Assembly: GCA_902766595.1 (NCBI GenBank)
Contig: CACXEJ010000024.1
Coordinates: 1-35,833, forward strand
DNA: 35,833 nt
Reading direction: 5' to 3'
From: Ruminococcus flavefaciens
GTDB lineage: Bacteria > Bacillota > Clostridia > Oscillospirales > Ruminococcaceae
This document shows, one piece after another, positions 1-35,833 of this stretch. Every line of letters starts with the position of its first letter. Position 1 is the first letter of the stretch. The notes under the pieces are model-generated. The model was given only the letters and a program-made list of their open reading frames with translations. It ran no database searches and had not been told where the DNA came from. The position numbers and the translations under genes were made by a program.

Positions 1-65
1 AACATCTGTCTGAATGCAAGACGACCGATACGGCCGAAACCATTAATAGCAACTTTAACTGACAT
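1..65 (-). CDS. gap: Glyceraldehyde-3-phosphate dehydrogenase, N-terminal fragment
   Basis: Only the first 21 codons are inside the window; the gene runs off the left edge. They begin MSVKVAINGFGRIGRLAFRQ, the N-terminal Rossmann NAD-binding signature (INGFGRIGR) of type I GAPDH, the glycolytic enzyme that oxidises glyceraldehyde 3-phosphate with NAD and phosphate. A strong ribosome site (GGAGGTAATT on the minus strand, 71-80) precedes the ATG, and a promoter lies at 99-127. The product call is secure from this signature; whether the remainder is intact cannot be seen. Confidence 0.88.
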   Translation of the reverse strand, partial: MSVKVAINGFGRIGRLAFRQM

Positions 66-98
66 TGGAAAATTACCTCCTAAATAATTTATATTCTT

Positions 99-127
99 AT
101 TATACCTCAACCCGGTAAATTTTTCAA
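99..127 (-). promoter_or_regulatory. Sigma-A promoter of gap
   Basis: On the minus strand TTGAAA (122-127), a 17-nt spacer, then TATAAT (99-104), about 34 nt upstream of the gap start codon. A small inverted repeat TGTGC-AAATA-GCACA (164-178) lies about 37 nt upstream of the -35 box and might be an operator; that part is speculative. Confidence 0.75.
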
Positions 128-339
128 GAGGTTAGATAAAAAAATAACAGGATTTTTACAAAATGTGCAAATAGCACAACTACATTGAGCTTTTGTTTTT
201 AAATATTGTGAAGAATTGTTGTAACATTTTGACGCTTTTTTCTATTCCATTTTTGTATAAAATGTAGTATAATAATAAGGAGATGTTTTTTGCGTTTTGA
301 ATATCTCGTTTAAACAAGCAACAGAAAGGCTGCGTTGTA

Positions 340-1074
340 ATGAATAATGATTTTGAAGAGATGATGTTCAGGAGCGTCCTCAGAGGCAGTGACTCTTCCA
401 ACAAGAGCGTGGTCTCGCTTGCTGTGTCCGGCATACTCAACTCCTGTGACAATGTTGAGGCAATGGTCGCGGATACCGAGGGCGGACTCTCTGAACTTGA
501 CAATATCAGAAACTGCTGTTCGCAGATCGTAAGGGCGATCGAGCTGAACGCTATGCTCTCTGCAAAAAATACAAATATCAGAGTGGTATCGGTGGACGAG
601 CTGCTTGATGAATTCATTGAGAGGTGCAGGGAGTTTGCAGGCGATGCGATAGAGATCGTCCGTACCGGTGAGAAGGAGCAGTTCGTCAAGGGCGATAAGA
701 CTCTCATTGAGTATATCCTTCTGTGCGGAGTCCGTGACGCTATCGACCGCTGCGGCAGTGCGATACTCAGTATAGGTTCAGAGCGCTCCGGCGGTCTCAT
801 AAAGATATTCACCGAGCCGGTCGGCGAGGTACAGTCAGCAGATGAGGACGATGTATATTTCAGGAACTATATAAGAGGTATCTGCAAGAGCTTCGCTGAC
901 AGGACCGGCGCTTCGTTCACCTTTGAAAACGGCAGATTTACCGTCGGTTTTTCGGAAATGCTCCAGGACGATATGCTCAGTCTCGGTATGAATTCCGACT
1001 ACACCGGGAAGCTCGAAGAGGATCCGACACTGCCCTTTGAGATAATGCTCGGAGTCAAGCGAAAGTATGATTGA
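340..1074 (+). CDS. Hypothetical protein with a degenerate histidine-kinase-like fold
   Basis: A 244-residue soluble protein with no signal peptide or membrane segment. I do not recognise a named family. Residues about 30-75 form a helical stretch that could correspond to a dimerisation helix pair but without an obvious phospho-acceptor His. Residues about 115-145 (DKTLIEYILLCGVRDAIDRC) resemble the N-box helix of GHKL ATPases, with the usual NLLxNA pattern eroded. The end (ASFTFENGRFTVGFSE) resembles the last strands of a kinase ATPase domain. Glycine-rich G1 and G2 boxes are not visible, so ATP binding is doubtful. The ribosome site AAAGG lies about 10 nt before the ATG. It stands alone, with a consensus promoter separating it from the CYTH gene. 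The kinase-like reading is an inference from pattern only. Confidence 0.6.
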   Translation: MNNDFEEMMFRSVLRGSDSSNKSVVSLAVSGILNSCDNVEAMVADTEGGLSELDNIRNCCSQIVRAIELNAMLSAKNTNIRVVSVDELLDEFIERCREFAGDAIEIVRTGEKEQFVKGDKTLIEYILLCGVRDAIDRCGSAILSIGSERSGGLIKIFTEPVGEVQSADEDDVYFRNYIRGICKSFADRTGASFTFENGRFTVGFSEMLQDDMLSLGMNSDYTGKLEEDPTLPFEIMLGVKRKYD

Positions 1075-1116
1075 GATAGGTTACAGCATTTTTAACAGAA
1101 TAATCTGAGATTTTTG

Positions 1117-1145
1117 TTGACAATCATCAAAAAAAGTTATATAAT
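1117..1145 (+). promoter_or_regulatory. Consensus sigma-A promoter upstream of the CYTH-phoH-ybeY-era cluster
   Basis: TTGACA (1117-1122), exactly 17 nt, TATAAT (1140-1145), a perfect consensus on both elements, 55 nt before the CYTH start codon. It probably drives the run of co-directional genes through recO. Confidence 0.88.
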
Positions 1146-1200
1146 ATAAGTGCGGCTTGAATAGCCGTAATTATCTGTTTTTCGGGAGTACATTATTAAT

Positions 1201-1713
1201 ATGTCAAAAGGACTTGAGATCGAACGAAAATTTCTCGTTGAACTGCCCAATCTGGACAGCCTCGATGTGAGAAGAAGGATAGCGATAACTCAGACCTACC
1301 TCAGCAGCGGAAAGAATAATTCCCAGCGCAGAGTCCGCAGAATAGACGAAAACGGCAGGGTGAAGTTCACCTATACCGAAAAGGTCTTTCTTACAGACGT
1401 GACGCGCGAGGAGAATGAATACGAGATAACCGAAAGGGAATACCGCGACCTGCTGGGACAGACCGATAAAAGATTTTCACCTGTGGAAAAGGTGCGCTAT
1501 TGCTTCGATTACCACGACCAGCTCTTTGAACTCGACACCTATCCGTTCTCCGGCGAGCTTGCCATTATGGAGCTCGAACTGGGTTCTCCGGAGCAGAAGA
1601 TAGACTTTCCGGATAATGTCCGCGTGATAAGAGATGTTTCGTCAGACAAGAAGTATTCAAACGCCGCTCTTGCTACCGCAGGCGCTTTTCCGGAGCAGCT
1701 CTCCGGATCATGA
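1201..1713 (+). CDS. CYTH-domain protein (triphosphate tunnel metalloenzyme family)
   Basis: A 170-residue protein starting with LEIERKFLV at residues 5-13, the EXEXK signature that defines the CYTH superfamily (adenylate cyclase CyaB, thiamine triphosphatase, inorganic triphosphatase). Further alternating basic and acidic residues on predicted strands (QRRVRR near 41-46, KFTYTEK near 54-60, ELDTYPFSGELAIMELEL near 117-134) fit the eight-stranded tunnel that binds triphosphate and metal ions. The length is typical of the stand-alone bacterial form, which is most often a tripolyphosphatase; the actual substrate cannot be read from sequence. The ribosome-site match (GGGAG) is rather distant from the ATG. 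It is followed 24 nt later by phoH. Confidence 0.85.
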   Translation: MSKGLEIERKFLVELPNLDSLDVRRRIAITQTYLSSGKNNSQRRVRRIDENGRVKFTYTEKVFLTDVTREENEYEITEREYRDLLGQTDKRFSPVEKVRYCFDYHDQLFELDTYPFSGELAIMELELGSPEQKIDFPDNVRVIRDVSSDKKYSNAALATAGAFPEQLSGS

Positions 1714-1737
1714 TAAGCTACGAAACGGAGTAATTCA

Positions 1738-2709
1738 ATGGCAGAAAAATTTCTGACAGTCAGCTCGCCGGAACAGCTTTCTGCTGTGTTCGGGAGCCTT
1801 GACGACAATGTCGGACGTATCAGGAAAGAATACGACGTTCTTATGGTCAGCCGCGACGGCGGCATAAAGCTCATCGGCGAAGAGGAAAATGTCGAGAACG
1901 CTGCAAGAGCAGTCCGCGCTCTTCTGACGATAAGCGGCAGGGGACAGGCTCTCAGCGAGCAGACGGTACGCTATGTCACCTCTATGGTCGCGGACGGCGC
2001 TGAACAGCAGCTCGAGGAGCTCGGCGGCGACGGCATATGTGTCACCGCTTCAGGAAAGATACTCCGCGCCCGCACCGTCGGACAGAAGCGCTACGTCGAG
2101 ATGATAAAGGACAACACCATCGTCCTCGGCATAGGACCAGCCGGCACCGGAAAGACCTACCTCGCAGTTGCTATGGCTGTAAAGGCTTTCCGCGAACACA
2201 AGATAAAAAAGATAATACTGACTCGTCCCGCAGTCGAAGCCGGCGAAAAGCTTGGCTTTCTGCCGGGCGATCTTCAGGATAAAGTCGATCCTTACCTCAG
2301 ACCGCTCTACGATGCTCTCTTCGACCTCTTCGGCGCGGAGAGCTTTGCGAGGTATATGGAAAAGGGCATTATCGAGGTCGCACCTCTCGCCTATATGAGA
2401 GGCAGAACGCTCGACGAAGCGTTCATAATCCTTGATGAAGCCCAGAACACGACTTCAGAGCAGATAAAGATGTTCCTCACACGACTCGGCAACGACAGCC
2501 GTATGGTCATCACAGGTGATATCACCCAGATTGATCTTCCGGACGCCAGAAAATCAGGACTTGTGGAAGCACTCAGAGTCCTCCGCGGCATCGACGACAT
2601 CGGTATCCATCGTTTCACCGAAAAGGACGTCGTCCGTCACAGACTCGTTCAGGACATCATCAAAGCATATGAAAAATTCAGCGAAGGGAGAAAAAATAAT
2701 AATGGCTAA
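1738..2709 (+). CDS. phoH: PhoH-family ATPase (YbeZ type)
   Basis: A 323-residue cytoplasmic P-loop ATPase of the PhoH/YbeZ family. Walker A is GPAGTGKT at residues 133-140, the Walker B region carries ILDEAQN near 232-238, and a downstream motif TGDITQIDLP fits the helicase-like fold. The N-terminal third is the KH-like region typical of this subfamily. The gene overlaps the start of ybeY by 8 nt. PhoH next to YbeY is a very conserved pairing, and family knowledge links both to rRNA maturation and ribosome quality control. A CGGAG ribosome site precedes the ATG. Intact, normal length. Confidence 0.95.
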   Translation: MAEKFLTVSSPEQLSAVFGSLDDNVGRIRKEYDVLMVSRDGGIKLIGEEENVENAARAVRALLTISGRGQALSEQTVRYVTSMVADGAEQQLEELGGDGICVTASGKILRARTVGQKRYVEMIKDNTIVLGIGPAGTGKTYLAVAMAVKAFREHKIKKIILTRPAVEAGEKLGFLPGDLQDKVDPYLRPLYDALFDLFGAESFARYMEKGIIEVAPLAYMRGRTLDEAFIILDEAQNTTSEQIKMFLTRLGNDSRMVITGDITQIDLPDARKSGLVEALRVLRGIDDIGIHRFTEKDVVRHRLVQDIIKAYEKFSEGRKNNNG

Positions 2710-3214
2710 ACTTAAGGTTTACGTTAAGAACAATCAGACAGAGGTGAAGGTGCCGGTAGGCATTCGTCTGCTCATCAGACGCTGCTGTCAGGCTGTGCTC
2801 ACTACTGAGAATTTCGGCAAGGATGCTGAGGTAAGCGTTTCTTTCGTAAGCAATAACGAGATCAAGAACCTCAATAAGATATACAGAAACAAGGACAGCG
2901 TTACTGACGTTCTCTCGTTCCCGCTCACAAGCGAGGACGGAACAGTCGAGGTGAACCCCGAGACAGGTGCAGTACAGCTCGGCGACGTAGTTATCTCGCT
3001 CGAAACTGCCGTAAAGCAGGCTCAGAACTACGGTCATTCTCTTGAGAGAGAGGTCGGCTTCCTGACTGTACACTCGATGCTCCACCTCCTCGGCTACGAC
3101 CACGAGACAAGTCAGCTCGACCAGCGCATTATGCGCGAAAAGGAGGAGTCCGTGCTCGAGAAGCTCGGCATCTCACGCGACGTAACTTTCGTTGTGAACG
3201 GAGATAACAACTGA
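2702..3214 (+). CDS. ybeY: Endoribonuclease YbeY (rRNA maturation factor)
   Basis: A 170-residue protein with the family signature HSMLHLLGYDH, giving zinc-ligand histidines H124, H128 and H134. YbeY is a single-strand-specific endoribonuclease involved in 16S rRNA 3'-end processing and ribosome quality control. I chose the ATG at 2702, inside the last codons of phoH, because it is preceded by an A-rich GGGAG ribosome site and gives the usual N-terminus; a longer in-frame extension to 2516 is only read-through of phoH sequence. The stop overlaps the era start codon by one base (TGATG), implying translational coupling. The dgkA and cdd genes often found between ybeY and era are absent here. 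Confidence 0.95.
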   Translation: MAKLKVYVKNNQTEVKVPVGIRLLIRRCCQAVLTTENFGKDAEVSVSFVSNNEIKNLNKIYRNKDSVTDVLSFPLTSEDGTVEVNPETGAVQLGDVVISLETAVKQAQNYGHSLEREVGFLTVHSMLHLLGYDHETSQLDQRIMREKEESVLEKLGISRDVTFVVNGDNN

Positions 3215-4107
3215 TGTCGAGAACTGCCTTCGTTACTATCGCCGGACGTACAAACGCCGGAAAATCCTCGCTGCTCAACGCTATCGTCGGTGAGAAGATA
3301 GCTTCCGTCAGCAGCAAGCCCCAGACTACCCGTACCCGTATCACAGGCATACGCAATATAGACGACGTTCAGCTCGTCTTTTTCGACACGCCCGGACTCC
3401 ACAAGCCCGTGAACAAGCTCAGCGAGCATATGCTGAACACAGTAAAGGAGTCCGTCAGCGACATAGATGCGGTAGTCTTTATGCAGGACTGCACCAAGAA
3501 GATCAACGATCAGGAGCTCGCCCTGCTGAAGTCTATGAACGCTTCAAAAATGCCGGTGATACTGGTCCTCAACAAGATAGATCTGCTCAGGAACAAGAAC
3601 GATCTCGCTCCTATGATCGCGGACTTCACCTCAAAGGCTGATTTTCAGGCGATAGTACCGGTCAGCGTTACCGAGAACAACGGCATAGACATTGTGATAG
3701 ACGAGATAATCAAGCTCTCGGAGGAGTCACCGCACTACTTCCCGGACGATATGATAACCGACCAGCCCGAAAAGGTGCTTGCAGCCGAGATGATACGCGA
3801 AAAGCTGCTCACTCTTCTCAATGACGAGGTGCCGCACGGTATAGCAGTCGGCGTCGAGGAGATGTCGGAACGCGAGGACAAGGACATTCTCGATATATCG
3901 GCAGTCATCTACTGCGAGAGGGAGTCCCACAAGGGAATAGTCATCGGAAAGGGCGGAGCTATGCTGAAAAAGGCTTCGACCGCGGCTCGTATCGAGCTCG
4001 AGGACTTCTTCCAGATCAAGGTCAACCTCAAGTGCTGGGTGAAGGTCAAGGAGGACTGGCGCAACCGCGAGGGCATCATCAGGAACTTCGGACTTTCTGA
4101 CAAGTGA
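3214..4107 (+). CDS. era: GTPase Era
   Basis: A 297-residue GTPase that binds 16S rRNA and assists 30S subunit assembly. G1 is GRTNAGKS at residues 11-18, G3 is DTPG at 58-61, G4 is NKID at 120-123. The C-terminal KH domain has the RNA-binding loop IGKGGAMLKK. G1 differs slightly from the common GRPNVGKS (T for P, A for V), which is a familiar clostridial variation. Translationally coupled to ybeY by a 1-nt overlap. Normal full length. Confidence 0.97.
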   Translation: MSRTAFVTIAGRTNAGKSSLLNAIVGEKIASVSSKPQTTRTRITGIRNIDDVQLVFFDTPGLHKPVNKLSEHMLNTVKESVSDIDAVVFMQDCTKKINDQELALLKSMNASKMPVILVLNKIDLLRNKNDLAPMIADFTSKADFQAIVPVSVTENNGIDIVIDEIIKLSEESPHYFPDDMITDQPEKVLAAEMIREKLLTLLNDEVPHGIAVGVEEMSEREDKDILDISAVIYCERESHKGIVIGKGGAMLKKASTAARIELEDFFQIKVNLKCWVKVKEDWRNREGIIRNFGLSDK

Positions 4108-4176
4108 TACCATTCATATTTCACGCCGGAACGGGCAGTATACATATCGTAAATATGTGACTGTGAGGTGTGAGCT

Positions 4177-4329
4177 GTGGTTATCGACGATCTATGGGAT
4201 AAATTTGCCGTCAGCGGAAGTATAGAAGATTATCTCCGGTATTCGGCACAAAAGGATACTGAAAATGATAATATCGGAAGGAATAGTTCTCCGGGAGAGG
4301 AATGTCGGCGAACAGGACAAATTTATTGA
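4177..4329 (+). CDS. YqzL-like small protein between era and recO
   Basis: A 50-codon gene with a GTG start. A good ribosome site, GAGGTG at 4165-4170, sits 6 nt before it. The predicted peptide has the pattern LWDKFAVSGSIEDYLRYS near residues 6-23, which matches the W-x-x-F-x-x-(T/S)-G-S-(I/V)-x-x-Y-L core of YqzL, a tiny protein of unknown role that lies at exactly this place (era-yqzL-recO) in many Firmicutes. Its 3' end overlaps the first 65 nt of recO in another frame, suggesting coupling. The assignment rests on motif plus synteny; the last 20 residues are poorly constrained because they share DNA with recO. Confidence 0.7.
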   Translation: MVIDDLWDKFAVSGSIEDYLRYSAQKDTENDNIGRNSSPGEECRRTGQIY

Positions 4330-5008
4330 TATACTCACAAAAGAGAGCGGAGTTCTCGAGGTCTCGGTGAAGGGTGCAAGAAAGATCACCGGAAAATCGG
4401 GCAGCTCCACTCAGCTTTTTGCGTATTCGCGCTTCTGCCTCAACCAGAAAGGGGAACGATATTTCCTCAACAGTGCAGAGCCAATACATATTTTTTACGA
4501 CCTGAGAAACTCGCTCAGCAGGATCTCGCTTGCATCGTATTTTGCTGATGTTCTGAGAGACTGTATAAATCCTGAGGCGCAGTCTGCGGATATTCTCAGG
4601 CTTTTTTTGAACTGCCTCCACTTTCTCGAAAAGGGAACGCGCAGTGAGGCTCAGCTCAAGGCTATTTTTGAGCTGCGTCTGATGTCGGAGATAGGCTATA
4701 TGCCGAATATCGTTATGTGCCTCGGCTGCGGAGCCTTCGAGCCGGAGGAGCTTTTTTTCTGCATTGACGACGGCAGCTTTTACTGCACAGAATGCTTTAC
4801 TGAAAATTCCGGTGAAAACTATTACAAGATAAATCTGCCCGTTCTGAATGCGGTAAGACATATCGTCCTTACCGATTTTGACAGGCTTTTCAATTTCAGA
4901 GTTTCTGACAGTTCGATGTCGGTGCTCGGGGAGCTCTCAGAAGCCTACCTGAAACACCACCTCGAACGCAGCTTCAGAACTCTTGACTTCTATAAATCCC
5001 TGCTGTGA
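4265..5008 (+). CDS. recO: DNA repair protein RecO
   Basis: A 247-residue protein of usual RecO length. The N-terminus (MIISEGIVLRERNVGEQDKF) is the OB-fold start that binds DNA and SSB. The central helical region follows, and a C4 zinc finger with CLGC near residues 156-159 and CTEC near 178-181 is present. RecO anneals complementary strands and, with RecR, loads RecA at gaps. An AAGGA ribosome site inside the preceding small gene (4252-4256) fixes the start at 4265. It lies 26 nt before mutS2. Confidence 0.93.
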   Translation: MIISEGIVLRERNVGEQDKFIDILTKESGVLEVSVKGARKITGKSGSSTQLFAYSRFCLNQKGERYFLNSAEPIHIFYDLRNSLSRISLASYFADVLRDCINPEAQSADILRLFLNCLHFLEKGTRSEAQLKAIFELRLMSEIGYMPNIVMCLGCGAFEPEELFFCIDDGSFYCTECFTENSGENYYKINLPVLNAVRHIVLTDFDRLFNFRVSDSSMSVLGELSEAYLKHHLERSFRTLDFYKSLL

Positions 5009-5034
5009 AACCACGGCAGCTTTAAGGAACAGCT

Positions 5035-7425
5035 ATGAATAAATACCTCAAAACACTCGAACTCGATAAAATACTCGAAATGCTGGCGGAGCTAACCTCC
5101 AACGAGGAGACCAGACGTATGGCGCTCGCAATACGTCCGGACACCGACCTTGCAGCAGTAAGAAAGGAATGCCTGAGAACATCTCAGGCTTTTGCGCTGT
5201 CTGTACAGTACGGAACGCCGCCGTTCAGCAATTTCAAGGACATATGCTCATCGGCTGCCCGTGCGAAGTCCGGCGCGGTCATCTCGCTGCGCGACCTTAT
5301 GGACATAGCTGCAATGCTGCGTCAGATAAAGGGACTCGCTGACTGGTACAGCCGCTGCGAGAACGTCGAGACGGACCTCGACTACCTCTTCTCGCGCCTT
5401 ATGCCGAATGACTGGCTGCTCGAAAAGCTCGAGCGCTCCATTGTTTCCGAGACCGAGATCTCGGACGCGGCAAGTCCGGAGCTCGCTGCGATACGCCGGA
5501 AGATAAACCGCGCAGGTATGCAGCTCCGTGAGACTCTCGACAAAATGATAAAGAACAAGACCACCCAGCAGTACCTTCAGGAGAGCACGGTAACTATCCG
5601 TGACGGAAGGTTTGTTCTGCCCGTAAAATCGGAGCACAGGGGACAGGTCGCAGGTCTTATCCACGATACCTCCGCAACAGGTCAGACCATTTTCATCGAG
5701 CCTATGGCTATCGTGGAAGCAAATAATGATATACGTCTGCTTGAGGGCAAGGAACAGGAGGAGATCGAGCGCATCATACGCGAGCTCTGCGGAAACTGCG
5801 GCGAATACGCGGATATACTCTGCGAGAATTACCGCGTATGCACCGAGCTGAACCTCTATTTTGCCAAGTCAAATCTTGCGGCGAAGCTGAAATGCTCGCT
5901 GCCCGAGATAACCGATGACGGCAGAATGTTCCTGAAAAAGGCGCGTCACCCGCTCATTGACAGAAACAAAGCAGTTCCGGTCGATCTGTCGCTCGGTGAG
6001 GAGTATCAGACGCTCATCATAACCGGTCCAAATACCGGCGGTAAGACGGTCGCTCTCAAGACAGCCGGACTCCTAAGCGCAATGACGATGTGCGGACTTA
6101 TGATACCTGTCGCGGACGGCAGCCGTATCTCGATATTCCGCCATATCCTTGCTGACATCGGTGACAGCCAGAGCATAGAGCAGAATCTTTCAACGTTCTC
6201 CTCTCACACAAACAAGGTCATCGAGATACTCGACACTGCGGACGAGAATTCGCTCGTGCTGCTTGACGAGCTCGGCTCCGGAACCGATCCGGTAGAGGGT
6301 GCAGCGCTTGCGGTAGCGATAATCCGCCGTCTTATGGAGAGCGGCGCCAAGATAATGGTCACAACTCACTATCAGGAGCTCAAGGTCTTTGCGATAGACA
6401 GCCCTAACGTCGAGAACGCTTCCTGCGAATTCGACATAGAGACTCTCCGTCCTACTTACCGGCTTATCGTGGGCTCGCCCGGAAAGTCCAACGCCTTTGC
6501 GATCTCCGAGAGTCTTGGTATGCCCTCGGATATAATCGAGGACGCAAAGGGACGTGTCAGCGAGGCTAATACCCGTCTCGAGGAGGTCATCGGCAAGCTC
6601 GAGGCTTCGCGTATCGAGCTGGAGCACCAGAAGGCTGAGATAAGCCGCCTGAAGGCTCTTGCCGCCGAGCACGAGGAGGCTCTCCGAAAGGAGCGTGATG
6701 AGCTCGAACGCTTCAAGGCAGACGAGCTTGAAAAGGCACGTCTCCGTGCGATGACCATAATCGAGCAGACCAAGGCTGAGTCCAACGAGCTGCTCGATGA
6801 GCTCGACAAGCTGCGCAAGGAAAAGGACAAGAAGGATTTCAGCGCGAACGTTTCCGGAATGAAGTCGCGTACCAAGCAGAGCTTCAACAAGATGTACGAC
6901 GCTGCAAATCCCGTTGACAAGCGCGATCCCAACGCGGACTACGTTCTGCCGAGAAAGCTGCGCCGCGGAGACACGGTATACGTCGTTGATCTCCAGCGCA
7001 AGGGAATAATTTCCGGCGATCCGGACGGCAGCGAGTTCGTATACGTTCAGATGGGTGTAATGAAAACAAAGATGAATATTTCGAGACTCCGCCTTGAAGA
7101 GCCTGAAAAGGTCACCTACGGCAGCAAACCGGTCAAGTCCGGTCGTAAGATGAACAAGATAGGCGTAAAGGCTGAACGCCGCGGCAAAATGGAGCTTGAC
7201 ATACGCGGCTGTGCCTGTGACGACGGAGTTTACCAGCTCGACTCATTCATAGATCAGGCTGTGATGTCGAATATCTCAACTATAACCATAATCCACGGCA
7301 AGGGTACCGGACTGCTCAGGCAGGCTGTACACCGCCGGCTCAAAGCACATCCATCCGTGAAGAGCTTCCGTCTCGGACTCTTCGGAGAGGGCGAGGACGG
7401 CGTTACGATAGCTGAACTCAAATGA
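5035..7425 (+). CDS. mutS2: Endonuclease MutS2 / RqcU
   Basis: A 796-residue protein of standard MutS2 length. Order of parts: N-terminal helical core, a MutS-type ABC ATPase with Walker A GPNTGGKT near residues 330-337 and the signature and Walker B region (LVLLDELGSGTDPVEG), a long charged coiled coil near 500-600, a KOW-like segment, and a C-terminal Smr nuclease domain containing LDIRG and the HGKGTGLLR motif. It lacks the mismatch-recognition domain of MutS1. Family work links MutS2 to suppression of recombination and to rescue of collided ribosomes. Codon use matches its neighbours. Confidence 0.97.
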   Translation: MNKYLKTLELDKILEMLAELTSNEETRRMALAIRPDTDLAAVRKECLRTSQAFALSVQYGTPPFSNFKDICSSAARAKSGAVISLRDLMDIAAMLRQIKGLADWYSRCENVETDLDYLFSRLMPNDWLLEKLERSIVSETEISDAASPELAAIRRKINRAGMQLRETLDKMIKNKTTQQYLQESTVTIRDGRFVLPVKSEHRGQVAGLIHDTSATGQTIFIEPMAIVEANNDIRLLEGKEQEEIERIIRELCGNCGEYADILCENYRVCTELNLYFAKSNLAAKLKCSLPEITDDGRMFLKKARHPLIDRNKAVPVDLSLGEEYQTLIITGPNTGGKTVALKTAGLLSAMTMCGLMIPVADGSRISIFRHILADIGDSQSIEQNLSTFSSHTNKVIEILDTADENSLVLLDELGSGTDPVEGAALAVAIIRRLMESGAKIMVTTHYQELKVFAIDSPNVENASCEFDIETLRPTYRLIVGSPGKSNAFAISESLGMPSDIIEDAKGRVSEANTRLEEVIGKLEASRIELEHQKAEISRLKALAAEHEEALRKERDELERFKADELEKARLRAMTIIEQTKAESNELLDELDKLRKEKDKKDFSANVSGMKSRTKQSFNKMYDAANPVDKRDPNADYVLPRKLRRGDTVYVVDLQRKGIISGDPDGSEFVYVQMGVMKTKMNISRLRLEEPEKVTYGSKPVKSGRKMNKIGVKAERRGKMELDIRGCACDDGVYQLDSFIDQAVMSNISTITIIHGKGTGLLRQAVHRRLKAHPSVKSFRLGLFGEGEDGVTIAELK

Positions 7426-7455
7426 TAAGGGATAATAAAAGAATGGGGTGAAAAA

Positions 7456-10044
7456 ATGGTAAAGCGTCTGAAAAACGCTTACAGTAAAAAGCCGGATCTG
7501 TTTTCGGTATCTGTGATAACAGGGGCATTTCTATTTGTTGTTGTTTTCAATCTGTTTATACTGCGCAGAGGCGTGGCATGGGGTTCTGATATGGATTGGA
7601 GCAGCCAGCATTTTATGATACCGGAATATATCCGTATGCGCTTCCTCGAGACTGGCGACCACCACCCGGATTTTGCTATGCAGCTCGGAGGAGGACAGAA
7701 TATCTACAATCTTGCATATTATGGTATGGCAAATCCGCTGTATCTGCCGGCTTACTTTATGCCGTGCGTGAATATGGCGGTATATGTGCAGGGCGTGAGT
7801 ATGGCAGGGGTGCTCGTCTCGGCTCTGATGAGCTATTACTTCTTCAAGCGACATTTCAGGGGGATGATGCCGCTGCTGCTCGGACTTATGTTCCTCTTTG
7901 CCGGACCGCTGATATTCCACAGTCACAGGCATATAATGTTCGTGAACTATTATCCGTTCCTTATGGCGCTGCTGTTTGCAGTACGCGGCAGGGACTCCGC
8001 TCTGAACTGCTTCCTGACTGCACTGTTCAGCTACTGCATAATGTGTACGAGCTATTTTTACAGTGTGGGCTCTTTCGCGGCAGTTGGCACATATATGGTG
8101 TTCAGCTGCATTGAGCAGGATCAGAAGATAAAGGTCAGAGCTATCGCGGGCAGGATATGGAAGAAGCTCGTATTCATAGTGATCGGATGCGTTTGTGCGG
8201 CGCACTTGTGGATGCCTGCATTTGCGGCGATAATTTCGGGAAGAGCCTCAACATCGGTGGAGGTACCGCTGACGAGTCTTATAATACCGGTCGTGAATTT
8301 CGGCGTACTGCTCTATTCTCCGTATTCGGCAGGAATGAGCTGCTTTTCGCCTGTTTCGATAATCGCTCTGCTCAGGAACGGAACACGTTCCGAGCGCTTC
8401 CTCGCAGGTGTTATGGCAGGCTGTGTGCTTCTGCCGCTTATCGTATACCTGATGAACGGAACGATGTATGTTGACGGAAAGGCTTTCATACCGTTCATAC
8501 CGCTTCTGCTCATACTGTGCGGACGTTTCTTTGACCGGCTGAAGGAAAGAAAGGTCGATCTCAGATTTACTGTCATAGTATTTGCGATAACCGCTGTTCT
8601 GTCACTGACTCAGGGCTCGTTCTCAAAGAGCCAGCTGATAATAGTTGTCGTTGATACGATATTCACGATACTTACGATATACATCTGCGTGAAAAAACAG
8701 CACCTTAGAGCCGTTACAGTAATGGCGATAGTATTATCGTTCTCGATATGTATGGTCACAAATGCTATGGATACACTCGTCAAGAGGGACACTATCAAGG
8801 AGCTTTACAGCACTACCCAGAAGGAGCTTGTCGAGAATATTCTTGATGAGGATACTGACCTATACCGTTTTGCCGAGGACGCTTCCCTGAGTATGACGGT
8901 AAACCAGATCTACCGAACCGATTATCTCACCACAAATATCTACTCTTCACTGAGCAACCCGGAGTTCAGGAACTTCCGCTTCTACTCGTCGGGCAGCGAG
9001 ATCGGCACCCGTAACAATGCTATCCACAAGCAGCCGAAAAATATCGTTTTCAATACGCTTATGGGCTGCCGTTACAGGCTTGTAAGGAATGACGAGGAGA
9101 TGTTCGGCGAGCACGAGGTAGCTTCGGACGGAGATTACCGCGTGCTGAAAAACGACTATGCACTGCCGCTCGGATATGCGTGTGCAAACGCTATGGCTGT
9201 CGAGCACTACAAGCATCTCCAGTGGGAGCTCCAACAAGAGACTCTGCTCGACAATATAATAATCCCGTCAGATATGGAGGGCGATGCGCGCTTCCCGGAG
9301 AGCACAGAGAGGCTTGATATAGATTTCGGCGATCTTTCTGATACAAAGGGAATTATTTACAGCAACAGGACCTTTACTATCAACTCGAAAAAGCCCATAC
9401 ACGCTGTTCTTCCACTTGATGAACCGATCAGCGGAAAGGTACTCATACTGACTGCTTTTGCAGATAACCGCATAGGCAGGCTCTCACATCAGGCGGACGC
9501 TATCCTCACTGTGAACGGCGTCAAGAACAAGCTCACCGACCCTAACTGGAAATATAACAACGGCAACTATGCTTTTTCGTATATCATCTCATCTGATGAG
9601 CCAATAACCGAGCTGAAAATGGACTTCTCTGCCGGTAACTATAATATTTCCGGTCTTGAGGCGTATACTATGGACGGCAGCGTTCTCAGCAGGACTATGG
9701 ATAACAAGGACGCTCTCATAATCGACAAGGAGGAGCATATCGGAGACAGCATAAGCGGTACGGTAAATGTCCGGAAGGACGGCTGGTTCAATTTCTCAAT
9801 TCCCTATGACAAGTATTTTGAGGTCAGGGTGGACGGAGAAAAGGTCGATTACTACCGTACCAACCTCGCATTCATAGGCTTCCCGATAACCGCCGGCGAA
9901 CACCGTATAGAGCTCGAATACCACGCTCCTATGCGGCTTGCGGGAATTCGTGTCACTATGTGCGGCGTCTTTGCAGGAGCTGTTATGCTGATAGTGGCTG
10001 CCGCATTTGATGTGAAAAGGAAAAAGAAAGAGAATTTAAAATAA
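7456..10044 (+). CDS. YfhO-family large membrane protein
   Basis: An 862-residue polytopic membrane protein. The first ~440 residues contain about twelve hydrophobic segments. A long polar, presumably extracytoplasmic domain of about 380 residues follows, and one last membrane segment with a basic tail (KRKKKE) ends the protein. This topology and conserved patterns such as the N-terminal GSDMDWSSQH and the C-terminal DGWFNFSIPYDKYFEVRVDGEKV match the YfhO family, membrane proteins implicated in glycosylation of lipoteichoic acid or cell-surface glycolipids in Bacillus and Listeria. The precise substrate is unknown. It starts 30 nt after mutS2 with a GGGGTG ribosome site, and its stop codon lies only 4 nt before the -35 box of the polyamine operon. 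Confidence 0.87.
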   Translation: MVKRLKNAYSKKPDLFSVSVITGAFLFVVVFNLFILRRGVAWGSDMDWSSQHFMIPEYIRMRFLETGDHHPDFAMQLGGGQNIYNLAYYGMANPLYLPAYFMPCVNMAVYVQGVSMAGVLVSALMSYYFFKRHFRGMMPLLLGLMFLFAGPLIFHSHRHIMFVNYYPFLMALLFAVRGRDSALNCFLTALFSYCIMCTSYFYSVGSFAAVGTYMVFSCIEQDQKIKVRAIAGRIWKKLVFIVIGCVCAAHLWMPAFAAIISGRASTSVEVPLTSLIIPVVNFGVLLYSPYSAGMSCFSPVSIIALLRNGTRSERFLAGVMAGCVLLPLIVYLMNGTMYVDGKAFIPFIPLLLILCGRFFDRLKERKVDLRFTVIVFAITAVLSLTQGSFSKSQLIIVVVDTIFTILTIYICVKKQHLRAVTVMAIVLSFSICMVTNAMDTLVKRDTIKELYSTTQKELVENILDEDTDLYRFAEDASLSMTVNQIYRTDYLTTNIYSSLSNPEFRNFRFYSSGSEIGTRNNAIHKQPKNIVFNTLMGCRYRLVRNDEEMFGEHEVASDGDYRVLKNDYALPLGYACANAMAVEHYKHLQWELQQETLLDNIIIPSDMEGDARFPESTERLDIDFGDLSDTKGIIYSNRTFTINSKKPIHAVLPLDEPISGKVLILTAFADNRIGRLSHQADAILTVNGVKNKLTDPNWKYNNGNYAFSYIISSDEPITELKMDFSAGNYNISGLEAYTMDGSVLSRTMDNKDALIIDKEEHIGDSISGTVNVRKDGWFNFSIPYDKYFEVRVDGEKVDYYRTNLAFIGFPITAGEHRIELEYHAPMRLAGIRVTMCGVFAGAVMLIVAAAFDVKRKKKENLK

Positions 10045-10048
10045 ACCC

Positions 10049-10077
10049 TTGACAATAATGTCATAATATGATAGAAT
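10049..10077 (+). promoter_or_regulatory. Promoter of the polyamine operon
   Basis: TTGACA (10049-10054), 17 nt, TAGAAT (10072-10077), starting 4 nt after the stop codon of the YfhO gene. Predicted transcription start near 10084, leaving a leader of about 250 nt before speD. Confidence 0.85.
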
Positions 10078-10083
10078 AAGTAC

Positions 10084-10337
10084 AGTAAAATTGCTTCGGT
10101 TTCAAAGCAAGACCGCCGGTATTCCGGCTGGCAACTTCTGTTGCCTTATTGATTCGGCTGTGCGCCGATATGTTTTTATAAGTTTTCATCAGCTTGTGAA
10201 AGGTCAATAAGAGTAGTAAAAGGTGGAGTTATCTTGCTTATATAGACTCTGAAACCAAGGTCAATCTGTGCAGTTGACATATGATCGCATAACACGCGCG
10301 GCTGATAAAGCTGTGCGTGTTTTTTTGAGGTGTGTAT
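10084..10337 (+). promoter_or_regulatory. Structured 5' leader of speD, candidate riboswitch or attenuator
   Basis: The leader is packed with complementary segments. Hairpins: TTGCTT/AAGCAA (10091-10096 with 10105-10110); GCCGG/CCGGC (10115-10119 with 10124-10128); GGCAAC-TTCT-GTTGCC (10130-10145). A perfect 8-bp long-range stem CTTATTGA/TCAATAAG (10145-10152 with 10204-10211) encloses two hairpins, TCGGC/GCCGA (10154-10158 with 10164-10168) and TTTCA/TGAAA, forming a three-way junction. The segment 10154-10164 can instead pair over 11 bp (three G-U) with 10295-10305, which is the 5' arm of the terminator before speD. AAGGTCAAT occurs twice (10200-10208 and 10257-10265). I do not recognise the fold as SAM-I, lysine or THF class. 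Because the genes make polyamines from arginine and S-adenosylmethionine, a ligand from that pathway is the natural guess. Confidence 0.7.
10291..10326 (+). terminator. Intrinsic terminator (attenuator) abutting the speD ribosome site
   Basis: A 12-13 bp stem (10291-10303 with 10309-10321, two G-U pairs), loop GATAA, followed by a T-run to 10326. The speD ribosome site GAGGTG begins at 10327, immediately after. A terminator inside the operon's own leader, after the only promoter I can see, means expression must depend on antitermination. Confidence 0.85.
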
Positions 10338-11120
10338 ATGGAAAATAAACTTAAGCTCTATGGCTTCAATAATCTTACAAAATCTCTGAGCTTCAATATC
10401 TACGACGTCTGTTACGCCAAGACTGCAAAGGCTCAGCAGGAATATATAGCGTATGTTGACGAGCAGTATAATTCCGAGCGAATTACGGATATTATGACTC
10501 ACCTTACGGAAATGATAGGCGCTCAGGTGCTCAGTGTCTCACGTCAGGACTACGATCCGCAGGGAGCTTCCGCGACCTTCCTGATCGCTGACGATACTAT
10601 GATACCTGCCGGCGGCAACGAGATAGTCGCTCATCTCGACAAGAGCCACGTCACAGTCCATACCTACCCGGAATTCCACCCGGATACCAGCATTGCCACA
10701 TTCCGCGTGGACATCGACGTTGCAACCTGCGGAAAGATCACTCCGCTCACGGCTCTCGATTACCTCATCGGCAGCTTTGACTCCGACATCATCACTATGG
10801 ACTACCGCGTAAGAGGCTTCACCCGAAACCTCGACGGCGAAAAGCTCTTCATAGACCACGATATAACTTCGATACAGGACTATATCGACGATGCGACTCT
10901 GCTCCGCTATGATGCTGTGGACATAAACGTATATCAGGCGAATATGTTCCACACAAAAATGCTCATCAAGGAGCTTGACCTTCAGAATTACCTCTTCAAC
11001 ACAGATGTGAACGAGCTCCCTCCCCAGCGCAGACTGGAGATAACAACGGCTCTGAAGAGAGAGATGATAGAAATTTTCAGCGGAAGGAATGTTTACGGAA
11101 ATGGCTCTTTCACAGGTTGA
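10338..11120 (+). CDS. speD: S-adenosylmethionine decarboxylase proenzyme (E. coli type)
   Basis: A 260-residue proenzyme that self-cleaves to form its pyruvoyl cofactor and decarboxylates S-adenosylmethionine to the aminopropyl donor. The cleavage motif [12 protein letters not shown] is at residues 101-112, cleavage expected before S103. Length and motif match the longer class 1A SpeD of E. coli rather than the short Bacillus or Thermotoga form. I start at the ATG at 10338, 5 nt after GAGGTG; an in-frame GTG two codons upstream overlaps the ribosome site and is unlikely. The stop lies 20 bases inside speA, suggesting coupling. Confidence 0.95.
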
Positions 11121-12552
11121 CGCTCCGATATACGAAGCGCTGCGGAAATTCCGCCGTATGAGGGTAGTGCCCTTCGACGTTCCCGGACACAAGAGGGGAC
11201 GCGGCAATATGGAGCTCACGGAGTTCCTCGGCGAGGACTGTATGAACGTCGATGTGAATTCGATGAAGCCCCTTGACAATCTCTGCCACCCGGTGTCGGT
11301 AATCAGGGACGCGGAGGATCTTGCAGCACAGGCTTTCGGTGCGGCAAACGCTTTCTTTATGGTCGGCGGAACGACATCTGCCGTCCAGAGTATGATAATG
11401 TACGCCTGCAAGGAGGGCGACAAGATCATTATGCCGCGAAACGTTCACAGGAGCGCTATCAACGCTATGATACTCACCGGCGCTGTACCGGTATACGTCG
11501 ATCCCGATGTGAACCACCAGCTCGGTATCGCACTGGGTATGTCTGTATCGCAGGTCGAGAAGGCTATCGAGGAAAATCCCGACGCGAAGGCAGTTCTTGT
11601 GAACAACCCCACATATTACGGCGTATGTTCGGATCTCAGACGCATAACCGAGCTCGCACATTCTCACGGTATGCTGGTGCTTGCTGACGAGGCTCACGGT
11701 ACGCATTTCTATTTCGGAGACGGCTTTCCGGTGCCGGCAATGGCTGCCGGAGCTGACATATCCTCGGCAAGTATGCACAAGTCCGGCGGAAGCCTCACAC
11801 AGAGCTCCTTCCTGCTTATGGGAAAGGACATAAACGCAGATTATATGCGGCAGATAGTCAATCTCACCCAGACCACGAGCGCTTCTTATCTGCTGCTCTC
11901 GAGTCTGGACATCTCACGCAAGAGACTTGCTCTCAGCGGCAGGGAGATATTTGCAAAAACAGTTGAAATGGCTCAGTACGCCCGCGAGGAGATAAACTCG
12001 ATCGGCGGTTATTACGCTTTTTCAAGCGAACTCATCAACGGCGACAGCATATATGATTTCGATGTGTCTAAGCTCTCAGTACACACTCTGCCGATAGGAC
12101 TCGCCGGAATTGAGGTCTATGACCTACTCAGGGACGAGTACGACATACAGATAGAGTTCGGTGACATCGGCAATATCCTCGCTTACGTCTCCGTAGGCGA
12201 CAGAACGCGCGACATCGAACGCCTTATCAGTGCGATGTCTGAGATAAAGAGACGCTTCGGCAAGTCCGGAACAGGTATGCTTACGCAGGAGTACATCAAT
12301 CCGGTCGTTGCAGAACCGCCGCGCAAGGCTTTCTATGCGAAGAAGCGTTCGCTGACGCTCGATGAAGCTGCCGGCAACGTATGTACGGAATTTGTTATGT
12401 GCTATCCGCCGGGAATACCGATACTCGCTCCCGGAGAGCTGATAACTCCGGAGATAATCGAGTATATAAAGTATGCAAAGGAAAAGGGCTGTCAGATGAC
12501 AGGCACAGAGGATATAAACATCGAACGTCTCAACGTCCTCGCAGAGGACTGA
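11101..12552 (+). CDS. speA: Arginine decarboxylase, Orn/Lys/Arg fold I family
   Basis: A PLP-dependent decarboxylase of 483 residues from the ATG at 11101. The PLP lysine is K227 in SASMHKSGG; the Orn/Lys/Arg decarboxylase N-terminal pattern FDVPGHKRG lies at 25-33, and the cofactor pocket aspartate is in ADEAHG near 195-200. Size and architecture match the Bacillus SpeA/YaaO type, which produces agmatine from arginine. Operon context with agmatinase supports arginine rather than lysine as substrate. An alternative ATG at 11089 sits directly on the GGAAGGA ribosome site (11082-11088), which leaves no spacing, so 11101 is preferred although its spacing is long (12 nt). The 5' end overlaps speD. 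Confidence 0.92.
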
Positions 12553-12606
12553 GACACGGGGAATATTGGGTAAACTGACGTATGGGGAATTCAAGGAGGT
12601 TTACTT

Positions 12607-13071
12607 ATGAATATGAAAAAAGCCGGAAGAAAAATGAGTATGCTTATGGGACTTACAATGAGCTTCACTATGTCCCTGATAGGTAATATCACCTCGGGAC
12701 ACTTTACTCCCGTCGGATTTATTCTGAGTTTTATCATCAGTTCGATAATAAGTCTTATCATCGGATTTTTTGTGCCGGTCGGACCGCTATCACACGCTGC
12801 AAGTGAAAAGTGCGGACTTGAAAAGGGCAGCATTGGTGCAAGATGTATCGAAAGCCTTGTTGCGGACGTCATCTTCACACCTGTTATGACCCTCGCGATG
12901 ATAACTTTTGCTTACAATATGTCTAAAAAGCACGGCGAGCCTATGAAGTTCGTTCCGGCGTTTTTAAGCTCGCTCGGTATCGGACTCATCGTGTGTTTCC
13001 TGCTGGCATTTCTTCTTACGCCCGTCTACCTGAAGATAGCTATGAAGGACGTTGACGGCGGAGAACAGTGA
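12607..13071 (+). CDS. Small DUF2798-like membrane protein in the polyamine operon
   Basis: A 154-residue protein with about four hydrophobic segments (near residues 12-30, 35-58, 85-105 and 118-142). The two halves look like repeats of the same unit: a Met/Ser-rich segment (LTMSFTMSLIGN; MTLAMITFAYNMS) followed by a long hydrophobic helix ending in a Pro (FFVPVGPLS; FLLTPVYLK). That pattern resembles DUF2798 proteins. Function unknown. Its position between speA and speE suggests a membrane role related to polyamines, such as transport or sensing, but this is inference from location only. It has a strong AAGGAGG ribosome site. Confidence 0.72.
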   Translation: MNMKKAGRKMSMLMGLTMSFTMSLIGNITSGHFTPVGFILSFIISSIISLIIGFFVPVGPLSHAASEKCGLEKGSIGARCIESLVADVIFTPVMTLAMITFAYNMSKKHGEPMKFVPAFLSSLGIGLIVCFLLAFLLTPVYLKIAMKDVDGGEQ

Positions 13072-13105
13072 ACCGCAGAGCGGTACTGAAGAACGGAGGT
13101 AGTCT

Positions 13106-13957
13106 ATGGAACTATGGTTTACGGAGCGGCATACTCCGAATGTTAAATTCTCGATAAAGGTGGATCACCAGCTTTACAGCGGAAACAGTGAGTTTCAGCG
13201 TATAGACGTGTTTGACTCGAAGGAGTTCGGACGTTTTCTAACGCTCGACGGCTATATGATGCTTACGGAGAAGGACGAGTTCATTTACCACGAAATGATA
13301 ACCCACGTTCCTATGGCTGTTCACCCGAACCCGAAAAATATCCTCGTTATCGGCGCAGGCGACGGAGGAGTCGTGAGGGAGCTCACAAGGTACTCTTCTG
13401 TTGAAAACATCGACCTCGTTGAGATTGACGAGCTCGTTGTGGAGGTCAGCAAGCAGTATCTCCCGACAACAGCCTGCCGCTTTGACGATCCGAGGGTACA
13501 CGTTTACTATGAGGACGGCGTTAAGTTCATACGCCGCTGCACAGACCAGTACGATGTTATAATCGTTGACTCGACCGATCCCTTCGGACCGGGCGAGGGA
13601 CTTTTTACCAAGGAATTCTACGGAAGCTGCTTCAAGGCTTTGCACGACGACGGCATTATGGTGAACCAGCACGAGAGCCCGTTCTACGCTGAGGACGCGG
13701 CAGCGATGCAGCGTTCCCACAAGCGTATCGTGGAGAGCTTCCCGATAAGCAAGGTCTATCAGGCACATATCCCGACCTATCCCTCCGGACACTGGCTCTT
13801 CGGCTTTGCTTCAAAGAAGTACCACCCGACAGCCGACTACAACGGCACACAGTGGAGTATGCTCGGGCTGAAAACGCGCTACTACAATCCGCGCCTGCAC
13901 GTCGGGGCGTTTGCACTTCCAAATTATGTTGAGGAGCTTCTGAAAGATGTTGAATAA
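13106..13957 (+). CDS. speE: Spermidine synthase (aminopropyltransferase)
   Basis: A 283-residue class I methyltransferase-fold aminopropyltransferase. The nucleoside-binding motif is GAGDGGVVRE near residues 83-92. The acidic residues that bind decarboxylated S-adenosylmethionine and the amine include VEIDE near 106-110 and the catalytic DSTDPFGPGEGLF region near 151-163. The N-terminal beta-strand domain is present (LWFTERHTPNVKFS). It would move an aminopropyl group to putrescine to give spermidine; SpeE enzymes in agmatine-forming operons can alternatively use agmatine, and I cannot tell which from sequence. The 3' end overlaps speB by 11 nt. Confidence 0.95.
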   Translation: MELWFTERHTPNVKFSIKVDHQLYSGNSEFQRIDVFDSKEFGRFLTLDGYMMLTEKDEFIYHEMITHVPMAVHPNPKNILVIGAGDGGVVRELTRYSSVENIDLVEIDELVVEVSKQYLPTTACRFDDPRVHVYYEDGVKFIRRCTDQYDVIIVDSTDPFGPGEGLFTKEFYGSCFKALHDDGIMVNQHESPFYAEDAAAMQRSHKRIVESFPISKVYQAHIPTYPSGHWLFGFASKKYHPTADYNGTQWSMLGLKTRYYNPRLHVGAFALPNYVEELLKDVE

Positions 13958-14798
13958 GAATGTACAGACCTTTATCGCCTGCGACAGTGAGTATGAAGAT
14001 GCGAAGATAGTTCTCTTCGGCGCAGGCTTTGACGGGACGACCAGCTTCCGCCCGGGAACGCGCTTCGGTCCGACTGCAATAAGAAATGAGAGCTTCGGCA
14101 TAGAGACTTACAGTCCGTATCAGGAAAAGGATATGCTCGACTACTCGTATTTTGACAGCGGCGATCTTGAGCTGCCCTTCGGCAGCACGAACCGCTCTGT
14201 TGCTGACATAGCAATGCGTTCGGATATGATACTCTCTGACGGCAAGGTACCGTTTATGATAGGCGGCGAACACCTTGTGACGCTCGGTTCGGTAATGGCG
14301 GTCAAGGAGAAGTTTGATGATATTTACATCGTACACTTTGACGCTCACGCCGATCTCCGCGAGGACTACCTCGGACAGAAGATGTCCCACGCCTGCGTAC
14401 TGCGCCGCTGCTGGGACATTCTCGGCGACGGACATATCTTCCAGTTCGGTATCAGGAGCGGCGACCGTGACGAGTTCCGCTTTGCCGAAGAGCATACCGA
14501 GATGCACAAGTTCAGCTTTGAGGGACTTGAGGACGTAGTTGAGAGGCTAAGGGGAAAGAACGTCTACTTCACGCTTGATCTTGATGTTCTTGATCCGTCG
14601 GTGTTCCCCGGCACGGGTACTCCCGAAGCTGGTGGAGTCACCTTTGACGAGCTGCGCAGAGCGGTGACTCTCGTTTGCAGCAGTCTGAATATAGTTGGCT
14701 GCGACGTGAATGAGCTGAGTCCGGTCTATGACCAGAGCGGAGTTTCGACGGCAGTTGCCTGCAAGATAATACGCGAAATGCTGCTTGCGATGTCATGA
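13947..14798 (+). CDS. speB: Agmatinase-family ureohydrolase
   Basis: A 283-residue manganese ureohydrolase. Metal ligands are in the canonical motifs: GGEH with H109, DAHAD with D132, H134 and D136, and LDLDVLDP with D211 and D213. It hydrolyses agmatine to putrescine and urea; if SpeE acts on agmatine, this enzyme could act on aminopropylagmatine instead, giving spermidine directly. It overlaps speE by 11 nt, so the two are probably translated together. Normal length for the family. Confidence 0.93.
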   Translation: MLNKNVQTFIACDSEYEDAKIVLFGAGFDGTTSFRPGTRFGPTAIRNESFGIETYSPYQEKDMLDYSYFDSGDLELPFGSTNRSVADIAMRSDMILSDGKVPFMIGGEHLVTLGSVMAVKEKFDDIYIVHFDAHADLREDYLGQKMSHACVLRRCWDILGDGHIFQFGIRSGDRDEFRFAEEHTEMHKFSFEGLEDVVERLRGKNVYFTLDLDVLDPSVFPGTGTPEAGGVTFDELRRAVTLVCSSLNIVGCDVNELSPVYDQSGVSTAVACKIIREMLLAMS

Positions 14799-14822
14799 TG
14801 TGACTGATAAGCAGGAAAATTA

Positions 14823-15383
14823 ATGGGGGAAATAATGGGGAAAATATTAAAAAACAGACGGGAGAAAACTCTGTTTATCGCAGCTCTTGTAATTGCGCTC
14901 GTTACAGCTATACTGGCTGGTGCAAACGCCTCGCTCGGTAAGGACTGGGTGAACAAGGACTATGAGGACTACAGAATGGAGCCCGACAGCTATACAGTCG
15001 CGGAGGTCACGATAAAGGGCTTCAAAACGCTTAACGGAAGTAATTATGAACCGTTGACAATACTGGATTTTTATCGTGTATGCACAGTTGATGTGACCTT
15101 TGCCGGCGGTCAGACTATGGAGTTCTATATTCCGCGCAGCTCTAATGACAAGGTCGGCGATAAGGTAAAGGTCGCTTACTTGAAGAATTGGGACACCAAT
15201 TACGATAGTATTATGAAAAGCTCGGATGTTGATGAGGGCGGTACACTTGAAGCTGCCCGCACAGTTGAAGTAAAAGACGGTATGTATGCACGGCTTTTCG
15301 GACTGATCGCAACTGCCTCGGTAGTTTTTGCCGCTGCTGTACTGATGATATGCTATAAGAAAAAAGATGCTTATGAATTCTAA
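14823..15383 (+). CDS. Two-pass membrane protein, DUF3592-like
   Basis: A protein of 186 residues (182 if the second ATG at 14835 is used; both have purine-rich ribosome sites). It has a hydrophobic segment near residues 16-35, an extracytoplasmic beta-rich segment near 55-150, and a second membrane segment near 158-178 followed by basic YKKKDAY. The middle pattern (YRVCTVDVTFAGGQTMEFYIPRSSNDKVGDKVKVAYLK, broken here as strands with a GDKVKVAY turn) resembles DUF3592 proteins. Function unknown. It lies between speB and the carboxynorspermidine dehydrogenase in the same orientation with short gaps, so it is probably part of the operon. Confidence 0.65.
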   Translation: MGEIMGKILKNRREKTLFIAALVIALVTAILAGANASLGKDWVNKDYEDYRMEPDSYTVAEVTIKGFKTLNGSNYEPLTILDFYRVCTVDVTFAGGQTMEFYIPRSSNDKVGDKVKVAYLKNWDTNYDSIMKSSDVDEGGTLEAARTVEVKDGMYARLFGLIATASVVFAAAVLMICYKKKDAYEF

Positions 15384-15397
15384 GGAGGTATAAATCA

Positions 15398-16600
15398 ATG
15401 GGAAAATGTATGATAATCGGCTGCGGAGGAGTTGCTTCCGTTGCTATCCACAAGTGCTGTCAGAACAGCGAGGTCTTTGAGGGAATTATGATCGCAAGCC
15501 GCACAAAGTCAAAGTGCGACGCGCTCAAGGAGAAGCTCCAGCCCACTACAAAGACAGTCATCGAGACTGCTCAGGTGAACGCTGATAACGTTGACGAGCT
15601 CGTAGCACTCATCAACAGCTACAAGCCGGACGTCGTTCTCAACCTTGCGCTCCCTTATCAGGATCTCACCATAATGGACGCCTGTCTCGCTACAAAGACT
15701 CACTATGTGGATACTGCAAACTACGAGCCGCTTGATACAGCAAAGTTTGAGTACAAGTGGCAGTGGGCATACCGCGAGAGATTTGAAAAGGCTGGCATAA
15801 CAGCTCTTCTCGGAAGCGGCTTTGATCCCGGAGTTACCGGCGTTTTCTCAGCTTACGCAATGAAGCACCAGTTTGATGAGATCAACTACATCGACATTCT
15901 CGACTGCAACGGCGGCGATCACGGCTATCCGTTCGCAACAAACTTCAACCCCGAGATAAATATCCGTGAGGTATCCGCAAAGGGCAGCTACATCGAGGAC
16001 GGCAAGTGGGTAGAGACCGAGCCTATGGAGATCAAGAGAGTCTACAACTTCAAGGGCGTAGGCGAGAAGGATATGTACCTTCTTCACCACGAGGAGCTCG
16101 AGTCACTCGCACTCAACATCAAGGGCATCAAGCGTATCCGTTTCTTCATGACATTCGGTCAGAGCTACCTCACACATCTCAAGTGTCTCGAAAATGTAGG
16201 TATGACATCTATCGAGCCCATTATGTACGAGGGCAGGGAGATAGTACCGCTCCAGTTCCTCAAGGCAGTTCTTCCTGATCCTGCATCACTTGGCCCGAGA
16301 ACAGTCGGCAAGACCAACATCGGCTGTATCTTCCGCGGTAAGAAGGACGGCAAGGATAAGAACTACTACCTCTACAACATCTGCGATCATCAGGAGTGCT
16401 ACAAGGAGGTTGGTTCACAGGCTATCTCCTACACAACAGGCGTACCTGCAATGATCGGTGCAATGATGATAATGACCGGCACATGGAAAAAGGCTGGTGT
16501 TTACAACATCGAGGAATTTGATCCCGATCCGTTTATGGAAGCTCTTAACAAGTGGGGACTTCCGTGGGAAGAGGACTTCAATCCCACACTCGTCGACTGA
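15398..16600 (+). CDS. Carboxynorspermidine / carboxyspermidine dehydrogenase (saccharopine dehydrogenase family)
   Basis: A 400-residue NADPH-dependent reductase. The Rossmann start is MIIGCGGVASVAIHKC at residues 5-20. LLGSGFDPGVTGVFSAYA and the GGDHGYPFATNFNPEIN region match the family usually called LYS1-like or CASDH. CASDH condenses L-aspartate semialdehyde with putrescine or diaminopropane and reduces the imine to carboxyspermidine or carboxynorspermidine, the substrate of NspC. Both halves of the pathway are in this operon. A strong AAGGAGG ribosome site lies at 15383-15389, overlapping the end of the preceding gene. Codon use is a little more biased than in its neighbours, which may mean higher expression. 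Confidence 0.93.
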   Translation: MGKCMIIGCGGVASVAIHKCCQNSEVFEGIMIASRTKSKCDALKEKLQPTTKTVIETAQVNADNVDELVALINSYKPDVVLNLALPYQDLTIMDACLATKTHYVDTANYEPLDTAKFEYKWQWAYRERFEKAGITALLGSGFDPGVTGVFSAYAMKHQFDEINYIDILDCNGGDHGYPFATNFNPEINIREVSAKGSYIEDGKWVETEPMEIKRVYNFKGVGEKDMYLLHHEELESLALNIKGIKRIRFFMTFGQSYLTHLKCLENVGMTSIEPIMYEGREIVPLQFLKAVLPDPASLGPRTVGKTNIGCIFRGKKDGKDKNYYLYNICDHQECYKEVGSQAISYTTGVPAMIGAMMIMTGTWKKAGVYNIEEFDPDPFMEALNKWGLPWEEDFNPTLVD

Positions 16601-16671
16601 TAATAATGTTTCTAACCGAAGGCGGTCTTTGGCTGCCTGCGGAAATAGTATAAAAAGGAATGGTGAATAAA

Positions 16672-16983
16672 ATGCTCATTACAACAACAGATTACATCGC
16701 AGGAAAAACACTTGAGATCATCGGAATGGCTGAGGGTGCAACGGTACAGACAAAGAATTTCGGCAGAGATTTTATGGCAGGTCTGAAGAACCTCGTGGGC
16801 GGCGAGCTCAAGGGCTACACTGAAATGATGAACGAAGCCCGCAGTATCGCAAAGCAGAGAATGATCGCTCAGGCTCAGAGCATGGGTGCCGATGCTGTTG
16901 TTGGTTTCAGGTACGTTTCTTCAGAGGTCGCTCAGTCAGCTGCTGAGGTCGTTGCTTACGGCACAGCTGTAAAGTTTGTCTGA
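16672..16983 (+). CDS. YbjQ / UPF0145 family protein
   Basis: A protein of 103 residues from the ATG at 16672. I prefer this start because GGTGA sits 5 nt before it and MLITTTDYIAGK matches the usual family N-terminus; an ATG at 16660 directly follows AAGGA with no spacing. The conserved glycine and alanine patterns (GRDFMAGLKNLVGGELKGY and AQSMGADAVVGFRY) identify the YbjQ/UPF0145 family, small homopentameric proteins of unknown role, once annotated as heavy-metal binding. It sits between CASDH and nspC, and its stop overlaps the nspC start by one base. A link to polyamine metabolism is only suggested by position. Confidence 0.85.
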   Translation: MLITTTDYIAGKTLEIIGMAEGATVQTKNFGRDFMAGLKNLVGGELKGYTEMMNEARSIAKQRMIAQAQSMGADAVVGFRYVSSEVAQSAAEVVAYGTAVKFV

Positions 16984-18122
16984 TGAACGGGAAAAGAGAT
17001 ATACTCAGCGGGCTCCCGACGCCCTGCTATGTCATTGACGAGGCGCGTCTGAGAGCAAATCTTGAGATACTGCGCGGAGTTCAGGAGCGCACCGGTGCAA
17101 AGATACTCCTTGCGCAGAAGGCGTTTTCGTGCTATCACCTCTACCCGATGATAGGCGAGTACCTCGCCGGAACAGCTTGCAGCGGTCTTTACGAAGCGAA
17201 GCTCGGTGCTGAGGAAATGGGAAAGGAAAACCACGTTTTCTCGGCAGCTTACCGCGAGAGTGAGATAGACGAGATAATTTCCTGCTGTGGACATATCATC
17301 TTCAACTCCTTCACGCAGCTCAATAAGTACCGAGACCGCGTACTTGCTGCCGGAAAGAAGATAGGTCTGCGCATAAATCCGGAGTTTTCAACTCAGGAGG
17401 GACACGATATCTATGATCCCTGCTCACCTAAGTCAAGGCTCGGCATAACGGAGAAAAACTTCCGCAGAGATGATCTGCGCGGCGTTACCGGACTGCACTT
17501 CCATACGCTCTGCGAACAGAATTCCGACGACCTCGAAAAAACTCTTGCGGCAGTCGAGGAGAAGTTTGGTGATATTCTTGCTGATATGGAGTGGGTGAAC
17601 TTCGGCGGCGGTCATCACATAACCCGTGCAGATTACGACATACCGCGCCTTGAACGCTGTATCCGACGTATGCAGGAGAAGTACGGGCTGGAGGTCTACC
17701 TCGAACCCGGCGAAGCGATAGCGCTCAATGCCGGCTATCTCGTAACTGAGGTCCTCGACCTCATAGAGAACGATATGCCGATTGCGATACTTGATACCTC
17801 TGCTGCCTGCCATATGCCGGACGTGCTTGAAATGCCCTATCGTCCGCCGCTTATGGACTCCGGCGAGAACGGCGAAAAGCCTTATTCCTACCGACTCGGC
17901 TCGCAGACCTGTCTTGCCGGAGATGCGATAGGGGAGTATTCCTTCGATGAGCCGCTGAAAGTCGGTGACAAGCTGATATTCGGTGATATGGCTATATATT
18001 CAATGGTCAAGAACAATACCTTCAACGGTATGCCGCTGCCGGCGATAATACTGCTGAGGGAGGACGGGAGCGTCACAGAGCTGAGAAAATTCGGCTATGA
18101 GGACTTCCGCAGCAGACTGTGA
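16983..18122 (+). CDS. nspC: Carboxynorspermidine / carboxyspermidine decarboxylase
   Basis: A 379-residue alanine-racemase-fold, PLP-dependent decarboxylase. The PLP lysine is K46 in LAQKAFSC. The glycine-rich phosphate loop NFGGGHH lies near 203-209, EPGEA near 240-244, and the C-terminal domain has the NspC-type pattern DTSAACHMPDVLEMPYRPP (near 266-284) and the FGDMAIYSMVKNNTFNG end. It removes CO2 from carboxyspermidine or carboxynorspermidine to finish spermidine or norspermidine synthesis. It is coupled to the preceding ybjQ-like gene by a TGATG overlap and is the last gene before the operon terminator. Confidence 0.94.
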   Translation: MNGKRDILSGLPTPCYVIDEARLRANLEILRGVQERTGAKILLAQKAFSCYHLYPMIGEYLAGTACSGLYEAKLGAEEMGKENHVFSAAYRESEIDEIISCCGHIIFNSFTQLNKYRDRVLAAGKKIGLRINPEFSTQEGHDIYDPCSPKSRLGITEKNFRRDDLRGVTGLHFHTLCEQNSDDLEKTLAAVEEKFGDILADMEWVNFGGGHHITRADYDIPRLERCIRRMQEKYGLEVYLEPGEAIALNAGYLVTEVLDLIENDMPIAILDTSAACHMPDVLEMPYRPPLMDSGENGEKPYSYRLGSQTCLAGDAIGEYSFDEPLKVGDKLIFGDMAIYSMVKNNTFNGMPLPAIILLREDGSVTELRKFGYEDFRSRL

Positions 18123-18200
18123 TATTAAATTATCCGCAACTTAAATGTGTCCCCGCAACAGAATACGAAACAGCTTTTCTTGATATTTTTGCAAAAAAAT

Positions 18201-18231
18201 ACCGCCCGAACCTGATGAAAGTTCGGGCGGT
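18201..18231. terminator. Bidirectional terminator between the polyamine operon and the micro-peptide locus
   Basis: A perfect 11-bp stem (18201-18211 with 18221-18231) with a 9-nt loop. On the plus strand it is followed by TCTTTTATT, ending the polyamine operon. On the minus strand it is followed by ATTTTTTTGC, ending the small genes read leftward. Confidence 0.9.
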
Positions 18232-18235
18232 TCTT

Positions 18236-18382
18236 TTATTCTTCTGTTTCAGCATCAGTTGTGATACTGTCATCAGAAACTGCTTGCGGATCAAATACTA
18301 CTTTTCCGGTTTCTGTACTAATGAAATACATATTACTTTCAAACAGCTTTCTGAAAAAGCTAATGGAACTCTTTAGTATCAT
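18236..18382 (-). CDS. Small 48-residue hypothetical protein
   Basis: Starts at the ATG 18380-18382, 6 nt after a good ribosome site AGAAAGGTG (minus strand, 18389-18397). The peptide has an amphipathic basic N-terminus (MILKSSISFFRKLFES) and an acidic Ser/Asp/Glu-rich C-terminus (SDDSITTDAETEE). No family recognised. It lies 57 nt downstream of the 28-residue micro-gene with no terminator between, so both are probably on one transcript from the promoter at 18560-18589, ending at the terminator 18201-18231. Coding status is supported by ribosome site, promoter and terminator, not by homology. Confidence 0.5.
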   Translation of the reverse strand: MILKSSISFFRKLFESNMYFISTETGKVVFDPQAVSDDSITTDAETEE

Positions 18383-18439
18383 AACTAACACCTTTCTATG
18401 GCACATATTTTTTCGGAGATCATTCAAAATGAGGTTTAT

Positions 18440-18526
18440 TCAACATCGTCCTGCTTTCCACATCCGCTCTGTACAAATGAGCACTGAGCGGAAAATGTGC
18501 TGTATGGAGTTCTTATTCGTTACCAT
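18440..18526 (-). CDS. Micro-peptide A (28 residues), paralogue of micro-peptide B
   Basis: An ATG at 18524-18526 is preceded by AAAGGAGC (8-nt spacing) and by its own promoter. The peptide is basic and ends ERMWKAGRC. Aligned to micro-peptide B it shares the pattern R-S-(V/I)-x4-(E/D)-R-M-x3-G-R-C. Matching codons differ mostly at third positions or by conservative change (TCA/TCC for Ser, GAG/GAC for Glu/Asp, CGG/CGA for Arg), which is what selection on protein would leave. It is not hydrophobic enough for a type I toxin. Function unknown; signalling or modified peptide precursors are possibilities only. Confidence 0.5.
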   Translation of the reverse strand: MVTNKNSIQHIFRSVLICTERMWKAGRC

Positions 18527-18559
18527 CTGTACAGCTCCTTTCCTTTGGGGTATGTGTAT

Positions 18560-18589
18560 ATTATAACCTGTATTTTGGGTTTTGTCCAA
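18560..18589 (-). promoter_or_regulatory. Promoter of micro-peptide A and the 48-residue gene
   Basis: Minus strand TTGGACA (18583-18589) with TATAAT at 18560-18565; measured from TGGACA the spacer is 17 nt. Identical architecture to the promoter of copy B. Confidence 0.75.
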
Positions 18590-18645
18590 TCCGAAAGATC
18601 AATTGAACGCTATAAGATCAGGCTATATGTTTGTGGATCTTATAA

Positions 18646-18680
18646 GCAAAAAGCAGCTTCTCCGCTGCCGGAGAAGCTGC
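18646..18680 (-). terminator. Intrinsic terminator after micro-peptide B
   Basis: A perfect 12-bp stem (18653-18664 with 18669-18680), 4-nt loop, followed on the minus strand by TTTTTGC. It separates the copy B transcript from copy A. Confidence 0.8.
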
Positions 18681-18731
18681 AAGTCATTCATTAATGTATC
18701 TTTAGGAGGTTATACACTTAATGTTATTCAG

Positions 18732-18836
18732 CTAAATATTGTTTGTAATGCAACATCGTCCTGTGCTGCACATTCGGTCTCTTCCTCTCACGATGGAGCG
18801 GAGCATACCAAGCACATAGGATATTCTGTTGTCCAT
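18732..18836 (-). CDS. Micro-peptide B (34 residues), paralogue of micro-peptide A
   Basis: An ATG at 18834-18836 follows AAAGGAGC (9-nt spacing) and a consensus-like promoter. The peptide is cationic, with MLRSIVRGRDRM in the middle and STGRCC near the end, and three Cys. It is six residues longer than micro-peptide A, reading past the point where A stops (TGT TGA in A, TGT TGC in B). A dedicated terminator follows at 18646-18680, so this is a complete one-gene transcription unit. No family recognised. Confidence 0.5.
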   Translation of the reverse strand: MDNRISYVLGMLRSIVRGRDRMCSTGRCCITNNI

Positions 18837-18899
18837 TTTTTACCGCTCCTTTCGTTTGGTATGGCTTTATTATATCATCAAAAACCAGACTTGTCCAAT
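18743..18899 (-). repeat. Diverged direct repeat, copy B (promoter plus micro-gene)
   Basis: Partner of the repeat at 18440-18590. The two copies are direct, not inverted, and have no flanking target duplication that I can see, so a tandem duplication of a small transcription unit fits better than a mobile element. Confidence 0.7.
18869..18898 (-). promoter_or_regulatory. Promoter of micro-peptide B
   Basis: Minus strand TTGGACA (18892-18898), 17-nt spacer counted from TGGACA, TATAAT (18869-18874), 33 nt upstream of the start codon. Confidence 0.78.
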
Positions 18900-18998
18900 C
18901 CAAAAAAGCCATTACACATTATAGGAAAAATCTATACCCCCAGGACTTGAAAAAATGAGCAAACGATGATATACTTATTAAACAAGTAGGAATATAGC

Positions 18999-19301
18999 TC
19001 AGCCGTTTTCAATTGCACGGTGTACGGTATATGCAGCATATCCGCCCTCGATATTGTATACGTTATAGCCTCTGTCCTCAAGTATCTCGGCAACTTCCGA
19101 ACTGAGGGCACCCGTTCTGCACAGAACATATACAGGCTTCTCCTTTGGCAGCTTTGAAAGTCCTGTACTTATCTCATCAAAGGGTACATTCACAGAACCG
19201 CTGAAGCCATTGAGCTCATATTCTTCTTTACTGCGTATATCAAGCAGAGTTACCGTGTTTGTATCAAGTGCGGCTATATCTGCCGCTTCTATTTTTTTCA
19301 T
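18999..19301 (-). CDS. Single-domain rhodanese-like sulfurtransferase
   Basis: A 100-residue rhodanese domain. The active-site loop is CRTGALS with catalytic C61, and the CDC25-like first motif LLDIRSKEEYELNGFSGSVNVP spans about residues 19-40 in pieces. It would carry sulfur as a persulfide. I start at MKKIEAADIA because AAAGGAT lies 8 nt upstream on the minus strand; a longer in-frame extension to 19337 would run past this site. It is divergent from the ThiF/MoeB-like gene with start codons only 29 bp apart, a common functional pairing in sulfur-carrier pathways. Confidence 0.9.
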   Translation of the reverse strand: MKKIEAADIAALDTNTVTLLDIRSKEEYELNGFSGSVNVPFDEISTGLSKLPKEKPVYVLCRTGALSSEVAEILEDRGYNVYNIEGGYAAYTVHRAIENG

Positions 19302-19330
19302 ATCACTATATCCTTTCGGGAGGTTTAAAA

Positions 19331-20137
19331 ATGGCACTTACCGACGAACAGCTCTCACGTTATTCAAGACATATAACTCTGAAAGAGATCGGAGTGCGCG
19401 GACAGAAAAAGCTCCTTGCCGCAAAAGTCCTCATCATAGGTGCAGGCGGTCTCGGAGCACCTGCCGCAATGTATCTCGCAGCAGCGGGCGTAGGTACGAT
19501 AGGCATTGCCGACTGCGATAATGTTGAGCTTTCAAATCTGCAAAGGCAGATAATCCACACAACAAATGATGTTGGCAAAACGAAAGTCCGCTCCGCTGCC
19601 GAAACTATAAACGCATTGAACCCTGACGTTCAAGTTATCCCATATGAGACACATATCAACAGCAAAAACATCGCCGATATTATCATGGATTACGACTTTG
19701 TCATTGACGGCACAGACAATTTCCCTGCAAAATTCCTCATAAACGATGCCTGCGTTATGGGACGCAAACCATTCTGCCATGCAGGCATACTTCGCTTTGA
19801 AGGGCAGCTTATGACATATGTTCCCGATAAAGGTCCATGCTACCGCTGTATATTTGGAGCTCCGCCGCCGAAGGATGCTGTACCCAGCTGCCGCGAAGCA
19901 GGAGTTATCGGTGCAATGGCAGGAATAATCGGTTCGATGCAGGCGCTTGAAGCTGTGAAATATATTACAGAGCAGGGTGAGCTGCTAACGGGAAGTATGC
20001 TCATATTTGACGGTTTGAAAATGGAATGGCGAAAAGTCAGGCTGCCGAAAAGAGTTGCAGCTTGTCCTGTATGCGGAGATAATCCCTCAATAACAGAGCT
20101 TTTTGATGAAGAACAGCAGACTTGCAGCCTTATATAG
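19331..20137 (+). CDS. ThiF/MoeB/HesA-family E1-like adenylyltransferase
   Basis: A 268-residue E1-like enzyme. ATP-binding GAGGLG is at residues 37-42, the Arg-containing NLQRQI motif near 71-76, two CxxC zinc pairs (CYRC near 171-174 and CPVC near 246-249), and a conserved Cys in PSCREAGVIG near 186. Such enzymes adenylate the C-terminal Gly-Gly of ThiS, MoaD or related sulfur carriers. No carrier protein gene lies in this window, so the pathway (thiamine, molybdopterin or cysteine) cannot be decided. The start at ATG 19331 follows GGGAGG at 19318-19323; upstream in-frame codons overlap the rhodanese gene and are unlikely to be used. Confidence 0.9.
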   Translation: MALTDEQLSRYSRHITLKEIGVRGQKKLLAAKVLIIGAGGLGAPAAMYLAAAGVGTIGIADCDNVELSNLQRQIIHTTNDVGKTKVRSAAETINALNPDVQVIPYETHINSKNIADIIMDYDFVIDGTDNFPAKFLINDACVMGRKPFCHAGILRFEGQLMTYVPDKGPCYRCIFGAPPPKDAVPSCREAGVIGAMAGIIGSMQALEAVKYITEQGELLTGSMLIFDGLKMEWRKVRLPKRVAACPVCGDNPSITELFDEEQQTCSLI

Positions 20138-20192
20138 AACGATTATATAACAGCCGCAAGTTTTTGTCAATAACAAATTCACATAAATCCTA

Positions 20193-20221
20193 TTGACAAT
20201 ATAAGAATAATATGCTATATT
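20193..20221 (+). promoter_or_regulatory. Promoter upstream of the frameshifted remnant
   Basis: TTGACA (20193-20198), 17 nt, TATATT (20216-20221). A strong ribosome site, GGAGGTG, follows at about 20252, 13 nt or less before the ATG at 20265. The expression signals outlived the reading frame. Confidence 0.75.
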
Positions 20222-20264
20222 ATATACATAGTCATTCAGTATGTATTATTTGGAGGTGTTTGTT

Positions 20265-20541
20265 ATGCTATATCGTTTTTACAAGATCAATATGTGTAAA
20301 TGTATGACAGCTCTCTCCATGCTTATGTACTGAGCCTTGAATGCGAGGGCGAGCTTATACGGCAGTCCGTACCGCAGCCGAAAAAAGCCTGCATAGAGGA
20401 GTTTATCAGCTACTATTGCCGCAGCGCAAATAAACGAACAAATTGAATATGAAACGGCAAACGCTGAAGCAGTCCGCAAACAGGCGCTGCAGATGACGGG
20501 ACTTCTAAATCTGCGTTTGGCATTTCTGAGCTTCCTCTTTA
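20265..20541 (+). pseudogene. Frameshifted remnant of a small protein gene
   Basis: From the ATG at 20265 the frame closes after 22 codons (stop 20331-20333). Coding-like sequence continues in a second frame (SLECEGELIRQSVPQPKKAC, then IEEFISYYCRS) until a stop at 20444-20446. It goes on in a third frame (INEQIEYETANAEAVRKQAL, then QMTGLLNL). Together these would make one charged, mostly helical protein of roughly 85-90 residues. Two frameshifts are needed. The base composition and codon look match real genes here. I do not recognise the family. Sequencing error is an alternative, although two shifts in one short gene make decay more likely. Confidence 0.55.
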
Positions 20542-20575
20542 GTTTTCAAGCTGTTCCAAAATCAGAAATAATACA

Positions 20576-20603
20576 AAATCCCGATACACTTGTATCGGGA
20601 TTT
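20576..20603. terminator. Hairpin terminator downstream of the remnant
   Basis: A 12-bp stem (20576-20587 with 20592-20603), loop ACTT, T-rich on both flanks (TTTATTATAC on plus, ATTTTGTATTATTTC on minus). It could also stop read-through from the amidohydrolase gene on the minus strand. The stretch 20604-20721 shows nothing I can assign. Confidence 0.7.
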
Positions 20604-20721
20604 ATTATACTATTAGGTTTATTCTTAGTTTTTCTGCGTTGAGGACATCTTACAGAGAACGGTCTGTCCCAAGTAAATGCACATATGCTTTTATTAGCAT
20701 TACCTTTATGTAAGTGTGATT

Positions 20722-21531
20722 TTATAATCCGAGGAAGCTCTTGATGTTTCCTGAGAGTATCATACGATTTTCCTCTTCGGTGAGACCGAGCGCGAAGAAG
20801 CGTTCAAGCTCCTCCTCGTGGCTCCACATCGGGAAGTCCGAGCCGAAGAAGCAGTTTTCGCTGCCGTAGGTATGTATGATGTGTGCAGCCTTTTCCGGAC
20901 TCATAAACGCGAGTGAGCTGCTTATATCGAACTTCAGCGTCTCGTCAGCGACAAGGAGCTTTTCGGCGTCGTCCCAGCGCTGGTAGCCGCCGAGGTGAGC
21001 TGCAAGTATCTTGAGCTTGGGGAAGTTTTTGTGGATATTGGCAATGCGGTGCGGTGCTGAAAAGTCGTATCTGTTATCGCCGCAGTGAATGAGCAGAGGG
21101 AGTTTGCCCTCAATGCGTTCGTAGATCTCGTAAGCCTCTGGGGCATCGGCGTTGAATTTCTGGAAATCGGGGTGCAGCTTGACTCCGTGGAGACCGAGGG
21201 AGAGTATCTCTTCAACATCAGCATTGAGGTTTTCGGAGTCGGCGTGAGTAGTGCCGAAGCCGTAGAATTCCGGGTGAGCCTTGCACTCGGCGCTGATGAA
21301 GTGGTTGATAGCACTTATCTGGTGCTGGGTAGTGGCAGTTGAACAGACGAGATAGCGCGAAACACCTATCTTTTTGCCGCTCTCGAGCAGCTTTTCGCTG
21401 ACGCCGTAGCCTGTCATAGGCATTTCGTAGAATTTGCCGATGCTCTCGGTAGCGATCTCAGCAATTTTTTCCGGGAAAATGTGTGAGTGGGCGTCGATTA
21501 TCTCATAATTTTCATAAATATCCTTCTTCAT
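20722..21531 (-). CDS. Amidohydrolase-family (amidohydro_2) metal-dependent hydrolase
   Basis: A 269-residue TIM-barrel protein. The metal-binding start IIDAHSHIFP gives H15 and H17; later motifs are GVKLHPDFQ, LLIHCGDN (strand 5 His), LAAHLGG (strand 6 His) and FGSDFPMW (strand 8 Asp). This set fits the amidohydrolase-2 group, which includes decarboxylases and lactone hydrolases; the substrate is unknown. I start at MKKDIYENYE because AGGAGG lies 7-8 nt upstream; a 13-codon extension to 21570 would cover that ribosome site and part of the -10 box. It has its own consensus promoter. Confidence 0.87.
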   Translation of the reverse strand: MKKDIYENYEIIDAHSHIFPEKIAEIATESIGKFYEMPMTGYGVSEKLLESGKKIGVSRYLVCSTATTQHQISAINHFISAECKAHPEFYGFGTTHADSENLNADVEEILSLGLHGVKLHPDFQKFNADAPEAYEIYERIEGKLPLLIHCGDNRYDFSAPHRIANIHKNFPKLKILAAHLGGYQRWDDAEKLLVADETLKFDISSSLAFMSPEKAAHIIHTYGSENCFFGSDFPMWSHEEELERFFALGLTEEENRMILSGNIKSFLGL

Positions 21532-21558
21532 ATCTATACCTCCTGAATAACAAAGAAT

Positions 21559-21587
21559 ATTATAACGCAAAACCCTGAAAATGTCAA
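21559..21587 (-). promoter_or_regulatory. Consensus promoter of the amidohydrolase gene
   Basis: Minus strand TTGACA (21582-21587), 17 nt, TATAAT (21559-21564), a perfect consensus. The -35 box lies within the loop of the hairpin 21573-21595. Confidence 0.88.
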
Positions 21588-21595
21588 ATTCAGGG
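21573..21595 (-). terminator. Likely comF terminator overlapping the next promoter
   Basis: CCCTGAA/TTCAGGG inverted repeat with a 9-nt spacer, followed on the minus strand by TTTTGCG, 33 nt after the comF stop. The same DNA also flanks the -35 element of the amidohydrolase promoter, so it could equally be an operator. Confidence 0.5.
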
Positions 21596-21627
21596 GAGAG
21601 ATGTTGCTCTATGGAAACAAAACGGGC

Positions 21628-22296
21628 TCAGTCAGCTTTGTTCGGTTTGGTGAGGGGAGTTTTGCAGGAAGCGGCGCAGTATACGCTGATCGCTCCAGAT
21701 TTCCGCATAACAGCTGCAAGCTCAGCAAGAGTGCTTCCGGTAGTGCATACGTCGTCAACTATGAGAACGCTCTTTCCGCGGACGAGCTCCGGTCTTACGA
21801 TGCGGAAAGCGTTCCGGAGGTTATTCATTCTGTGAACGCGGTCGAGCTCCTTCTGAGCGGCAGTTTTGCGGAGCTTCACAGCGCAGTCCGCAGCGACAGG
21901 GATACTCAGTTCCTTACCGATAACAGCGGCGATCAGCTCTGCCTGATTGAAGCCGCGCTCACGTCTGGCACTCCTGTGCATAGGAACGGGAACGATAATA
22001 CCCACAGCAGCCCCGTTTTCTCTGAGCTTTGCTGCAAGCGGCAGACCGAGAGCGCGGTCGGCATTGCCGCAGACACCGCGCTTCAGCTGTATTACAGCAG
22101 GCGAGATATTCTCGTCATAGACAAATGCGGCAGTGAAGCCGTCTGCGCCCTTTACCGTGAAATCTCCGGTGAAACGGGCGAGCTTTCCCGAACACTCCGC
22201 GCAGAAGAGCTCATCATAGCTGATGAATTCACCGCATACCGGACACCTTGTCGGGAAAAAGAGGTGCAGTATTTTCTGTTTTAAAGATATATCCAT
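21628..22296 (-). CDS. comF: ComF-family phosphoribosyltransferase-like protein
   Basis: A 222-residue protein with an N-terminal zinc finger (C18, C21, C32, C35) and a C-terminal PRTase-like domain carrying the PRPP loop VLIVDDVCTTGSTL near 176-189 and the motif RGFNQAELIA. This is the ComFC/GntX type, tied to DNA uptake during natural transformation, although the gene is also widespread in species not known to be competent. The other DNA-uptake genes are not in this window. Length is normal. Confidence 0.93.
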   Translation of the reverse strand: MDISLKQKILHLFFPTRCPVCGEFISYDELFCAECSGKLARFTGDFTVKGADGFTAAFVYDENISPAVIQLKRGVCGNADRALGLPLAAKLRENGAAVGIIVPVPMHRSARRERGFNQAELIAAVIGKELSIPVAADCAVKLRKTAAQKELDRVHRMNNLRNAFRIVRPELVRGKSVLIVDDVCTTGSTLAELAAVMRKSGAISVYCAASCKTPLTKPNKAD

Positions 22297-22310
22297 AACA
22301 CATTATAAGT

Positions 22311-22333
22311 AAAGCTCCGGTGAACGGAGCTTT
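22311..22333 (-). terminator. Hairpin between rmuC and comF
   Basis: A 9-bp stem AAAGCTCCG/CGGAGCTTT with a 5-nt loop just after the rmuC stop. The T-run on the minus strand is weak (ACTTATAA), while the plus strand has TTTTTG, so its strength for rmuC is uncertain. Confidence 0.5.
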
Positions 22334-22336
22334 TTG

Positions 22337-23581
22337 TTATTCTTCAGAAATGAGATCGTCCGGGAGTTCAGCGGCTTCGATCTTGCTGAGCTTGCGGTTG
22401 ATCTGACGTGTGCGGACTCCGACGAGCTTTTCGAGATCGTCATCGACCTTTTTGATGTGCTTCTGAGTATCCTCGAGGACCTTGCTGAAATTGAGAAATT
22501 CAGTCTTTACGGCACCGAGTATCTCCCAGACCTGACTGCTCTTCTTCTGTATAGCAAGCGTCCGGAAGCCCATTTGCAGCGAATTGAGCATAGCCGCCAT
22601 AGTTGACGGACCTGTCACATTTATGTTGTAGTCGCGCTGGAGGACTTCTATTAGACCGCTGTTCACGACCTCCGAGTAGAGCCCCTCGAACGGCAGGAAC
22701 ATTATGCCGAAGTTGGTAGTGTAGGGCGGTTCAACGTATTTTTCGCGAATGTCCTTGGCGCACTTCTTAACGACTGCGGCAAGCTGTTTCTTGGCATTTG
22801 CAACTGCTTCGCTGTCACCCGAGTCGTAAGCGTCCTGAAGAGCCGTGTATGTATCTCCCGGGAACTTCGAGTCGATCGGGAGGTAAACGCATTTTCCGTC
22901 ATCGCCGCCCGGGAGACGGACTGCGAATTCGACGCGGTTGGTGCTGTTTGGGATCGTGGGGACTTCGCGTTCGTACTGTTCCGGAGCGAGAATGTCCTCG
23001 AGTATGGCTCCGAGCTGTATCTCACCGAGAATACCGCGGTTCTTGACGTTTGAGAGCACCTTTTTGAGATCGCCCACGCCGGAAGCAATGGACTGCATCT
23101 CGCCGAGCCCCTTGTAGACCTGTTCGAGTCTTTCGCTGACGAGCTTGAACGACTCGTTCATTTTGCTCTCGAGCTTTTCATTGACCGTGGTCTGGATAGC
23201 GTCGAGCTTCTTTGTATTTTCGTCCTGCATACTTGCAAGGTGACGGGACATATTCGCGCGTATCGCCTCGAGTTTTTCCTCGTTGTGGCTCTCAAGAGTC
23301 TTGAAGCGGTTTTCGAGGACAGTCAGCTGAGCGTTCACGGCATCGCCGGAAGCCTTCTGATTTGAACTCAGCATATCGCCGAGGTTCTTGACGCTGAGCT
23401 GAACGTTTGAGGTTATCTCGGAACGCAGCTGGCGGTCAGCGGCTTCATTTTCAGTTCTGATACTGTCAGCGAGCTTTCGCAGCTCCTCGCTCATATCCGG
23501 AGCGCTGATGCCGGTACGGAGAAGCAGTATCACGAGGAGAATCAGGATAGCTATTCCTATTGCAATGATGAGTATATCCAT
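22337..23581 (-). CDS. rmuC: DNA recombination protein RmuC
   Basis: A 414-residue protein. An N-terminal membrane anchor lies at about residues 3-21, then a long coiled coil near 30-150, then the RmuC nuclease-like domain with patterns GILGEIQLGAILEDIL, VEFAVRLPG, PIDSKFPGD and FLPFEGLYSEV. RmuC limits inversions at short inverted repeats; the domain resembles restriction-endonuclease-fold proteins. I use the ATG at 23581 because GAGGTG (23588-23593) lies 6 nt before it; a GTG at 23590 is inside that ribosome site. The ribosome site overlaps the stop of the upstream methyltransferase gene, so the two are coupled. Confidence 0.94.
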   Translation of the reverse strand: MDILIIAIGIAILILLVILLLRTGISAPDMSEELRKLADSIRTENEAADRQLRSEITSNVQLSVKNLGDMLSSNQKASGDAVNAQLTVLENRFKTLESHNEEKLEAIRANMSRHLASMQDENTKKLDAIQTTVNEKLESKMNESFKLVSERLEQVYKGLGEMQSIASGVGDLKKVLSNVKNRGILGEIQLGAILEDILAPEQYEREVPTIPNSTNRVEFAVRLPGGDDGKCVYLPIDSKFPGDTYTALQDAYDSGDSEAVANAKKQLAAVVKKCAKDIREKYVEPPYTTNFGIMFLPFEGLYSEVVNSGLIEVLQRDYNINVTGPSTMAAMLNSLQMGFRTLAIQKKSSQVWEILGAVKTEFLNFSKVLEDTQKHIKKVDDDLEKLVGVRTRQINRKLSKIEAAELPDDLISEE

Positions 23582-23591
23582 AGCTGCCACC

Positions 23592-24707
23592 TCAGAAGTA
23601 CATATAGAGCTGGCACTTTATCATACCATTGTAGAGCTTGCGTCTCTTGCGCGCTTTTTCGCCGAAGAACTGCTCAAACTGCTCGTGAGGGGAGATGACA
23701 TAGGTCTGACGGCTGCCGCCCTTGCCGAGGACCCTTCCCATTTTCTTGTATATGTCCTCGGCCTCGCGTAGCTCAAGGAGTCTTTCGCCGTAGGGAGGAT
23801 TGCAGATAACAATTGAGTTTTCGGGCTGACGGAACGAGGTTATGTCAGCCTGTTCGATAGTCACGCGCGATTTGATGCCAGCCTTGTGAGCGTTGTCAAG
23901 AGCAAGCGCAACTGCTGCATCGTCAATATCAAAGCCGATACCGTGAAATTCAGCGGAACGGTCAACGTTCTCGATAGCACGGCTGCGTTCCTCACGCCAT
24001 ATCTCGGGCTTGAAGCAGGACCACTTTTCAGCAGCAAAGCGCCTGTTTATGCCGGGAGCGATACGAAGCGCTCTCAGTGCGGACTCAATGAGGATAGTAC
24101 CGCTTCCGCAGAACGGATCGCACACGACTGAGTCCGGACGGACTTTTGCGAGGGCGATTATACCGGCTGCGAGGGTTTCCTTGATCGGAGCAGCGTTGGA
24201 ATTGCGCCTGTATCCGCGCTTATGGAGACCGGTGCCGCTCGTGTCGAGGTATATCGTAACGATATCCTTGAGTATGCTGAACTTTATCTGCACGGTCGGA
24301 CCGGTCTCATCGAACCAGCTTATGCCGTACTTGGCTTTAAGGCGTTCAACGGCAGCCTTTTTAATGATAGACTGGCAGTCCGGAACGCTGTGAAGAGCTG
24401 AATTCAGCGAATATCCCTTAACGGGGAATGCGTCAGTAGGGGCGATATAGCGTTCGAGCTCGATCGCTCTTACGCCCTGAAAGAGCTCCTCAAAGGACTC
24501 GGCTCTGAATTCGATGAGTTCGATGAGGACTCTTTCTGCCGTAGAAAGGCAGAGATTTGCCCTTGCGAGGACGTTTGCATCGCCGGTGAAGCTGATCTTT
24601 CCGTCGCTGACTTTCAGATCAGTACCGCCGATCTTCATTATTTCAAATTTCAGTACGCTTTCCAGCCCGAAGTGGCAGGGACAGCATAGTCTCATTGTGT
24701 CGTTCAA
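23592..24707 (-). CDS. RlmL-like THUMP-domain RNA N2-guanine methyltransferase
   Basis: A 371-residue class I methyltransferase with an N-terminal ferredoxin-like/THUMP part (residues about 1-160), the linker pattern GLHKRGYR, the SAM-binding DPFCGSGTILIE near 199-210, and the catalytic NPPYGERL near 310-317. This is the UPF0020/RlmL family (YpsC in Bacillus), which modifies guanine in 23S rRNA. Start is taken as TTG at 24705-24707 because AGGTGA lies 4-5 nt upstream; an in-frame ATG at 24695 would be about 18 nt away. It follows the penicillin-binding protein gene by 14 nt. Confidence 0.9.
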   Translation of the reverse strand: MNDTMRLCCPCHFGLESVLKFEIMKIGGTDLKVSDGKISFTGDANVLARANLCLSTAERVLIELIEFRAESFEELFQGVRAIELERYIAPTDAFPVKGYSLNSALHSVPDCQSIIKKAAVERLKAKYGISWFDETGPTVQIKFSILKDIVTIYLDTSGTGLHKRGYRRNSNAAPIKETLAAGIIALAKVRPDSVVCDPFCGSGTILIESALRALRIAPGINRRFAAEKWSCFKPEIWREERSRAIENVDRSAEFHGIGFDIDDAAVALALDNAHKAGIKSRVTIEQADITSFRQPENSIVICNPPYGERLLELREAEDIYKKMGRVLGKGGSRQTYVISPHEQFEQFFGEKARKRRKLYNGMIKCQLYMYF

Positions 24708-24721
24708 AATATCACCTTTAA

Positions 24722-27472
24722 TTATTCATTGCCACCGGCAGCTTCACCACCGCCGGCATTTCCACCAGCTTCACCGCCGCCGGCAGCTTCACCGCCGCCG
24801 GCAGCTTCACCGCCGCCAGCATTTCCGCCAGCAGCTTCACCGCCGCCAGCATTTCCGCCGGCATCACCGCCGCCGGCATTTCCGCCAGCATCGCCGCCAC
24901 CGGCAGCTTCACCGCCGCCGGCAGCTTCACCGCCGCCGGCAGCTTCACCGCCGCCGGCAGCTTCACCGCCGCCGGCAGCTTCACCGCCGCCGGCATTTCC
25001 ACCGGCATCGCCGCCGCCAGCAGCTTCTCCGCCGCCGGCATTTCCACCGGCATCGCCGCCGCCAGCAGCTTCTCCGCCGCCGCCATTGTCGCCGCCTTCT
25101 TCTCCGCCTTCGCCTTCAGGAGGAGCAACATAGTGACCGCCGTTGCAGGTAGGAGCGTTGTCTGACTTCCAGTAGCCGACCATTCCGTGAGGACAGCCCT
25201 GATTTGCTATCATACCTGAAGCTGAACACATAGGAGCTTCTATAACTGTCTTTACCTTGTCGAAGTCCTTATCGGTATCCATAAACTGCGTATCAGCATA
25301 TTCTCCGATGATGTTGTACCATACCAGAGGAGACTGGAGGTTGTGAGGGAGCTGAACTCCGTCGATGTTTCTGTCGTATCCGATAGTGACGCCGCTTACG
25401 AAGTCTCTTGTGAGTCCGACGAATGCGAGGTCCCACCAGTTCTCGGTAGTACCTGTCTTACCGACAACTACCTTGTTGTTGAGCTTTAAGCGCGAAGCAG
25501 TACCGCCGTCAACAACGGTCTTCATCATACGGTTCATTACCCAAGCCGTCTCCGGGGACATAGCTTCACGGGCATTGCCGTCGTTGGTGTAGATGACCTG
25601 CTGATTAGCGTCCTCGATCTTGGTGATGATGTGAGCTTCGCTGTAAATACCCTCGTTTCCGTAGGGAATATAAGCGTTTACGAGGTTTTCAAGAGTAAGA
25701 CCGTGACGGAGCTGACCGATCGAAAGAGGTGAAGGACTCATATCGTGGTCGGGATCCATTCTCAGTCCGAGCTTTTCAGTTGAGAATTTGTAAACAGTTT
25801 CCTCGCCGCACATTTTTACGAGCTGAGCGGAGGCTGTATTTACTGAATTCTGGAGGAAGTAGTAGAGCGGATGTGAACCGCCTGTCGGTGTGCCGTCGTA
25901 GTTGTCAGGCCACGGTTTTCCGTCAAAGACATACGGAGCCTTATCCTGGAGGATAGTACCCCAGTGGACCTTGTTGTTCTCGATCGCGCAGCCGTAGCCG
26001 GCTACCGGTTTGATAGTCGAACCTACCGGACGCGGCTCGTAGTCGGCGTAGTTGGTAACGAGGGAGTCCTTCTTCTCGCCCCACTGTCCGACGATAGCAC
26101 GGACGGAGCCGTCGTAGTTGAGGGCAACAAAGCCGACGTGAGGCTTGAATTCCTCGTTTTCGCCGTCGTTGTCGAGGTCAACGTATCTTGTAACTGAACC
26201 AACGTCGAGGAGGTTGCCGAGGTCAAGAAACTTCTCGGTTACATATTCCTGCATCTTGTGGTCAATGGAGGTGTATACCTTGTAGCCGCCCTTGTTTATG
26301 CGCTTGAGAGCTTCGTTGTCGTCGTCGATCTCGTACATATTCTTCATAATTCTGAAGAATTCGTGGTAAACTGCATCGACCTCCCAGCTGTTTGCCTTGT
26401 CCTTTTCGATGAGGTCCTCGGCAGTTGTTTCCGGGTGGAGCTTCTTGTACTCGTCGGAGTCAGCGTAGATGAGGGGAGCGTTGCGGTATTCCTGATACTG
26501 GTCGTAGGTGATAGCGCCGTTGTCGTAGAGCTTGTAGAGAACGTACTTCTGACGTTCACGGTTAACGTCTCTGCCGCTGACCTTTTCGCCGTACTTATTC
26601 ACATATTCGGTGAAAGGACCGTACTCCTCGGGGCTCTTCGGGATAGCAGCGAGAACAGCCGCTTCGGGAGTTGTAAGGTTCTCGACGTTCTTTCCGAAGT
26701 ATTTGAGGGAAGCGAGCTGTATGCCGTTTACAGCGCCTCCGAAGCCGATGTAGTTGAGGTATTCCTCAAGGATCTCGTCCTTGGTGTAGGTCTTTTCGAG
26801 CTGCATCGCGGAGAATATCTCACGGATCTTACGCTGAGGCGAGTGCTCATCGTCGCCGGTGATATTCTTTATGAGCTGCTGAGTGATAGTCGAACCACCC
26901 TGCTCGGTATCGTAGATGTGCATAAACATATTTACGAAGGCAGAGAATGTACGCTTGTAGTCAACACCGTCGTGGGTATAGAAACGCTCGTCCTCGGTGT
27001 AGACGAAAGCGTCGCGGACGTGCTGGGGTATCTTGTCGATAGTGACAGGGATACGCTGGACGCCGTTCTTGACACGGTGGATGACCTTGAGCTTTTCTTC
27101 GCCGTTCTCATCAGTTTCGGTCGTGTAGAAATAGGTATCGCTTCCGGCTTCGAGGTCTTGGAGGGTTATGCTCGTGGAGTCCTCCATAAAGTCAAGGACG
27201 TAGACCGTCAGAGCGGTTGCAACGATAGTGCTCGTGATGATGATGACGAGTAGCAGGGAGAGCATCGTGGTAGCGACCACTGCAAAGAGCTTCTTCAGTA
27301 TCACGAGAGCCTTGTTCTTTTGCTTCTTGGGCGGTCTCGGAGCAGTCCTTACCTGACGGTAAGGCTGCGGAGCGCTGCCGGGGCGTTCCGGGTAAGGCGG
27401 ACGGCTGCCGTTGTCGCGGCGCGTCGCCTGATCTGATCGATTGTGCGGCATATCAAAATTATTATCGTTCAT
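24722..27472 (-). CDS. Class A penicillin-binding protein with Gly/Ala/Glu-rich repeat tail
   Basis: A 916-residue bifunctional peptidoglycan synthase. Residues 1-57 are a polar, Pro/Arg-rich cytoplasmic tail; one membrane anchor spans about 58-94. The GT51 glycosyltransferase domain has EDERFYTHDG (catalytic E160) and GGSTITQQLIKN. The transpeptidase has GSTIKP (active Ser near 484), SVN, and KTGTTENWW near 670. From about residue 783 a 134-residue extracellular tail follows, made almost only of Gly, Ala, Glu, Asp and Asn in GGGEAA and GGDAGGNA units. Short Gly- or Asn-rich PBP tails are known, but this length and regularity stand out. The best ribosome-site match (27508-27515) is 35 nt from the ATG, with a hairpin between. 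First gene of a likely PBP-rlmL-rmuC operon. Confidence 0.95.
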   Translation of the reverse strand: MNDNNFDMPHNRSDQATRRDNGSRPPYPERPGSAPQPYRQVRTAPRPPKKQKNKALVILKKLFAVVATTMLSLLLVIIITSTIVATALTVYVLDFMEDSTSITLQDLEAGSDTYFYTTETDENGEEKLKVIHRVKNGVQRIPVTIDKIPQHVRDAFVYTEDERFYTHDGVDYKRTFSAFVNMFMHIYDTEQGGSTITQQLIKNITGDDEHSPQRKIREIFSAMQLEKTYTKDEILEEYLNYIGFGGAVNGIQLASLKYFGKNVENLTTPEAAVLAAIPKSPEEYGPFTEYVNKYGEKVSGRDVNRERQKYVLYKLYDNGAITYDQYQEYRNAPLIYADSDEYKKLHPETTAEDLIEKDKANSWEVDAVYHEFFRIMKNMYEIDDDNEALKRINKGGYKVYTSIDHKMQEYVTEKFLDLGNLLDVGSVTRYVDLDNDGENEEFKPHVGFVALNYDGSVRAIVGQWGEKKDSLVTNYADYEPRPVGSTIKPVAGYGCAIENNKVHWGTILQDKAPYVFDGKPWPDNYDGTPTGGSHPLYYFLQNSVNTASAQLVKMCGEETVYKFSTEKLGLRMDPDHDMSPSPLSIGQLRHGLTLENLVNAYIPYGNEGIYSEAHIITKIEDANQQVIYTNDGNAREAMSPETAWVMNRMMKTVVDGGTASRLKLNNKVVVGKTGTTENWWDLAFVGLTRDFVSGVTIGYDRNIDGVQLPHNLQSPLVWYNIIGEYADTQFMDTDKDFDKVKTVIEAPMCSASGMIANQGCPHGMVGYWKSDNAPTCNGGHYVAPPEGEGGEEGGDNGGGGEAAGGGDAGGNAGGGEAAGGGDAGGNAGGGEAAGGGEAAGGGEAAGGGEAAGGGEAAGGGDAGGNAGGGDAGGNAGGGEAAGGNAGGGEAAGGGEAAGGGEAGGNAGGGEAAGGNE
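24735..25110 (-). repeat. 18-bp based tandem repeat encoding the PBP tail
   Basis: About 375 bp of imperfect tandem units built from a GGTGAAGCTGCCGGCGGC-type 18-mer (encoding GEAAGG) alternating with GGNAGG and GGDAGG variants. Units are multiples of 3 bp, so copy-number change keeps frame. No frame on either strand meets many stops across the array, which is why several antisense open frames appear there; these are not genes. Confidence 0.9.
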
Positions 27473-27545
27473 TGTACAAGAGTACCGTTCTCAGTGGAAC
27501 GGCGCAGCTCCTTTCAAAGATTTTTCAGACAATTATACAACTTAC

Positions 27546-27574
27546 ATTATATCACATTTCACCGGAGATGTTAA
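27546..27574 (-). promoter_or_regulatory. Promoter of the penicillin-binding protein operon
   Basis: Minus strand TTAACA (27569-27574), 17 nt, TATAAT (27546-27551), leaving a leader of about 65 nt with the hairpin CCGTTC/GAACGG (27485-27490 with 27497-27502). Confidence 0.78.
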
Positions 27575-27660
27575 GCGTTTTTTTTAAAACCGTCATATTG
27601 TATAATATAGGGAAAAACGGAGATAATAAATAAGACGTTTCGACAACAGAGGTGAGAAAA

Positions 27661-27999
27661 ATGAGAAACAGAATGGGTTTGAAGCTGTTCCTGACGCTGT
27701 TCACGGCATTTTCGGCTTCGGCGGTAATAATGATATGCTCGCTCGGGCAGAGCAACCGTGAAATGCGCATCGAAAACAGGACGGCAGCTGCGGAGAGCAG
27801 CCGGAATACCTATCCGTATACCGTAAGGGAATACAGCGGCAGGATAGGCGTTTTCCGTACCGGTAAGAGCGAGCCGTATATGTACATCGACGCAGATATG
27901 TCGCTGCTGCCGGAGCTCGACCGCCGTAACCTTTCCGAGGGGATCAGCTTTTCGACAGAAGCGGAGCTGAAAAGCTACATCGCGGATATTACTTCTTGA
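27661..27999 (+). CDS. Small membrane-anchored protein with BofC C-terminal-like domain
   Basis: A 112-residue protein. A basic N-terminus and one hydrophobic segment (about 8-27) act as anchor or signal. The C-terminal half (YTVREYSGRIGVFRTG, then DMSLLPELDRRNLSEGISF, then TEAELKSYIAD) matches the BofC C-terminal-type domain found in many short clostridial proteins: a YxVREYxGxIxVF strand pair followed by LPxxDRxxLxxGI. BofC itself controls sigma-K processing in Bacillus spores; whether these short forms do so is unknown. Start at ATG 27661 because GAGGTGA lies just before it; an in-frame GTG at 27652 is within that site. A TATAAT lies at 27601-27606 with no good -35. Its end overlaps the convergent flavin reductase by 11 nt. 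Confidence 0.7.
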   Translation: MRNRMGLKLFLTLFTAFSASAVIMICSLGQSNREMRIENRTAAAESSRNTYPYTVREYSGRIGVFRTGKSEPYMYIDADMSLLPELDRRNLSEGISFSTEAELKSYIADITS

Positions 28000-28594
28000 C
28001 GGCGCCCTTTTTCGGCGGCTGAGGATGGTGCTTTTTCTTTTTGCGCACCGAGAAGCCGAAGTCGCCGAGCTTTCTGCCGAGGGCGAAGTATTCGCCGTGA
28101 GCGTAAGCCATAAGTCCGCACTGCTGGAGGTTGAGCTTGCCCTTGCTGTCGATGAAGCGTTCATCGGCGTCGATACCGACTATCTCCGCAAGGAACATCG
28201 TGTGTGAGCCGAGGAGCTTCGACTCCGTAACACGGCACTCGAGACTGACGGGACACTCCTCGATAAGCGGAGCGCTGACCTCGTGAGCCGGAGCTGCGTG
28301 CAGACCGCAGACCTTGAATTTATCGGTATCCTTACCGCTCTTTACGCCGCAGAAGTCGGTAGTCCGGCACATAGCGGAGGTAGTGAGGTTTATGACGAAT
28401 TCGCCGCTGTTCTTGATTATATCGTGCGAAAAACGCTCGGGGCGGACTGATATATAGGTCATAGCAGGACGGGTGCAGACGATGCCTGTCCAGCCAATCG
28501 TGAGGACGTTCGGGGAGTCAACTGTGCCGCAGGAAACGAGTGCGGCAGGAACGGGCGCAAGGAGCGCGCTGCCCTTCCAGAATTGTTTAGCCAT
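27989..28594 (-). CDS. Flavin reductase / flavoredoxin family protein
   Basis: A 201-residue FMN-binding split-barrel protein. The N-terminal pattern PVPAALVSCGTVDSPNVLTIGW, TYISVRPERFSHDII and GEFVINL identify the flavoredoxin-like flavin reductase group that binds FMN and moves electrons from NAD(P)H or ferredoxin partners. The C-terminus is a short basic, His/Lys/Pro-rich tail (KKKKHHPQPPKKGAVKK), unusual for the family and possibly unstructured. Ribosome site AGGTGA is close to the ATG and a good promoter lies upstream. Convergent overlap of 11 nt with the BofC-like gene, without a visible terminator. Confidence 0.9.
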   Translation of the reverse strand: MAKQFWKGSALLAPVPAALVSCGTVDSPNVLTIGWTGIVCTRPAMTYISVRPERFSHDIIKNSGEFVINLTTSAMCRTTDFCGVKSGKDTDKFKVCGLHAAPAHEVSAPLIEECPVSLECRVTESKLLGSHTMFLAEIVGIDADERFIDSKGKLNLQQCGLMAYAHGEYFALGRKLGDFGFSVRKKKKHHPQPPKKGAVKK

Positions 28595-28626
28595 ACATTC
28601 ACCTGATTTCAGAAAAATACACTGTT

Positions 28627-28655
28627 ATTATACCATTTTCGGGCTGGTTTTTCAA
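28627..28655 (-). promoter_or_regulatory. Promoter of the flavin reductase gene
   Basis: Minus strand TTGAAA (28650-28655), 17 nt, TATAAT (28627-28632), about 32 nt before the start codon. Confidence 0.8.
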
Positions 28656-28680
28656 GTGTTTCCGGCTGTAAACGCGGTGT

Positions 28681-28697
28681 GCGGAAAAATTTTCCGC
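28681..28697. promoter_or_regulatory. Perfect palindrome in the spoIIA upstream region, candidate operator
   Basis: GCGGAAAA-A-TTTTCCGC, two perfect 8-bp arms around one central base, in the gap between the divergent flavin reductase and spoIIA genes. A near match to a Spo0A box (TGTCGGA on the minus strand, 28709-28715; consensus TGTCGAA) lies 11 bp further. A clear sigma-H promoter for spoIIA is not visible to me. Confidence 0.4.
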
Positions 28698-28772
28698 AGC
28701 CGACCGTATCCGACAGTTTTTGCGGAAGCAGGGTGGTAATATAGACTCAGTGAAAGAAACGGAGGTCAAATT

Positions 28773-29078
28773 ATGAAGGTAGATATAAGCTCTGACCGCG
28801 GAGCGGCAGTTGCCGTGCTCAGCGGAGAGATAGATCATCATAATGCAAAGTCGGTGCGCGAGGAGCTCGACCGCTACATAATTGCCGCACAACCACGGTC
28901 GCTGGCGATAGATATGGGCAGGATAACGTTTATGGACAGCTCCGGCATAGGGCTTATTATGGGGCGCAGCAAGCTGATGAAGGAGTGCGGCGGCATACTC
29001 GAGGTGCGCAATCCGCAGCCTTACATCAGGCGCGTTTTGAAGCTGTCCGGCATTGAGCGCATAGTAAAAGTCAATTGA
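28773..29078 (+). CDS. spoIIAA: Anti-sigma F factor antagonist SpoIIAA (STAS domain)
   Basis: A 101-residue single STAS domain. The phosphorylatable serine lies in MDSSGIGLIMGR near residue 56-57. Unphosphorylated SpoIIAA binds SpoIIAB and frees sigma F in the forespore. ACGGAGG precedes the ATG. First gene of a three-gene operon in the canonical spoIIA order, which settles the assignment over a generic STAS protein. Confidence 0.93.
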   Translation: MKVDISSDRGAAVAVLSGEIDHHNAKSVREELDRYIIAAQPRSLAIDMGRITFMDSSGIGLIMGRSKLMKECGGILEVRNPQPYIRRVLKLSGIERIVKVN

Positions 29079-29096
29079 GGTCACAAGGAGGAGAAT

Positions 29097-29534
29097 ATGG
29101 AAGTAGTCAATTCGATAAAATTCACGATGCCGTCGCTGTCGGTGAACGAGAGTGCGGCAAGGGCGGTGGTATCGTCGTTCCTGATACAGACAGATCCTAC
29201 CGTCGAGGAGCTTTCCGACATACGCACAGCGGTCTCGGAAGCCGTTACGAACGCAGTCGTCCACGCATACCGCGGAACTTCAGGTATGATCGAGCTGACG
29301 GTCAAGCTGCTCAGGGACCGCGAGATATACATAAGAGTCAAGGACCGCGGCTGCGGTATCCCGGACATAAGTCAGGCTATGGAGCCGCTTTTCACAACGG
29401 CTCCTGAGGAGGAGCGCTCCGGTCTCGGATTCTCGGTGATGCAGTCGTTTATGGACAAGCTCTCGGTCAGGAGCGCTGAGGGCAAGGGCACGACCGTGAC
29501 TATGCGCAAGAGGCTCGCACCGAATGGAAACTGA
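29097..29534 (+). CDS. spoIIAB: Anti-sigma F factor SpoIIAB (serine kinase)
   Basis: A 145-residue GHKL-fold anti-sigma kinase. N-box SEAVTNAVVHAY near 49-60, G1 box DRGCGIPD near 83-90, G2 box RSGLGFSVMQSF near 107-118. It binds sigma F and phosphorylates SpoIIAA. Strong AAGGAGGAG ribosome site. It overlaps sigF by 11 nt. Confidence 0.94.
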   Translation: MEVVNSIKFTMPSLSVNESAARAVVSSFLIQTDPTVEELSDIRTAVSEAVTNAVVHAYRGTSGMIELTVKLLRDREIYIRVKDRGCGIPDISQAMEPLFTTAPEEERSGLGFSVMQSFMDKLSVRSAEGKGTTVTMRKRLAPNGN

Positions 29535-30180
29535 GGTCAGATCGCCGTCTGCGGAGGAAAACCTCGGGCTCGTACACCTCTGCGCAAACAAATTCCGGGG
29601 ACGCGGCATCGAATACGACGACCTTTACTCCGCCGGCTGCATCGGGCTTATGAAGGCGGTCAGGGCGTTCGACACCGGACGAGGAGTGCGTTTCTCGACC
29701 TATGCCGTGCCTGTGATACTCGGCGAGATAAAGCGGCTTTTCCGTGACGGCGGCAGTATCCGTGTCAGCCGCAGTCTGAAGGAGCTCTCGGTGCGGATAC
29801 AGCGTATCTGCGAGGAATTCCGGCAAAAAAACGGCAGAGAACCAACTGTTTCAGAGCTTGCTGAGCTCTCCGGCGAGAGCGTGACTGACGTTGCGGAGGC
29901 GCTTTGCGTCTGTCAGCCGCTGCTTTCACTCACGTCCGGCGAGGACGAGGGGCAGATAGATGTTCCGACAGAAGCGCCTGACGAGGGGATAGTGGACGTG
30001 CTTGCACTGCGGCAGATAATGAGCCGGCTCGAACCGCGTGACAAGGCACTTCTTGAGCTGCGTTACTTCCGCGAGCTGACTCAGGCGAAAACAGCAAAGG
30101 CGCTCGGAATGACGCAGGTTCAGGTGTCAAGGCGCGAAAAAAAGCTCCTGACGCAGATGCGAAAGGAGCTGCTTGAGTAG
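29524..30180 (+). CDS. sigF: RNA polymerase sigma-F factor
   Basis: A 218-residue sigma factor with region 2 (NKFRGRGIEYDDLYSAGCIG then LMKAVRAFDTGRGVRFSTYA), region 3 and region 4 ending in a helix-turn-helix (LTQAKTAKALGMTQVQVSRRE). It directs early forespore transcription. It is shorter than Bacillus sigma F (about 255 residues), mainly at the N-terminus. The overlap with spoIIAB and the operon position identify it as sigma F rather than G or B. It ends 2 nt from the end of the convergent hemW gene, with no terminator between. Confidence 0.94.
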   Translation: METEVRSPSAEENLGLVHLCANKFRGRGIEYDDLYSAGCIGLMKAVRAFDTGRGVRFSTYAVPVILGEIKRLFRDGGSIRVSRSLKELSVRIQRICEEFRQKNGREPTVSELAELSGESVTDVAEALCVCQPLLSLTSGEDEGQIDVPTEAPDEGIVDVLALRQIMSRLEPRDKALLELRYFRELTQAKTAKALGMTQVQVSRREKKLLTQMRKELLE

Positions 30181-30182
30181 CA

Positions 30183-31277
30183 TCAGAATATGAGCTGACC
30201 GATGACGGCGTTTGAAACGAGGAAGCCCTCCGGCGTGAGGGAGAGCTTTCTGCCGTCGAAGCGGACATAGCCAGCCTCTGCGAGCGCAGGGGCTTTTTTT
30301 TCGATAGAACGGCGGTGCTCAGGAAAATCGTCGAGGTCGATGCCCTCCGTAAGTCTCAGGCGGAGCATAGCGGTCTCCTCAAAGCCGCAGGGAGCGTCGT
30401 CGGTAACCTCCTCGGTCTGGAAGTCCTGCCCGGTGAATTGCCCTATATCACGCGGAACAGCGAAGCGCTTGCCGCCATAGCAGGAATGCGCGGCAGGACC
30501 TATGCCGAGGTAGTCCTGACACTTCCAGTAGCGGCAGTTGTGGCGGCTCTCGAAGTCTTTCCGTGCAAAATTCGAGATCTCGTACTGTTCAAAGCCGTTT
30601 TCAGCCATAATGCGGACTGTTTCGAGGTAGAGCTCCGCGGAAAGATCATCGTCGGGGAGCTCTTTAAGGAACTCGCTTTCGGCGAACGGAGTCCCTTCCT
30701 CGGCTTTGAGGATATAGGCGGAGATGTGCTGTATCGGCAGAGCGGCGAGCCTTTCGGCAGAGCGCCGGAGCTTTTCCGGAGACTGACCGGGCAGAGCTAT
30801 CATCAGGTCGCAGGAAATATTTCCGAAACCGGCAGCGGCTGCGTCGCGGACTGCCTTTTCGGCGCGTTCAGCCGAATGAGTTCGTCCGAGCATTTTCAGC
30901 TCGTCATCAAGCAGCGACTGCACACCGACAGAGAGTCTGTTAATGCCGGAATTGCGCAGTATTGAGAGCTTTTCGGGAGTCAGGGTATTCGGGTTCGCCT
31001 CGAGGGTTATCTCAGCTGAGTCCGACAGCCGGAAGCTGTTCCGCACCTCGGAGATGATACTGCCGAGCTGCTCCGGAGTGAGGAGCGAGGGAGTTCCGCC
31101 GCCGAAATACAGGGTGGAAACTGTTCGTTCAGGCTCGGAGTAATGCCGGATATTGCGGAGAACGGCGTCGGTGTACGCGCTGACAGTGCCGGCGCAATAC
31201 GGGACGGAGTAGAAGTCGCAGTATGGGCATTTTCTGCCGCAGAACGGCACATGGATATAGATGCCGAGGTCGTTCAT
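30183..31277 (-). CDS. hemW: Radical SAM protein HemW (coproporphyrinogen oxidase-like, heme chaperone)
   Basis: A 364-residue radical SAM protein. The iron-sulfur motif is CGRKCPYCDF near residues 13-22 (CxxxCxxC followed by DF, as in HemW rather than true HemN). Further motifs are YFGGGTPSLL, LEANPNT, GVQS, and NCRYWKCQDYLGIGPAAHS. HemW proteins bind heme and are not proven oxidases. The start codon overlaps the stop of the upstream gene by one base. Downstream of lepA with two small genes between, as in many Firmicutes. Confidence 0.93.
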   Translation of the reverse strand: MNDLGIYIHVPFCGRKCPYCDFYSVPYCAGTVSAYTDAVLRNIRHYSEPERTVSTLYFGGGTPSLLTPEQLGSIISEVRNSFRLSDSAEITLEANPNTLTPEKLSILRNSGINRLSVGVQSLLDDELKMLGRTHSAERAEKAVRDAAAAGFGNISCDLMIALPGQSPEKLRRSAERLAALPIQHISAYILKAEEGTPFAESEFLKELPDDDLSAELYLETVRIMAENGFEQYEISNFARKDFESRHNCRYWKCQDYLGIGPAAHSCYGGKRFAVPRDIGQFTGQDFQTEEVTDDAPCGFEETAMLRLRLTEGIDLDDFPEHRRSIEKKAPALAEAGYVRFDGRKLSLTPEGFLVSNAVIGQLIF

Positions 31278-31609
31278 CAGTAGTCGCGTCTGATCGACTC
31301 GGTCATTTTGAAGAAGAAAGCGTTGACGAGTCTCGGCACGATGAATTCAGCGAGCAGCATCAGGAGCATCAGCGGAAATTCGCGCCTTGCGAGAAAGTCG
31401 TAGTTCTGCGAGATGAGGAAGAGTGTGACGAAGCAGACAAAAATTATAAGGCTGAAAATGGCGTTGAAAATGGTCGCGCCCTTTCCGTTGACGCAGAGCT
31501 TTCCGCAGTGCTTGCAAGGTCTGCCCTTGGAATTCATTTTGCCAGCCATAGCCTTAGTGTACGGATTGAAGCCCTTTTTGCCGCAGCAGGGGCAAGTGTA
31601 GATACTCAT
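31277..31609 (-). CDS. Zinc-ribbon membrane protein, hypothetical
   Basis: A 110-residue protein. The N-terminus has two CxxC pairs (CPCC at 6-9 and CKHC near 32-35) forming a zinc ribbon, followed by two hydrophobic helices near 47-67 and 77-95. No specific family name. A good AAAGGA ribosome site precedes the ATG. Overlap with hemW by one base suggests coupling. Confidence 0.8.
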   Translation of the reverse strand: MSIYTCPCCGKKGFNPYTKAMAGKMNSKGRPCKHCGKLCVNGKGATIFNAIFSLIIFVCFVTLFLISQNYDFLARREFPLMLLMLLAEFIVPRLVNAFFFKMTESIRRDY

Positions 31610-31623
31610 AATATATCCTTTCT

Positions 31624-32052
31624 TTAAGCCTTCTCTTCTGAGTCGGCGGAGAGTTTTTTGCTTTCAGGGAGCTCGTTCAGCAGTGGAGCAGTTCCGGTCG
31701 TTTCCGGGAGTACCGGAGTCATTCCGGCTAAAGCGAGTTTTGCAGCCTTTCTGCGCTTCCTGCACCGGCAGAAAATTGCCTGTGCGTGGAGCAAGATGAG
31801 AGTGAGCAGAAGTATGCCGATGAACAGCCATATGAAACGGAAGCTGTCGTCGCCGACCGCGAGCCCCCATAAGAGGAGCAGCGGCGCTGTGACGCAGAAA
31901 TTCATAAGGGAGAAATCGCGGCATCTTATCCTGAACCAGCGGAAGAAGCGTCCGGGAGCGGTGTTTCTTCCGGTGAGCGGCTCAGCGATGACCGTTATCA
32001 GTGAAACGAGGAAAAATAGCGATGCCAAGCCGAGAATAACGTAATTGACCAT
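31624..32052 (-). CDS. Hypothetical membrane protein
   Basis: A 142-residue protein with three hydrophobic segments (near 4-23, 50-66 and 71-90) followed by a basic stretch (CRCRKRRKAAK) and a polar C-terminal tail of about 40 residues. No family recognised. AGGAGGT precedes the ATG. It lies 11 nt after lepA in what looks like one operon. Confidence 0.75.
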   Translation of the reverse strand: MVNYVILGLASLFFLVSLITVIAEPLTGRNTAPGRFFRWFRIRCRDFSLMNFCVTAPLLLLWGLAVGDDSFRFIWLFIGILLLTLILLHAQAIFCRCRKRRKAAKLALAGMTPVLPETTGTAPLLNELPESKKLSADSEEKA

Positions 32053-32063
32053 AGTACCTCCTG

Positions 32064-33866
32064 TCAGCTGTCGAGCTTCAGAACGCTCATAAACGCCTCC
32101 TGCGGAACCTCTACAGTGCCGAGCTGGCGCATACGTTTTTTACCTTCCTTCTGCTTTTCGAGGAGCTTCTTCTTACGGGTTATGTCGCCGCCGTAGCACT
32201 TCGCAAGAACGTCCTTGCGCACAGCCTTGACGGTCTCGCGGGCGATTATCTTGCCGCCGATAGCAGCCTGTATCGGTACCTCAAAGAGCTGGCGCGGAAT
32301 GTTATCCTTGAGCTTTTCTGCTATTTTACGAGCTCTGGGGTAAGCCTTGTCTGCGTGAACGATGAATGAGAGCGCGTCAACGATGTCTCCGTTGAGGAGA
32401 ATGTCGAGCTTGACCAGTTTCGACGGAGCGTAGCCCATCATCTCGTAATCGAACGAAGCATAGCCCTTTGTTCTCGATTTGAGGACGTCGAAGAAGTCGT
32501 AAACTATCTCGTTGAGCGGCAGCTCGTAGTGGAGCTCGACACGGGTGTCGTCAAGGTACTTCATATCCTTGAAATTGCCGCGTCTGTCCTGACAGAGCTC
32601 CATAATGTTGCCGACGTAGTCGGAGGGGGCGAGTATGCTCGCCTTGACCATAGGCTCTTCAGCACACTGTATGAGAGCCGGATCAGGGTAATTGGTCGGG
32701 TTGTCGATGTACTGCACCTCGCCGTTCGTGAATGTTACCTTGTAGATAACCGAGGGAGCTGTGGTAATGAGGTCGAGGTTGTATTCGCGCTCGAGACGTT
32801 CCTGTATTATCTCCATATGGAGGAGTCCGAGGAAGCCGCAGCGGAAGCCGAAGCCGAGTGCGATAGAGGTCTCGGGTTCAAAGGAAAGGGAAGCATCGTT
32901 GAGCTGGAGCTTTTCGAGAGCATCTCTGAGATCGCCGTACTTTGCACCGTCTGCTGGGTAGATACCGGAGAAAACCATCGGGTTGACCTTGCGGTAACCG
33001 GGGAGCGGTTCATCGCAGGGGTTATCGTCATTGGTGACGGTGTCACCGACTCTCGTGTCACCGATACTCTTGATAGAAGCCGCGATATAGCCAACTTCAC
33101 CGGCTTCGAGCGAGCCGTTGTTGTTGAGGGAGGAAGCGTCCATAAAGCCGGCTTCAACAACGTTGAAGACCGCTCCGGTAGCCATAAGCCGTATATTGTC
33201 TCCGACTCTGACCGTGCCCTCCTTAACTCTTACATATATAATAACGCCCTTGTAGGAGTCGTAGTAGCTGTCGAATATGAGTGCCTTGAGCGGCTTGTCG
33301 GGATCGCCCTTGGGGGCAGGTATATCGGTGACTATCTTTTCGAGGACGGCTTCGATGTTCGTGCCCATTTTCGCGGAGATACGCGGAGCGTCCATAGCCG
33401 GTATGCCGATTACGTTCTCGACCTCAGCGCAGACTCTTTCCGGATCAGCTGAGGGGAGGTCGATCTTGTTCACGACAGGAACGACTTCGAGATCGTGCTC
33501 AATAGCGAGATATGTGTTGGCAAGCGTCTGAGCCTCGATGCCCTGAGAAGCGTCAACGACGAGGATAGCGCCCTCGCAGGCTGCGAGGGAACGGGATACC
33601 TCATAGTTGAAGTCAACGTGACCGGGAGTGTCGATGAGGTTGAAGATGTAGTCCTCACCGTCCTGCGCGGTGTATTTCAGGCGGACTGCACGGGCTTTGA
33701 TAGTGATGCCGCGCTCGCGCTCGATGTCCATATTGTCGAGGAGCTGCTCCTCCATATCACGGATAGCGACGGTCTCGGTCTTTTCGAGAATACGGTCGGC
33801 AAGGGTGGACTTACCGTGGTCTATATGTGCAATAATGCAGAAATTTCTGATTTTTTCGTTTGCCAA
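32064..33866 (-). CDS. lepA: Elongation factor 4 (LepA)
   Basis: A 600-residue translational GTPase of exact family length. G1 AHIDHGKST near 13-21, the RGITIKA switch, G3 DTPGHVDF, G4 NKIDLP, and the LepA-specific C-terminal domain with [20 protein letters not shown]-type motif (near 560-580). It acts on stalled or back-translocated ribosomes at the membrane and in initiation. The start codon is TTG (33864-33866), preceded by GAGGTAAC; no better ATG is near and MANEKIRNF is the expected N-terminus. Confidence 0.97.
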
Positions 33867-33909
33867 AGCGTTACCTCTTTTCTATGCCTTCGCATAATAT
33901 ATCATTATA

Positions 33910-33938
33910 AGTATAGCAGAAAAGCGGAGGTTTGTAAA
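33910..33938 (-). promoter_or_regulatory. Promoter of lepA
   Basis: Minus strand TTTACA (33933-33938), 17 nt, TATACT (33910-33915), about 44 nt upstream of the TTG start. Confidence 0.65.
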
Positions 33939-33975
33939 GAGCTTTTTGCGCCGTACAGTGAAAAAAGCAGCGCAG

Positions 33976-34004
33976 TTGACAAAGAGGGAGCGTTGCTGTA
34001 TAAT
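33976..34004 (+). promoter_or_regulatory. Consensus promoter of dcd
   Basis: TTGACA (33976-33981), 17 nt, TATAAT (33999-34004), perfect consensus, 40 nt upstream of the dcd start codon. Confidence 0.9.
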
Positions 34005-34044
34005 CATTACTATAATAAATAATAGAATGAGTGGAGGTACTGGA

Positions 34045-34581
34045 ATGATACTTTCGGATAGAAAAATTATGAGTATGCTTGATGAGAAGAAGCTGGTGAT
34101 AGAACCGCTTACGCCTGAGCAGATACAGCCTGCAAGCGTAGACATAAGGCTGGGAAACACTTTCAGCGTGGCAGGGGACACTTCTACCGGCATAATCACG
34201 CTCGATGAGCCGATAAAGTACAACACTATAACGTCTGACAATTACCTGATACTGCCGGGACAGTTCGTTCTTGCGACAACTATGGAATATTTTGAGCTGC
34301 CTGACAACCTCACTGCATTTGTTGAGGGGAGAAGCTCGCTCGGACGTATGGGACTCTTTATCCAGAATGCCGGTTGGGTTGATCCCGGTTTCAAAGGCGA
34401 GATAACGCTTGAACTCTTCAATGCAAACAGGTGTGCTATTGAGCTTAAAGCCGGTAGACGTGTCGGACAGCTTGTATTTGCAGAAATGGACGGTGCTGCT
34501 CTTAACCCTTACAGAGGTAAGTATCAGGGACAGAAGGGCGCGACAGGTTCAAGAGTGTATATGGATAAGGATAAAGACTAA
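34045..34581 (+). CDS. dcd: dCTP deaminase
   Basis: A 178-residue trimeric dUTPase-fold enzyme. Motifs: [11 protein letters not shown] near 22-32, [11 protein letters not shown] near 93-103, and the catalytic [15 protein letters not shown] near 108-122 with the general-base Glu. It converts dCTP to dUTP; some homologues also hydrolyse dUTP to dUMP, which cannot be settled by eye. The ATG at 34045 follows GGAGGT; a 33-codon in-frame extension to 33946 would span the promoter and is rejected. Single-gene unit with promoter and terminator. Confidence 0.93.
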
Positions 34582-34607
34582 ACAAAATGTGTTTAATAAA
34601 TAAAGTA

Positions 34608-34648
34608 ATCCCCGGAGCGGCCTTGTGAACTGCTTCGGGGATATTTCT
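34608..34648. terminator. Terminator between dcd and spo0A (convergent)
   Basis: A 13-bp stem with three G-U pairs (34608-34620 with 34630-34642), 9-nt loop, then ATTTCTT on the plus strand. On the minus strand it is followed by a T-rich run, so it can serve both genes. Confidence 0.8.
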
Positions 34649-34663
34649 TGAATATATGGAGCT

Positions 34664-35410
34664 TTACTGATTTTTGAGCTGGAGTCTGAGCGTATCGGTT
34701 ACGAGTGCGATAAACTCAGAATTTGTGGGCTTTGATTTAGTGCCGGAAGCGGAATATCCGAAATATGAGTAGAATTCCGAGGTGCCGCTGCGTCCCCATG
34801 CTAACTCGATCGCGTGGCGGATCGAGCGCTCAACACGGGAAGAAGTCGTGCTGAACTGCATTGCGATAGTCGGATAGAGCAGCTTTGTGACACATTCCAT
34901 CAGACTTTTGTCGTAAAGTGAATTGATTATGGCGCTTCTCAGGTAATTGTAGCCTTTGATATGTGCCGGGACACCGAGCTTGTGAATGATTTCCGTAACC
35001 ATGATTTCAATGTCGGTAGCTGTTTCGGTCTGGAGCGTGGCGCGAGCTTTGTTGACTGCTTCGGTTATGTCGTCAAGAGAGAAGTCCTGAGGTAGACAGC
35101 GGTATGCACCCTTTTCTTTTGACATACGAATGATTAGCGGATTAATTGTGTCGGAAATGACGATAAACACTGGTATTTTCTTTTTCATATCTTTCAGATC
35201 TTCGATCATAAGAAGAGAGTCTGTCTGGTCGAAAATGAGATCACAGATTACAATATCCGGCTCATCTTTCACGATGGCGTTGAAAATGACATTGTAGTCA
35301 TTTTTGCGCGTATACGCGAAAACATCGTCGCTGTGGAGATGTGATGCAACTTTGATTCCTGTTTCGATTGTGTCGTCACCTATTAAGATTTTTACTGCGT
35401 TTTTGTTCAT
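34664..35410 (-). CDS. spo0A: Sporulation master regulator Spo0A with divergent receiver
   Basis: A 248-residue response regulator. The C-terminal Spo0A DNA-binding domain is well conserved: HKLGVPAHIKGYNYLRSAI, KLLYPTIAMQFSTTSSRVER, RHAIELAWGRS and KPTNSEFIAL. The receiver keeps the acidic pair D12-D13, the phospho-acceptor D57 and S86, but the usual invariant Lys before Pro (LKPFD) is replaced (YRCLPQDF, 103-110), and the MP that follows the acceptor Asp is changed (DLIFDQ). This suggests altered phospho-signalling. Together with spoIIA it argues for a sporulating lineage. AGGAGA ribosome site; own promoter. Confidence 0.92.
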   Translation of the reverse strand: MNKNAVKILIGDDTIETGIKVASHLHSDDVFAYTRKNDYNVIFNAIVKDEPDIVICDLIFDQTDSLLMIEDLKDMKKKIPVFIVISDTINPLIIRMSKEKGAYRCLPQDFSLDDITEAVNKARATLQTETATDIEIMVTEIIHKLGVPAHIKGYNYLRSAIINSLYDKSLMECVTKLLYPTIAMQFSTTSSRVERSIRHAIELAWGRSGTSEFYSYFGYSASGTKSKPTNSEFIALVTDTLRLQLKNQ

Positions 35411-35454
35411 GATTTTGTCTCCTGTTTAGATATAGTGATTTTGTGTGTATCAAT

Positions 35455-35497
35455 ATTATACATCATAAATCGTAGCTAATCAATAGATTGTGACAAA
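35455..35497 (-). promoter_or_regulatory. Promoter of spo0A with a possible Spo0A box
   Basis: Minus strand TTGATT (35478-35483), 17 nt, TATAAT (35455-35460). Just upstream, TTTGTCACA (35489-35497 on the minus strand) matches the Spo0A box TTTGTCGAA in all but one or two bases, hinting at autoregulation. Confidence 0.6.
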
Positions 35498-35709
35498 AAA
35501 TATGTACAGATTTCAAAAATCGTTTATTCTGACTATACTTTGCTACAAATTTACAGCATCCTATGTTATATTTTACAATAACTTACTATATATAACTTCT
35601 GGCAGCATATTTATGATTAAAGATTATTCTTCTGAAGGTAACAGCTTTTTTATATTTGAAATTAATAATTTTTATATTTTGTTATAATAAAAAAATAAAG
35701 AGACGGGTA
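35498..35709. other. AT-rich intergenic region, nothing assigned
   Basis: Very AT-rich DNA between the spo0A promoter and the tRNA promoter. Open frames occur by composition (for example 35490-35687) but lack ribosome sites and coding character. I see no convincing gene, repeat or terminator. Confidence 0.6.
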
Positions 35710-35738
35710 TTGACAATTGTTTCTCATTGGTGTATAAT
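35710..35738 (+). promoter_or_regulatory. Consensus promoter of tRNA-Leu
   Basis: TTGACA (35710-35715), 17 nt, TATAAT (35733-35738), perfect consensus, 12 nt before the mature tRNA 5' end. Confidence 0.9.
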
Positions 35739-35750
35739 TATTGAGTAATT

Positions 35751-35833
35751 GCGAGTGTGCTGGAATAGGCAGACAGGCACGTTTGAGGGGCGTGTGTCGA
35801 GAGACGTATGGGTTCAAGTCCCATTACTCGCAC
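35751..35833 (+). tRNA. tRNA-Leu (anticodon GAG)
   Basis: Class II tRNA. Acceptor GCGAGTG pairs with TACTCGC; anticodon stem CACGT/GCGTG encloses the loop TTGAGGG, giving anticodon GAG. A long variable arm (GTC-GAGA-GAC) and the T arm ATGGG-TTCAAGT-CCCAT are present. The window ends at the discriminator A plus one C, so presence of encoded CCA cannot be judged. Confidence 0.93.

Follow-up and report, generated by a model that had tools for sequence, protein, structure and literature searches.

The stretch of DNA analysed, hereafter the window, comprises 35,833 nucleotides of Ruminococcus flavefaciens contig CACXEJ010000024.1. It holds a leader at approximately 10084-10337, upstream of a spermidine-making speD operon. 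The features of the leader and the genes behind it are presented in Table 1. Given that SpeD, SpeE and agmatinase are encoded alongside carboxyspermidine dehydrogenase and decarboxylase, the region 10338-18122 appears from its gene content to be one operon with both SAM-dependent and carboxyspermidine routes to spermidine. Two further operon genes, at 12607-13071 and 14823-15383 (154 and 186 residues, partly hydrophobic), yielded no match in NCBIfam (E ≤ 1e-10) or Pfam (E ≤ 0.001). The TTGACA-17-TAGAAT match ahead of the leader resembles the promoter consensus.

Table 1. Features of the leader and of the polyamine operon in the window.
Feature	Coordinates	Strand	Basis
Promoter-like TTGACA, 17 nt, TAGAAT	10049..10077	+	Read from sequence
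P1 5' strand, closing helix	10090..10103	+	Pairs with 10251-10265 in minimum-energy fold; own-versus-foreign strand test in relatives
Hairpin GCCGG/CCGGC	10115..10128	+	Sequence and fold; most relatives have an RF02440-like domain at the same place
Hairpin hp1, GGCAAC/GTTGCC	10130..10145	+	Each of the 6 pairs shows a two-sided change in at least one locus
P2 5' strand CTTATTGAT	10145..10153	+	Complementary to 10203-10211; cells 99.6% paired, 5 of 7 pairs never vary
P3 hairpin TCGGC/GCCGA, 10154-10158 with 10164-10168	10154..10168	+	4 of 4 pairs covary; contains the antiterminator strand of the sequence-only reading, 10154-10164
P4 5' strand	10174..10184	+	Pairs with 10191-10201; upper P4 covaries
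Conserved antiterminator strand (P4 loop and 3' strand)	10188..10198	+	11 bp with 10295-10306, -12.5 kcal/mol; only peak of sliding test; permutation test
P2 3' strand, inside near-invariant core CAATAAGAGTAGTAAAAG (10205-10222)	10203..10211	+	Alignment
P5 hairpin AGAGT/ACTCT and inner helix	10210..10250	+	Fold, alignment; outer P5 compensated in locus L184 by inspection
P1 3' strand	10251..10265	+	Minimum-energy fold; strand permutation in relatives
Intrinsic terminator, 12-13 bp then T run	10291..10327	+	5' arm 10295-10306 is the antiterminator partner
Ribosome-site-like GAGGTG of speD	10327..10332	+	Read from sequence
speD, S-adenosylmethionine decarboxylase	10338..11120	+	TIGR03331, 396.9 bits, cut-off 255.8
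speA/ldc-type Orn/Lys/Arg decarboxylase	11089..12552	+	PF01276, 249 bits; under all NCBIfam cut-offs, Pfam-only assignment
speE, spermidine synthase	13106..13957	+	NCBIfam, above cut-off
speB, agmatinase	13947..14798	+	NCBIfam, above cut-off
Carboxy(nor)spermidine dehydrogenase	15398..16600	+	NF043000, E 8.5e-122; 407 bits versus cut-off 800
nspC, carboxynorspermidine decarboxylase	16983..18122	+	TIGR01047, above cut-off

Folding of 10080-10330 surpasses that of shuffled sequences by 5.4 standard deviations (z = -5.4; 0 of 200 shuffles). An earlier reading of the letters alone, the sequence-only reading, had described a 12-13 bp intrinsic terminator with a T run at 10291-10326, a perfect 8-bp stem and a TCGGC/GCCGA hairpin. 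All three are present: the terminator ends just before GAGGTG at 10327, the stem (P2) joins CTTATTGA at 10145-10152 to its perfect complement TCAATAAG at 10204-10211, and the hairpin is P3. P2 is formed in the centroid and open in the window's plain minimum-energy fold; since the latter leaves P2 open, it was rejected as the leader's structure. Two further findings described below, the closing helix P1 and a connection to RF02440/F59 by way of relatives, were absent from the sequence-only reading.

When the leader was searched by BLAST against 297 genomes of the same family, two strongly conserved blocks (approximately 10129-10154 and 10187-10257) were found in many genera. The R. flavefaciens genome itself (82% complete) holds one leader copy. 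Scanning named species genomes with a 17-mer pattern yielded at least 119 loci, and scanning 299 phylum genomes with the Rfam model RF02440 yielded 10. After screening, 147 loci were retained among the matches listed, and 12 were set aside. Hosts of the kept loci among the matches listed include Ruminococcus flavefaciens, Gemmiger, Flavonifractor, Neglectibacter, Mediterraneibacter, Acetobacterium, Phascolarctobacterium and Bacillus. Among the loci set aside, four (L032, L063, L103 and L105) carry the genuine motif, truncated close to the end of a record, seven look like chance 17-mer matches, and one (L152), which the pattern missed, was recovered by the model as L169. A covariance model of the core, R1, matched in 65 of 247 genomes of the window's family (37 of 126 genera) and in 24 of 398 phylum genomes, the window being included in each case. 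The 52 stored loci found with R1 were chosen independently of the exact 17-mer; 28 duplicate a sequence among the 147 and 2 almost do, which leaves 22 new ones.

Up to 900 nt downstream of the 147 loci, the gene recognised first is speD in 70, speA/ldc in 41, potA in 23 and carboxyspermidine dehydrogenase (CANSDH) in 7, so that a polyamine gene comes next in 141, and none was recognised in 6. With near-duplicates removed, the corresponding counts among 138 loci are 64, 41, 22, 5 and 6. A same-strand polyamine gene also lies downstream of all 52 stored R1-found loci, including the 22 new ones. The PotA of locus L014 scores above its NCBIfam cut-off, and the decarboxylase of the carboxyspermidine route follows in two of the five non-redundant dehydrogenase loci. 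Five of the six loci without a recognised gene have at most 357 nt of DNA remaining; the sixth, L134, has a full-looking leader copy and terminator before a lipoprotein-like gene, with no polyamine gene.

The leader does not accompany every speD gene. SpeD is encoded in 101 of the 247 family genomes versus 65 with the RNA, and we therefore discarded the idea that each speD needs one. In G019, a genome of the window's genus, speD stands close after a dockerin-type-looking gene and the whole leader is absent (locus L214, G019:C32:49300-50100); this absence is a natural loss. Two other loci, L182 and L183, are shortened: of the leader, just the 3' core (ACTTGTGAA to GACTCTGAA) precedes speD, and no 5' strand of P2 is evident. 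A further copy, L052, precedes speA-speE-speB in a contig titled Salinivirgaceae, presumably Bacteroidota by name, and is either an inter-phylum transfer or a misbinned contig.

Terminator and junction go beyond chance: P2, P3 and P4 are found again across 100 of 160 loci that were aligned, with covariation overall. In this alignment, which was fitted to the structure model, the share of cells that pair is 96.3%, compared with 91.2% after shuffling. Both sides change in 24 of 41 pairs and in 168 cells (10 and 33, respectively, in shuffles), and covariation scores 0.179, versus 0.093 when shuffled and at most 0.038 with the partner strand slid. Covariation is seen in hp1, P3, P4b, upper P4 and the hairpin inside P5. 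Changes are scarce in P2 and outer P5; the 17-mer search pattern falls within this region and partly selected the invariance of the core CAATAAGAGTAGTAAAAG, of which variants exist among the model-found loci. By inspection, the divergent locus L184 presents compensated changes in both P5 and P2. The covariation that the sequence-only reading had proposed to look for in its junction is hence found for the junction helices taken together, yet P2 itself hardly varies.

The closing helix P1 lies outside the covariance model and was assessed by pairing each strand with its own and with foreign partners, in 110 of 122 usable loci after removal of near-duplicates. Own strands pair at -17.0 kcal/mol versus -13.8 kcal/mol for foreign ones, with the own partner ranking in the top 5% in only 24-25 of the 110 loci. 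Without the invariant part, the values over 81 loci are -11.9 and -9.9 kcal/mol (0 of 20,000 permutations). Alignment covariation and the P1 test together point to a conserved structured aptamer with covariation, as in riboswitches.

A lenient automated script placed a terminator ahead of the gene in 139 of the 147 loci. In a sliding test over 65 non-redundant of 122 loci, each leader was paired along its length with its own terminator 5' arm and with the arms of other loci; L024 and L142, with doubtful terminators, had been excluded beforehand. A single peak was obtained, 28 to 24 nt upstream of the CAATAAG core (-13.9 kcal/mol own versus -9.8 foreign, t = 9.5), which corresponds to the 3' strand of P4, 10188-10198 in the window. 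Off the peak, t ranges from -2.1 to 1.4. The P4 strand pairs better with own than with foreign terminators (0 of 20,000 permutations), while in the median locus 15% of foreign arms beat the own arm, and in 9 of the 65 loci, the window included, a stretch of the leader beyond P4 exceeds the P4 strand by a margin above 3 kcal/mol. The permutation tests keep shared descent, which could inflate the pairing signal; the other leader positions share the same descent without a comparable peak. Given that the antiterminator strand is the 3' side of P4, P4 and the antiterminator are mutually exclusive, and so are antiterminator and terminator, which have the 5' arm 10295-10306 in common. The comparison thus points to an expression platform with mutually exclusive pairings, which equilibrium folding does not favour in the window.

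The disagreement concerns which strand opens. The sequence-only reading had named 10154-10164 as the antiterminator, and its 11-bp complementarity to 10295-10305 does exist, with three G-U pairs. The class could therefore be the same and the working antiterminator in R. flavefaciens be this one, opening P3 and not P4. Energetically the window prefers it: the duplex has -17.9 kcal/mol versus -12.5 for the conserved one, its probability in transcripts ending at 10306-10310 is 0.86-0.90 versus approximately 4e-7 to 1e-6, and forcing it gives -71.5 versus -66.0 kcal/mol. The relatives tell otherwise. At the offset of this strand t is 0.8 to 1.4, and at the place of P3 in most loci (-84 to -64, as we infer its position) -0.8 to 1.2. 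Among 13 relatives selected for their similarity, P3 could not be scored in 2 owing to its shortness, and in 11 its pairing with the terminator is weaker than that of the P4 strand. Moreover, 8.8% of 500 shuffled leaders hold a match as strong, and outside the P4 strand one equally strong occurs in 9 of the 65 loci, no oftener than with foreign terminators. The 11-bp match alone is not clearly more than chance. Because the 13 relatives lack it and such a share of shuffles equals it, we rate the 10154-10164 pairing as incidental or species-local, and consider it rather improbable as the working antiterminator.

With regard to known classes, a scan of the whole window against Rfam 15 gave no family at or above its gathering score, and the leader has three weak matches only (E 1.8 to 5.5). 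The sequence-only reading had likewise failed to recognise the class. No SAM-family match was obtained in the window leader (E up to 10) or in 16 relatives (E up to 5). Given the lack of a match in the window, the SAM-I/spermidine variant, T-box leaders and the other Rfam classes were rejected. The spermidine riboswitch is described in the available text of Salvail et al. (2023, PMC10853860) as a SAM-I variant with 13 examples, acting as an OFF switch via a terminator. Both RNAs precede polyamine genes, and the window leader is followed by a terminator whose OFF action is proposed here; the four-stem SAM-I-like aptamer of that class (PMC10853860) sets the two apart, as far as the Rfam scan shows. 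Two other bacterial leader candidates near polyamine genes are distinguished by the Rfam scans and by their descriptions in the available text of Brewer et al. (2021, PMC8632094): potE, confined to Veillonella and environmental samples and without an obvious expression platform, and odc1, a uORF element before ornithine decarboxylase.

The only Rfam match above gathering score in the 16 relatives is RF02440 (SpF59_sRNA, or 'ldcC RNA'), which gives no match in the window. Its cut-off is exceeded in 13 relatives, 5' of the first conserved block; of the three without a match (L004, L005 and L031), L004 and L005 belong, like L003, to the window's genus. RF02440 is a 54-nt model without the leader core and matches an optional 5' domain of the relatives. 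Among 73 genomes of another order it matched in the same 7 as R1, with an overlap of a few bases; all 10 RF02440-positive genomes of the phylum draw are within R1's 24, and it also matches in Lactococcus lactis. By pattern, the RF02440-like domain is found in 101 of the 147 loci. Among the 138 loci with at least 200 nt of upstream DNA it is present in 100 and absent in 38, some of which may hold degenerate versions; both presence and absence are found in every gene class. Since RF02440 and R1 co-occur and adjoin, Rfam seems, as far as these matches go, to hold a small end-piece of the leader RNA, catalogued as an unexplained sRNA.

To judge by its name, RF02440 derives from pneumococcal F59, one of whose neighbours, SP0916, we take to be a lysine decarboxylase gene. 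In the available texts, F59 is located between SP0915 and SP0916 (PMC3395615) and is listed as the pneumococcal sRNA F59/srn235/SN20/Spd_sr49 (PMC3395615, PMC4387999, PMC12323649). The table of the 2015 review, as available, gives no mechanism for it (PMC4387999), and a 2025 study includes it, at 869478-869804, in its putative sRNAs (PMC12323649). Polyamine terms found no match in PMC11109978. Beyond the pneumococcal sRNA lists, no paper on the leader RNA was found in the literature searched; most subscription journals and all bioRxiv preprints lie outside its coverage, and a description elsewhere is possible.

Taken together, the leader is probably a member of a large, apparently undescribed class of cis-regulatory RNA in Bacillota: a metabolite-sensing transcription attenuator, a riboswitch-type OFF switch, whose likeliest ligand would be spermidine or a related polyamine. 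The sequence comparison supports a conserved structure, the gene association, the terminator, and a pairing of P4 strand and terminator that changes in step; this agrees with the sequence-only reading, which saw in the leader a structured RNA tied to polyamine genes, its terminator and antiterminator excluding each other. From it we infer direct ligand binding, the ligand's identity, the direction of the switch and the absence of a protein partner. Plenty of ligand, most probably spermidine or an end product related to it, would keep the aptamer stable, with P1 closing the core of P2, P3, P4 and P5. P4 would then hold 10188-10198, the terminator at 10291-10327 would form, and transcription would stop before speD. 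When the ligand is scarce, 10188-10198 would pair with 10295-10306 and the operon would be transcribed. Product repression is suggested because biosynthetic and uptake genes sit behind the terminator. The ligand candidates of the sequence-only reading included SAM, which seems disfavoured because 7 of the 147 copies precede carboxyspermidine dehydrogenase, which belongs to a SAM-independent route. Spermidine or a close relative appears preferable, given that the dehydrogenase and potA targets share polyamines, not SAM.

Other readers of the leader are conceivable. Instead of a directly binding small molecule, an RNA-binding antiterminator or terminator protein might act on it; the near-invariant, single-stranded-looking core kept in the shortened L182 and L183 is what a protein site could look like. 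Nevertheless, large conserved multi-helix folds are typical of metabolite aptamers, which the leader resembles in its size and its covarying multi-helix fold, and we hold a protein reader to be unlikely. That the RNA acts in trans, as the label of its pneumococcal relative among the sRNAs of the available lists would have it (PMC3395615, PMC4387999, PMC12323649), is very improbable: the relatives lie directly before polyamine genes, with an intervening terminator in 139 of 147. Terminated leaders readily appear as sRNAs. Control by a leader peptide or ribosome stalling has a precedent in the uORF control of polyamine genes in other bacteria (odc1 motif, in the available text of PMC8632094), but conservation here resides in RNA pairing, which makes such an attenuator hardly credible.

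Returning to the metabolite-sensing attenuator, we lean, with less assurance than for the leader's class membership, towards the broader reading that it represents a new, widespread class of riboswitch which recognises spermidine (or a different polyamine) and has no relation to SAM-I. The aptamer of this class would be modular, its optional first domain long catalogued as a pneumococcal sRNA, and the class would be a main polyamine riboswitch in Bacillota. Polyamines occur in abundance and readily bind RNA. The single validated polyamine riboswitch found in the literature searched is rare, with 13 examples in the available text (PMC10853860). With a widespread RNA ahead of genes for polyamine synthesis and uptake, polyamine sensing in Bacillota would become directly testable, and a role in cis would suggest itself for F59, the unexplained RNA of pneumococci. 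Such an RNA would also offer a structural problem, namely how a very strongly conserved RNA forms a selective pocket for a flexible polycation.
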